Translations under genes and position numbers: made by a program
Assembly (NCBI RefSeq): GCF_048128805.1
Contig: NC_136010.1
Coordinates: 15,866,480 to 15,930,479, forward strand
DNA: 64,000 bases
From: Centroberyx gerrardi
Lineage: Eukaryota > Chordata > Actinopteri > Beryciformes > Berycidae
Reading direction: 5' to 3'
Part shown: in pieces, positions 1-64,000 of the stretch
How positions within the stretch are numbered: the first letter of the stretch is position 1
How the letters are laid out: each line of letters opens with the position of its first letter
The notes under the pieces: generated by a model
The model's database searches: none
What the model was told of the DNA's origin: nothing
What the model saw: the letters and a program-made list of their open reading frames with translations, nothing else

Positions 1-15
1 CGCATCCATACACAC

Positions 16-46
<31 letters not shown>

Positions 47-350
47 GACAACTCAGCATAGAATAGATGATTCATTGGGTTCCATAACTATGAGAAGCCG
101 CCTAGGCCAAAATTGAATACTTCACTTGCACATACATATATACCGGTACTAAGCACTTGCACATACATGCATACTCTCATGCATATACATACATATATAC
201 ATGCACATACATACAGGCATGCAAATACATACATACACATGTAAGTATCTATGTATATGAGTGTGAGTATGTATATATGTGTGTGCATAAGTATGTATGT
301 ATGTGTGTGGTTGAGTATGTATATATGTGTGTGCATAAGTATGTATGTAT
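1..350. repeat. Microsatellites: (CA)n and ATAC/GTAT-rich tract
   Basis: Positions 13-46 are a (CA)n tract. From about 125 to 357 the DNA is a drifting tetranucleotide mixture, with catacata and related units on one side switching to gtatgtgt on the other. The switch from CATA-type to GTAT-type units near 240 gives the block weak hairpin potential. The open frames across it are low-complexity artefacts. Confidence 0.9.
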
Positions 351-357
351 GTGTGTG

Positions 358-590
358 CAGCACCAGCTCCTGCATAACATCGCTAGCTTGCCTGGGAAGC
401 TAAGCAGGTTTGGCTGTGGTTAGTCCTTGGATGGAAGACCACCTGCAGCTGGAAGTGGTGTTGGAGGACCAGTAGGAAGTGCTCTTCCCTCTGGTCTCAT
501 AAATAATATCCCCAGGGCAGAGACAGGTACTCTGTCCTATGAGTGAGCACCCTCCTTTGGATGAGACGTCTGTAGATGGTGTTGTTTAGT
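358..590 (+). mobile_element. 5S-rRNA-derived SINE (SINE3-like)
   Basis: The head resembles 5S rRNA and keeps its internal polymerase III promoter: an A-box-like gaagctaagcagg near 400 and a C-box-like cttggatggaagacc near 427-441. The body then has the ccctctggtct and ccccaggg segments and the ggatgagacg motif usual in fish 5S-SINEs. The 5S head has drifted too far to be a functional 5S gene. It is inserted directly after the GTAT microsatellite. Confidence 0.75.
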
Positions 591-689
591 CATATCCATG
601 AACTGAAAAACGTAACAAATAGGGAGAAGATGAAATGAGAATGAATCATAGAATGAAATAGTCTTTAATGCATTTACAATCCTGGATTT

Positions 690-1175
690 TGATCATTTTA
701 ACTGTAGCATTTTTTTCTTATTGCCCTTACTCATGGTAAACTGATTTTCAGTCTTATTGCTATTTCTTTTGCTGTGGTCCTACCTGCTGAGTATCAAAAG
801 GTCTCAAGAAACTAATACTCCAATATGACAGGGGACATCACAGGGTATCATAATCCTGAGTTTTATTCATTTTCACTGTAGCATTTTTTTCTTATTGACC
901 TCGAAACCTTTATTCTATTTGTGAAAATGCAAAAAAAGGAGATTTCACTGCTTTTTTCACGTCTAGACCACATTGGACCAGGTCCAGATTAAAAACCACT
1001 ATACTTAGACCTGTCAAATCTGGACTATATTACCAAGGACACTCCAGAGACTCATTAAAACACAGTTTCAGATTTGTGAAACCTTTATTCTATTTGTGAA
1101 AATGCAAAAAAGGGTGATTTCACTGATATTTCTCCATCCAGATCACATTAGACCAGGTCCAGATTAAAAACCACT
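690..1175. repeat. Diverged direct duplications
   Basis: A block at about 905-1000 (aaacctttattctatttgtg, then a segment ending in ccaggtccagattaaaaacc) recurs at about 1078-1175. A second motif, actgtagcatttttttctta, occurs at about 701 and 877. These are local direct repeats; no coding content or known family was recognised. Confidence 0.65.
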
Positions 1176-2483
1176 CTCTGATTAGCTGTTGTTCAGCAAA
1201 GTCTTTATTATTAAATCTATGGAGAACAGCATACAGAGATAGAACAAATGGACTGAATGGGAAACTAGTTTTATACAAAGAGACAAACAAGGGTGGAAAC
1301 AAGGTTGGGGAGTATATTTAGACCAGTGGTACAGTTAGAGCTGAGTGAGTGAGTGTGTCTGTTATGAGTTGTGCCTCCTCCTCTACCAGGACAGAGATGT
1401 CCGCCTGTCAAAGTCCATGTCCTATGCTCTGTGCCATGGAGCGAACCAGATGGCTCTTCAAATGAGTGCAGGTGAGACGCTCACAAACTGGTCTAGGTAA
1501 ACACCAAGATCACTTTGTATTGCTGGTACTGCTTCTGACACAATTTTGATAGCAAGTGTTGGTCTAAGACGGTTTTGTTTTTTCAATTTAATACCTACAC
1601 AGTTAATGTGACATTTTGAATGGGGTTTGCTTGGGTTCATTCTTATTTATCTAAAACAGGAAAAACCTTGTTCAAGGTGGGAAAATGAAGATTCATAAAA
1701 AAGATGCATAAAAAGAGGAAATTCATACCTTACAACATGGCAGTTATAATGTACTACTTTATCAGTAGCGGCCTTAGCTATGTTTCACCCGTTTCAACTG
1801 AAACGGGCCCTGCACTCCCAAAGGGCCCCTGACTGACATGCAAGCATTGAATAATTCACCCACTTTTTATATATATAATATATATATATTGGCGAGCTGT
1901 GGTTACTTCAATCAAAGATAACGCACCGGACACCGTTTCAAAGCTAACAGCCAGCTTTAATTGCAGTTAGAACCAGTTAGCAGTTCAATAGTCACAGCAA
2001 AACGGTAGGCGGGTCATTTCTTTCACTACAAACATTACTAACGGTGTCAACTAATATAAACTAGTAAATTCTCAAACTAAAGCAAATACACATAATTAAA
2101 AGAATCTCTATAAGCAATTATTTAGGGTTAAATAAGCCTACCAGGCCAACAGTGCATGAATAACAAGCTCTCCAGGCCTGACGTGAGCTGTCCACGGTGC
2201 TGAAAGAGCGCGAAGCGCAATTCATTGTAAACAACTAGTAGTTTCAGACACTTTTCATTCCCAAGCAAAATATGGCATTGCTTTTGTTTAATTTGAGGGA
2301 ATTGTTTAAGCTGTTTTTATGTCAGCTGATACATAACACATAGGCCTAGTGCTATTCAGTGCAGACTAGTAGTTGTCGAGAAGGGCGAGGCTTCTCCTCT
2401 TTCCAAAGCAAAAATGTCATTGTTTCAGTTTTAAATTGTTTGGTTTGTAATTGTTTGTTTGAATTGTTTGGATTATTTCTATG
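1176..2483. other. Gene-free A+T-rich stretch
   Basis: No credible coding frame, RNA gene or named repeat was recognised. A short (TA)n tract lies at about 1867-1890. The text after it, starting ttggcgagctgtggttactt, looks like the edge of a dispersed repeat that I cannot name. Confidence 0.5.
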
Positions 2484-2845
2484 TGTCACGATCTCAGCCC
2501 TAGCCCTTGTGTCTGCCATGATCTGCCCCTGTCTGCCCCTGTGTCCTGGTCAACTACTCTTTTCACTCCCCAGTCCTGCCATCCTCCCACCAGCCACCAG
2601 ATGTCCTCGGACTTTCCTCCCTTCTGTGCTCCTTCCCTCCACACCTGCCCTGCATCACCCTCGTTAGCCCTGTTACCTTGTTCCCCCTTCACCAGCCTGC
2701 TTCCAGCCAATTGGCTCCCGGACTCTCTCCCCTCCTGCCAGCTGTTCCTCGTGTGTCATTAGTCCCTGTCTGTGTATATATAGGTTGTGTTTTTCAGTGT
2801 GTGTTGCCAGTTCCTCATTTTGTTACGTGTTGTGTTCCTCGCCTG
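2484..2845 (+). mobile_element. LTR-like fossil fragment (Ty3/gypsy type)
   Basis: The segment starts with TGTCACG, is pyrimidine-rich, and carries a TATA-like tgtatatatagg near 2772. This composition is common in teleost Ty3/gypsy LTRs. It is cut off where the Harbinger element begins at about 2846, and no matching remainder is obvious beyond that element. I treat it as an old partial LTR; the family assignment is tentative. Confidence 0.35.
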
Positions 2846-3068
2846 AGGGGTATTCCAGAAAGACGGTTTAAGAAATCCTAAACTAAATCCTGAATTCTGA
2901 CTTGAGTGAGCCAGACACGGCATAGCGGGAATTTTCGGTTCCACAAAAGCTGATTCCAATTTCAGTGATCGGGCTTGATCAACTCTGCATAGGTTGAGAC
3001 TGAACTATGCGTGTTCACGGTGAAGTTATAAAGCCATCCTCATTCGAGGGCTGAAAAGAGGATTAATC

Positions 3069-4396
3069 ATGGATTCAGAGGGCGACAAGCAGAGCAGAGC
3101 AACATATTTCACGGCAGCCGAACAAGAAATATTAATGATAGCATATAATGAATATCAGCACATTTTCAAAAAAAAAAGTAATACAGCAGCAGCAGCTAGA
3201 GAGCGAGAGTTGGCATGGTAAAACATTGCAGATAGATTAATGCGTGAGTTAACTATCAAGTTTAATGCCCATTTTAGTCATTAAACATTTAACAGACCTC
3301 TGTAAATTTGTAATAGGTCGGATGTTGCCTCAATTGTACACTAATGACTGATTTTTATATTTAATTTAGGTGTAATCCAGGCATGAAATGCACTTGGCAA
3401 CAAATTAAAATAAAATATAAGAACATAATTCAAACTGGTAAGAATTTATTTGCTTCTAACTACATTTTCTTAATAGTAGCCTAAATGTAGGCCTATGCTT
3501 ATTTGACTTTCACTCTGTAGCTAATCGGAAGAAGGCTGAGGCCCGTAAAACAGGTGGGGGTCCCCCACCACCACCTTTCACACCAGCAGAGGAGCTGGCC
3601 CTCTCTCTGAACAGTGGCAGGCCAATAATTGATGGCATCCCTGAAGGAAGCTCATCAGTGCCGACTACCCCCCAGGACACACACGCCTACATAAAGGGTA
3701 AGTTTATCACATTCATAATTAATATTTATTTCTTATATCTTATATCATTTGAATCCAACCACCTTCATTTTCCCACAGTGAGCGATGGAGTAATTGTTCT
3801 GGTGGAGCCTCCCACATCAGAGCCTCCCACAGTTGTGACTTAATTTTCCACAGATTTCACCTGATAGTTTTTGAGTCGCCTACATCAAACATTATCTTAC
3901 AGGATGAAGATGAAGAGACCATTTCAGCTGCTTCAGAGAGGCCTACAGAGGTATATCTTAAATACTAATTAGAGCAATTTCGGATTATTTTCGCTAACAT
4001 TTAAATCATCCTTGTTGTCCTCTAACAGACCACGGCTAGCCATTTCCATGAGGAGGGTCCATCCACCTCCAGGGAACAACTTGGCACAGTAAGTTCTTAG
4101 TTATCCTAAATGTCTGTGTCTAACTGAAATGATAAAATAAAGAACATTACCTAACAAAATGTCATTTCTAGCTGCCTGTGAAAGATCTCTATAAGGTCCA
4201 TTTGGAGAAACAAATTAAAAAAGCTGATCTCCAAATGGACCACATGAAGCTTCTCATGAAGAAGACACAGCTTCAAATTGAAATACTTGAGCACCAGTTA
4301 AAGGTGGGTGCATGATGTTTCTTCATTGTTGTGAAATTATGAAAAATAAAATTAAAGCATGTCTTTTATTTGCAGGAAATAAAGAAGCAACAATGA
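3069..4396 (+). pseudogene. Harbinger SANT/Myb-like DNA-binding protein gene (NAIF1-like), broken
   Basis: In the family this protein brings the HARBI1 nuclease to the nucleus and to the transposon ends. Exon 1 starts at the ATG at 3069 and encodes a helical Myb/SANT-like domain (TYFTAAEQEILMIAYNEY). The next exon, from about 3371, continues with CTWQQIKIKYKNIIQT. Later exons give a proline-rich linker (about 3520-3700) and acidic/serine segments (about 3900-4090). The C-terminal coiled coil at about 4172-4303 is rich in K, Q, L and M, and the last exon ends at the stop 4394-4396. There is one in-frame TAA in exon 1, at the codon after LAW where CAA (Q) is expected. Exon borders are approximate. 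Confidence 0.75.
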
Positions 4397-4462
4397 TGCA
4401 CAATGCAAACCAAATTGTCTTTATTTGATGTATGACTGGGGGGTGGTGGTGGTGTTGAGTTG

Positions 4463-5780
4463 TTAAATACTGAAATGGTTATGGCAGATTGTGTCTCTGA
4501 GAACTCGATCGTCTCTGTGGTCAAGAAGGCCAAGCGGACGATCTTCCTCAGGGTCACTGTCCACAGGGTGAGGGCATCTCTCTCGCCTTATTGTGGCAAT
4601 GTTGTGGAGTACCACACATGTCACAATGATGTCACATACCCTGTCTGGGGTGACCCTAAGCCCACGCAGGCACTGGAACCTGGCCTTGAGGATGCCAAAG
4701 GTCATCTCTATTCTTGCTCTTGTCCTGCATTGGGCCAGGTTGAAGCGCGTTTGTGGTCCAGGCTCAGGGTGAGGATAGGGGGTCATCAGGTTGGGCAGGC
4801 AGGGGTAGCCTCTGTCCCCAAGGAGAAGACCATTGAAATGTCCTATAATCACATTGGAGGGGGAGGGGGGAGGGGGGAGGGGGGGGGGGGGGGGCAGTTA
4901 ATTGTATATACAATCTAATTAAGTCAAAGTAAGATCTTAAACATTGCCCTCGGAAAAGTGACATAGCCTGTTCAAATTTGTTGCACAAGGTGGACTCGCG
5001 GTAAATCCTGGAGTCATGCACAGACCCTGGCCATTTGGCCTCCACATTGGTGATGAGACTGTCTGCATCACATATTACCTTGACAGTGGAAAAGAGTAAT
5101 GAGTTGCAAAATATTGTGAAATGAAACCTTGAATTGGAATAAAATATTCTTCCATTACCTGCACGTTTATGCTGTGGAAAGATTTCCTATTAACATAATC
5201 TCCTTCATTGACTGAAGGAGCTGCAATTGGAATATGGGTGCAGTCTATGCAGCCGATGACACTTGGAAATCCTGAAAAAGATTATTATTCATGGTATTAA
5301 TTTCTCAATGTCTAAATCCTTTTGATAGATTTGTAGTTAAAACTGACCAACCTGCGATTCTGTGGAATTCCTCTTTAAGTTCACAGATTTATGCCCTGGG
5401 AACATGACAAAAATGTGCAAAAAACGTTTAAGTGCCAGGCACACTTTTCTGACTGCCCTACACACGGTTGCTTTTCCTATCTGTTCTGCATCTCCAATGT
5501 TATATAGAAAGGTTCCAGTGGCAAAGAAACGGAGGGCAATGCATAAAGTCTGTACAGAAGTGAGGGTGAATCCACGGTGAGTGATATTAGAAATGTGAGG
5601 CTGAAGAAGGCTATTGAGATAAATGATGGACTCTCTGGAAAAACGGTAACGCTCGCGAAGATATTCAGGTGGGTAAGACAAAATATCTGGACGCGGTCTA
5701 ATCACCCTCTCACGACGTAAAGCCCTACGAATTATTTGTGCCTCTATATCGACGGGATCTTCCATGAAAGGGCAAGCCAT
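4463..5780 (-). pseudogene. HARBI1-like Harbinger transposase/nuclease, broken
   Basis: This is the DDE nuclease that cuts and joins the transposon. Exon 1 runs down from the ATG at 5780 and starts MACPFMEDPVDIEAQIIRRA, followed by the helix-turn-helix part. An exon at about 5162-5272 holds the first catalytic Asp in [16 protein letters not shown]. The next, at about 4950-5085, holds the second in WPGSVHDSRIY. The last, at about 4463-4856, holds the catalytic Glu in RTRARIEMTFGILK and ends at the stop 4463-4465. All three acidic residues are present. Exon 1 is frameshifted near 5385: HKSVNLKRNS appears where a LKEEFHRIAG-type frame is expected. A poly-G tract lies at the start of the last exon. 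Confidence 0.8.
4856..4894 (+). repeat. Poly-G / G-rich tract
   Basis: A nearly pure guanine run of about 39 bases, broken by single adenines, sits at an intron-exon edge inside the Harbinger nuclease gene. It could form a G-quadruplex on the plus strand. It is also a likely place for length error in sequencing or assembly. Confidence 0.85.
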
Positions 5781-6142
5781 TTTCGAGACAAGTTGAATGA
5801 ACTGAACTCTGTGATAAATGCTACAGGCTCAGTCAGGTTTAACTCAAGTAAGCCTCAACTAAACCTGCCACAGAGCAGGTTAGTTTCAGAACATAAGTTG
5901 CCATAGTAACGGATCTAGACTTACTCTGATCTCGGTTTTTGGAACAAATTTGGCAATTTGTAAAGCACAAAGAGGGAGAAAACGACAGTCAGAGGAGTTT
6001 GGGGAGTTATTTTGTTGGCTCACTCTCTTGAAAATGTGTTTAAAGGGAGTGAGCCTTTATAAAAACTCCAGAGGTACGTATGTAAAGAAAAATGGTAGTA
6101 GTAGCACGATTGTTGGAGCTGAGGCACTTCCATTGTAGTCAG

Positions 6143-6511
6143 TAGGGCTGAACAATTAATCGAAATTTTATCGAAATCGCAATATGGCCTACTGCAATTT
6201 TCAAATCGCAGGAGGTGCAATATTTGTTAAAGGCGAAATGTGTGTCAAAATACCATTTTAAATGAAATACTGTCGTGCTGCAGAGATGTCCTGGCCTACA
6301 CATCATATTCTACAGACTTAAGAAAATATCTTTGTTTGGTACAGATCCCCGCAAAAATCACACCATAATCATTTTAATACGTTTTTCAATGAAAATGAGA
6401 ATAATGATGTAAAAATGATCATTCCCTCTAATATCGCAAATCATATCGCAATTGCAATTTCAGTCAAAATAATCACAATTAGATATTTTTTCAAAATCGT
6501 TCAAAAACCTA
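6143..6511. mobile_element. hAT MITE with 8-bp target-site duplication
   Basis: The element is 369 bp. It is flanked by a perfect 8-bp duplication gtagtcag (6135-6142 and 6512-6519). The ends are TAGGGCTGAAC and, inward from the right, TAGGTTTTTGAACGATT, with repeated atcgcaat motifs inside. The 8-bp duplication and tagggctgaac terminus identify a non-autonomous hAT of a kind abundant in teleosts. It has no coding capacity. Confidence 0.85.
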
Positions 6512-6519
6512 GTAGTCAG

Positions 6520-7264
6520 TGCTGCAATCGCAGTGCGCGTGATGGTACGTTTTCAGAGGGGCGTCACTGGATGGGATGGATCGTCCTGCTTCCCAGTATT
6601 GGCCGCTTGATGGGAGTGGCACTGAAATAACAGGTGGTGTCCCAATAGTTGATTGACAAGTATTCTCCTTACCTGAAGCATAAACACAAATTCCTCTCAA
6701 ATATGAAAACCCAATGTAACGTCTTCCTGGGTTTGAGTCACATAAATGAATGTGTCACAATTTCAAATGTTGACCTGTAATATACCAAATAAGTTAAAAA
6801 ACAATAAAAATTTGAATACCCAAAACAAACTGTATTACAAGATAGCAATTTTAATAGACCACTGTGAACACTATGCATGCAGTATGTTACAGTAGTTAAT
6901 TTATCATCACAGGTATAGGAGCCAACTCTTTTTTCTTTTTAATTCTTTCTCTCCTAGGCATTCTGTAATGTAATGTACTAATGTAATGTAATGTCTCTGT
7001 TTAACTTAGCTGATATTACTCCACTGACTGGTACGCTCCCGTCTCTTTCCCATTCACACTTAGTTTTACACAAAACACATACACAATACTTTTATGAGAT
7101 TGGTTCACAAAGGCATCATCAGTTATCATCATCAAGTTATAGGACTATGGCTACAATTAGCTGGCAATTATTTGCCACATTAGCTTCAACTCAAGCTAGA
7201 TGCCTCATTTAAACTTCAAAGCTATCAATAGCTTAACAAAAGCACCAATAAAATACTAGATTGA
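6520..7264. other. Gene-free stretch
   Basis: Low-complexity A+T-rich DNA with short taatgtaatg repeats near 6965-6990. I see no exon of the downstream sulfotransferase copy here, nor in the rest of the stretch up to 8734. Confidence 0.5.
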
Positions 7265-7870
7265 TTATAACGCAAGATTCACACGGATGCAGAATGGCTG
7301 TGGAATGGCACCGAAGCGTAGCACGCTTCCTTTCGGCGCCCATGTTAATGGGTCAGACCATTCACACCGGCCATGGTACAGCACGGAGCTCCGCTTGCGG
7401 CTCGCGATCTGCAGCGCCAGTTTCGGCATCCAGTCCATTTTCTCTGCGCGCCACGGCGCATATTTCACATGAAAACGCCATAGAAATAGATGGTGACTGC
7501 TTTGATATGATAAAGTCAATGAAGAAAGGGAGAAAGTGAAGAAGATGGACTATATAAAGTTAATCCCTGGTGTGGAAAAGTACAGTGAGCTGTCAGCATT
7601 GTGTCTACAAGGCCAACAGTAAGAAAGATGAGGCTTTGGTGGCTATTGGAGCACAATGTAAGTAGCCTACAGCCTGTTTCCATGGGGTATTTCTCCTCCT
7701 GTAGCGGAGAGCTGCTGGCCGGCGCAGAGAAATACACTTCTGGTGTGAACAGTCCAGCTGCGACTCGCTTGCAAAATCACAGTAGCTACTCGGCCGCTAC
7801 GCGTCCGGTCCAAACCAAGCGTAAGCTAGCTAAAGAAAATAACACAGAGCTAGCTGGCAAATATTTACTT
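7265..7870. mobile_element. Probable DNA transposon remnant with CG-rich ends
   Basis: The left part begins near attcacacggatgcagaatg and is unusually CG-rich (cggcgcccatg, gcgcgccacggcgc). The right part, near 7740-7815, has tggtgtgaacag and ctacgcgtccggtcc. The inverted echo of cacacggatgc and gcgtccggt suggests the ends of a non-autonomous element. Harbinger or ISL2EU-type elements have similar ends, but no clean target duplication was found. Confidence 0.35.
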
Positions 7871-7890
7871 TATTATTTGTTTTCTTAACA

Positions 7891-8450
7891 GTAAGGGTGT
7901 CACGATTCTCCAAATCCACGATTCGATTTGACTTTCGATTTTAAGGTCACGATTCGATTTTCGATTTAAACATTTTTTTTTCAGCACTGACGGCTATGCC
8001 ATTGTTAGACTATCAAGTCTTGATTTGTAAAGATCAACAGATGATTGGTTTTAAGCCCTGACAACTGTCATTTACATTTTCAAACTCTTCTTTAAAAAGA
8101 TGGTATCAAGTGTGATATAACTGCCATATTTTTTTTTTTGGAATGTACCACACTAAGGCCATATGGTCAAATTTTTTCAAAGTTTTTCCATTTGAAAAAC
8201 ACAACTTTCCCTTTTAATTTGGTACCAAATACATGGCAAGGCGATTCAGCGCGTCTCCTTACTGAAGTGTAATTCACAGTATGACAACAAATGAAATTTT
8301 GTTTTTTTTCTTCAGACACGTGCAAGTAGGCAGGGGTGGAGAGAAAAAAAATACTGGGAGAATCGCGAACCTGCTTGTGATTTTGAAGGTCGAAATCGAA
8401 CGCTCATTTCGATCGATTTTCGATTTAGAATCGAAATCGTGTAGTATGCA
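7891..8450. mobile_element. hAT-like MITE with cgattcgatt subterminal repeats
   Basis: The left end, agggtgtcacgattct, is followed by several copies of cacgattcgatttt. The right side (8385-8442) has the complementary tcgaaatcgaa and agaatcgaaatcg motifs. This gives long imperfect inverted ends as in a common teleost hAT MITE. The right terminus looks truncated or diverged, because the expected gtgacaccct is missing. Confidence 0.5.
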
Positions 8451-8734
8451 TTGCAGTAACAAAAAAACGGCTACCTAACGTACCCCAACAGAAGCAGATC
8501 AGAAAACAAGTAGGCTTCGTACTAAAATATGAGCAAATATACTTATCAAACAGAGGGAATTAGAAATAAAGGCCTGTCTCTAATATAAGCCTGCTTCCAA
8601 TAAAGGCCTGGTACCCTCTGCAGTTGAGGTAAATAAAGGCCCGGGCCAATATTAGAGGAAATACGGTATCTCTTTTTCCTGTTCTTTGTAATTGTATTCA
8701 AGCACTATGATTTTATCACCACTTTGCTTCTACT
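8451..8734. repeat. Degenerate ggcctg-rich repeat fragment
   Basis: From about 8570 to 8670, variants of aataaaggcctg recur four times, ending in ggcccgggcc and atacggtat. It looks like the palindromic end of a dispersed repeat. No gene is visible. Confidence 0.4.
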
Positions 8735-10333
<1,599 letters not shown>

Positions 10334-11736
10334 AAAATGAATGTATTCTCACTGCCAAAATAAACACAACATTGAGCAACATTCACGTATCATTTTACTA
10401 GTGTGATATTTAATAGATTTGCATACACATGTGAAGTGTTCAATATCCGTGCAAACAATTTGTGAACAATAAACAATAAAACTCTGTGACAGTCTGTGAC
10501 TGCAGATCCAGTAGGGAATCCACATTTAAAATCACAACATGAGTTTTTTTTTTTTGAGGAGTTAAATGTCTTGATTTAATGACTTCCTCTGAGCTCAGTA
10601 GTGTCTTTGGCCCCTCTAGCATTCACACAGACAACTATGTGCGTTCCATTTGGACAAAATGCGCCCTCTCCTCCGACCTCGCGGCCTCGTCTCCTCGCTG
10701 ACCCAGCATCCAAAAGTGAGCCGCCATCATTAAGGATGTTCCAATTGGTTAAAAGACGCATGAAGGATCCTTTATGTCTCCTCGTTTCCATCCTCCAAAG
10801 AGGACATAGGATACTCAGGTGTATCCATACCGTCAGAAATGTGTAGAAAATAATGTCAGATAAAATCCACAGTTGTAAGTAGCCTTGATGTGTCTCTCAT
10901 TCTGTCTTAATCTTTCTTGTGAATTGTGTTTGTTGCCATGCAATTTCTCTTCGGGGAGACCTTACTTACTAAACCTCATTAACAGCAATTCATTGTGTAT
11001 TTTGCACATTATGTTCTTACAGCTAGATCTATGGTCATTTAGGGGAATAAAAAGAATAAAACTTTGTTTCATTGATAGTGAGATGTAAAACTACGGCAGT
11101 CCATAGAGGACATACATAAAAAAATTTTCTCTTTTGTTATGTCGAGATAACGACTTAATTATCTCGTTATCGCGACAAAACGAAACCGCTTTCTCCGCAC
11201 ACTGCCTCCAAATCCACACATAACGTGGCGCCTTTCAGCAGCATGGAGCAGGCCGGTCCTAGACTGCTTTGATTAGGGGCAGTAACAGATGTTGGTTGGT
11301 ACCACTACAGTGCTAGTGTTAATATGAATGTTCTTCAGGACTGTAAGCTATAATGTGCACGGTTTGTTTTTATCTAAAGCCATAGTAATTAATACATAAT
11401 TTATTTCATTTTAAACCCACCCACACAGATCAGGCGATTCTTTTATGGTAATTCAGCCAATTGGTGCACATTACGTTAAAATAGACAGCATAGGGATGTT
11501 TAGGACATCAGTCCATGATATTCATAATTGAAACCAAAAAAAGAATATAGAAAATAAATCATTTTTCAGAAGGTGACCATGGAAAGATGAGATCACTCAC
11601 AGCTATTGTCTGGACTATAGGCTTCTCCAGCCAAGCAAAGACGCCAATCGGTCACTACTGTATTAGCATGAGTAAACAGGTTTACATTATGTCACCAAAT
11701 TGTACAGTAATGTGGAAATAAGAATATCACATATAT
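10334..11736. other. Gene-free spacer with a palindromic repeat
   Basis: No exon was recognised. At about 11139-11190, gtcgagataacgac and atctcgttatcgcgac form a near-palindrome of a type also seen at 60.77-60.90 kb. The stretch at 10570-10840 reads like a dispersed repeat that I cannot name. Confidence 0.5.
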
Positions 11737-12065
11737 CGGATCATAAATAGACCTACTCATGTGTGATCAATCAATAAGCTATTATGGCTCAAGATATAGC
11801 TGTGCGTAATGATGGCTGCTGTGGCGCTGTTAGTAAGCAGAGAACAAGTCAGATTTTTCTGGCCCATGATGATGATTGGTGTTTATGTCCAAACCAGGTT
11901 AAACGGGTGTGCATGCAATAAACATGGACAATGTCAGACTCGTTCTCTGCTTACTAACAGCCACAGAAGCCACTGTATCGTTTTGCACAGCCATTACGCA
12001 CCGCTATATATAGTGACCCATATAGCTTGATTAATCACATGTGAGTAGGTCTAATTTATGATCGG
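11737..12065. mobile_element. MITE-like element with terminal inverted repeats of about 120 bp
   Basis: The segment 11737-11852 (cggatcataaatagacctac to agcagagaacaagtc) is an imperfect reverse complement of 11937-12065 (gactcgttctctgct to ttatgatcgg). A centre of about 85 bp separates them. Such long inverted arms around a short unique core fit a foldback-type non-autonomous DNA transposon. The family is unknown and no clear target duplication was found. Confidence 0.6.
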
Positions 12066-12149
12066 ATTTGTGCATTTTAATATATTTTGTTGTATTGAGG
12101 TCCTGGACCAAAATAGTCCAGGGCCGTAGTAGTAGTAGTAGTCAACCCG

Positions 12150-13770
12150 TTCTCATTCCCAACTCGTCCTATGTTGACTCTTTGTCAAATCCCTTGGCGT
12201 CGCTATAACGACGCTAAAGGTACCCTTCTGCGTCTGTATAGGATGCACCGGGTGTTCCATAGACTCCATGGTAAAGCCCCTCGTGGCACGCCTGCAACTT
12301 TCTCTCCTGGACCACAGTCTGGCGTACAATTTCTGTGTCACGGTGTCTCTTGTCGTGACTCTAGTTTTCCTTGTGTTTCTCTGTGTTCCCTGCCTCCCTT
12401 GTGTCTCCGCCTCCCTGGTCTGTCTCTCTGTGTTAGTCTGTGTCTGTGTCTGTGCCAACGTCGGATGAAGACCAGCGCCTGCATTTACTGCGGTCAGGAA
12501 GGTCACTTCCTGGCAGCATGTCCGCTCCGGCCAAAAGAGGAGGCTCGTCAGTGACGGTGGGGGTACTGATGAGCCATACCACCTTCTCTTCTTCAAATTC
12601 CTGCGTTCGTATGCAGTTCCATGCTTCCCTGCTCTGGAGAGAAGATTCCATCCCTGTGCTTGCTCTGGTTGATTTCGGCGCCGATGCCAATTTCATCGAC
12701 GCCACACTAGTTTCTCAAGCTGGTATATCCACCGAGGCTCTCCCTACTACGCTGGACGCCAATGCTCTGGATGGCAGACTCCTGGCATGGGTCACCCACA
12801 GCTCTGTACCCCTCACCCTCCTCATTTTGGGAAACCACCAGGAGGCCATTCAGCTCCACGTTATTTCCTCTCCTCTCGCTCCTGTGGTTCTGGGTTGGCC
12901 CTGGTTAGAGTTGCATAACCCTCATATAGATTGGTCTACGGGTTCAGTGGTGAGTTGGAGCATCTTCTGTCATTCTCATTGCCTCCAATCTGCTCTGGCC
13001 CCCGGTGAGTCCGCTGTCTCTCCCTCACCTGAGCCCCCTGATCTCTCCTCTGTGCCCACTGAGTACCATGATTTGGGAGAGGTATTCAGTAAACAGCGGG
13101 CTCTCTCCTTACCTCCTCACCAGCCGTATGACTGCGCCATCAATCTACTACCTGGTGATGCCCTTCGGTGTGACCAACTCTCCCGCCGTCTTCCAGGCCC
13201 TCGTCAACGACGTCCTCCGAGACATGCTGAACCGCTTCATCTTCGTATACCTAGATGACATCCTGATCTTCTCTCGTGACATGGAGGAACACGCTCAGCA
13301 TGTCCGGTTAGTGCTCCGTCGCCTACTTGAAAACAAGCTGTTTGTGAAAGCCGAGAAACGTGAATTTCATAAGTCTTCTGTGAGTTTCCCGGGCTGCATT
13401 ATTGAGCAGGGACAGGTGAAGATGGATCCGGCCAAGATCCAGGCACTGGCGGAGTGGACGAGGCCCACCACCCGGAAGCAACTCCAGGGTTTCCTGGGAT
13501 TCTTGAGTTTCCTGGAACTGTTCAAGCCCTGTTTCCACATGCTTCGGGAGTACAACGTTTGCATGTGTTTGGATCTGGCTGCAGTCGGCCTCACTCGCCA
13601 TTTTCCTGCATCGCCCTCATCAGGTCTACCCATCACAAACTCTGTCATCAATCATGAGTACTGTCTATGCACTTGCACTGCGTTATTTTTGTTTTTGCCT
13701 TGCTCGGAGCAAGTGAAGTGGACACAATATCTTCATCTTAAAGGCCTCTACGCACCCGAGCAATGACTCA
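12150..13770 (+). mobile_element. Ty3/gypsy retrotransposon fossil (partial gag-pol)
   Basis: The parts appear in Ty3/gypsy order on plus. There is a CCHC zinc knuckle (CIYCGQEGHFLAACP, about 12478-12522), an aspartic-protease-like segment with DFGADANFIDA (about 12671-12703), and reverse transcriptase with [16 protein letters not shown] and the YLDDILIF catalytic box (about 13155-13275). The start of the connection toward RNase H is at about 13450-13510. RNase H proper, integrase and paired LTRs were not found, so it is a broken internal fragment with several breaks and missing pieces. Its readable motifs suggest moderate rather than ancient age. It lies in the spacer between the sulfotransferase inverted arms. 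Confidence 0.85.
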
Positions 13771-14300
13771 GGCCTGCAACGATTATTTAATTTGGACATT
13801 TTTATTTATTTTAGTAGGCCTACTATTATTCCAAAGACTGTTGTTGAGTGTGTGTGTATCCACAATTGCTGTATTTCATTTTGAGAATAAGCTAAAGAAA
13901 GCTAATTTTAAGGTACACACTTTGCCTCTGTGGAATGTAAAAGATTGATATTGGAATATCTGGGTATTTGCTTTGATATTGGAAGTTGTTTTTTATTTTC
14001 TGTTTTTATATTTCACATCTTGCTAGTTGCATAACTAAAGGCAATTGGTTTGCATTTAAAGTATCTGGTGTTGAGTTGTGGTAATTTTATACAGTCACAT
14101 ATTTCAAAGGGGGACATTGAGTTCAGGTTAATTGTAGTAATTGAAATTCTTAGTAGATATTGTTTAAATTCTTTAAACACTACTACGTGGAGGCACCGCC
14201 ATTTATTAATTCAGAGAGCTTTCTTATTTAATTTATTGTTAAATTGGAGTACTCAATTTCTCCTGCAGTTCTCCTGTTTCAGCGTACTTATTCAATAAAA
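13771..14300. other. Gene-free A+T-rich stretch
   Basis: Nothing recognisable was seen. It leads directly into the tandem array that follows and may belong to the same repeat unit. Confidence 0.45.
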
Positions 14301-14813
14301 TGTCATGTTTTAGTTAGTAACACTATGGAACATTATGGTACAAGTTTGTCTATATTGCATGGGAAAGGAAACCATCCATTTTGATGAAAGGATGTGGTAA
14401 GGACTTTGTAATACGATGGGATTAAACATTGCTTTCTTTTACAGTACAGTTTCAGTTTACTTACTCTGTAAATTGTAATGTCTTACTTAGTAACGTTGCA
14501 GAACATGCATGGTAAAAGTTTGTGTTTATTGCATGGAAAAGGGAATAACCAGTTACAAGGGATATGGTAAGAGCCTGGTAATACCATGGAAACAAACAAG
14601 GCTTCCTTTTACAGTACAGTTTCAGCTTACTTACTGAGTAAATTGTCATGTTTTACTTAGTAACGTTGTGGAATATATATGGTACAAGTTTGTGTTGATT
14701 GCATGGAAAAGGGAATAATCTATTACAAAGGATATGGTAAGAGCCTGGTAATACCATGGAAACAAACAAGGCTTCCTTTTACAGTACAGTTTCAGCTTAC
14801 TTACTTAGTAAAT
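14301..14813. repeat. Tandem array, three units of about 170-173 bp
   Basis: Units start at tgtcatgttttagttag (14301), tgtaatgtcttacttag (14474) and tgtcatgttttacttag (14644), and the array stops at 14813. Each unit contains gcatgg-aaag, a ggtaataccatgg-like core and cttttacagtacagtttcag. The last two units are nearly identical and the first is more diverged, so the array grew from its right side. No coding capacity. Confidence 0.85.
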
Positions 14814-15422
14814 TGTAAAAACATCTGCAAGAATGTATCCAGTATTTAAGAAGATGTACCATGACACTAGAGGAAAACTGTTCCTGCGGAGGTTGTTACC
14901 AGGCAAGTATTGATGTAATTTTTCAACTTAAATAAAAACAATTCCATAGTTTCTAAGGTATATCTAATAAACCCTTTATAAATGGGTGTAGCCATGAACA
15001 ATAACTACCGTATATAAGAAAAAGTAATTTATTTGAAAGTACTATCTTAATTTCTAGATAATACATAATTAAACTTGGGCTGTTACCAACATAAACCTTG
15101 GATAACTACAATTGTAACTTGAATTGATGGGTAATAGAGGAGGTGTTTCTAAGAATTGGTTGCCTACTTTCCTAGGAAGTACGCAATTATATCTGAGTTA
15201 TTACCAACCTAAAGCGGTCACAACTACACAGTACTTAGTTGAGTTGATGGGTAATAGTGGAGGTTTTTCTTAGTATTTCAGCTGTAGTTTCTCTGTATTT
15301 ACCTACTTATTTACCAGTGGTAATTACCCAATAATATACTATAATTTACTATACATTTACCGGGTAAATACTTAGTAATTAGGGGACTGTAAAAGGAAGG
15401 GTTACTGATAAGTTTATGAAAT
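14814..15422. repeat. Diverged repeats beside the inverted arm
   Basis: The motif ttgaattgatgggtaatag (about 15119) recurs as ttgagttgatgggtaatag (about 15240), a period of about 121 bp. At 15386, actgtaaaaggaag is the reverse complement of the cttccttttacagt motif in the neighbouring 170-bp units. The array and this region may therefore be halves of one inverted-repeat element. No gene is visible. Confidence 0.5.
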
Positions 15423-18234
<2,812 letters not shown>

Positions 18235-19454
18235 CTGTAAGAGTGTTACATTTTTAATTCAAAATACACATACGATATTGCAAATATTGTCCAAGCAGAG
18301 ATATTTGTCTGGATTTAATATTTTTTCAATTTAGTGAATGTAGTGTGTTCATCATCTAAATCCAAAGACCTAAACAAAGATCAGTTGGTCTGACAATGTA
18401 AACAAAATTTTATTGCATCAAATGTGATGGTAGGAAGCAACAAAGAAATGCTCACTGGTCCTGTTTATGGCTGGCAGTTTTATCATTTATTCCCTAAAAA
18501 GTATAGTCACCAAAATTTGCCTCTAGTACTTATTTTTTAGTCACTAGTCATTATTCTGGCAGCTACTAGTTGCTAATAGATTTTAATAGTTGCTATATAA
18601 TAGATAGATACTAGTTATAGGTGCTAGTGACTAAAAAAAAAAAATCTGCAGCGTTAAAATATGTAATAACTTAATTATTTATCATTTCTAATTACATTAT
18701 TTCGCCCATTTTAAAAACAGAATGATTGGGAAACAAAAATCCTATTTATTTTTGCCACAACAAAAAAATTGATTCAGATAGAATCTGAAAACCCCAAAGT
18801 GACACAACACTTGAGATGACAATACAACAAAGAATTGTGGGAGTTGAGCAAAAATTCCAGTTAGGTTGTGTGAAAATTCATAACTATGTAAAATGTGCAC
18901 AATAATTGAACTGTTACTTACTTCTTCTTAATTAGATAATACTCAATCAACCAAACCAAACAAAACAAAACAAAAAAAAAAGTACTGTGAATCAATTTGA
19001 TAGTAGCCTACACTGGCACAGGTTAAAGGACAACAAGGATGTAATTTGTGATAAGCTGATCAGCTTGGTGCTTTGAGAAGGTGTCACCTCACCTCACAGT
19101 TTTTGATTCAGTCTGTGGCTTCTATCAGGAAACTGAACTCCTGACACAATAAAAAAGTTACTTTAGGCTATCTAATCATCGATAGGCACAGAGCTGACAA
19201 GACAGATAACAAACTAGACTATGGAGCATGGCGTATGCGCAGCAAGTTGTTATTTTTTTATCCTAGGGACTGAACAACTGACTACCTGCTGGTCGCAACT
19301 AAAAATCCATCCCAAAATACTAATGTTAAAAAATAACAGCTATTTGCGATGTACCTTAAATTCCTGGTTCCATTTTGTTGTTTGATGGTATATTTTTCTT
19401 ATTCCTGTGGATAACTGGCCAAACGTAGATGACATGTCGTCAAGACATTTCCAA
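18235..19454. other. Upstream flank of SULT copy, no further exon recognised
   Basis: A+T-rich DNA with short tact(a)gt-type repeats near 18520-18625. The 5' untranslated exon expected from the acceptor at the ATG must lie here or further up, but I could not place it. Confidence 0.45.
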
Positions 19455-19660
19455 TGCTGCTACAATGGAAAAAGGATACTAATAGGAACGCTACAGCGTT
19501 CTAAGACGGGCACCTTCTTACATTACTGTAAGAAGGTGCTCCTTGGTCGAAAAATAGGGGAAAAGCAAGAATTGTCAAAAAAAGGCGAATCCAAGGCACT
19601 CTTCATATGATTAAAAAGCTTTAATGAAAGGCTAGTTCATAGTCGAACAGATAAAATCAA

Positions 19661-19698
19661 GCCAACATGTTTCGACCACACACGGCCTTCGTCAGGGC
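19661..19698 (-). ncRNA. Hammerhead-ribozyme-like core, left arm
   Basis: Read on minus, this is the same 38-nt segment as in the right arm: CTGACGA, a GGCC...GGTC stem, then GAAAC and a short ACATGT. The family is known to carry minimal hammerhead motifs in its terminal repeats. Activity is not shown by sequence. Confidence 0.6.
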
Positions 19699-19866
19699 AT
19701 AGCAATGAAAGCAGTTCACCTCACATACCATATATAACATAGGTTGACATTAGTCTAATAACAGTCAGCTGGTGAGGTAGTAAGGCAATTACCAGGTAAG
19801 GCCATCAATATTGACCTATCACCACCAGAGGTCAGTGTATACATCTATCTATGAACAAACCGATAA

Positions 19867-19924
19867 CTGTAAAAAAGACAGAGTCACCATTGGATTCACA
19901 ATGGTGACTCTGTCTTTTTTACAG
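19867..19924. repeat. Perfect 26-bp stem, 6-nt loop hairpin
   Basis: The segment 19867-19892 (ctgtaaaaaagacagagtca...) is the exact reverse complement of 19899-19924, with loop gattca. It sits next to the inner end of the left Penelope-like arm and may mark the point where the inverted copy was joined. Confidence 0.95.
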
Positions 19925-20284
19925 CTATTAGTATAGATCATGTCCCTTTAACCTCTAGAAGAGGGGATAGACAGAGAACACTCAACCAAAAAGAGAGCCG
20001 CTGGATCCATAAGCTCCAGGCTATGGTGCTTCCTGGTCTGAATGACTCTATTGACATGGTTTCTTTTTTATAGACTTATCTGATTTATATATTGTGTGTG
20101 TATGTGTTGACATGACATGTATGTTTGTTCATAGATAGATGTATACACTGACCTCTGGTGGTGATAGGTCAATATTGATGGCCTTACCTGGTAATTGCCT
20201 TACTACCTCACCAGCTGACTGTTATTAGACTAATGTCAACCTATGTTATATATGGTATGTGAGGTGAACTGCTTTCATTGCTAT

Positions 20285-20322
20285 GCCCTGACGAAGGCCG
20301 TGTGTGGTCGAAACATGTTGGC
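20285..20322 (+). ncRNA. Hammerhead-ribozyme-like core, right arm
   Basis: In order: GCC (stem I side), CTGACGA (matches the invariant CUGANGA), GGCC-GTGTGT-GGTC (stem II with loop), GAAA (invariant), a short self-complementary ACATGT (minimal stem III), then GGC closing stem I against GCC. All catalytic core bases of the hammerhead fold are present. A very short stem III is typical of ribozymes in Penelope-like elements, which may work as dimers. Confidence 0.65.
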
Positions 20323-20740
20323 TTGATTTTATCTGTTCGACTATGAACTAGCCTTTCATTAAAGCTTTTTATTCATATGAAGAGTGCCTTGGATTCGCCT
20401 TTTTTTGACAATTGCTGCTACAATGGAGTTTAATAGGAGAACAATGTTCAGCTATCTAAAACATAAACCGATTAAACTAAACTAAACATAAACTAACACC
20501 GGTTTTTGGTGTTAGTCTCTCAGAACCAAAGAGCAAAGGGCTTCTTTCTAGACTCACCATTTTGCACCAACATTCAACAATCATACAGGGAGAAATCCAT
20601 CATTGAAGAGGGAGAGATACCAACTTCCCAACCTACATTAGGCCCAATAGTCCACAATGCAGTGCAGCCACACTGTTGTGTTTTGTGTAAGGGGCGTAAT
20701 TCTTGCTTCATCTCAATTGACGACAACAGCTATCACTATT

Positions 20741-21222
20741 GAAATTGTCCTCTGAAGTGTTCAAGTGCCCATGGCGAAAATGAATGTGGCTTTTGGATCC
20801 CGTTTACCAATCGTTCTGTTTTTGAAATAGGTGAAATAATGTAAGTATAAATTACTTATGATGAAGTTATGACATATTTTAACATGTTACTAAAATAAAA
20901 AAAACAACAACCATGTTTGGATGTTACATTATCATCGCTTCACAAAGCCACAAAATATTGGAATGCTAAGTATGGCTAAAGTAATCTTTTATAATTTTCA
21001 TTGCAGTTTCAAAACCCATCCGAATCCACCTCAACAAATCAAAAAATGGATACGCTAATAGAGGAATCCTCGAAAGCAAAAATAGTCAAGATTAGTGTTG
21101 GACATAGTTAAAGACAATCATTTTACACCTCTATTCATTTTCACGATAGACTGAAAGTGGGTGGGATCCGGAATGCCTTATTTGTGCCGAAAAAATGATG
21201 TCACACTTGAGAGGACAATTTC
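20741..21222. mobile_element. MITE-like element with inverted ends of about 20 bp
   Basis: The left end is gaaattgtcctctgaagtgt. The right end, inward, is gaaattgtcctctcaagtgt (21203-21222). Subterminal ggatcc and gaaaatgaat motifs also recur in inverse order. About 480 bp, non-coding, family not recognised, and no sure target duplication. Confidence 0.6.
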
Positions 21223-21565
21223 TCTCTCCACCTGTACTTAAGAATTTCAATAAATAATTGGTAAAAAAAAAAAAAAACTAAAACCATATTGATGAATACA
21301 TTTGTACTGGAAGAGAAAGTTAAATTTACAACCACTAGTTTCAATATTTGCTAAAACATTTTTCTTATGTACTGTATAAATACATTCAAATTTCAATAGC
21401 TAATTTCCCATGAACTAGGTCAAATAATAAAAAAAATTATATTTTCAAATGTCATACATGTTACCACACCCTCTCCCATTCCCTCAAACACACATGTGCC
21501 CACAAGCTACCTACTACTAGCTACTACTACGTATATCACGTAAGAGTATCTTCCTTTTAAATTGC

Positions 21566-21625
21566 AGAATAGAATCAGAATCAGAATCAGAAATACTTTA
21601 TTGATCCCCGAGGGGAAATTGACTA
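21566..21625 (-). mobile_element. Retroposon 3' tail fragment
   Basis: Read on minus, the segment ends in gatcaataaagtatttctga followed by repeated gattct. This is a 3' tail found widely in fish non-LTR retroposons, perhaps RTE-type. Only the tail is present. Confidence 0.45.
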
Positions 21626-22856
21626 GTGACTAATAATAAGTACAAGTGCCTAATTTTAGCGACTTCCCTGTGAGGGAACAGTAAAAATGAAATTAGTCAC
21701 CAGTTACTATAAAATAAATCCTAGTACTTATGAAATAGTTAACAGTAAAAAAAGAAAAGTGTCAAGTAAAAAACAAATTAGTCACTAGTAACTATTAAAT
21801 TAGAACTAAAATGTATTTTATAGCAACTGATAAAATATATAGCAACTAGACATAACAATGTACAGTGCATATTAGGGAATAAATGACAAAACGGCCTGCC
21901 ATACAAACAGGAAAATCTCTCACAGACACATGAATTACAACATTTCCTATTCAGCTAAAAGTTCCCCACCCACAGTGCTAACAGATGTGAAAGTATCAGA
22001 CAACATTCACATACACCAAAGAACAATAATACTGCTTACTCTTGAGTGGCAACATTTGAAAAAGGTCATTTAAACAAAATAACTCCTCATGTCCCTCTGA
22101 CCCGCTTCTTTTCTCTCTCATCTCCTTCTCTTCCTGCCTCACAAATACAAACACGCTATATTTTATGTTGGCAACCCACGACTGGGAGGCCTCTTTACCT
22201 TCCCCTTTTTACTTCATCTAAACTCACTCAATCTCCAGACTGTGATTCTCTATTTACATTTGCACAGAAGCTGAACACAGGGAATCCTATCATTCTCCCA
22301 ACAGTAGATACACAGCACAGTAGTGAGGTGCTGTAGTATTTGGCTGTCTGTAAGGAGTGTGAACCCAGATTATGTCATTGCTTTGGTCATTATTAAACTC
22401 TCAAAGAACTTTTCACTGTATCAGATTTGTTATCTAATTCAAAGAACTGCTTGTATTTACACTCAAACTTGTATCCACTCACCTGGTCTCTCCAAACACT
22501 GGCTGCATCAGTCTATTCTAATCTGACTATCCACAGTCAACAGTGAACTTGTTGTGTAATACGCCCAGTAATATACTGTATGACTTCCTGAAGTGAGTCT
22601 AGGCGTGTTCCCAGCCTACTGTGTGAGTTACTCCATTATCTGCTTTGAGGCCTACTGATCAAACATTTGAACCACTGTTGTCAGGTAAGAAGCATGGGCT
22701 AATGTAATGTCAGGTAGAATCCAATCTTAGAGCATTACTAAAGATTTCAGTGTCACACAGGATTAATCATTTTCTACTCATTTCCTGATTTGAAGAGAGA
22801 TATACGTTGGGCCATTCAAGCATTTTTTGATAATTTGCTTTAAAGCAATTAGAATG
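21626..22856. other. Gene-free stretch between SULT genes
   Basis: A+T-rich with scattered ctagtgac/tagtcact-type repeats (21620-21860) like those near 18540-18640. No exon or RNA gene was recognised. Confidence 0.45.
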
Positions 22857-23421
22857 TTAAAGGTCCCATATTCTACACTTTCCAGTGTTTTATTTTATGT
22901 CTTGAGGTCCATTTAAAACTGTTTGTGTGGTGTCATGTACCAAAAACACTCTCAATCCATTTTTACACGTTCATTTTCCAGCATCTCTCTGGCGCGTTGC
23001 CAAGAACAGGCTGTTTCTGTTGCTGTGCCTTTAAGGCTCATTAATATTAACAACCCTCTGTTCTGATTGGCTAACCGTTTCAAGAGTGAAACATGAGACA
23101 CCACAGACCCAGCAGCTGCAGACAGGGAGAGGCAGGGAAAACTCTCTGGTAATAAACAATGACAACCGCTCAACCGCTTTGAAAAAAACACTTTGTTAAA
23201 CTATTATTTCTTTCAAAAATTATAATGAGAACCTTTGTGACGCCACAAAGTTATGGAAGTCCAAACGGCTCGTTTAGAGGCTCGGATTTCTAATATGGAT
23301 TGTGTGGATTTAGTTGCCGACCGTGCGTTTTGATACTTTCACAATGTTTAGATAGCACATCCAACTCCTTTATAATCAAAAGGCAAGGGAAATACTGTTT
23401 TACACGATATGGGACCTTTAA
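22857..23421. mobile_element. TTAA-target MITE (ggtcccata family)
   Basis: TTAA at 22857 and 23418 flanks the inverted ends aggtcccatattct and, from the right, aggtcccatatcgtg. It is 565 bp and non-coding. The ends and the TTAA site match a very common teleost MITE mobilised by piggyBac or Kolobok-like transposases. Confidence 0.8.
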
Positions 23422-23584
23422 TATCTTTGCACATGTAGAAGAAAATGTGAGCGGATGTGTGAAGGGTAGAAATAACTGAGATGCTTGAGTTCCATCTTAT
23501 TTTATTGTACACATAAAAATACATTGCTTCCATGAACCCCAGTTTTATAAGGTGCAGAAGAGGATTAGGCCACATGTGAAAAAT

Positions 23585-23748
23585 GTATTTGAGTTCTGAG
23601 TTTAAAGTCAGAATTCTGAGTTTAAAGTCAGAATTCTGACTTCATTCTCAGAATTCTGACTATATTTTCTGAGTTTTAAGTCAGAATTCTGAGATTAAAG
23701 TCAGGATTCAGAATTCTGACTTTTTTCTCAGACTTTAATCTCTGTGTG
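23585..23748. repeat. Tandem repeat of a palindromic unit
   Basis: The unit gtcagaattctgag and variants repeat about eight times in alternating sense. Each unit is nearly self-complementary around gaattc. The block can form cruciforms and is a natural hot spot for length change. Confidence 0.85.
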
Positions 23749-24172
23749 GCCCTAATCCTCTTCCATAATAAGGAGTATAGTATCTTCATAAAAATCAGAG
23801 TAAGTAAATGTTAGACCTGCTGTACACGGTTCAAACATAGAGAAATCAACATAATGAGTAAACCTTTGGCAGTATTTTCCTGACACTGATCTGTTGATCC
23901 TTTAGCCTGAGTTGAGTTAAAGTAGTGGTAGAGTCATGCAGTAGCACCATGCGCATGGTAGTGTACATAATTTCACAGAGGTCTTGCCATTCTTGTTAGG
24001 GGCAGACTGATCAGACATTTAGATAATATGATGCACATATATTACTAACCCATATATGTTATCTTTTTGTAAGATTTATATAAAAATATGTTTGGTTAAT
24101 TTTTGTATTTGCTACACTTACAGCCCCTCATTTTACAAGGAGTCTACTTCAGAGATGAATATTGATGTGAAG

Positions 24173-25205
24173 CATGGGCGGAAATTACGGGGGGGACAGG
24201 GGGGTCCGGACCCCCCCTTCCTGGGAAAAACAGAGAGTTGTCCCCCTCAATATATCATTGTAAACATAACTATATAATTTTAAATAATATAATAATATGC
24301 ATTGAAAGCACTTGTGCTAATTATAGACACAAAACAATGCGTTTTTAAGTCCCCCCCCCCCCCTCTCATATGCCTCACAGTGGTTTGGTCCACTGCCTAC
24401 CTGCCTCCCCGAACCCCCACACACACACACACACACATTAGCCCTCGGTACGAGTGTCTGTGGAGCAATCTCTGGAAGTGTGTCAGTGGTGGCAGACCTC
24501 CAGTAAGTAGCTGCTTCGCAAAGGTTAACTTAAAACCAAGGATGTGTCAGACATTTTTCTTTACTTCTACCACTCAATAGAATAAAACACATTCACAATT
24601 GTAACCAGACAACATTTTGTTCGCTCCACTACCTCGCGGTTGAATCTTGTGCGTCAACGTATTGGTACGGAGCAGCCGCGTCTCCTAATGCATGTATGTG
24701 TATGGAGGCAGGAGGTCTATCCACAATTAAAATCATCATAACTCACTGAATTTTCGACCGATTTTCAAGCGGTTTGGTTTGTTACAAATGCCAGACATGT
24801 ATTTATGATACAGGATACTTGGTTAAATTAAAATGCGGGTTTTCATACCAAAATTATCTTTTGTAGATGGTAACAGTAATATTTCTATAATATAATAGGC
24901 TATTTAAGATTAACTTACCCTACGTAATTAGGTTCTAAGTATATTCTTTTTTTCTTACTGCATGTAAAATGGCTGCCACTATGTAATTTTGTTTATAATT
25001 TTGGAAATAAATGAAGACTTAATTCTTAAAAAAGACCCTGAAGTAAGTTTCTGGCAGGCTTCATAGCGTTCTGGACTTTTACACATTGACAGCAAAACAT
25101 TAGAGATCTGCTTTTTCGGGAGAACTAAATCTAATTAGGCATATGTTAGCTTTAGTTCAGTTAATGGGTGTTGCATCTCACCTACTACTGTAAATAACCT
25201 GCATG

Positions 25206-25248
<43 letters not shown>

Positions 25249-25546
25249 TATTTGTCAGCCAGCCAGGTCAGTTAAAATGGCAGAGAAAAGAAAAACAGAC
25301 ATCCGATCATTTTTCAGTGCACCGAAACGCCAAGTAGAAAGACCCCAGTAATATCAAAGGCAATTTGATAAAATCTTCATAAGAAAGGAATGAAGTGCTT
25401 ATGGAAATGTTTCATAATGGACCTCTATATACATTTAATACAACAGTACTTTTGGCGGCACCTTTAGTGTCCCCTTCAGGAATTGCTCTTGAGAAATCTT
25501 TCTGTTTATTGTCCCCCCCAACAGTGAAATGAAATATCCACCCTTG
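24173..25546 (+). mobile_element. Internally deleted hAT transposon with 8-bp duplication
   Basis: A perfect 8-bp target duplication, atgtgaag, lies at 24165-24172 and 25547-25554. The terminal inverted repeats are catgggcgg and, inward from the right, caagggtgg. Near the right end, an ATG at 25277 on plus opens a short frame MAEKRKTDIRSFFSAPKRQ, resembling the N-terminus of hAT transposases, and then stops. The rest of the transposase is missing. Inside are a C-run (24350-24362), a (CA)n tract (24418-24437) and a (TG)n tract (25207-25247). G-rich tracts lie just inside the left end. Confidence 0.85.
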
Positions 25547-25989
25547 ATGTGAAGAAATCATTACAGTCATCTGATTTTCTATGCACTTTCATGATTGATA
25601 GTAGTTCATTGGCTGAATTCAATTGATGCCGCACAATGTTCCACTAGTAACATGAGAGACAACAGGAAACTTGATTTTCCCCACAGATTTTGAATGGGAA
25701 ATTCATATTCTCACACATTTTGTGCGTGAACTTGATTTTTCCACAAATTTTGAGTGGCAAAATGTCATGGATGAATTAAGTATGGCATATAACATTTTGA
25801 CAACAACCATTAAAACAATTCTATTCTTGAAATGATGTGTCTTCGCAATTTCAGTTGAGAGTGGATAGCCCTATCCAAGGCCATTTAGACCATGTGACGA
25901 TAATTCTCCCTTCAAATCAACCCAGTCAATCATGGATCATACAGACTGATTGACCCATCCTTACACTTGTACAGCCTGGCCAGACCTTT

Positions 25990-30490
<4,501 letters not shown>

Positions 30491-33400
30491 CTGAAAAAGA
30501 AATGTATGATCAGGGCGTCAGAGTAAGGGACTAAATAAGAAGTAATTTATTTTTCATGCTAGGGGAGCAGACAACGACATGGACAAAATGATAAAACAAT
30601 AAAATCAGTGCGAAGTTCACAGCAAAGTTATAAAATCACTCCTAGTAGGCTAGTCTTTGTAAGTGAAGGAGACAAAAACAAATTATTACTATATGTACAA
30701 ATCTGTTTTCAATAGTTCCATGATACATGTTAAACTAACGGTAAGTAAAAACAAACAAAAAAACATTGGAAGGTAATCGATAGTAGCTCTGCAAATAAGG
30801 ACACAGAATACACATTATTTTAACAAACTTTAGTATCTGCACACATACCTTGTCCAGGGTAAGTGACATGCTGATAGTTCAGTAATATATCCTCTTATCC
30901 CAATTGCTTCCTCTGTCGTATTTCTGGGCCTTTTTCTCTTCTCCCACTGGGTTTCTTCCCTCTCTGGCAAATTCTTTTCCTTCCTTTCCTCGTGTTATGT
31001 AAGCACTAAATGACCTCTATCTCTCTGCCTCTTGTTATTACAGGCTGCAATCTCAGTCCCATATACATTGTGGAGGCCCAACCCTTATCCCTCTTAGCTC
31101 TTTCCTTTTTTCCCCATTGTTCTCACAGAAACCTACAGAGCACACATTATATTCTTCATTCCTCACTTTTATACTGTATCATTACTTCAATTGCAATCGT
31201 ATGAATTTGATCCTTTCAACACAGTTTGTGCCTGTGTAGTTGTGTTTGCAGCTTGTGTGTCTGTATGCATGTGTTTGTGTGCGTGCATATCTAACCCTAT
31301 ACAACTGAGTGCTCTTTTCACCATTCATGTTCCTAAAGGGGAAAGATAAGTAGGCTATAATAAGTAACAAGTAACTCCGTATCAACAATCCCATATGATC
31401 CTGAAAAACAGGTTTTTTTGCTTTTATACCTTCGTTAGTTCTTTTTAACCGCAATCTGCTGGTTCAAAACACAAATCTCTCCTGTTGCTTTGGGGCTTGC
31501 ATGTCCTGCATGTGCATGTTTAAACAAAGTCAGTCACTTGGGAGTTATCCGGAAAGTCTTCATGGGTCTGACGCCAAAACATATGGCTCTCTTCTCCTCC
31601 ACAGTGCTTTTGAGGTTATACTACTAAAGTGTATGGGAGAAGGAATAGGTTAGGCTTCTTCTTTTACCATGCTCTTCTCAGATCTACAGCTCTATTCAGG
31701 CAAATGAATACAGAAGAAATGTCTCTTTTATGCTGCCCCAAAGAACTCCCCCATCCCCCCATAAGGATTCTTGGCCCCTTTTCAAAAATGCTTTTCAGCA
31801 CATTGAGTCTGGGAGTCAAGCATTATACACGCTTCGCACAAGCCTCTGCAGAGACAAGGGTGTAACTTTGGTTTGAGAAGTGGGGGGGACACAATAAAAC
31901 AGGGAGTCTGGGGGTACTCCCCCAGAAAAAAATTTGCGATTTGAATCCCATTTCCTGCATTTCTACCCTACATACATTTAGGGACTACGGTAACCAATAC
32001 AAAATCCGGGAAATAATTAAGTTGGTCATCATGCTAAATTCTGCCAGAATAGTACTAAATATGCATAAGAAAAACTGTCTTACTTTCTGCATTGTTTAAC
32101 CCACAACTTTACTGAACTTCACATGTTGAGTTATTCAATTATGGATATATTTTGAAGAATAGGACTGACAGATCTATGGTACATTATTGTGGCACTATCA
32201 ATAGATAATGTGTCATTTGCAACTTCAATCACAACAAACATATACAAAATGTGTCAAAGAATATGAAACTTTTTTTTTTTAGAAGTTTTTTAGAAGTCAC
32301 ACACTGTCAATACTATAAGAGCACTGCCAATGAATGTTTTAGCTTTTTAATGTAAGTCTAGTGTGTAGTTATCTTTATTATGAGTATTGGTTATACCTGA
32401 GATTAGATAGGCTTTGGTTCTACCTTTTCACAGTGTCACTCAAAATACATGTCTTTTACCTCATTCAGTGAGCAATTTTTCAAGTGCGCATGCGTGGAAC
32501 ACGTCCGCGTCCACAGCAGTGTTGCCAACTCTTTTCCAAGGAAAGTAGCTATTGGCTGCTCAGAAAGTCGCTAGAAGTCGCCAGATGATGTCATACGATA
32601 ATTTGCATATCAATATATAATGCTGCACTTGTTATGCACGCCGCGGCGTAGCCCGTTTTAATATAAGTGCTGACTCCGCCCACCCGGGCCAGTTTCGGCG
32701 TACGCCGGTAGCAATTACAAGTGGACCCTATCCTACAGTCCCTGCTCTCAGCGGAGGGAGGGGGGCTACACTGGGAAGTGCTGTGTCCATCAGACCTCTC
32801 TGGATTAGACAAGCAAGTAGAGAAAACCGGCATCAGCCGAACCAATTTATTGCCAAATGCTTTGGGATTCAACACATTAACATTGCTTCCCATGGTCAGA
32901 AAAAGTCGGCAGATTTGTCGCTAGTCGCTTTTGAGAAATAAAGTCGCCAGCGGGGTCTGAAAAGTCGCTAAGTCTAGCGACAAAATCGCCAAATTGGCAA
33001 CACAGACGCCAAAATATACTATATAACCGCATAGGCAGGCTGTCCGTGTCCGCTACTCGTCCGTGGCAATGTTTTTTGGAGTATATCAGGGCCTTACAAT
33101 CAGCAGCTCAATTCACATTCTCAGCCAGAATCTGACGGCTGGCCAAACAGTAGCTATTAAGCACGATTTTTGCGGTTAAAAAAGTGGGGGGGACACAAAC
33201 GGGATTTTGAAAAGAGGGGGGGACATGTCTCACGCCCCAGTGCAGAGAGAATATGTGGGGTCTTGTATGTGCATGGTGAATATGTAAAATTGTGTATTGT
33301 GAGTATTGGGATTTTGACTTTAATTGGCGAAAAGGATGTGTCGAGCATTTGTGAAACTAGTGGAAATAACTTCTGGGCATAATTAGACGTAGCCCGCCTA

Positions 33401-34379
33401 TATACTCACCTGTATTTACATGTTGAACTTGCACCTATATCATGGAATTTTATGTATCTATTTTTTAGCCATATAATTTTTTGTGGGGAAGATATTTTGC
33501 ACACACACAAACATCATGCATGGGATATATAAATATTTACATTTATATGCATATACATGATACATTTATACATATAATTTATTTTATGAAAACACCCTAT
33601 TTTCATGTAACTTACATCAGCCTGAGTCTAACAAAAAATCACCTTAATATTTCTGTAGTATTCCAATAGGGACTAGTGTGTTTAAGTATAGTGGGTTTAT
33701 AGTGATCTTATTGACCCTATCATGCCATAGTACTTTGTATATCTATTTTTATATTACTTAGCCTATAATGTGCTGTGAAATTATATGGATTTAGAAATCA
33801 GTATGAACGAATAGGCAGATTATATTCACTAATAGAAATTGGTTAAATGAGTTTAGGTGAGTTTACCCAGAGACGAACAGGCTGGATATTTCCATTATGT
33901 TTAGTTTACTGACATGCCAGAAGGTCTCACCTAATGCTGCTTTCAGGTGCTCCTCGGACAAGAATGACTTATGAAGCATTCAAGTGCTTCTGGTCGGACA
34001 GAATAACAAAATGACCCTGTACCAAAAATAGTCATTTGTTGGTTGTTGTTTTAGAAATAAAGCACAATGACCAATAACCAATGACGTAAAATGTAAACAT
34101 ACAGCAGTAATTATTTACATAGAATGCAAACTAATGAAATACATAATAAAATACACACTTTTTGCTTTCAGTTGTTGTCCATGCTCTCCGTCATTATTTC
34201 AAGACCCGTCCCCTAAAGTCAACTCGTTATAGAAAATCCCCACGTTCACTGTCTTATTTACCACTTTCTTGGGTCGTTAATATGCGGCCAACTGTAATCA
34301 CGATGTTTCCGAAAGGCCTCAAACGCAGCAAAAGACTGGCCTGTGACGTAGCCGGAACTGGAGCACGTACACAACAAAG
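30491..34379. other. Intergenic region between the SULT cluster and wdr46
   Basis: No coding exon was recognised. Two G-rich segments near 31883 (agtgggggggacaca) and 33183 (agtgggggggacacaaac) share the same motif and resemble internal parts of hAT elements like the one at 24.2-25.5 kb. One MITE lies at 32517-33003. The last few hundred bases before 34380 hold the presumed wdr46 promoter, without an obvious TATA box. Confidence 0.5.
32517..33003. mobile_element. MITE with tgttgccaa inverted ends
   Basis: The left end is cagtgttgccaactctttt and the right end, inward, is ctgtgttgccaatttggcga. Internal agtcgct/gtcgcc motifs repeat near both ends. It is about 487 bp and CG-richer in the middle. 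Ends of this sort occur in fish hAT MITEs. The target duplication is unclear. Confidence 0.6.
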
Positions 34380-37300
34380 ATGGCGTCGGCTGGAGAGGCA
34401 ACGTTGGAAGATTCACACGTGGGGAAAAAGAAAAAGGTAACTATGATGAAATTCAGTATATTAACTTGTCAGAAGACACCACTGCAGTTATATCATGCTG
34501 GTACTTTATTGTCAGTCAACGCATAGGTTAGTACCGTGCTGTTGAAACTACCAGACCCAAGGTAAAGTTAGCTGACTGGTTGCTAATGTCAGGTACGCGA
34601 AGTGCCCTGTTTCTAGTTAAAACTAAACTCGCTGTTCTTGTCTTTGATAAAGTCACTTTAACTAATCCGCTAACATTTGCTCTCTTTCTGACAGCCTTCA
34701 TCGCGTTACTGGCAGGAGACACAGGAGGACGGGAAGAGCGAAAGTCAGTCAAAAAGTCAAAATGACGGAGAAAAGAGTAAACGGGCTCTGCAGCAGAAAG
34801 AGAAAAGGATGCAGGGAGCAAAGAAGAGAAAGCACGGAGGAGATCCAAGAGGTGGAAAGAAACTCATATCAGGGGTAAGTGAATGAGATTTTACTAGCTT
34901 AGCCCGAATGGTTTCAAGATGTCGCTGTTATTCATTTGTATGTGTAGTAAATATACAAATGAACAGCGGCATGTTGAGGTCTGACGTGATCGCAGTGTGT
35001 GTGAGTAGTAAATAAATATGTAACAGGGAGGTCTTGTAGTCGTTCAGTCTAACCTGTATTACTATGTATTTACGACCCTTACAATTAATATTTGTGGAAT
35101 TAAATCCAATTTATTTCCCCTGATTGTTACTCATGCTCCTTTAGAAATCTGACCCGTTCCCTGGGCCTGCTCCAGTTCCAGAAGAGAGACTTAAGAAGTT
35201 TCGGAGGAAAGAGAAAAGTAAACTGGTAAGCCCCCCCTACCCTCTTTCGTTATTCACATTTGCTGGTAATGAGTAGAGTTAACTATTCGTCCTTTATTCT
35301 TCTCCTCCTAGCCTCCCCGTCATCGACACAAGCTGAGAGAGGTTGTGGCTCAGTCGGAGGTCGTCTCAGAAATGGCCCAGAAACAGGCTGCACGATTCGA
35401 CCTTCTCCTTCCAGAGGATGCAGGGTATTTACGTTCTGATGCGACAACTCTTTCACATCATTGTGTGTGAGGTAGATGACCACTGAAATGCACTTCCTGG
35501 TTGTGACACCTCTCCCTTTACCCTCAGGTTCCTAGAGGGGGACGAGGATGAGGACACATGTACAATCTCCCAGGACGACATTGCAGATGCTGTGGATATA
35601 ACATCCGGGGCAAAGGTGAGACACTGACTGGACGTTGTAGTAGGGTGTTGGAAGATCTCACTTTTTGACTTCTGTGTGCTGGTCTGTCAGTGGTGCTGTG
35701 AGTCTCTGCCTTTTAATTAAAGACATTTTTCTCTCTCCCTACTTTCTCCTCAGTATTTTAATCTTAACCTGTCTCAGTTTGGGCCGTATCGATTGGATTA
35801 CAGCAAGACTGGACGGTCAGTATCACGCTATCCAAACCCAGTCATGTATCAAATGTCTGTCTTGGGGTTTATTTGTCTACCAATACTTTACTGCTATTTG
35901 TTTACATCACCAAATGGACATCATGGTTAATTTTTAATTAAAAAAAAACAAATACAGGTGTATGAATTCAAAGGACTGCCACAGCTAATGATTTGTTTAT
36001 GGCAATTTACTGTATTGGTTGGAAATGCATACAGCGTCATGAGAGTTCTATGACTTCCTATGAAAATGAACTCTTGATTGTGGTTTTTCAAGTAAAAAGC
36101 TTTTTGGATTGTGTTCGTGCTTTTGAGACTTTGTTTTCAATGCTGTGTGTTTTCTTTTCTGCAGCCACCTGCTACTTGGTGGGAGGAGAGGTCATGTAGC
36201 TTGTCTAGACTGGCAGTCCAAACAGCTGATGTGTGAGATAAACGTGATGGAGTCTGTCAATGATGTGAAGTAAGTCGGCCAACCCTACATAGTGCAGCAT
36301 CGCACAACGTATAGAATGTAATACATTACATCAAGCTACCAACAGATGTGAACTTCTTTCCCTCTTTAAATATTCAATGTCTGCCTCATCTAGGTGGCTC
36401 CATAGTGAGCACATGTATGCAGTGGCTCAGAAGAAGTGGCTATATATCTACGACTCTAATGGAATTGAGCTTCATTGCATTCGCAAATTCAACGATGTCC
36501 TTCGCATGCAGTTCCTCCCCTACCACTTTTTGCTGGCCACAGCGGTGAGTTCAATAAAACCTCTCCTCTGGATTTCATGCAAAATATGTTGCATGTTTAT
36601 GTTAATGATAGTAGTGTTATCTTCCTGAGGTTTTTATTTATGTAAATAACATGTGCCCTGAACTAGAGATGCACTGATACATTGGCAGACTATGGGCATC
36701 AGTAGCAATATCAATATGAGGAGCGTCCTGTCGCCTCAGTGGGCTAAGGCACATTTCCTGTCTCTCTCTACTTTGAACTACCTAATAAAAGCGGAAATAC
36801 CAAAACAATAATCTTGGGGGCGAAAAAAGTAATATCGGTATATTATTGATATTATTTTTACTGCTGATATTTGGCTGATTGTGGAATTGTCATTTTTATT
36901 ACCTTTTTTTCTAGGAGTGTGTCACTTAATACAACTGTCAAATTAGCAACAGAATAAAACTAATATGATCTTTTGTTTAAAAACCTTAATTATCTTAAGA
37001 TATGCATGTCTGAAAAGCTTGACCTGCTTTATACCTGTATTTGTACAAAGATTCTTACAAAAGGCATATCAGATAGCAGTCTCGGGCTCAAAAAAACATA
37101 TTGGTGCATTCCTACGCTGAGCCCTGATACTATGTCAGATGTGCAGCGGCTCTGTTGAGAGCTCTGTTGTTAAACCCTCCTGTTCTTCCTCATGGCCAGA
37201 GTGCCACAGGTTTCCTGCAGTACCTGGATGTGTCTGTGGGAAAGGAGGTGGCGGCCATCTGCACCAAGGCCGGCCGGCTTGACGTGATGTGCCAGAACCC

Positions 37301-40300
37301 TCAAAATGCCATCATCCACCTGGGCCACTCCAATGGCACCGTCACCCTCTGGTCCCCCAACCAGAAAGAAGCCCTTGTCAAGATGCTCTGCCACCAGGGT
37401 GGTGTGCGCTCCGTCACTGCTGACAAGACTGGCACGTGAGTCTCTTAGGAAATGGTGTACTGCTGATGTAGGCCAAGATGAATGTTTCTACTTGTATTTC
37501 TTTTAGAAGCAGGAAGCTGTATGATTCTCTATATCAGTGGTGTACAATCAAGTATACAAGCTTTCCTTTGACTACGCCAGTAGATTTCACTAATTAATTG
37601 CTCCCTTTCTCTTGTTGAAGGTGTGCAAATCATTGTGCAGATCAATTGCTGGTGTAGTCTTTAGTTGAAAGGAAAACCTGCAGACTCTTGGTCCTCCATG
37701 GCACATGATTGGACACCACTGCTCTATATAGACGCCGCATAATAACATATATCATAACACATATAACACATGTAGGGCTCTAAATTGCAACCTTTTTTAA
37801 AGAAATGCGAGTTCATATTTTACATTACGTTGCATTAAATTATTCAGCAAACTCCTAGTCAGTAGAAAGATGAAGCAATCTATAGCTGAGTACTTTAAAA
37901 AGAAAAATGAGGAGAAGGGAGGGGGGAGAGAAAAGGAGATGGAGCTACCAGGTGGTGCTGATGATGCTGAGGAGGAACAACAGGAGGAGAAAGCTGCAGG
38001 CACTGTCACTAAGATGACAGCAGAAAAGATTTGTATTTCAATTTTAAAAAATGGTGCGACCAAATCATATGCTGGTGCCACCAATGGAAAATTTTGAGCC
38101 CTGAAGTGATCTCTTTTTTTTTTTATTATTATTAATTCTTAGAGAGTGTAATGAGTTCTTGGCATGTTGAGTTTATTGATAAGTGCAATTTTTTTTCTTA
38201 ACAAGGTTGTGTTTCTCACAAGTAAACCATACATGCTAGACAGACTGGTTTAATAGCAACTTTTTCTGTGGTCAGTAGTGTGCTGCACTTCCCTTAACGT
38301 CCATCAGAGAGCAGTCTCCTCATGCTTTCCTCTTGTGTCTTCTAGGTACATGGTGACGTCGGGCATGGACAAGAAGCTGAAGGTCTATGACATCAGAGCC
38401 TTCAAGCCCCTCCAGTCCTACTTCCTGCCTGCTGGAGCTTCCAGTCTGTCGCTGAGCCAGAGGGGGCTGCTGTCTGCAGCCACAGGGGACATCGTCCAGG
38501 TCATTATCTCCTCCACACCGCATAATTAATGATATGTCAAGGATGAACAGAAACACTATTAAACGTCTGTTAAATAGCACACAGAGCAATAGATAAACAC
38601 ATTTTAATTAGGGACAGCCTGGTTCATTATATTTTGCCACTTTTAATATGCCACTATATATGAAGTGTTTTATTCCACAACACTACATATCTATTCCAAA
38701 AAAAGTACAGATCATTCCCTTACAGATCACTACATTCATCATTCAGTGTATCTAAAAAATTTAGAGGATCAAGGCTGTAAACATGTTATCATAAGTAATA
38801 ATCCATGACATTTTCATATAAATAACTTTTGTTTTGTTGCTCTCTATCACTTATTGATATAACAAACAAAATGATTCCACCTATACCCAGTTCATGAAAT
38901 ATTTTACATTTCCTGTTCTAAACACCTGATGTTACCCAGGAAAAATCTAACTGGCACACAAGAAGTGAAGCGTTTTACATTTCCGGTAGCAGCAACAGCG
39001 GTGTGTTTGGAATAAATAGAAGAACTCAGTAGTTGGCATGAGAAGCGATAACCACCATGGCTGAACAGACAAAGAAAAAACCAGTAACTACAGAAACTCA
39101 TCAACTTCATTAACAGAAAATCCAGGAAAAAAACATCATAGTACTGGTGCCATGGTTTGATTGTGAAGTGAGTGCAGTGCAAAAATGGCACAGCAATGAG
39201 CGCTTATTACTAAAGGTCGTGATTCTATCCTACAAATACCATCATTGATTTTAATTTTTGAGAATATGTCAAGGTTTTCAAATAGGTAATATCTCATTTT
39301 TGTATGCACACTCACATCTTGTTAACCTCTTACTCTGGTATGACTATCAATAATCAATAATGAACACTAGTCTATTGAAAATGTCTCCATGCAGGTGTAC
39401 CGGGATGTGTGGAGTACTGCAGTGACCAAACCCTACATGGCACACAGAGTGCGGGGAACAGTGTGGGGGCTTCACTTCTGTCCCTTTGAGGACGTCCTCG
39501 GGGTCGGGCATGGAGAGGGCTTCACCAGCATGCTGGTACCAGGTCAGATTGGATTTAACACGATGCCTACATATTTGAAAAAATAGTTTGAATAAAACTG
39601 AGGCAGTGCGGGTGCCTCTATACAGTGCATGAGCAAAATAACGGAAGCTCCAACATAATGTTTCACTAGACTAAAGAGATTTGGTGGTTCAGCACTAGCA
39701 TGGTGTGCGTTTCCTGGCATGGAAAAATCCTTTTGTAGGTGAAACTGTATTTGAGATGGTGTTCTCCAGTGCCATCTTGATAATGGATGGTCCAGTTAAT
39801 CTCAAGAAAAAAGTAGTTAATAGTGCAGAACATTGAAAATCAATGCTAGAAAAAGCATCCCATATTATCAGAGCCACCATCACTGAACTCTGTATGCAGG
39901 TGTTTCCTTTAACTTTGACAATAATCCAAACATTACGATTTACGACAATAACCATCAACCCCAGTATGGTAGGAGGATGGAGGGTGAGGGAAAGAATATA
40001 GTGGAAATCTCTTTTAGTGTTTGTTTTTACAGGTAGTTACAGCATTCACTATTTACATGGGAGGTGTTGAAACACCAAGGAAAACAAGGAGCGAGAGGAA
40101 TGCCAAACCAAAGTAAAGAATAAAACCAAATTTAACTAATTCAGAAGGAGAGATGTGACTAACTATCTAGAGAAAAGAAAATTGAAACAAGGAGGCCACT
40201 GATTGGTTGCTGCTGATTGACACCTCCTTCCTTTGGATTGGTCACCACAACTTGAACCTGGGAGCAACTGGGTTCAAGTAAAGCAGAGAGGGAGACAGAG

Positions 40301-41119
40301 AGGGAGAGAGGGAAAGAAAATGCAAACCTCCCACAGAACACATAGAAGATACAGGGGAACGTTAACAGCCGTGCACCGTATTTAACTAAATAAACTCTTC
40401 TTTTTTTCTGTCTTTACCTCTGTCTCCTCCCTTCCCTTTGACAGGTGCTGGTGAGCCCAACTTTGACGGTCTGGATGCAAATCCATACCGCAGTGCAAAG
40501 CAGAGGCAGGAGTGGGAGGTCAAGGCTTTATTGGAGAAGATCCAGCCAGATCTGATAAGCCTAGACCCAGGCCAGCTGGGCCAGGTTGACCAAGCTAGCT
40601 ACGAGCAAAGGCACCAAGACAGAGTCCAAGCTCTGGTTAGTGCCTGGAAGCTTCTTGTCGGCACACATTATGTTTTGTTTAAATTATTGAAACTATACCA
40701 TAATACCGTGTTGATTGTTTCCAGCGTTCTTAAAGATTAACTTATGTTTTTTTTTCTCAGGGCTTTGACCCACTTGCCAAAGAGAAATTCACGCCCAGGT
40801 TAAAGACGAAAGGTCGGAGTTCTAGTGGCAAAGTTGAAAAGCGGAAGAAGCAAGTGGCTCATGAGGACCAGAGGGTAAGTTATCCAGAATATCAGATTTG
40901 GGAAAGTTTAATGCTGTCACATTTTATCACATTGTGATCTCCCTCGCATATCTCCAGCGATTGTCTCATTACTCTTTGACGTCATTGCTTCCCCCCCAGG
41001 ATGTGATCAGGACAGCAGTGGAGGACAAGATGAAGATAGAAAAAGAAAGAAAGGAGAGGGAGAAGAAAGAGAAGGCATTATCTGGCCAGAGGTCGGCTCT
41101 GGACAGATTCAAGAAATAG
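34380..41119 (+). CDS. wdr46: WD repeat-containing protein 46 (BING4)
   Basis: A nucleolar scaffold for small-subunit rRNA processing. Fourteen exons: 34380-34436, 34695-34874, 35145-35225, 35312-35424, 35528-35615, 35754-35815, 36165-36269, 36394-36544, 37200-37435, 38346-38499, 39395-39542, 40445-40635, 40761-40874 and 41000-41119; 1,800 nt, 599 residues, near the family's usual length. The N-terminus is Lys-rich and nucleolar-type (about residues 1-110). The WD40 propeller follows, with [37 protein letters not shown] and [19 protein letters not shown]. Then comes the BING4 C-terminal segment ([35 protein letters not shown]) and a charged [15 protein letters not shown] tail ending RFKK. AATAAA is at 41586. 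The tail-to-tail neighbour b3galt4 supports the call. Confidence 0.95.
36665..37113. mobile_element. hAT-like MITE in wdr46 intron 8
   Basis: The ends are agagatgcactgatac on the left and ttggtgcattcct on the right, with tatcggtatatta and ctgatatttggctga motifs inside. This matches a common teleost hAT MITE with GATGCACCGATA-type ends. It is strongly diverged, and the target duplication is not clear. Confidence 0.55.
37535..37721. mobile_element. Short hAT MITE in wdr46 intron 9
   Basis: 187 bp, flanked by a perfect 8-bp duplication ctctatat (37527-37534 and 37722-37729). The ends are cagtggtgtacaatca and, inward from the right, cagtggtgtccaatca. This is a clean example, probably young. Confidence 0.88.
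37773..38102 (+). mobile_element. Deleted hAT element in wdr46 intron 9
   Basis: The ends are tagggctctaaattg and, inward from the right, cagggctcaaaatttt. Inside, an ATG at 37870 opens a 75-residue frame starting [16 protein letters not shown], like the N-terminal start of hAT transposases, followed by an acidic/Gln/Glu-rich stretch. The rest of the transposase is deleted. Confidence 0.65.
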
Positions 41120-41585
41120 AAAAGAAAGAACCCTTGTGCAGGCCAAAACCCAGTGACATTCTGTGGGAGTGACCTTTGAACTTGGTATAAAAGGCACATT
41201 CTGACACTCTGTCCTGCTGTCCTCCTCCCTGCTGACAAAACAGACCCTGCAGAAATGCTGCATGTTGTCAACTGATAAGGACTTTCAGCTTGCATACTGA
41301 TGGTTAATTAGGTCATCTGTATAGCCTGTGATCAGTGCCCAGGTCAGGCAAATCCATTTAATGCCTGTTGCCGGAAGTGTTGCCTGTTTGCATTCGTGGA
41401 TTAACTAATGGGAGGTGCTATCTACGTGGTCACCCAGGAATTGTGTGAAGTCATATTTGTTTCTTTACCCATAAAACACTTTTTTTCCCCCCTCTGATTT
41501 CTGACCTTGTCAAGATGGAGTGCTTTGGTGACTGAACTGTCTGATCACATTACTGGTCAGTTGTTTTATATAAATATGTTCTAAG

Positions 41586-41591
41586 AATAAA
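41586..41591 (+). terminator. wdr46: wdr46 polyadenylation signal
   Basis: AATAAA lies about 470 bp after the stop codon, with a T-rich stretch (41627-41640) downstream. This gives a 3' untranslated region of about 0.5 kb. Confidence 0.6.
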
Positions 41592-42170
41592 AACATTTGA
41601 TCACAAATTGCTATTACTCTAGAAAAATATTTATTTTTATGACAAAGTATATGCATGGTCACAGGTTTTTTCATTAGTTCTTGTGCTTATAATGGCTTTC
41701 ATTGGCACTTCGTTTAATTTCTCAAGCACTGCTTTCCCTAAGGTGTGTGTGTGTGAAACAAGGGTGAAGCACCACTGCTTTGACTGCATCCTTCAGGAAG
41801 AGGCTGCTAGAATTAGAGATGCTGTAACCCACCTGACATTGCCTGTCCTTGGACTCCAGCTGAAAGTGGTGGGATCAAAGAGAATAAAGTGGTAGAACCA
41901 GCCCAAATGAATGTAGACTGGACTCAGCAGAGACTTGGTGGTGGAGCTGAAGAACAAAGAGGCCAGACTGACTAGTGAGAGAACACTGCTCAGGCCAGAG
42001 AAACTGTCAGTGAGTGACAGGTGATGGGGCTGAGAGTATAGCTGTTAACCAAATTTTCTGTGCCATTTATAAAAAAAAAAGAAAAGAAAAACAGAAGCAT
42101 AATTGAACTGAACAGTGAGTAAATCTGATGTCAGCGTGTCAACTAGTGAAGTCCATCTGGTAGACCTGGA

Positions 42171-42694
42171 TTAACCCTTGTGTTGTCCTCGGGTCAAAAA
42201 TGACCCGTTTCTGAGTTTAACAGCAGTGAAGACCTCCTAAACTTATTTTTTTCTGCATGAAATTTATTGACTTCTCATGGAGTGATCTTACAATTAGAAA
42301 AAGTGAAACACTAACCTTTTTTATATTTTTATAAAAGTGATACATGATTTGTAGTAACTATGAAGCACTCTTTTTCTTGCGAGAATAGAGTCAGGGTTGG
42401 GGTCATAATGTTATAAAGGTGCTTCAGTACTAGTCCGCTAGTCCAGATGTATATTTTACAGTAAAACCGTGCAGCAGTGTACACTGAATAAATACAGAAT
42501 ACCTGGACTGTGAGGTAGGAAAACAGTTATTCCCCACGTTGTTGATACATGACAGGTTGTTTCTTCATGCAAAATAGGTTTTGGGTTAAAAATTAAATGA
42601 AGAGGCTTTATACTAGGAGGGACAGTGAGAGCGGGTCATTTTTGACCCGAGGACAAGGGGAGCATACAGAATATGAAGATATCACAAGGGTTAA
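42171..42694. mobile_element. piggyBac-type MITE (cccttgtg ends)
   Basis: TTAA at 42171 and 42691 flanks terminal repeats that read cccttgtg from both sides. A subterminal repeat, cctcgggtcaaaaatgaccc, occurs just inside the left end and again inverted at about 42635-42657. It is about 520 bp and non-coding. TTAA duplication and a CCC start are the piggyBac hallmarks. Confidence 0.85.
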
Positions 42695-42792
42695 AAAGAA
42701 CGCCCGCATGGCATGACAACTGGCTGAAGCTGAAATATGGAATGCAGTTTGGTCTCTTCAGCAGGAAGAGTTTACCAATGAGTTTTCACTGA

Positions 42793-43345
42793 TGTGGGCA
42801 CAGCCTTCAACTCTCCCACAGAAATTCACTTTGCCTTTTAGAGGCGTCTGCTGTTATGATCACTACCAACAGTAAGTATGCATCTATGGAGCTCCGAGTA
42901 AGATTTTACCGCAATAAGTAGTTAATGATCTGAAATGGAGACCAGTGATGATGGAGGTAATGTTGTTGACAGATTCAAGAAATAGGACAGAAGGAACCCT
43001 TGTGCAGGCCAAAACCCAGTGACATTCTGTGAGAGTGACCTTTGAACTTGGTATAAAAGGCACATTCTGACACTCTGTCCTGCTGTCCTCCTCCCTGCTG
43101 ACAAAACAGACCCTGCAGAAATGCTGCATGTTGTCAACTGATAAGGAAGTTCAGCTTGCATACTGAGGATGTGGGCACAGCCTTCAACTCTCCCACAGAA
43201 ATTCACTTTGCCTTTTAGAGGCGTCTGCTGTTATGATCACTACCAACAGTATGTATGCATCTATGGAGCTCTGAGTAAGATTTTACCGCAGTAAGTAGTT
43301 AATGATCTGAAATGGAGACCAGTGATGATGGGGGTAATGTTGTCA
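42793..43345 (+). repeat. Copy of the wdr46 3' end between two direct repeats
   Basis: The segment 42968-43166 repeats the last coding bases and start of the 3' untranslated region of wdr46 (41101-41301) with few changes, including acagattcaagaaatag and ggtataaaaggcacattctg. It is flanked by two near-identical 170-180 bp direct repeats (42793-42966 and 43167-43345), each containing gatgtgggcacagccttcaa and gagaccagtgatgatg. The copied piece has no independent reading role. Confidence 0.85.
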
Positions 43346-43724
43346 TATCTACTGCCATGATTCTAGAAATAGATGAAAGGGAAGTGGTACACGTGATCTC
43401 TGAGCAGATCAGGAAGTAACACAACCACATAGCTGTCTTTCTCTTCTTTCCAATGCAAGAGCATGTCTTTCTCAATCAGTGATCAAACAATACAGAACTG
43501 TTGGTAATACTATAACAAAAACAGTTACTATATGCAATAGGCAGCTTGTTCCATTTTTTGTTGAAAGGCTGGTGTCATGTCATTGTGCTTTTAACTTCTT
43601 GTCCTTGAGCCTTTTCTACAGATAGTCTAAAAAGGGGAAAACCAATTTCACACAATTCTCAGTGTGAAGCCAAAAGGCATGCATGTGTGAACTTTATCTC
43701 CCGAAAAAGACATTAGGAAAGCCT

Positions 43725-44972
43725 GAAATAAGATACAGAGTGGTTTATTGGCGACAGTATTCCATTCATACATACATTTCCTGAGTGTAAACACACACAA
43801 TCAGTAAAACTCGGCGTTCTCTTCGTTTCCACTGAGGGGAGGAGCAAAACGCGGCCTGAGGCCCCGTCCTGACCCCATCCCCATCTGCCTTTTAAATGTC
43901 ATTATCCCCACAAGCCCTACTAGCAGAGGCCGCGATCAGTCCAGACGAATCAGTGTAAAGCCATCATTCACACTCTACTTGTTTAGCGTTACATAATTCG
44001 ATGGAACAAGGTTAAAAATACTGCTGCTCGGTGTGCCTATAGCCATGTATCACATCACTTCCACGGTGCCGTTTCAGCGTCTGATGGGAGGCTGCAGCTC
44101 CAGAACAGTTGAGCCTCCAGGAGAGATGAGCATATGGTGCCTGATTTCCTCTGCTGTCCATCCACAACACAGGCCAAATACATTTCACTCTCCCCAGCCC
44201 CAAGTGTCCAATGAATAGCAGGTTGCACACATCATCATGTTGTTACTGTTGAATAAGACGATGCTTTAAAGTCCCTTCATACATCATGTATACAGTACCA
44301 CAGTGAGTATTCTCCAAAAATATGATTTTGAACATAAAAGGTTTTGGCTAATAAATCAAGTCTTACCAGAGTGAACTTTAGTGTGGTATTTTCTTCCCAC
44401 TGGGTCTAAGGAGCTTGTAGGTTTGATATCTACCCTAAAACATTTGCTACTTTTGGGGAAAACATGCATTTACTGTATCTGTTTTTTGTGACTAACATCT
44501 ACATTGGAAGCAGCCGGTGCCAGACTAGACAGGTGTTACAATGTGTGTAGGTAGCAGCCTATAGTGTTCAGGCTTTCTGTGTTAATAGAAAGACTTGTTC
44601 AATAGTGCATTTATCACATAACAAGCAGCTGTATTTCTTCACTTTACACTAGCAGTGTGCGAATATTGTGTACTTGCATGTGTTTGTTCTTTATATCTAC
44701 AGTGTGTCAGTGTAACAATGCAAGATACTGTAACAGTCTTCATATCTTCATACTACCAATTGATCATTTCTCTTTCGGCATTGACCAAAATGCCTTTTTA
44801 AATTAACAGAAATACATTCAAGTGTTTAAAAAATAAAGCTATAAAAATAAAATTACATTTTGTTTTCTTAGTGCACACAGTGTTGCTTCACAGCCAGAAG
44901 AGCGCTTGTGCTATTCACAGAATTGAAGCGAGGTACAGCCCCAAAATGAATTCCAAGCCAGGCTGGACCCCC
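43725..44972 (-). other. b3galt4: b3galt4 3' untranslated region (presumed)
   Basis: On minus, the stop codon is followed by about 1.25 kb without a gene, up to an AATAAA signal read from 43749 to 43744. It faces the 3' side of wdr46. Confidence 0.55.
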
Positions 44973-46088
44973 TCACAGTCCCTGCTCCAGCCCCAGAGCC
45001 GTCCCAAGCATGGCCCTGACTTTGCAGACCCCCAAGGAAGCGTGTAGGCTCAGCCAGGAGCAGGGGGGTGACGAATGCACATCAGCCCAGTAGCGCAGCA
45101 TCTCCCTGGGTGGGATGTGATGGATGGACACCATGGCCTGATAGCAGCAGCGCCCGTATGGCACACCCGGCCCACCAGAGAAGAGGGGACAGTGTGAGGG
45201 CAGCACCCCGGCCGTACGGGCACACAGGCCCACAAACACATCCTCAGGGGGCAGAGGCGTGGATAAAGGCGATGCAGCGGCTGCCAGAGACACTTTGAGC
45301 AAAGCAGAGCGGGACAGGACATAGGCTGTACCACTGCAATAGTCTGGAAAGACAGAGGGAGGGTAAGCTCCGGATGGGAGGTAGTGCTTGCTGTCCGGGT
45401 CCCGGTCCGGAGCCACGTGGAGATGCACCCTGCCGAGGTACAGGTCTCCTTGTTCGTAGGGGTTTCGGCTCCTGTTCAGGAAGTGCAGCAGGGCGCTCGG
45501 GTTGAACAGGACATCATCGTCCACTTTGGCCATGAAGTGGGCCTGAGGGCAGAACCTGCGGGCCCAGCCCAGCATGGACAGGGTCTTCAGCGTCAGGTTG
45601 GAATAGGTGTCCACAAAACGGCCCTGGATCAGGTCTCCTCGCTCACGGGCCTCCTCTATCAGCAGCTTGGACAGTCCGGGGTCAGACGCCACACCCACCA
45701 TGAACAGGGTCATGACCCGGAGGCCCCTCACCTCGACCTCCCCACCCCAAGTGTCCCTGACAGCCTGGCGAGCTCTCTGATTGGCAGGAGCCGAGGTAAC
45801 CATAGTGATGAGGTATGGCTTGGCACGCTGGCAGACAAGCGGGCTGGGCATGAGCAGGAACTCCTCGGGTCTGGTAGGAGGGACGCTCTGCGGGGGGATG
45901 ATGCCGGCGTGCGGCTCCACCACGGCGTTCATGCTCATAGAGGTGACCCATGATTCAATGAGGTCCACGAAGAGCAGCGCGAACAGCGCCGCGGCCACTA
46001 TCACCGCGCAGAGAAAAGGCAAAAGCCCGAGCCTGTTCCCTCGCTTTCCAAACCGGGGCTTACACACCCAGAGCCCCCGTCCCACCAT
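44973..46088 (-). CDS. b3galt4: Beta-1,3-galactosyltransferase 4-like
   Basis: A Golgi type II membrane enzyme. In mammals B3GALT4 adds beta-1,3-galactose to GM2-type gangliosides (GM1/GD1b synthase). Single coding exon of 371 residues. I chose the ATG at 46088 (MVGRGLWVCKPRFGKRG); the frame is open a little further upstream but has no earlier ATG. A short basic cytosolic tail is followed by a membrane anchor at about residues 21-41 (LLPFLCAVIVAAALFALLFV). The GT31 domain has RQAVRDTWGG, NLTLKTLSMLGWA, the metal-binding KVDDDVLFN, YLGRVH, the PPEDVFVGLCA box and a C-terminal RCCYQA. This end, with CSW...LGVCKVRAM, matches B3GALT4 rather than other family members. The neighbouring wdr46 supports it. 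Confidence 0.9.
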   Translation of the reverse strand: MVGRGLWVCKPRFGKRGNRLGLLPFLCAVIVAAALFALLFVDLIESWVTSMSMNAVVEPHAGIIPPQSVPPTRPEEFLLMPSPLVCQRAKPYLITMVTSAPANQRARQAVRDTWGGEVEVRGLRVMTLFMVGVASDPGLSKLLIEEARERGDLIQGRFVDTYSNLTLKTLSMLGWARRFCPQAHFMAKVDDDVLFNPSALLHFLNRSRNPYEQGDLYLGRVHLHVAPDRDPDSKHYLPSGAYPPSVFPDYCSGTAYVLSRSALLKVSLAAAASPLSTPLPPEDVFVGLCARTAGVLPSHCPLFSGGPGVPYGRCCYQAMVSIHHIPPREMLRYWADVHSSPPCSWLSLHASLGVCKVRAMLGTALGLEQGL

Positions 46089-48845
46089 GACCAACCTCCA
46101 CAGTGACTGCACGGCTCTGTAGCTACAACTCACCCCGTCTCTGTCTTGCTTCCTTTGTCTCGAAGGCTATAAGTACTCTTCTGCCATTCCGTTAGGGTGT
46201 CTCTGCGTGTGTGTGTGTGTGTGTGTGTCCGCACCCTTGATCTCTTCCTTTACCCTTGATCAGAGGTTCAGATCCTCCGCAGCAGGCTGCCAGGATGTGC
46301 CAGGATGTGGCGGAGAGGCTGGTACCCTCGGTACTGCAGCCGCATCACTTTTGACAAAAGTGGGATATGCAGTTGCGCAAATGAAACGGTCGATTTGGTA
46401 GACGTAGCCCGGAGCTGTATTTGCCCTTATTCTTCACAATAAAATCTGAATGTGTAGCTGTAAGGGTCGCGACAGAGGAAAAAACACTGTGCCAAATTCC
46501 CACGATCACATCGAGTGTAATAAAAACGCTCCCCGACATGCGTATGCTAATGCTTCTTCTTCAGGGTGTCTCTTTCGTTTCCAGGCTCTGCTGTTACATG
46601 GCAGCGGTTTGAGGCCAGCCCCGCTATTCAGATTGCAAACTGCACGCAGATGTTGCAAGCCGCATTTAGAGCATCCGCTGTCACTAGTCACTTTTGCTGT
46701 AATGTCGGGGCTGCAATGATGCAGTGATCACATCAAGCCACACGAGGCCTGTGTTTTATGTTTATATGCCCAACAGCGTATATATTATTGTTAAATAATA
46801 TCGGTTCGATGGCATTGTTTCATTAATCGAAAAAGAATGATAGGAGCCAATCCTTTAATAAGTTTTAGAAGGCTACTGTACACATATCACTGCAAAAAAA
46901 CATCCCTAAAGTAGCCCAAAGGTCACCAAATATATTACTTTAAGTCCCTATATGGGAATAATATAGCGATTGACAGTGATGGAAGGATATATAAATGTGT
47001 GGGGCGGGAGTGGGGATTACGATTTAGTACACAATCTGAATCATCATGAATATCTTAAATATTACAAATGAAAAGCAACAAAAAGTTCCTGTTTATTCTA
47101 TATCGGAGAGATCTTAGCTCTCACATAGCCTACCTGAGGGGGCATTTCTATAGCATTTGAATGGGCGTGAAGCCGTGCTGTCCACAGACTATTGTTCTTG
47201 CTGTGGTTCTCAATTCAGACTGTAGCCTACATCCAGTCCTGACATAGATCTATACGACACCTGGTGGTAATTCAGCAGTGATGCTTGTTCTATGTCTACT
47301 AACATGCTGTCAAAGTATTCTACATGTGGCATGGCATTTTTGGCACATAAATGTTATATACACGCCCACATTATATAGGCCATGATTGGTTAGACTACCT
47401 AAAATGGAAAAGAAAGTAGTTAACATCAATGTGCAGGCAAATGAATTCAGTGTCTATGAATTCATGTGTTGCTAAACTGTGGTTGTGGTCAGTATAGAGA
47501 ACAGTAGCTACAGAACTGAATGCTAATGGAAAGCAAAGACCAAAAGTGCTTACAGAAAGGGACTTAAGTAGGCCCATGTTCAAAACCTGGTAAGTTGGTT
47601 TCCACTTTCTTGTGATGTTGCTGATGGATGAGTTGGCAGATGTTATATGCAATGTCCCTTCACAGTTAATACTGACTTATGTGTTTGAATCATTTTTAGC
47701 TTCTTTGTCATTTATTTGATGTCCTGAGGATCTGCCACCATCTTAGTGAACCATCAAGATCAGTCAAGGACCACAATGGAAATAAGTTTTCAAAACTTTA
47801 TTGTGTTGTCGTTGACAGGTGCATTATCTTTTTTTTTTTTTTTTTTTTACTGATAGTCAAATAAAATAAAATAAATTAAATACTAATAATTTTGGCAACA
47901 ATACAGTATCTAAATATACAAAAACACTAGTAAAATGAAGTGAAATTTTCATACCCAGAAAACATTTTGATATTCGTTTAACATTTGGGTGCATGTGTAA
48001 AAGTGTGTTTTTGAAAATATCATGCACTTTTGTAACCAACCTTTTTGTATTGGCACAAACATATGTAAGCAATTTACATGGTGTGTTTGCAATTTATGAT
48101 CATATAGCCTACCTAAAGATCACGCATTGAGAACTGGATGTCATATAAGGACTGCTGTCATGGAGGGGACAGGGTGGCTGATTCTTCACTGGTGATACAA
48201 CTTAAGGTCCCAACAACTTTTACCTCTCACTGTATAGGATAATGGGGGTAACCTAGGAATAAATACAAAACACATAAAATAATTGGGTGCCACATAAACA
48301 CCACATTGGGCAACATATCTGATATTGCGATTGGCATATACACACACCATCTGATTGTTCGTTGTTCAGTTACAACTCCATGCAAAAATGACAGAAGTAA
48401 GGATGAATGGAGAAAGCATTAGTACTAAACAAGCTGGAGAGAAGAAGAATCCATGTTGCAATTGGAAGCTGTTAAAGGATAATTCCTGTTATTTCCATGT
48501 GATGTTCAGATGGTTCTTTGGCCTGTGAACAGTCTGAGGTCAAGGTAAAACACACAGGGGGTCACAGGGGCAAGTGTGACATGTTATTTTTGGTCAAATC
48601 AATTTAAAGAAATGTCAATACGTTATTTTATATTAATTGATGATAATTTGAAAAATGTCATCACTTTTGCCCCCATGACTCCCACTCGCTTAGCATTAGC
48701 TGCGGCTAATTTTGCAGATGTTTAATGTTCTTAGACTACTCTAAGGCCAAAGAACCATCACATGAAAATCACTTTAATTATCCTTTAAATGGCTCTCTGG
48801 TCCCAATGATAACTTGGCAATAAAGTCCCTAGACAGGCAGACAGG
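46089..48845. other. Intergenic region b3galt4 to nr2c2
   Basis: The first 600 bp, upstream of b3galt4, is less A+T-rich and holds a short (GT)n at 46206-46228. It probably contains that gene's 5' untranslated sequence and promoter. The rest is A+T-rich with a poly-T run at 47830-47849. No exon was recognised. The two genes are divergent, but 2.7 kb apart. Confidence 0.5.
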
Positions 48846-49057
48846 ATGACGTCAGTGCTGTCTGGCTCGCGCCGAGCCGTGCGGCGGGGGGGTGGAGGCG
48901 CGCAGGGACGCGAGCAAAGGAAAGAGAAAAAAAAAAGTCAACCTCAGCGCGCTGGCGGTGCGGGGTCACGAACTATGACCTTTAACAGAAGAAAACCAAA
49001 ACAAATATTTTATAAAATAGCAGAGAACTATAAATCTGTGATCCCCGAATCCCGGAG
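48846..49057 (+). promoter_or_regulatory. nr2c2: nr2c2 first (non-coding) exon and CG-rich promoter core
   Basis: A CG-rich island (about 48860-48970) precedes a consensus donor, ggag before gtaagt, at 49057/49058. Exon 1 holds an upstream ATG at 48975. Its frame continues across the junction into exon 2 (acceptor at 50334) and stops at TAA 50341-50343, 15 nt before the main ATG. There is no TATA box, as expected for a broadly expressed receptor. The transcription start is not determined. Confidence 0.55.
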
Positions 49058-50358
49058 GTAAGTCTTCATCCCAGATTGAAAACGGTAGAAAGCTCATTGA
49101 GATACTGGATGATAAAACAGCACAGCTAATCTGCCTGGCTAGCTTGTTAGCTAGCCGTACACAGCTTCCCTCCAGCCCGACTGTGGCGGATAGGGAGCCG
49201 GGGATGGATGTGAACCACGGGGCGTTTGCAGCCACCATCTGTATCATTCTGGATACAGTTATGTGTTTGACAAACAGCAAACTATCAGTTGTAAATATGT
49301 GTCACCATTATCGACTTAACTTGAACTGACACCTGCATGCTAGAAGGAAGAATCCAGAGGGGCAGACGGCACAGATTCTGCTCTTGCTGCAACCCTCCTT
49401 GCGTTCACTTGCATTAGCCACACCAGCTAACATGAGCAAGCTAGTTGGTGCAGATGAACTCGACCCTTTTACCTTTGCCATCCCGGGGACAGGAGTGGGT
49501 TGAAAGATTGAATGTGGCAACACGTAGAAATATGACTTTATTCATAAAAACTGCATTTTTACATTTACTACCAGTCCATCAGCATGTACCCGCTAGATTG
49601 ATAAGAAAAATACTATAATACATTTAATGAAGGTTCGCCACTGTTATTGGCTGGTTGCCAGATTCTCCATTTTGTTTTGATGTGTTTGGAAGGAAGTGTT
49701 GATGGACATTCTGTTTGACCAATCAGCAAACGAATCCAAGTAGCATGTTCCTCCTATCTGTCAGCGAGGCTGTAGACCTAATGCAGGGATGGATGTCACT
49801 TTTCACTGATCCTATGTTTTATAAATTTGCATTCTTTATTATGATCTCAAGTCAAGACGAGATACATACACGCCTGGTGAATGGAGGTCATTGATCGATC
49901 AACCTTGACCAAGACCTCTGTGTATGAGGAGAGGCTATCACATATCATTATGAGCAATGGGGGATAATAATAGAATATAGCACCTGCCATGGAAGATGAT
50001 CAACTGTTTGGTGGTTACCACTCACAATTTACACATAGGTTTTCAATTACCTGTGTAGTTACTTTAAAAGTGGAGGGGAGATGTCCATGGTCCAGAAATT
50101 TATAATGCAACAGTTTTTGGATTGCACTCAGTTTGTACTGAGACTTCAGTGGACACTAGGTAGAACTTAAGGTTCCTGACAAATAGAACTTTTCATTTCA
50201 ATTTCATAGTGTAGCCTATCGTCTGTGATCTACCAGCACCAACATTATATTCATGAAACTCTCAGGCCTCAGCATTGGCCAGGTCCTTTCTGACACTGAG
50301 GCTGATAAATGTCTTTGGCATTCCTCCAAACAGACCTCACTAATGACCTTACATCATC

Positions 50359-53300
50359 ATGACGACCAACCTGAATCTGCTTTCTCAGCAGAAAGTGGCC
50401 TCTGAGCAGGTAGCAGAGGTGAGTGTGTAGAGAGAGGAAGAGAGTTTGGAGATGTGCAGTCAGGTGGAAGTGTGGACATGCATTCATTCATACTAGCTGC
50501 GTGGCCAGTGGATGCTGTTGTTTTTGTTGCCATAGAGACATAGGCCACTTTGAGCTTCAGTAGAGAGTTCTCACTGAGGTTACCGCACCACTCCCTTGGG
50601 CTATCTAGTTTAGCTGTCCTGTAGACAGGTCTCATCTATGTTTATGTGAATGTGTCTGTTTTTGTAGTGGAAAAGGCTATGATTTTCCCATAGACACAAG
50701 TATAAGATGGTCAAAATCTAGTTTGCATATGTTTAAGCATGTTGAAATGTGTTACAAATTGCAGGTGTCAACCTCTCCTTCAGATTCAATGATGAGTGGT
50801 TCTCCGCAGCGCTTTCAGGTCATCTCCACTGAGCCTGCTACAACACCACAGCGAATACAGGTAATTGTTGTACACTGAACATTACTTGGCTTCAGAAAAA
50901 GCGGCACTACTGCCACCTGTTGATATTGTCCTCTTACAGCATCCCAGCAATAATAATAAACAAGTTGAGTATGCATGCAGATTGGAGGAAGTTGATGTTA
51001 CAACATGTGGCTTAGATCTCCATCCCCTTCTCTGTTTTTTCTTCACTCCTTTGCTGCCTCTGTATTTCTATCCCTCTCTCTCCCATCTCTTCTACCCTCA
51101 GATTGTAACTGACCAGCAGACAGGTCAGAAGATCCAGATAGTGACAGCGATGAACCCGTCCAGTGCTCCCAAGCAGCAGTTCATCCTGACCACGGCTGAC
51201 GGCTCAGGGACGGGCAAGGTGATCCTGGCCTCCCCAGACAGCAACAACACTAAGCAGCTCATCTTTACCGCTGCAGACAGCCTGATGCCAGGAAGGATAC
51301 AGGTACAGATTGCTCCGTAATATCACCCCAAAGCTCAGTACATAGTGTTATGATATTATAGGCATTATCCGGGTATAACACAGTGTGCCTACTCTGGGTT
51401 TCCTTATTTTATAGCTGCGGTGTTGCTGTAATTATGTTCAAACAACATAATAACCATGACACCGCCATTGTATTAAGGTGAGACACAAGATTAGTGGCCA
51501 GTGTTTGACTGTACTTTGTTTTTCAGATTGTCACAGATCCTGTGTCAATGGAGCGGTTGCTAGGACAGTCAGGGGATTTGAACCGACCGCAGCCAGTGGA
51601 GTACTGTGTGGTGTGTGGAGATAAGGCTTCAGGTACCCAAGTCTACATTTGCATACCTGGACATGCAATGCCTTTGTATGCATCTTGACTGATGCAGCTG
51701 GATACTAAAGTATTTACATAGTATTTAGACAGTATGATGCACTAAACACACACACATGCAGTGACTCACACACTTCGACTGGTTTTGTCTGTGTTTAGGT
51801 CGTCACTATGGAGCGGTCAGTTGTGAAGGATGTAAAGGCTTCTTCAAGAGGAGCGTAAGGAAGAGCCTGACCTACAGCTGCCGCAGTAAACAGGACTGCG
51901 TCATCAATAAACACCACCGCAATCGCTGCCAGTTCTGTCGACTGAGGAAATGCCTCGAGATGGGGATGAAGACTGACTGTGAGTTTGCATCCAATTTGCA
52001 ACCAAGCGCTAATACCCATAGAAAAAACAGTTGCAGTCAAAAGCAAGTCAGGTTAGCGTACGTAGGCTAGCGTAACAGTAGTGACTAGGGAGTAGTGAGT
52101 GGGGAAACCATCCTTCAACCAAAGGACCCAGGTTCAAGCCCCTTGTGTCGGCAACAACGTGCTGAAGTGTCTTTGAGCAAGGCAATGCATTTCTACCAGC
52201 ACCAGGCATGCTGTTCTGTAGCTGAACCTGCACTCTGGCCTTCCTATCATTATTATTATTATGATGATCACGATCAGGATAATGATTATGATTCTGATGA
52301 TTATTATTATAACCAGTCAAATTAGAAAATAAATTCATAGATGCTGTTTTGTGTGTCCTCAGCTGTGCAGAGTGAGAGGAAGCCCATCGATCTGCTGCCC
52401 AGAGAGAAGCACGCCAACTGTGCTGCCTCCACCCAAAAGATCTACATTCGCAAGGACCTCAACAGTCCGCTCATCGCCACGCCAACCTTCATCTCCGACA
52501 CAGAGACAGATGGCTCCAGGTTAGTGGCGTTCTGGCATATAGACAAACCTCAGAGCTGGGTTCTGTTTTTTGTCTGGTTTATTGTTTTTTTCCAGGGACC
52601 CTCAAAATGCCTTAATACTACTATTTGTTATCAGTCCAGCCTGTAGTTGATGGATGCTCTGTGTCATGTGCAGGTCCAGCCTGCTGGACCAGGGGATGCT
52701 GGTTAACATCCAGCAGCCCGTCATCCAGACCGATGGAACTTTGCTGCTGGCCACTGACTCAAAGGTACAGTTGCTACTGCCATCAGGTTTAAACTTCTGC
52801 CTGCTCTGCTCCTCTCTGTCACCTTCCCCTCCTTCTGGTAGGAGCATGATTTATCAGCAAAAAATGGTGCAAGGACTTGATGTTCTTGCATTTAGTGGCT
52901 GTTATACATGGCTGCTTTGTATTAGAGGCCCAGGAAACAAGTGGTCTGTAAAAAAGCAATAGGGCAGATTTAGTTTTAGAAATGTATTAGAATCAGTCTT
53001 CACCCAGTCATGTCCTATTTTTTAAGAAGCGTTTGTCTTGCTTTTCCAGTGCAGGCTGCTTTATTTTTCTATTATGTTCCAATGCAGGCCACTCTATTTT
53101 GTCTATTTCGTTTCTGTATTTGATCTTGTTTTTGTATTGCTTTAGTTGAGATCTAGGCAAGCGGCCTATAATCTCTCCTAATGATGGATAATAAAGTGCA
53201 AGGTTACATATGTCCTCTTCAGATGGAGTCGGGGCAGGGGGACTTGGGGACGCTAGCCAATGTGGTGACATCACTGGCAAACCTGAGTGACTCACTAAAC

Positions 53301-56300
53301 GAGAATCTAAACAACGGTGATACCTCAGACAGCCAGCAGGAGGAGCAATCTGCCAGCGAGATAACACGGTCAGTCTGTAGTGAAATTAGGAGATGGGAGT
53401 GTGAGTTTATAAAAGGTATCAGCTCCGTTTTTAGTTTTAGTACAATAGTATTTAGTATTTGAAATGGAACTGACTTTTAAGCAGGCCTAATATTACATAT
53501 TAACTAATAATAACAATAATTATTACACAGAGCAATAAGTAATAAAATGTCGCAGATGAGTTAATTAAATGTGATTAATGTGTGTATACTTGTGTGTTGC
53601 GCACAGTGCCTTTGACACCCTGGCCAAAGTCCTGAACCCACCAGAAGCAGGGCTGGGACAGTGCCTGGCAGATAAGTCCCAGTGCGTCAGTGGAGCGACC
53701 ATCCAGCTGATTGGTCGAGACCAGGAGACCCCCATCATCGAAGTGGAGGGGCCACTGCTCACAGACAGCCACGTCAGCTTTAAGGTTGGTGGGGCGGCTA
53801 GTCAACTCATAGAAACTGCCAAAATAAAGGAAACACTTGAGTAATATTGTTAATTAATAATTGTGTATTGGGGAAAAAAAATACAAACAAAAACCATTAC
53901 CTGCCACAAATAAAACATTTTTTACCGGCCAATATAAATAATGTACATATTTCTCAGGTTTATGTCACCCTACCCATTGTCAATGCGTTTTCATGTATAG
54001 AATCAGGTACTGTGTAAAACATTCAGTGAAGAGACAAGAGCAGCTTTAACTGTCACTGACTTATACGTTGGATCTTTTTTTTTTGTCTTGGACTTCATTT
54101 TCTTCTTTTTGGTGGCCTCAAACCTGCTATGTGTCACCACATGGGCATAACGTTAAGTTTCAACAAACGTTAGGCTATTTAGCAATCCAGGAAGGATGCT
54201 ACCACTTTGTGTGTAGTCAGCGTAACAGGCAGCCAATCAGTTTGATACAGAGCCACTGTTTTGCTTTGATTTGATTGCCTCATGCTTAGAGAGAGTGTAC
54301 AGTGGCCTTTAGGGACAAAGTTTGAGAACAGGCAAAGAGCAAAGACTGTATATAACTGAGGTATTAAAATGTTATTGTCTCAGAAAGTTACTGTCCAGTG
54401 TGGCAGGTGATGCTTATTGATTTATCTGCCAAAGACAAATTTTGCTACTATTTGGTGCTTGGCGGGTGTTAATTTCAGACTTTGGCGGGACACCATTGAC
54501 AGGAGCCTCAGTGATGGATACTTCTCAACTTGCTAATGTTTCACAAGGAAAAGTGACTAAGGTAATGTTGACATGGATTTATGAGGGAAAGACATCATCA
54601 GCCGGTGCAACTGTGGTCAGAAGGGCGTACTCCTCGACTGTGATGTTCACTGGTTCAAGATACAAGGAAAAACAGACAAACAACTCTGAGTCAGTTGGCT
54701 CCAACTGTCAATCTAAGTTGTGAGCAAACAGCTTCATCATGAACTTCAGAGAGAGACTCTGTGGTCGGATTGTGGTGTAGAACCCCTTATTACACCTAAA
54801 AATGCAGTTTTGAGAGTGAAGTGGTGCAGAGAAAACAGGAAGTGGTCATATCCTTAGATGAGTCATCCTTCATCCTGTTCTCGACAAGTGGATGAGTACA
54901 TGTGTGCTGCACACCCAAAGAAGTGCGAGGACGGGAGTGCCTGTTTACTACAGCCAGTGGTGTGGGGGTGCGTTTTCCCTGGCATGTTTCAGGTCCACTG
55001 AACCCTTAAGAAGCCAACCATGGCCATACCAGTTGCTAGATTCTGCAGTGGCACCCGAGATAGCATTTGAACTATCATCAGAACACAAAATGATGGAATT
55101 TCTTATAGAAGAGCGATGCTGTATCCCTCCAGTAGAGTTCCAGACACTTCTATGTTAAAGCATATTAAGTTCTGGTGGCTTGCTGTGTCCCAGCGCAATT
55201 AAAACACTTTATGTTGGTGTTTCCTTTATTTTGGCAGTCATCTGTAGGTAGTCATTCATCAAATAATGTTTTAGGATTTTTTTTCCTCAATATATCCTTC
55301 CCTTTGTCCTTTCTCTCTCTCCTTGCCTCTTTCCTCTAGCTGACCATGCCCAGCCCAATGCCTGAGTATCTGAATGTACACTATATCTGTGAGTCAGCAT
55401 CCCGCCTCCTCTTCCTCTCCATGCACTGGGCACGCTCCATCCCCGCCTTCTCAGCTCTTGGGTAAGAATGCTTTTGGCACAAGGACACTTACATCACACC
55501 CTTCCTTAGTCAATAACACTGCAAGCTTCTCTGTGCGTGTGCAACTTTGTAAGCACTACAAGAATGGAGCGCATAATCATCTATTTATGGATCCACACTT
55601 CTGTCTTCCTCTCTGTCTGTCTGTCTCTCTCTTTCTCAGTCAGGAGGCAAACACCAGTTTGGTGCGAGCTTGCTGGAATGAGTTGTTCACTCTGGGCCTG
55701 GCTCAGTGCGCTCATGTGATGAACCTGTCAACCATCCTAGCTGCCATCATCAACCACCTTCAGAGCAGCATCCAGGATGGTATGGCCCGCAGACCTCGTC
55801 ATCACTTCACAGTATGACACACATGTATAAGTAGGGGTGATGAAATGTGATTTTTGACTATTCTTGTTAGCATAACCAGCTATTATAGTATGGATTGGTC
55901 TCCTTCCATTCATTAGTTTGTTTGTCCATCACATGTGATATCTCAGACACCACAGATCGAATTTTGATGTAACTTGGGGTAATTATGCATCTCACCACTA
56001 CACTCCAGCATATTCAAAATTACGCTGATTGGCCTAATGGGAGCACTGCAGTTAAAAGGCAAAACAATGTGACATATTTGTCACTGATTGACAGTGACAT
56101 TTGACTGCATCTTTTGTTGGGGACCACATGTTTACTGTTGCCTAGTTCTAAGTAACTTTCCTGGTCAAGTAAAGGTTAAATAACCAAATGATTAATTCAT
56201 ACACTAAACTGGGCATTCTCTTCCATCTTAGACAAGATTTCAGGGGAGAGAGTGAAGCAGGTGATGGAGCATATCTGGAAGTTGCAGGAGTTCTGTAACA

Positions 56301-57352
56301 GCATGACGAGGGTGGAGACAGACACCTACGAATACGCCTACCTCAAGGCTATAGTGTTGTTCAGCCCAGGTGAGTCTGTTCAGAAGAGCATCTGAGCTTA
56401 TGTGTTTTTAATCAAGTTAATGTTGGATATTAGAGCTGTTATAAATCAAGTTAGAGCTGCAACGATTAATCGATTAATCGATTAATCGATTAGTTGTCAA
56501 CTATTAAATTAATCGCCAACTATTTTGATAATCGATTAATCGGTTTGAGTAATTTTTTAAGAAAAATAAGTCAAAATTCTCTGATTCCAGCTTCTTAAAT
56601 GTGAATATTTTCTGGTTTCTTTACTCCTCTATGACAGTAAACTGAATATCTTTGGGTTGTGGACAAAACAAGACATTTGAGGACGTCATCTTGGACTTTG
56701 GGAAACACTGATCGTCATTTTTCACCATTTTCTGACATTTTATAGACCAAACAACTAATCGATTAATCGAGAAAATAATCGACAGATTAATCGACAATGA
56801 AAATAATCGTTAGTTGCAGCCCTAAATCAAGTGAAAGGCATTCCATGGAAGAGTGAAAGTGCTTTGAATGAAAGACTATGACAAAACTCCCACATGTGCA
56901 TTTCAGGGAATGACTTGTGTGTGTTTCACTCACCAGACCACCCAGGCCTGGACAGCTGCAGCCAGATCGAGAAGTTCCAGGAGAAGGCCCTGATGGAGCT
57001 GCAGGACTATGTGCAGAAGACCTATCCAGATGACACCTACAGGTACATGCATATCTACCAGGCGACCAAATACCACAGTCCCCCCCCCTCTATTTTCAGC
57101 TGTGAGCCATAGCGAATCACAGGTGATCATTGTGCATCAAGATAACATAGGTGGTTTCAATCTGTTTGGTTCCCCAGGCTGACCCGTATCCTGACGCGTC
57201 TCCCGGCCCTTCGCCTCATGAATTCAAGCATCACAGAGGAGCTCTTCTTCACTGGCTTGATAGGTAACGTCTCTATAGACAGCATCATTCCCTACATCCT
57301 CAAGATGGAGACGGCTGAGTATAACAGCCAGGACTCTGACCCTACAGAATGA
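50359..57352 (+). CDS. nr2c2: Nuclear receptor subfamily 2 group C member 2 (testicular receptor 4)
   Basis: An orphan nuclear receptor that binds direct-repeat AGGTCA elements as a dimer in the nucleus. Coding exons: 50359-50418, 50765-50860, 51102-51302, 51527-51632, 51799-51978, 52363-52519, 52674-52764, 53223-53368, 53607-53784, 55340-55461, 55640-55779, 56232-56369, 56937-57042 and 57178-57352; 631 residues. The Gln/Thr-rich N-terminal region has [19 protein letters not shown]. The DNA-binding domain starts at about residue 146 ([16 protein letters not shown]-box [11 protein letters not shown], second finger to [11 protein letters not shown]). The ligand-binding domain runs from about 406 ([19 protein letters not shown]) to the end ([20 protein letters not shown]). 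CTE and LBD wording match TR4 better than TR2 (NR2C1). mrps25 follows, as in human. Confidence 0.95.
52085..52330 (+). mobile_element. tRNA-derived SINE in nr2c2 intron 5
   Basis: It has a B-box-like ggttcaagcccc near 52132, then gctgaagtgtctttgagcaa, which is shared by many teleost SINEs. The tail is A/T-rich with (ATT)n and gat variants. The A-box part is diverged. Confidence 0.6.
53810..55246 (+). mobile_element. Decayed Tc1/mariner-like transposon in nr2c2 intron 9
   Basis: TA dinucleotides at 53810 and 55245 flank inverted ends that share actgccaaaataaaggaaac (left) and its reverse complement (right, 55220-55239). It is about 1.4 kb, normal for the superfamily. The middle (54600-55100) retains shreds resembling Tc1 transposase, such as a VVWGCVF segment, but no intact frame. 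Confidence 0.7.
56451..56823. mobile_element. hAT MITE in nr2c2 intron 12
   Basis: A perfect 8-bp duplication aaatcaag (56443-56450 and 56824-56831). The left end, ttagagctgcaacgattaat, and the right end, tagttgcagccct, enclose many attaatcga repeats. 373 bp, non-coding. The family is very frequent in teleosts. Confidence 0.88.
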
Positions 57353-59345
57353 CACCCCATCACTCCTGCACCTAGAAGAACTGTCAGACTGTAAGTCGGT
57401 CTACTTCATACACTCTCTTTGTCCCTCAAAGGGTTAACTGTTGAGCCCCAGTCCATAATCCTGCAGCGGCCCCTGGTTTTATAATGATGCATGGTGCAAA
57501 GTCATTCAGGAATCCCTAGTAGATTAAGATCATCTGGCATTAGAAAGCCAGGATGACACTTGGAATGTTTTCTGGAGGAGATACAAAGTAGTAATCTTGA
57601 GTTTCATGGCGTTGAACTTAATGAAAGAGGAGTTCCCCTGCAGCTGGTGCTCGTCTCCCTTTCTGTCTTTATAGCACTTCAAGCAAATTCCTTATATGTG
57701 AACTTTACCTTTTGGCCTAAGCCTTTCAAGTTGTTTTAGTCTTATCTAAGCTTTACCGTGCTCTCATGTTGATCACATATATCATTTAACACTAGCTTTT
57801 GTTGCTAATATCAGATAGGTGTATTAACAAGCACAGTCCTTAATCTGAAAGTCAAGTAAACAGAAATCTTACATGTGGGGCTGGAATTTAACCAATTTGA
57901 AAAGTCTCATTTTAAGACTAAAAGACCTCTTGGTACTGACTGTAAAATGTACTTTGAAGCTGTAAAGTGTCTGTTAGTGTTGGTATTATTTGCCAACATT
58001 GGTATAGTATAGACTGGTATGTTGAATTACTATGGAATGACATAGTTGTTGACAAATTGAGAATTTGGGCTTTAACAAAGGCTAAGGAAGGCTTTTCTGA
58101 ATGTTATACAACAATGAATTGAAACATTGAACTTTCATGTAATGCTTTTTTATTTATCGATTTTGAAATTGACACAATCTCCTAAGGTGGAAGACGTCAA
58201 TGTACAGTTACTTGCATAACGATTCTTTCTTTACTCATAAATAACAGTTGAAGAGATAACTTATAAATCAGGTACAAGAACTAACTCAGTTTAATGGCAA
58301 CAAACCTCGATCCTTAATCTGTAATGTATTCAAATGGACTAGCTCTCTTTAGTATTGAGCCACCACACAGTGCATTCATAGCTCATTACAACATGACCAT
58401 ATTTGATTTCTATTTCATTTAATTTCAGTATTTAAATTTGAATCAGTCTCACAAATTCAGTTAAGCTAAATTGGCCAGTTAAACTGACCAAATCCCTCTT
58501 AATGGAATGGTCATGTTTTTTTGTTGTTGTTGTTTTTAATTTAATAGTATCTCAGAGATTTTATGTAGTTGGATACGATTAGGTACAATTATTTCTAGAT
58601 TAGGAGATGCACATTTGTACTATTGTTATGTCGCAAATGTTGCCTGTGCAATCACCACATCACTTTTCCCTTTATGACAATCAATTGTATGCTGTTTTTC
58701 TCCAGTTTCGTTCAGTAGTGTCAGTTTCGTATCAGCCTCGTTTTTCTCAATCTGCGTTTTGTATGTGTATTTATAGCATTTTTTTTCCTCTAAGGAATCA
58801 GATGAGCTTCAAGGTTTGGGTTCAGAAATGTTACTTATGTGTAGCTATGCTACCGTTTTTGTACGCATAATGTGTTGCCATTTGTACTTTGTTAAATGCA
58901 CATCAGCTTTTGTGGCGCTCCACTGCATTCATGCTGACTAAAACTTTGTGTTACATATGTTTTTAAAAACTTTAAACTTAATTTGTTGTGAACAAATTTG
59001 CTTGTCGCATACTAAGTGTACTTAAAGTACTTTTGGGCAGGTTTCCCAGATAAAAAAAAAAGAAAAGAAAAGATATTTCCTGGGAAACTAGCCTCAAGTG
59101 TATCAATGTCTTGAAGACCACATGGAAATATGCATAGGCCTACCTACACATATTATGGTTCAGCAGCAGCATCCACAGCAACATGAATGATAATAGGGAT
59201 GTAAAAAAGTCAACAATGATTATGTTCTTGTGAATTAAATGTCAATTGTAATATCTGGGTTTAAAACCCATAAAGACTGTTTGTAAAGGAACTTGTGTGA
59301 ATTGACCTTTGTACATGTAATTTCATTAAAATGAGTGCATGTTGT
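57353..59345 (+). other. nr2c2: nr2c2 3' untranslated region (presumed)
   Basis: About 2 kb of A+T-rich sequence after the stop with no new gene, ending near ATTAAA at 59325-59330. A long 3' untranslated region is usual for this receptor. Several T-rich tracts lie within. The true cleavage site could be later, up to about 59.65 kb. Confidence 0.45.
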
Positions 59346-59962
59346 TTTTAAGCGGGGTTTTATAATCTTGTCACTGTCTGCCCTAATAAGGAGCATTATT
59401 ATTATTTTTATAGTGCATTGCAGTGCATGAAGTTGCTTAAATGTATTTTATTAAATGCTGTATGAAAAATGTTGATTTAAATGTTGTGGCTTTAAAATAT
59501 TAACCATGAGCAGCTGCCATATTAGAGGATATTAGACCTGAAAGAGGATTCTTTTTTTTTTGTTTTTCAGCTTTGTGGATTGAGTATCCTATGGTTAAAG
59601 TTTTATAACTGTACATGTACTTGTTTGCTCATAAAATGTATTTCTTCAAACATTGTGATTGAAAGATAAGTCAGACAGCATTCATGTTTTGGTCAAGTTT
59701 GTCACAACCCTACATTTTCTACCTCACACCAATGAAAATATAAAAAAAATAATGTATTTCACTCTGAGCTCCTGTATCAGCATTCCATTCTCTGAGGCCA
59801 CAGGTGATGAAACAAATAAACAATTATTCATGCAGGAAGACGTGACTAAGTCTGTTAATGCTGAAGACGTGTAATGAGAAGACTGTGATTGGATATTAAG
59901 TTATTATTATACTGGCATGTGAGCTGAGCTGCCCAGACAAAACTTAATTAGTATTTTGGCTC

Positions 59963-60238
59963 AGTGGTTTATAACCTTTTTGGTTCATGACCCTTAAAAT
60001 GAAGTGATGTCTTCTCACAACCCCGTCACTTCTCAGGTTGAGGCCTAGAGCCTGAAAACTATTCAGTATTTCACAAGAAAAAGCAAAAATTTGAGGAAAA
60101 TCAGAAAAAAATAGACATGATAATGAATTTGTGTCGTAGAAATATGTTTTTTTTCCTATCCCATTAATCATCTCGCAACCCCCCAAAATTATCTTCCGAC
60201 CGCTTGGGGGGTCCCGACCCCCAGGTTGAGATGCAGCA
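59963..60238. mobile_element. hAT-like MITE (cagtggtt family)
   Basis: The left end is cagtggtttataacctttt. The right part has ggggggtcccgacccc followed by aggttgagatgcag. Fish and mammalian hAT MITEs with CAGTGGTTCTCAACC ends look like this. The right terminus is diverged and no target duplication could be read. It ends about 160 bp before the mrps25 ATG. Confidence 0.6.
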
Positions 60239-60400
60239 TGGACCGCTTGAACGCAAAAAAACAACAAAAAACTACAAGTACCAGGCTGCTAGATTGACAA
60301 CGACTTCAAACGTCATCAACACGGGCCTCTCGTTGTCACGGGCTGTGCGTCCAGGCACAGGCAGATTTCAGATGATATCTTGTAAATAAAGACTGTAAAA

Positions 60401-61772
60401 ATGCCTATGAAAGGAAGGTTTCCGATCAGAAGAACCCTGGAATATCTCCAGAAAGGCGACATCATCTTTAAAAACAGAGTGAGGGTCATGACGGTGAATT
60501 ACAACACGCATGGAGATCTCAGCGACGGAGCAAGGTCAGTCACGGTTTAGCTAACGGCAGCTAACGATGTAGTGCAGGATAAACCATGGAAGTATTATAT
60601 AGATATAATATGTAGATAAACCCACCGACACTCAAGTCTGCCTACTTTTATGTACAGAATAGATATCCACTTTTTTAGGCTAATATAAAGGTATATGAGG
60701 TCGTTCTTCATTACTGTCAGTAAGTAGTATCATACGGAAGCTCATTGAGGACATGTATCAAATTTATTTACTGTACGCCGTTTTCCCGTGATGACGAGGT
60801 AATTGACTTGTTTCCTCGCGATATCGATATATTAATGTCATTATCTCGAGGTAACAGTCTTTTTTCCCGAGATAATGAGAACATTCTCACAGATTTACTA
60901 TTCTAGATAAAGTCAGGCAAATGGGCATATTAAACCATGACGATAACCATTCCTAATGTGTGCACCTCTCCCTGATCTTTGCAGAAAGTTTGTATTCTTC
61001 AATATTCCTCAAATCCAGTACAAAAACCCATGGGTCCAAGTAGTAATGTTCAAGAACATGACGCCTTCACCGTTCCTGAAGTTCTACCTGGGTGCGTAGC
61101 CCCGTCCTGCTGTTTGGCCTGTGTTGGATTAGAAAATGCTGTAGTGGGATCTACTGGGCTCATCTCTTCTCTCTTTTACTCTCCCTTTCTCTCTTGCAGA
61201 TGAAGGGGAGCAGGTGCTCGTGGATGTGGAAGGGAAGGACCACAAACAAATTTCACAGCATGTTAAGAAGATTCTAGGCAAGACAGAGTAAGACAACCTC
61301 ATTTACTGATAACTGTGTCGTGACCATATGTCTGTGATGGCTGTTGCAAGATCCATCTATGTGAATGATTATGAATGGCCTTAGGCATGTCATGAAAGCA
61401 ACTTAAAGTGTTATCTTTAATTTAGATATACTAGTTGAAGAATCCCATGTTAGCTGATCACACTAAAGTAATGGCAACCTCACCAGTGCATTGGACATTT
61501 TCATCTCTAGTTCACGTTTTGTATACTTACTGGATGAGCTGTTAATTTTTTTGTTGTTGTTTTTACCCCCCTCTGCTCACAGAGACGTGTTACAGGCAGA
61601 GGCTCTAGCCAAGATGGAAGCCTCCAACCCTGCCAACTTTGGTCCAAAGAAGTACTGTGTGAAGGAGTGTATCTGTGAGGTGGAGGGCCAGGTGCCGTGT
61701 CCTGGCACCATGCCGCTGCCCAAAGAGATGACTGGCAAATACCGCACCCAGATGGCCGCTTCACAGGACTGA
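60401..61772 (+). CDS. mrps25: Mitochondrial small ribosomal subunit protein mS25
   Basis: A structural protein of the mitochondrial 28S ribosomal subunit. Four exons, 60401-60534, 60985-61091, 61200-61287 and 61583-61772, give 519 nt and 172 residues, about the human length. The start [20 protein letters not shown], the core [19 protein letters not shown] with [13 protein letters not shown], and the C-terminal [20 protein letters not shown] with [12 protein letters not shown] all match MRPS25. The first of two close ATGs is used, as in mammals. AATAAA is at 62182. The short distance to nr2c2 and the same strand match the human neighbourhood. Confidence 0.96.
60770..60895. repeat. Palindromic tctcgagat-type repeat in mrps25 intron 1
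   Basis: The segments cgatatcgatat, attatctcgaggtaac and cccgagataatgagaac are inverse echoes of one another. They also resemble the block at about 11139-11190, so both may be pieces of one dispersed fish repeat of unknown family. Confidence 0.5.
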
Positions 61773-62199
61773 GAGGCTGTCGAGAAGAGCAGACCGTGGC
61801 TGATTCAATGGACTATATTATGACAGTCTGACATTATGTGTTTGATTTTGTACATTCTGGCACATCGCTTTCTGTCTGTTCTATTTGTAAATAGTGTTAA
61901 CTAAATGGTCCCCATAATGCTGCATGAAGATGGTGGCCTCCTGGACTGAGGCCATTCAGATGCCCCAAGCCACCCTAAAGTGCAATGAGCACCACTAAAC
62001 TAGCAGCAGATGATGTTGATGTTTGGGTAGTTAGTAACTGTGGGCTAGGTTTGGATAAAATAACATCAAACCATGTTTTTGCCCCTTGTCTGGCCTGGTG
62101 CAGAATCCTTGATTTGAGTCAAGGTGTGATGTCTTTGATACAATGTCAATGTTGTACTGAATATTGCAATTGCAACATTCAAATAAAAAAAGGTTTTTA

Positions 62200-64000
62200 A
62201 CTTACCGTATGTGGCTATAGTAACTAGCTTACTGTTTCGCTCCATACTAACACTAGGGAAATTTAAATTGTAAATAATTGCAACCAGAATATTCTAATCA
62301 TCATCAACTTCAGATAAGACACAAACAAATAGGTTAATCAAATTGGTAAACTCAGTGAGAAATACGATCACACATTTTACTGTAGACAACTTTTTTTATT
62401 AGTGCTGAGATGGAATCTTCTAAAGCTGATAAATTGCCTGATGAAGGTCTGAGTGTCCAAAATATGTTATAATTTTGCAATAAAATGAGTTTTTAATGCA
62501 GAGAAGGTTGCACCTAATCGCTTCCCAACGTAACAAAGTGACCTGCTAACATATTAAAAAGCTACTCAAGTTATTCACATTTGCCACAATACATCATTTA
62601 GAGTTTGAGTTGTTTTGCTTAAACATGTTCTGCTGACAACATAGATTAGTGGTGTGTGATCAACAGCCAACACAAAATACTGCCTGGTCTACGGAGAGAA
62701 ATAGGGACGTTCTGAATGAAAGAAAGCACTATTGCATTCAGATTCATATAAAGACTTAGCAGCACTGTGCGTTATAATACTTGCTGGTACTGTATTGATT
62801 TAGTGTTAATATATTTCTAAATTTTGCTGTGACCTAAGAGGTTGGTGGATCAAGTTAAAAGATGGGGATTATTTTTGTATATACTACAGTGAATTCTTGT
62901 GTCTTATTTACTGTCTTCATGTTGCCTATAATGTGCTGAGTGACCTGGTTAAATCAGCTTTACAACAGTACTGTAAATGGACTTATTAGTTGAAACTATT
63001 GAATGGATAGCATGCTTTACATTCGGGTCAAGACTTGGCAGATAGCATCGAAAAAGAGTAGTGTGTTCAGAGTTCACAGCCTTTATCAGTATGTCCACAT
63101 TTGTAAAAACCAAGAATGAAGGAAGACAAGCCTGGCCACAGGCTCCATAGAAAGACCAGCATCAAATAGCATTTCACAGAGATACCATGAACACATGAAT
63201 CATGCAACCTTACTCAAAGCTAGGCTAATGCATTTATCCTGTGCTTAGTTGGATCAATAGTACCACTGTAAACAGAACAAGAGCACAACCTGTAGGATTT
63301 TGAAAACATTTTGGTTCACTTGGCTCACTGTGGCATTTACCATGCACTTTCTCTTGAATAGAGGTCCAACATGCAACCAGGCCAAGGCCGCCCATGACAG
63401 AGGAGACACACACAAAATGATACATGAACCAAACCCGTTGGTGATGATTTCAACTAAAACATGCAATAGGACAGAGAGTGAAACCTGTGGGTTAACAAGT
63501 GTTAATTTGTATTCAGTTTGTAAAAATGGTGACAACTTTCACTGACAGAAATTAACAGCTGTTAGACCAAACTGTTACTAATGAACACACTTCACGACTT
63601 ATGAGTTACTGTTATAATTATGCAATCCTGTCATGGATTTTGCATTGTAGATGGTGTACCTTTAACTAGGTGTATGATTAAAGATAAAAAACATTTCCTT
63701 GTGATCTCACCATCATAAAGATCCTGTCTGTGTCTGACGGTCACATAACCAGGAGCAATGACCTGTTCCTGTGTACACTGTGCCTTGTGCTTTTCCCATA
63801 CAAATCTATTAAAACAAAGGGTCATTGGCTCTTTAACAACACTTGCAAGTGGTGTGAGTGACTGAATTAGTAATTTAAGTATGTGATAAAATATTATGTA
63901 ACACGATGAATTTCATGGCCAGTATCCTCAAAGTGCTAGGCTGCCCAATCATGGAACATATCCCAATAGTATGTAAGGATAATTCAATTTGTTTCTCATT
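62200..64000. other. Gene-free stretch at window end
   Basis: A+T-rich DNA downstream of mrps25. No exon, RNA gene or named repeat was recognised on either strand; the short open frames here show no family motif. The next gene lies beyond the window. Confidence 0.5.

What the first reader, a model, noticed from the sequence alone, without database searches (positions are those of the whole stretch)
19455..20427. Penelope-like insertion with hammerhead cores in both inverted arms
Two 291-bp arms, almost identical and inverted, each hold the invariant CUGANGA and GAAA blocks with a matching stem II, plus a very short stem III. A C-terminal GIY-YIG-like peptide lies between, and a 15-bp target duplication surrounds all. 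Hammerheads in Penelope-like terminal repeats are known; a head-to-head pair in one truncated insertion offers sense and antisense ribozymes from one locus.
Basis: partly seen in the sequence, partly recalled or inferred. Interest (0 to 1): 0.75.

Follow-up and report, generated by a model that had tools for sequence, protein, structure and literature searches.

The report
Fish retroelement insertion with mirrored ribozymes
A jumping gene of the Penelope type landed here in its well-known back-to-back form, so a small self-cleaving RNA motif appears once on each DNA strand; it is real, but it is an ordinary form of this kind of element.

Summary
Two 290-nt arms (1 mismatch) lie head-to-head at 19571-19860 (-) and 20123-20412 (+) inside a 15-bp target duplication, with the last 59 codons of a Penelope-like ORF between them. 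Each arm carries a minimal type I hammerhead motif. Rfam finds none, but it also missed all six sister loci tested. A covariance model built from other families of this genome ranks the two arms first in the window (28.8 bits, E 1.5e-6). The motif has one extra nucleotide after A9; it recurs across the genome with covarying stems.

The head-to-head form is not special: L053 and L054 share the layout, L014 largely so, and Arkhipova et al. 2013 described it in rotifers. Both window arms share two variants absent from the other aligned copies, so most simply they came from one template. The two ends match two termini that single-arm copies use separately, in line with two reverse-transcription start sites reported for an Anolis Poseidon. 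In either full-length transcript each motif is predicted to be buried in the arm duplex, so a working sense/antisense ribozyme pair is unlikely. Catalysis was not tested. New member of a known kind.

The parts
19455..19469 (.). left target-site duplication (15 bp; its last A may belong to the insert)
   Evidence: exact repeat of 20413-20427
19470..19570 (-). 'tail' beyond the pLTR (on - strand), probably the start of the next ORF unit, ending ...TATCCTTTTT at the target site
   Evidence: homologous tails in L013, L014, L017; L013 ends at ...TATCCTTTTT, L014 at ...TATCCT, L017 at ...TATCC
19571..19860 (-). left pLTR arm (sense on - strand)
   Evidence: 289/290 identical to the right arm
19659..19700 (-). 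minimal type I hammerhead motif of left arm; C3 at 19695, predicted cleavage 3' of 19664 (- strand)
   Evidence: (28.8 bits, E 1.5e-6)
19861..19892 (-). 32-nt sense piece of the ORF joined directly to the pLTR (about 190 nt of ORF end and 3' stretch missing)
19863..19928 (.). junction palindrome: two 30-nt arms (97%), 6-nt loop, at the head-to-head joint
   Evidence: I2
19894..20073 (+). last 59 codons and stop of the Penelope-like ORF (downstream of the GIY-YIG match)
20074..20122 (+). stretch between the stop codon and the pLTR
20123..20412 (+). right pLTR arm, ends at the pLTR terminus ...GACAAT without a tail
20283..20324 (+). minimal type I hammerhead motif of right arm; C3 at 20288, predicted cleavage 3' of 20319
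   Evidence: (28.8 bits, E 1.5e-6)
20413..20427 (.). right target-site duplication

Best explanation
It is a 5'-truncated insertion of a Penelope/Poseidon-type retroelement of a fish-like genome, in the head-to-head (inverted pLTR) form, and each pLTR carries a minimal dimer-type hammerhead motif. Shown: one 15-bp duplication around the whole, so most simply one insertion event; two variants shared by the arms alone, so most simply one template (or one arm copied or converted from the other); one end at the tail terminus and the other at the pLTR terminus. Inferred: the element's endonuclease cut both target strands. Reverse transcription of RNA from one donor began at the tail site on one side. 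The second half began at the pLTR terminus on the other side, or was made by the first cDNA folding back on itself at the junction palindrome. The joined ends gave mirror arms. The hammerheads came along as pLTR passengers. In a normal tandem copy they could pair with the next unit through the palindromic ACAUGU stem III and cleave; here each is faced by its own complement and is probably inactive in any transcript of the whole insert.
For: Single 15-bp TSD. 289/290 arm identity. Two variants shared by both arms and absent from the 12 and 13 other aligned rows that cover those positions. Tail terminus shared, within 5 nt, with L013, L014 and L017; pLTR terminus shared, within 3 nt, with L009-L012, L015, L019, L020. 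Same layout in L053 and L054 (one family) with 16-bp TSDs and a tail at one end only, and in L014 with a 14-bp TSD. Model from other families ranks both arms first. Stem I pairing: 0 of 2000 shuffles reach it. Stem II in the extra-nucleotide register in 36 of 59 strings against at most 27 when shuffled. In print: two RT start sites with the optional tail between them, both strands cut and extended (PMC11167929, main-text section read; passages); inverted pLTRs, tail on one of them, palindromes at the joint (PMC3846280, passages and Discussion).
Against: No catalysis was tested. The extra nucleotide after A9 departs from the textbook core. 23 of the 59 strings form no stem II of three pairs in any register tried, and 12 of 30 motif copies have a stem I run under 3. 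In L014 the tail-less end stops 27 nt inside the pLTR, not at its terminus; L016 and L021 stop about 6 nt early, in the T run. The left half skips about 190 nt that the right half has, and the left and right versions of the ORF piece differ at three sites next to that skip, so a simple copy of one half from the other does not suffice. Two-start priming and fold-back copying are not told apart, and later gene conversion between the arms is not excluded. The family label rests on Pfam matches below the curated cut-offs (RVT_1 E 8.5e-4; GIY-YIG E 0.002-0.004). The genome-wide tail search did not complete.
Confidence: 0.78

Rival explanations
1. Fold-back (self-primed) synthesis: one cDNA, started at the tail, folded back at its 3' end and copied itself; the copy stopped at the pLTR terminus because the tail region was held by the protein or by the RNA.
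For: Junction palindrome with a 6-nt loop; in L053 both arms are 116 nt, 100% alike, with a 7-nt loop, which two independent cDNAs would hardly give; shared private variants; Arkhipova et al. 2013 argue for self-priming from such palindromes, though on an antisense template.
Against: The second half should then contain the tail, and in the window, L053 and L054 it stops at the pLTR terminus, the terminus that tail-less single copies also show; the right half holds about 190 nt that the left half lacks.
Confidence: 0.4
2. Two-ended priming: both cut target strands primed reverse transcription, one at the tail site and one at the pLTR terminus, on RNA(s) of the same donor, and the two cDNAs were joined.
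For: Both termini occur in single-arm copies; the Anolis protein cuts and extends both strands, and its tail spans two start sites; three complete head-to-head insertions (window, and L053 and L054 of one other family) use one terminus of each kind.
Against: Near-symmetric truncation at the joint in L053 and in the window palindrome is unexpected for two independent cDNAs; in L014 the tail-less end stops 27 nt inside the pLTR.
Confidence: 0.45
3. The hammerhead blocks are chance or relic sequence with no ribozyme structure.
For: No Rfam match; the minimum-energy fold of the short segment is not the hammerhead; extra nucleotide after A9; 23 of 59 genome strings without a stem II.
Against: 649 genome matches against 97 for the reversed pattern; 45 against 0 for the narrower one; stem I and stem II pairing beyond shuffles and stem I covariation in 11 selected rows.
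Confidence: 0.08
4. The locus works as a hairpin-RNA source: its transcript folds into a 290-bp duplex that feeds silencing of the element.
For: On both strands all 40 motif positions are predicted to pair with the opposite arm.
Against: No transcription or small-RNA data were looked at; no sign of maintenance was sought.
Confidence: 0.07

Closest known systems
Penelope elements of Adineta vaga with inverted pLTRs (Arkhipova et al. 2013, PMC3846280; passages and Discussion read)
   Same: Inverted pLTRs, TSD, tail on one of the inverted pLTRs, palindromes at the inverted junction, head-to-head order
   Different: Fish-like host; here a hammerhead motif in each arm, variants shared by the two arms, and termini shared with single-arm copies; the word hammerhead does not occur in that paper's main text
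PAc, a Poseidon of Anolis carolinensis (PMC11167929; main-text section read)
   Same: pLTR, tail, GIY-YIG ORF, hammerhead in the pLTR region, two RT start sites, both strands cut and extended
   Different: PAc studied as tandem copies and in vitro; its cut site is 26 bp downstream of its start codon, here the predicted cut is about 58 nt upstream of the first ATG of the frame that runs into the tail (by eye; the true start codon is not known)
Minimal type I hammerheads of Penelope-like elements (Cervera and de la Pena 2014, not held; Lunse et al. 2017, seen only in reference lists; known here through passages of PMC7761336, PMC6466107 and PMC6155905)
   Same: Type I, almost no stem III, palindromic stem III suited to dimers, location in pLTRs
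   Different: One extra nucleotide between A9 and stem II; I could not check whether those papers report it
Chrysanthemum chlorotic mottle viroid plus-strand hammerhead (extra A; figure legend and reference title seen in PMC3705267; place of the extra A recalled)
   Same: A natural hammerhead with one extra nucleotide in the core
   Different: Viroid; the rest recalled, not compared here

Membership tests
Penelope-like retroelement, GIY-YIG type | ORF with reverse transcriptase and C-terminal GIY-YIG domain | tested here: inconclusive
   In sister copies, in the expected order, but below Pfam's curated cut-offs: RVT_1 E 8.5e-4 (L011), GIY-YIG E 0.0022 (L015), 0.004 (L010), 0.034 (L012); several pieces of L011 and L012 gave neither. 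The window keeps only the last 59 codons.
Penelope-like retroelement, GIY-YIG type | pLTRs in direct and/or inverted order, optional tail | tested here: met
Penelope-like retroelement, GIY-YIG type | target-site duplication | tested here: met
   15 bp; 14, 16 and 16 bp in L014, L053, L054
Minimal hammerhead of Penelope-like elements (type I) | CUGANGA and GAAA blocks, A15.1-U16.1, H17 not G, stems I and II, one to a few pairs in stem III | tested here: met
   here stem I has only 3 contiguous pairs and stem II 4 pairs, one of them G-U
Minimal hammerhead of Penelope-like elements (type I) | helices supported by covariation among relatives | tested here: met
   and on 11 selected rows; stem II has no change on both sides
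Minimal hammerhead of Penelope-like elements (type I) | self-cleavage, as a monomer, as a dimer or with protein help | not testable with these tools
   needs a cleavage assay
Canonical hammerhead as modelled in Rfam | score at or above a hammerhead model; stem II directly after A9 | tested here: not met
   no hit; the register without the extra nucleotide pairs in 1 of 59 genome strings
Head-to-head (inverted pLTR) Penelope insertion | outward-facing pLTR 3' ends, tail at one end, palindromic joint, one TSD | tested here: met
   L053 and L054 share the ends and TSD, L053 also a short-looped joint

The most novel reading that the evidence does not exclude
Head-to-head Penelope insertions are a regular product of the element's integration reaction: one end starts at the tail site and the other at the pLTR terminus, both from one donor RNA. 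Such loci would then be readable fossils of two-ended target-primed reverse transcription, and the insertion automatically silences its own ribozyme by placing the antisense arm next to it. (L014, whose tail-less end lies 27 nt inside the pLTR, would be a truncated case.)
Probability: 0.25. Interest if true: 0.5.

Novelty: new member of a known kind. Interest (0 to 1): 0.3.

Why it matters
How Penelope-like elements finish an insertion, and why their repeats are so often inverted, is open. This locus, with two close look-alikes of another family and one partial one in the same genome, ties the two ends of an inverted insertion to two termini that fit the start sites known from in vitro work, and suggests that both arms came from one template. 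It also shows a hammerhead-like motif, hundreds of matches above the reversed control in this genome, that Rfam missed in each of the seven places tested (the window and six sister loci).

Tried and rejected
Rfam was tried at gathering and at permissive thresholds and gave no hammerhead; the same search on six sister loci also gave none, so I dropped 'no Rfam hit' as evidence against. Two separate nested insertions were rejected because of the single TSD and the shared private variants. Splicing as the cause of the about 190-nt skip in the left half was considered and rejected by eye: no AG stands before the joint. Folding the short motif alone does not give a hammerhead as minimum-energy structure; such folds say little about a stem III of two pairs. 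R1 did not hit L053 or L054 at E up to 1: their family has a different, shorter stem II. The miRNA-like Rfam hits around 19854-19956 are far below their gathering scores and reflect the junction palindrome. The third R1 hit in the window, 62433-62481 (E 0.005), lacks an intact GAAA block and is taken as chance or decay; 14 further hits have E 1.5 or more.

Full report
What is there. The insert at 19470-20412 is flanked by an exact 15-bp duplication. On the minus strand it reads: antisense pLTR (20412-20123), antisense ORF end (20122-19894), a short joint, a 32-nt sense ORF piece (19892-19861), sense pLTR (19860-19571), tail (19570-19470). The arms differ at one of 290 positions. The joint is a palindrome of two 30-nt arms, 97% complementary, with a 6-nt loop. 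The left half goes from the short ORF piece straight to the pLTR and lacks about 190 nt that the right half has. The peptide between the arms is 56/59 identical to the end of a sister ORF. In sister copies weak GIY-YIG and RVT_1 matches lie upstream, all below Pfam's cut-offs. The labels Penelope and Poseidon rest on these matches and on the anatomy; the YIDD-type motif that I saw in the sister ORFs is known to me as an RT motif from recall.

Where it lies. The window is part of a 779-Mb genome of 278 contigs. The pLTR matches 15 places, both window arms included, a lower bound by the tool's own words. The ORF search lists 92 matches at 29-100% identity, from 90 of 993 candidates scored. I call the host fish-like from general features only.

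One template. One search aligns the two window arms with 13 further copies or fragments. Both window arms share T for C in the 3' strand of stem II (GGTC for GGCC; the other 12 rows that cover it have C) and TTTCATT for TTTGATT (the other 13 rows have G). The single difference between the arms is private to the right arm. So, most simply, the arms come from one donor RNA, or one was copied from the other; later gene conversion between the arms is not excluded.

Two termini. The left end stops at the tail terminus ...TATCCTTTTT; L013 stops there too, L014 at ...TATCCT and L017 at ...TATCC. The right end stops at the pLTR terminus ...GACAAT; L009-L012, L015, L019 and L020 stop within 3 nt of it without a tail (L009 and L010 lie in a shared 5.3-kb stretch and count as one event). 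L016 and L021 stop about 6 nt earlier, in the T run. The Anolis Poseidon starts reverse transcription at internal sites, and its optional tail is the stretch between two start sites (PMC11167929).

Not a singleton. L014 has inverted arms (221 nt, 97%), a 14-bp TSD (read by eye), a tail at one end and an R1 match in each arm; but its tail-less end stops 27 nt inside the pLTR, and its interior is interrupted by unrelated stretches. The broad hammerhead pattern has 649 matches, of which the tool listed 100; among these I read three neighbouring pairs less than 2 kb apart, all minus-then-plus (by eye), and fetched two of the three. L053 has arms of 116 nt, 100%, with a 7-nt loop, and a 16-bp repeat around the insert; L054 has arms of 727 nt, 100%, and a 16-bp repeat. 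Both carry the motif once per arm, both stop at the pLTR terminus on one side (same place within a few nt) and at the tail terminus on the other (same place within 2 nt); they belong to one family, so they are two events but one family. A further head-to-head pair lies in L033, in another family. Arkhipova et al. 2013 report inverted pLTRs, a tail on one of them, palindromes at the joint and head-to-head order; a curation guide lists inverted pLTRs and short 3' extensions among the peculiarities of individual copies (PMC8969392, passages).

Is the motif a hammerhead? Rfam says nothing, and nothing either on six sister loci, five of which have four or five of five stem I pairs. The pattern CTGANGAAGGCC...GGYCGAAAC has 45 matches in the genome and 0 for the reversed pattern. 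In the 30 distinct motif copies that I held, five of them of the window's family, the stem I run, which the pattern does not ask for, averages 3.5 pairs against 1.81 when partners are shuffled; 0 of 2000 shuffles reach it, and 12 of the 30 have runs under 3. After a crude clustering into 9 families, 1 of 5000 shuffles reaches the observed mean. Model R1 was built from 11 of the 25 rows of other families: of the 19 rows with the shorter stem III, I left out two duplicates and six rows with one to three of five stem I pairs, so the pair counts are favourable by selection. R1 ranks the two window arms first of 64 kb at 28.8 bits, E 1.5e-6. For the broader pattern there are 649 matches against 97 reversed controls. 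Of the 59 distinct strings among the 100 rows listed, stem II forms three pairs in the register with one extra nucleotide in 36 (shuffled mean 17.2, maximum 27), in the textbook register in 1 (which also forms in the other), and in no register in 23; the stem III hexamer is self-complementary in 35 of 59. The window motif has ACATGT, also self-complementary. In the window's own family CUGANGA is intact in 12 of 13 rows that span it (L009 is broken) and GAAAC in 14 of 14, the window's arms included; but most copies are 94-98% alike, and several have changes in stem I, II or III (L012, L016, L017), so this is weak support. R1 finds the motif in 11 of the 14 loci L009-L022 at E below 1, and in neither L053 nor L054. 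I conclude that the motif is a kept RNA structure of the minimal hammerhead type. Whether it cuts is untested.

What it would do. Minimal hammerheads of these elements are reported to work as dimers, with tandem copies pairing through a palindromic stem III (PMC6466107, PMC7761336, passages). The Anolis one showed no cleavage without protein, its mutants still inserted in vitro, and no RNA ends were found at its site. In the head-to-head form the neighbour is antisense, so the insert offers no tandem partner. In the predicted fold of either full-length transcript all 40 motif positions pair with the opposite arm and none within the motif. I therefore expect a silenced passenger, not a working sense/antisense ribozyme pair.

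Literature limits. Full-text searches for hammerheads with Penelope-like elements, for inverted pLTRs, for hammerheads in inverted repeats of retrotransposons and for twin priming brought no paper that, from its listing or the passages I read, discusses hammerheads in inverted Penelope arms; I did not read most of the papers listed. Of the two central papers on these ribozymes, Cervera and de la Pena 2014 is not held, and Lunse et al. 2017 was seen only in reference lists; I did not look it up.

Noticed in passing
window 19470-19570: By eye, the tail of this copy has two near-palindromes turned into perfect ones compared with L014 and L017 (one of about 12 bp around GTAATG; one GAACGC/GCGTTC where they have GCCCTC), as if short template switches had occurred.
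   Followed up: partly
genome G000, rows: Of 59 distinct minimal hammerhead strings, the 36 that form a stem II all do so with one extra nucleotide after A9 (28 A, 5 T, 2 G, 1 C), one of them also without; 23 form none.
   Followed up: partly
L033 1490-1728 (C6:15223160 region): Another family with a head-to-head pair of hammerhead motifs 12 nt apart and a third, direct, decayed copy about 160 nt on.
   Followed up: partly
L010 3148-4557 and L009 3594-4628: Open frame that runs from an SLC6-type transporter exon into the reverse-transcriptase part of this element, inside a stretch of 5.3 kb that the two loci share.
   Followed up: no
C1:22212223-22212251 and C1:27573117-27573145: Hammerhead strings on the same strand as, and about 600-660 nt downstream of, Penelope-like ORF matches of another family (two cases seen by eye, not counted systematically).
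   Followed up: no
window 62433-62481 (+): Third, weak hit of the hammerhead model (E 0.005); the GAAA block is not intact.
   Followed up: partly
window 4463-5828, 12437-13766, 27657-29260, 44973-46166: Open frames that look by eye like a Harbinger-type transposase, a Gypsy-type polyprotein, a LINE reverse transcriptase and a galactosyltransferase-like gene (names recalled, not searched).
   Followed up: no
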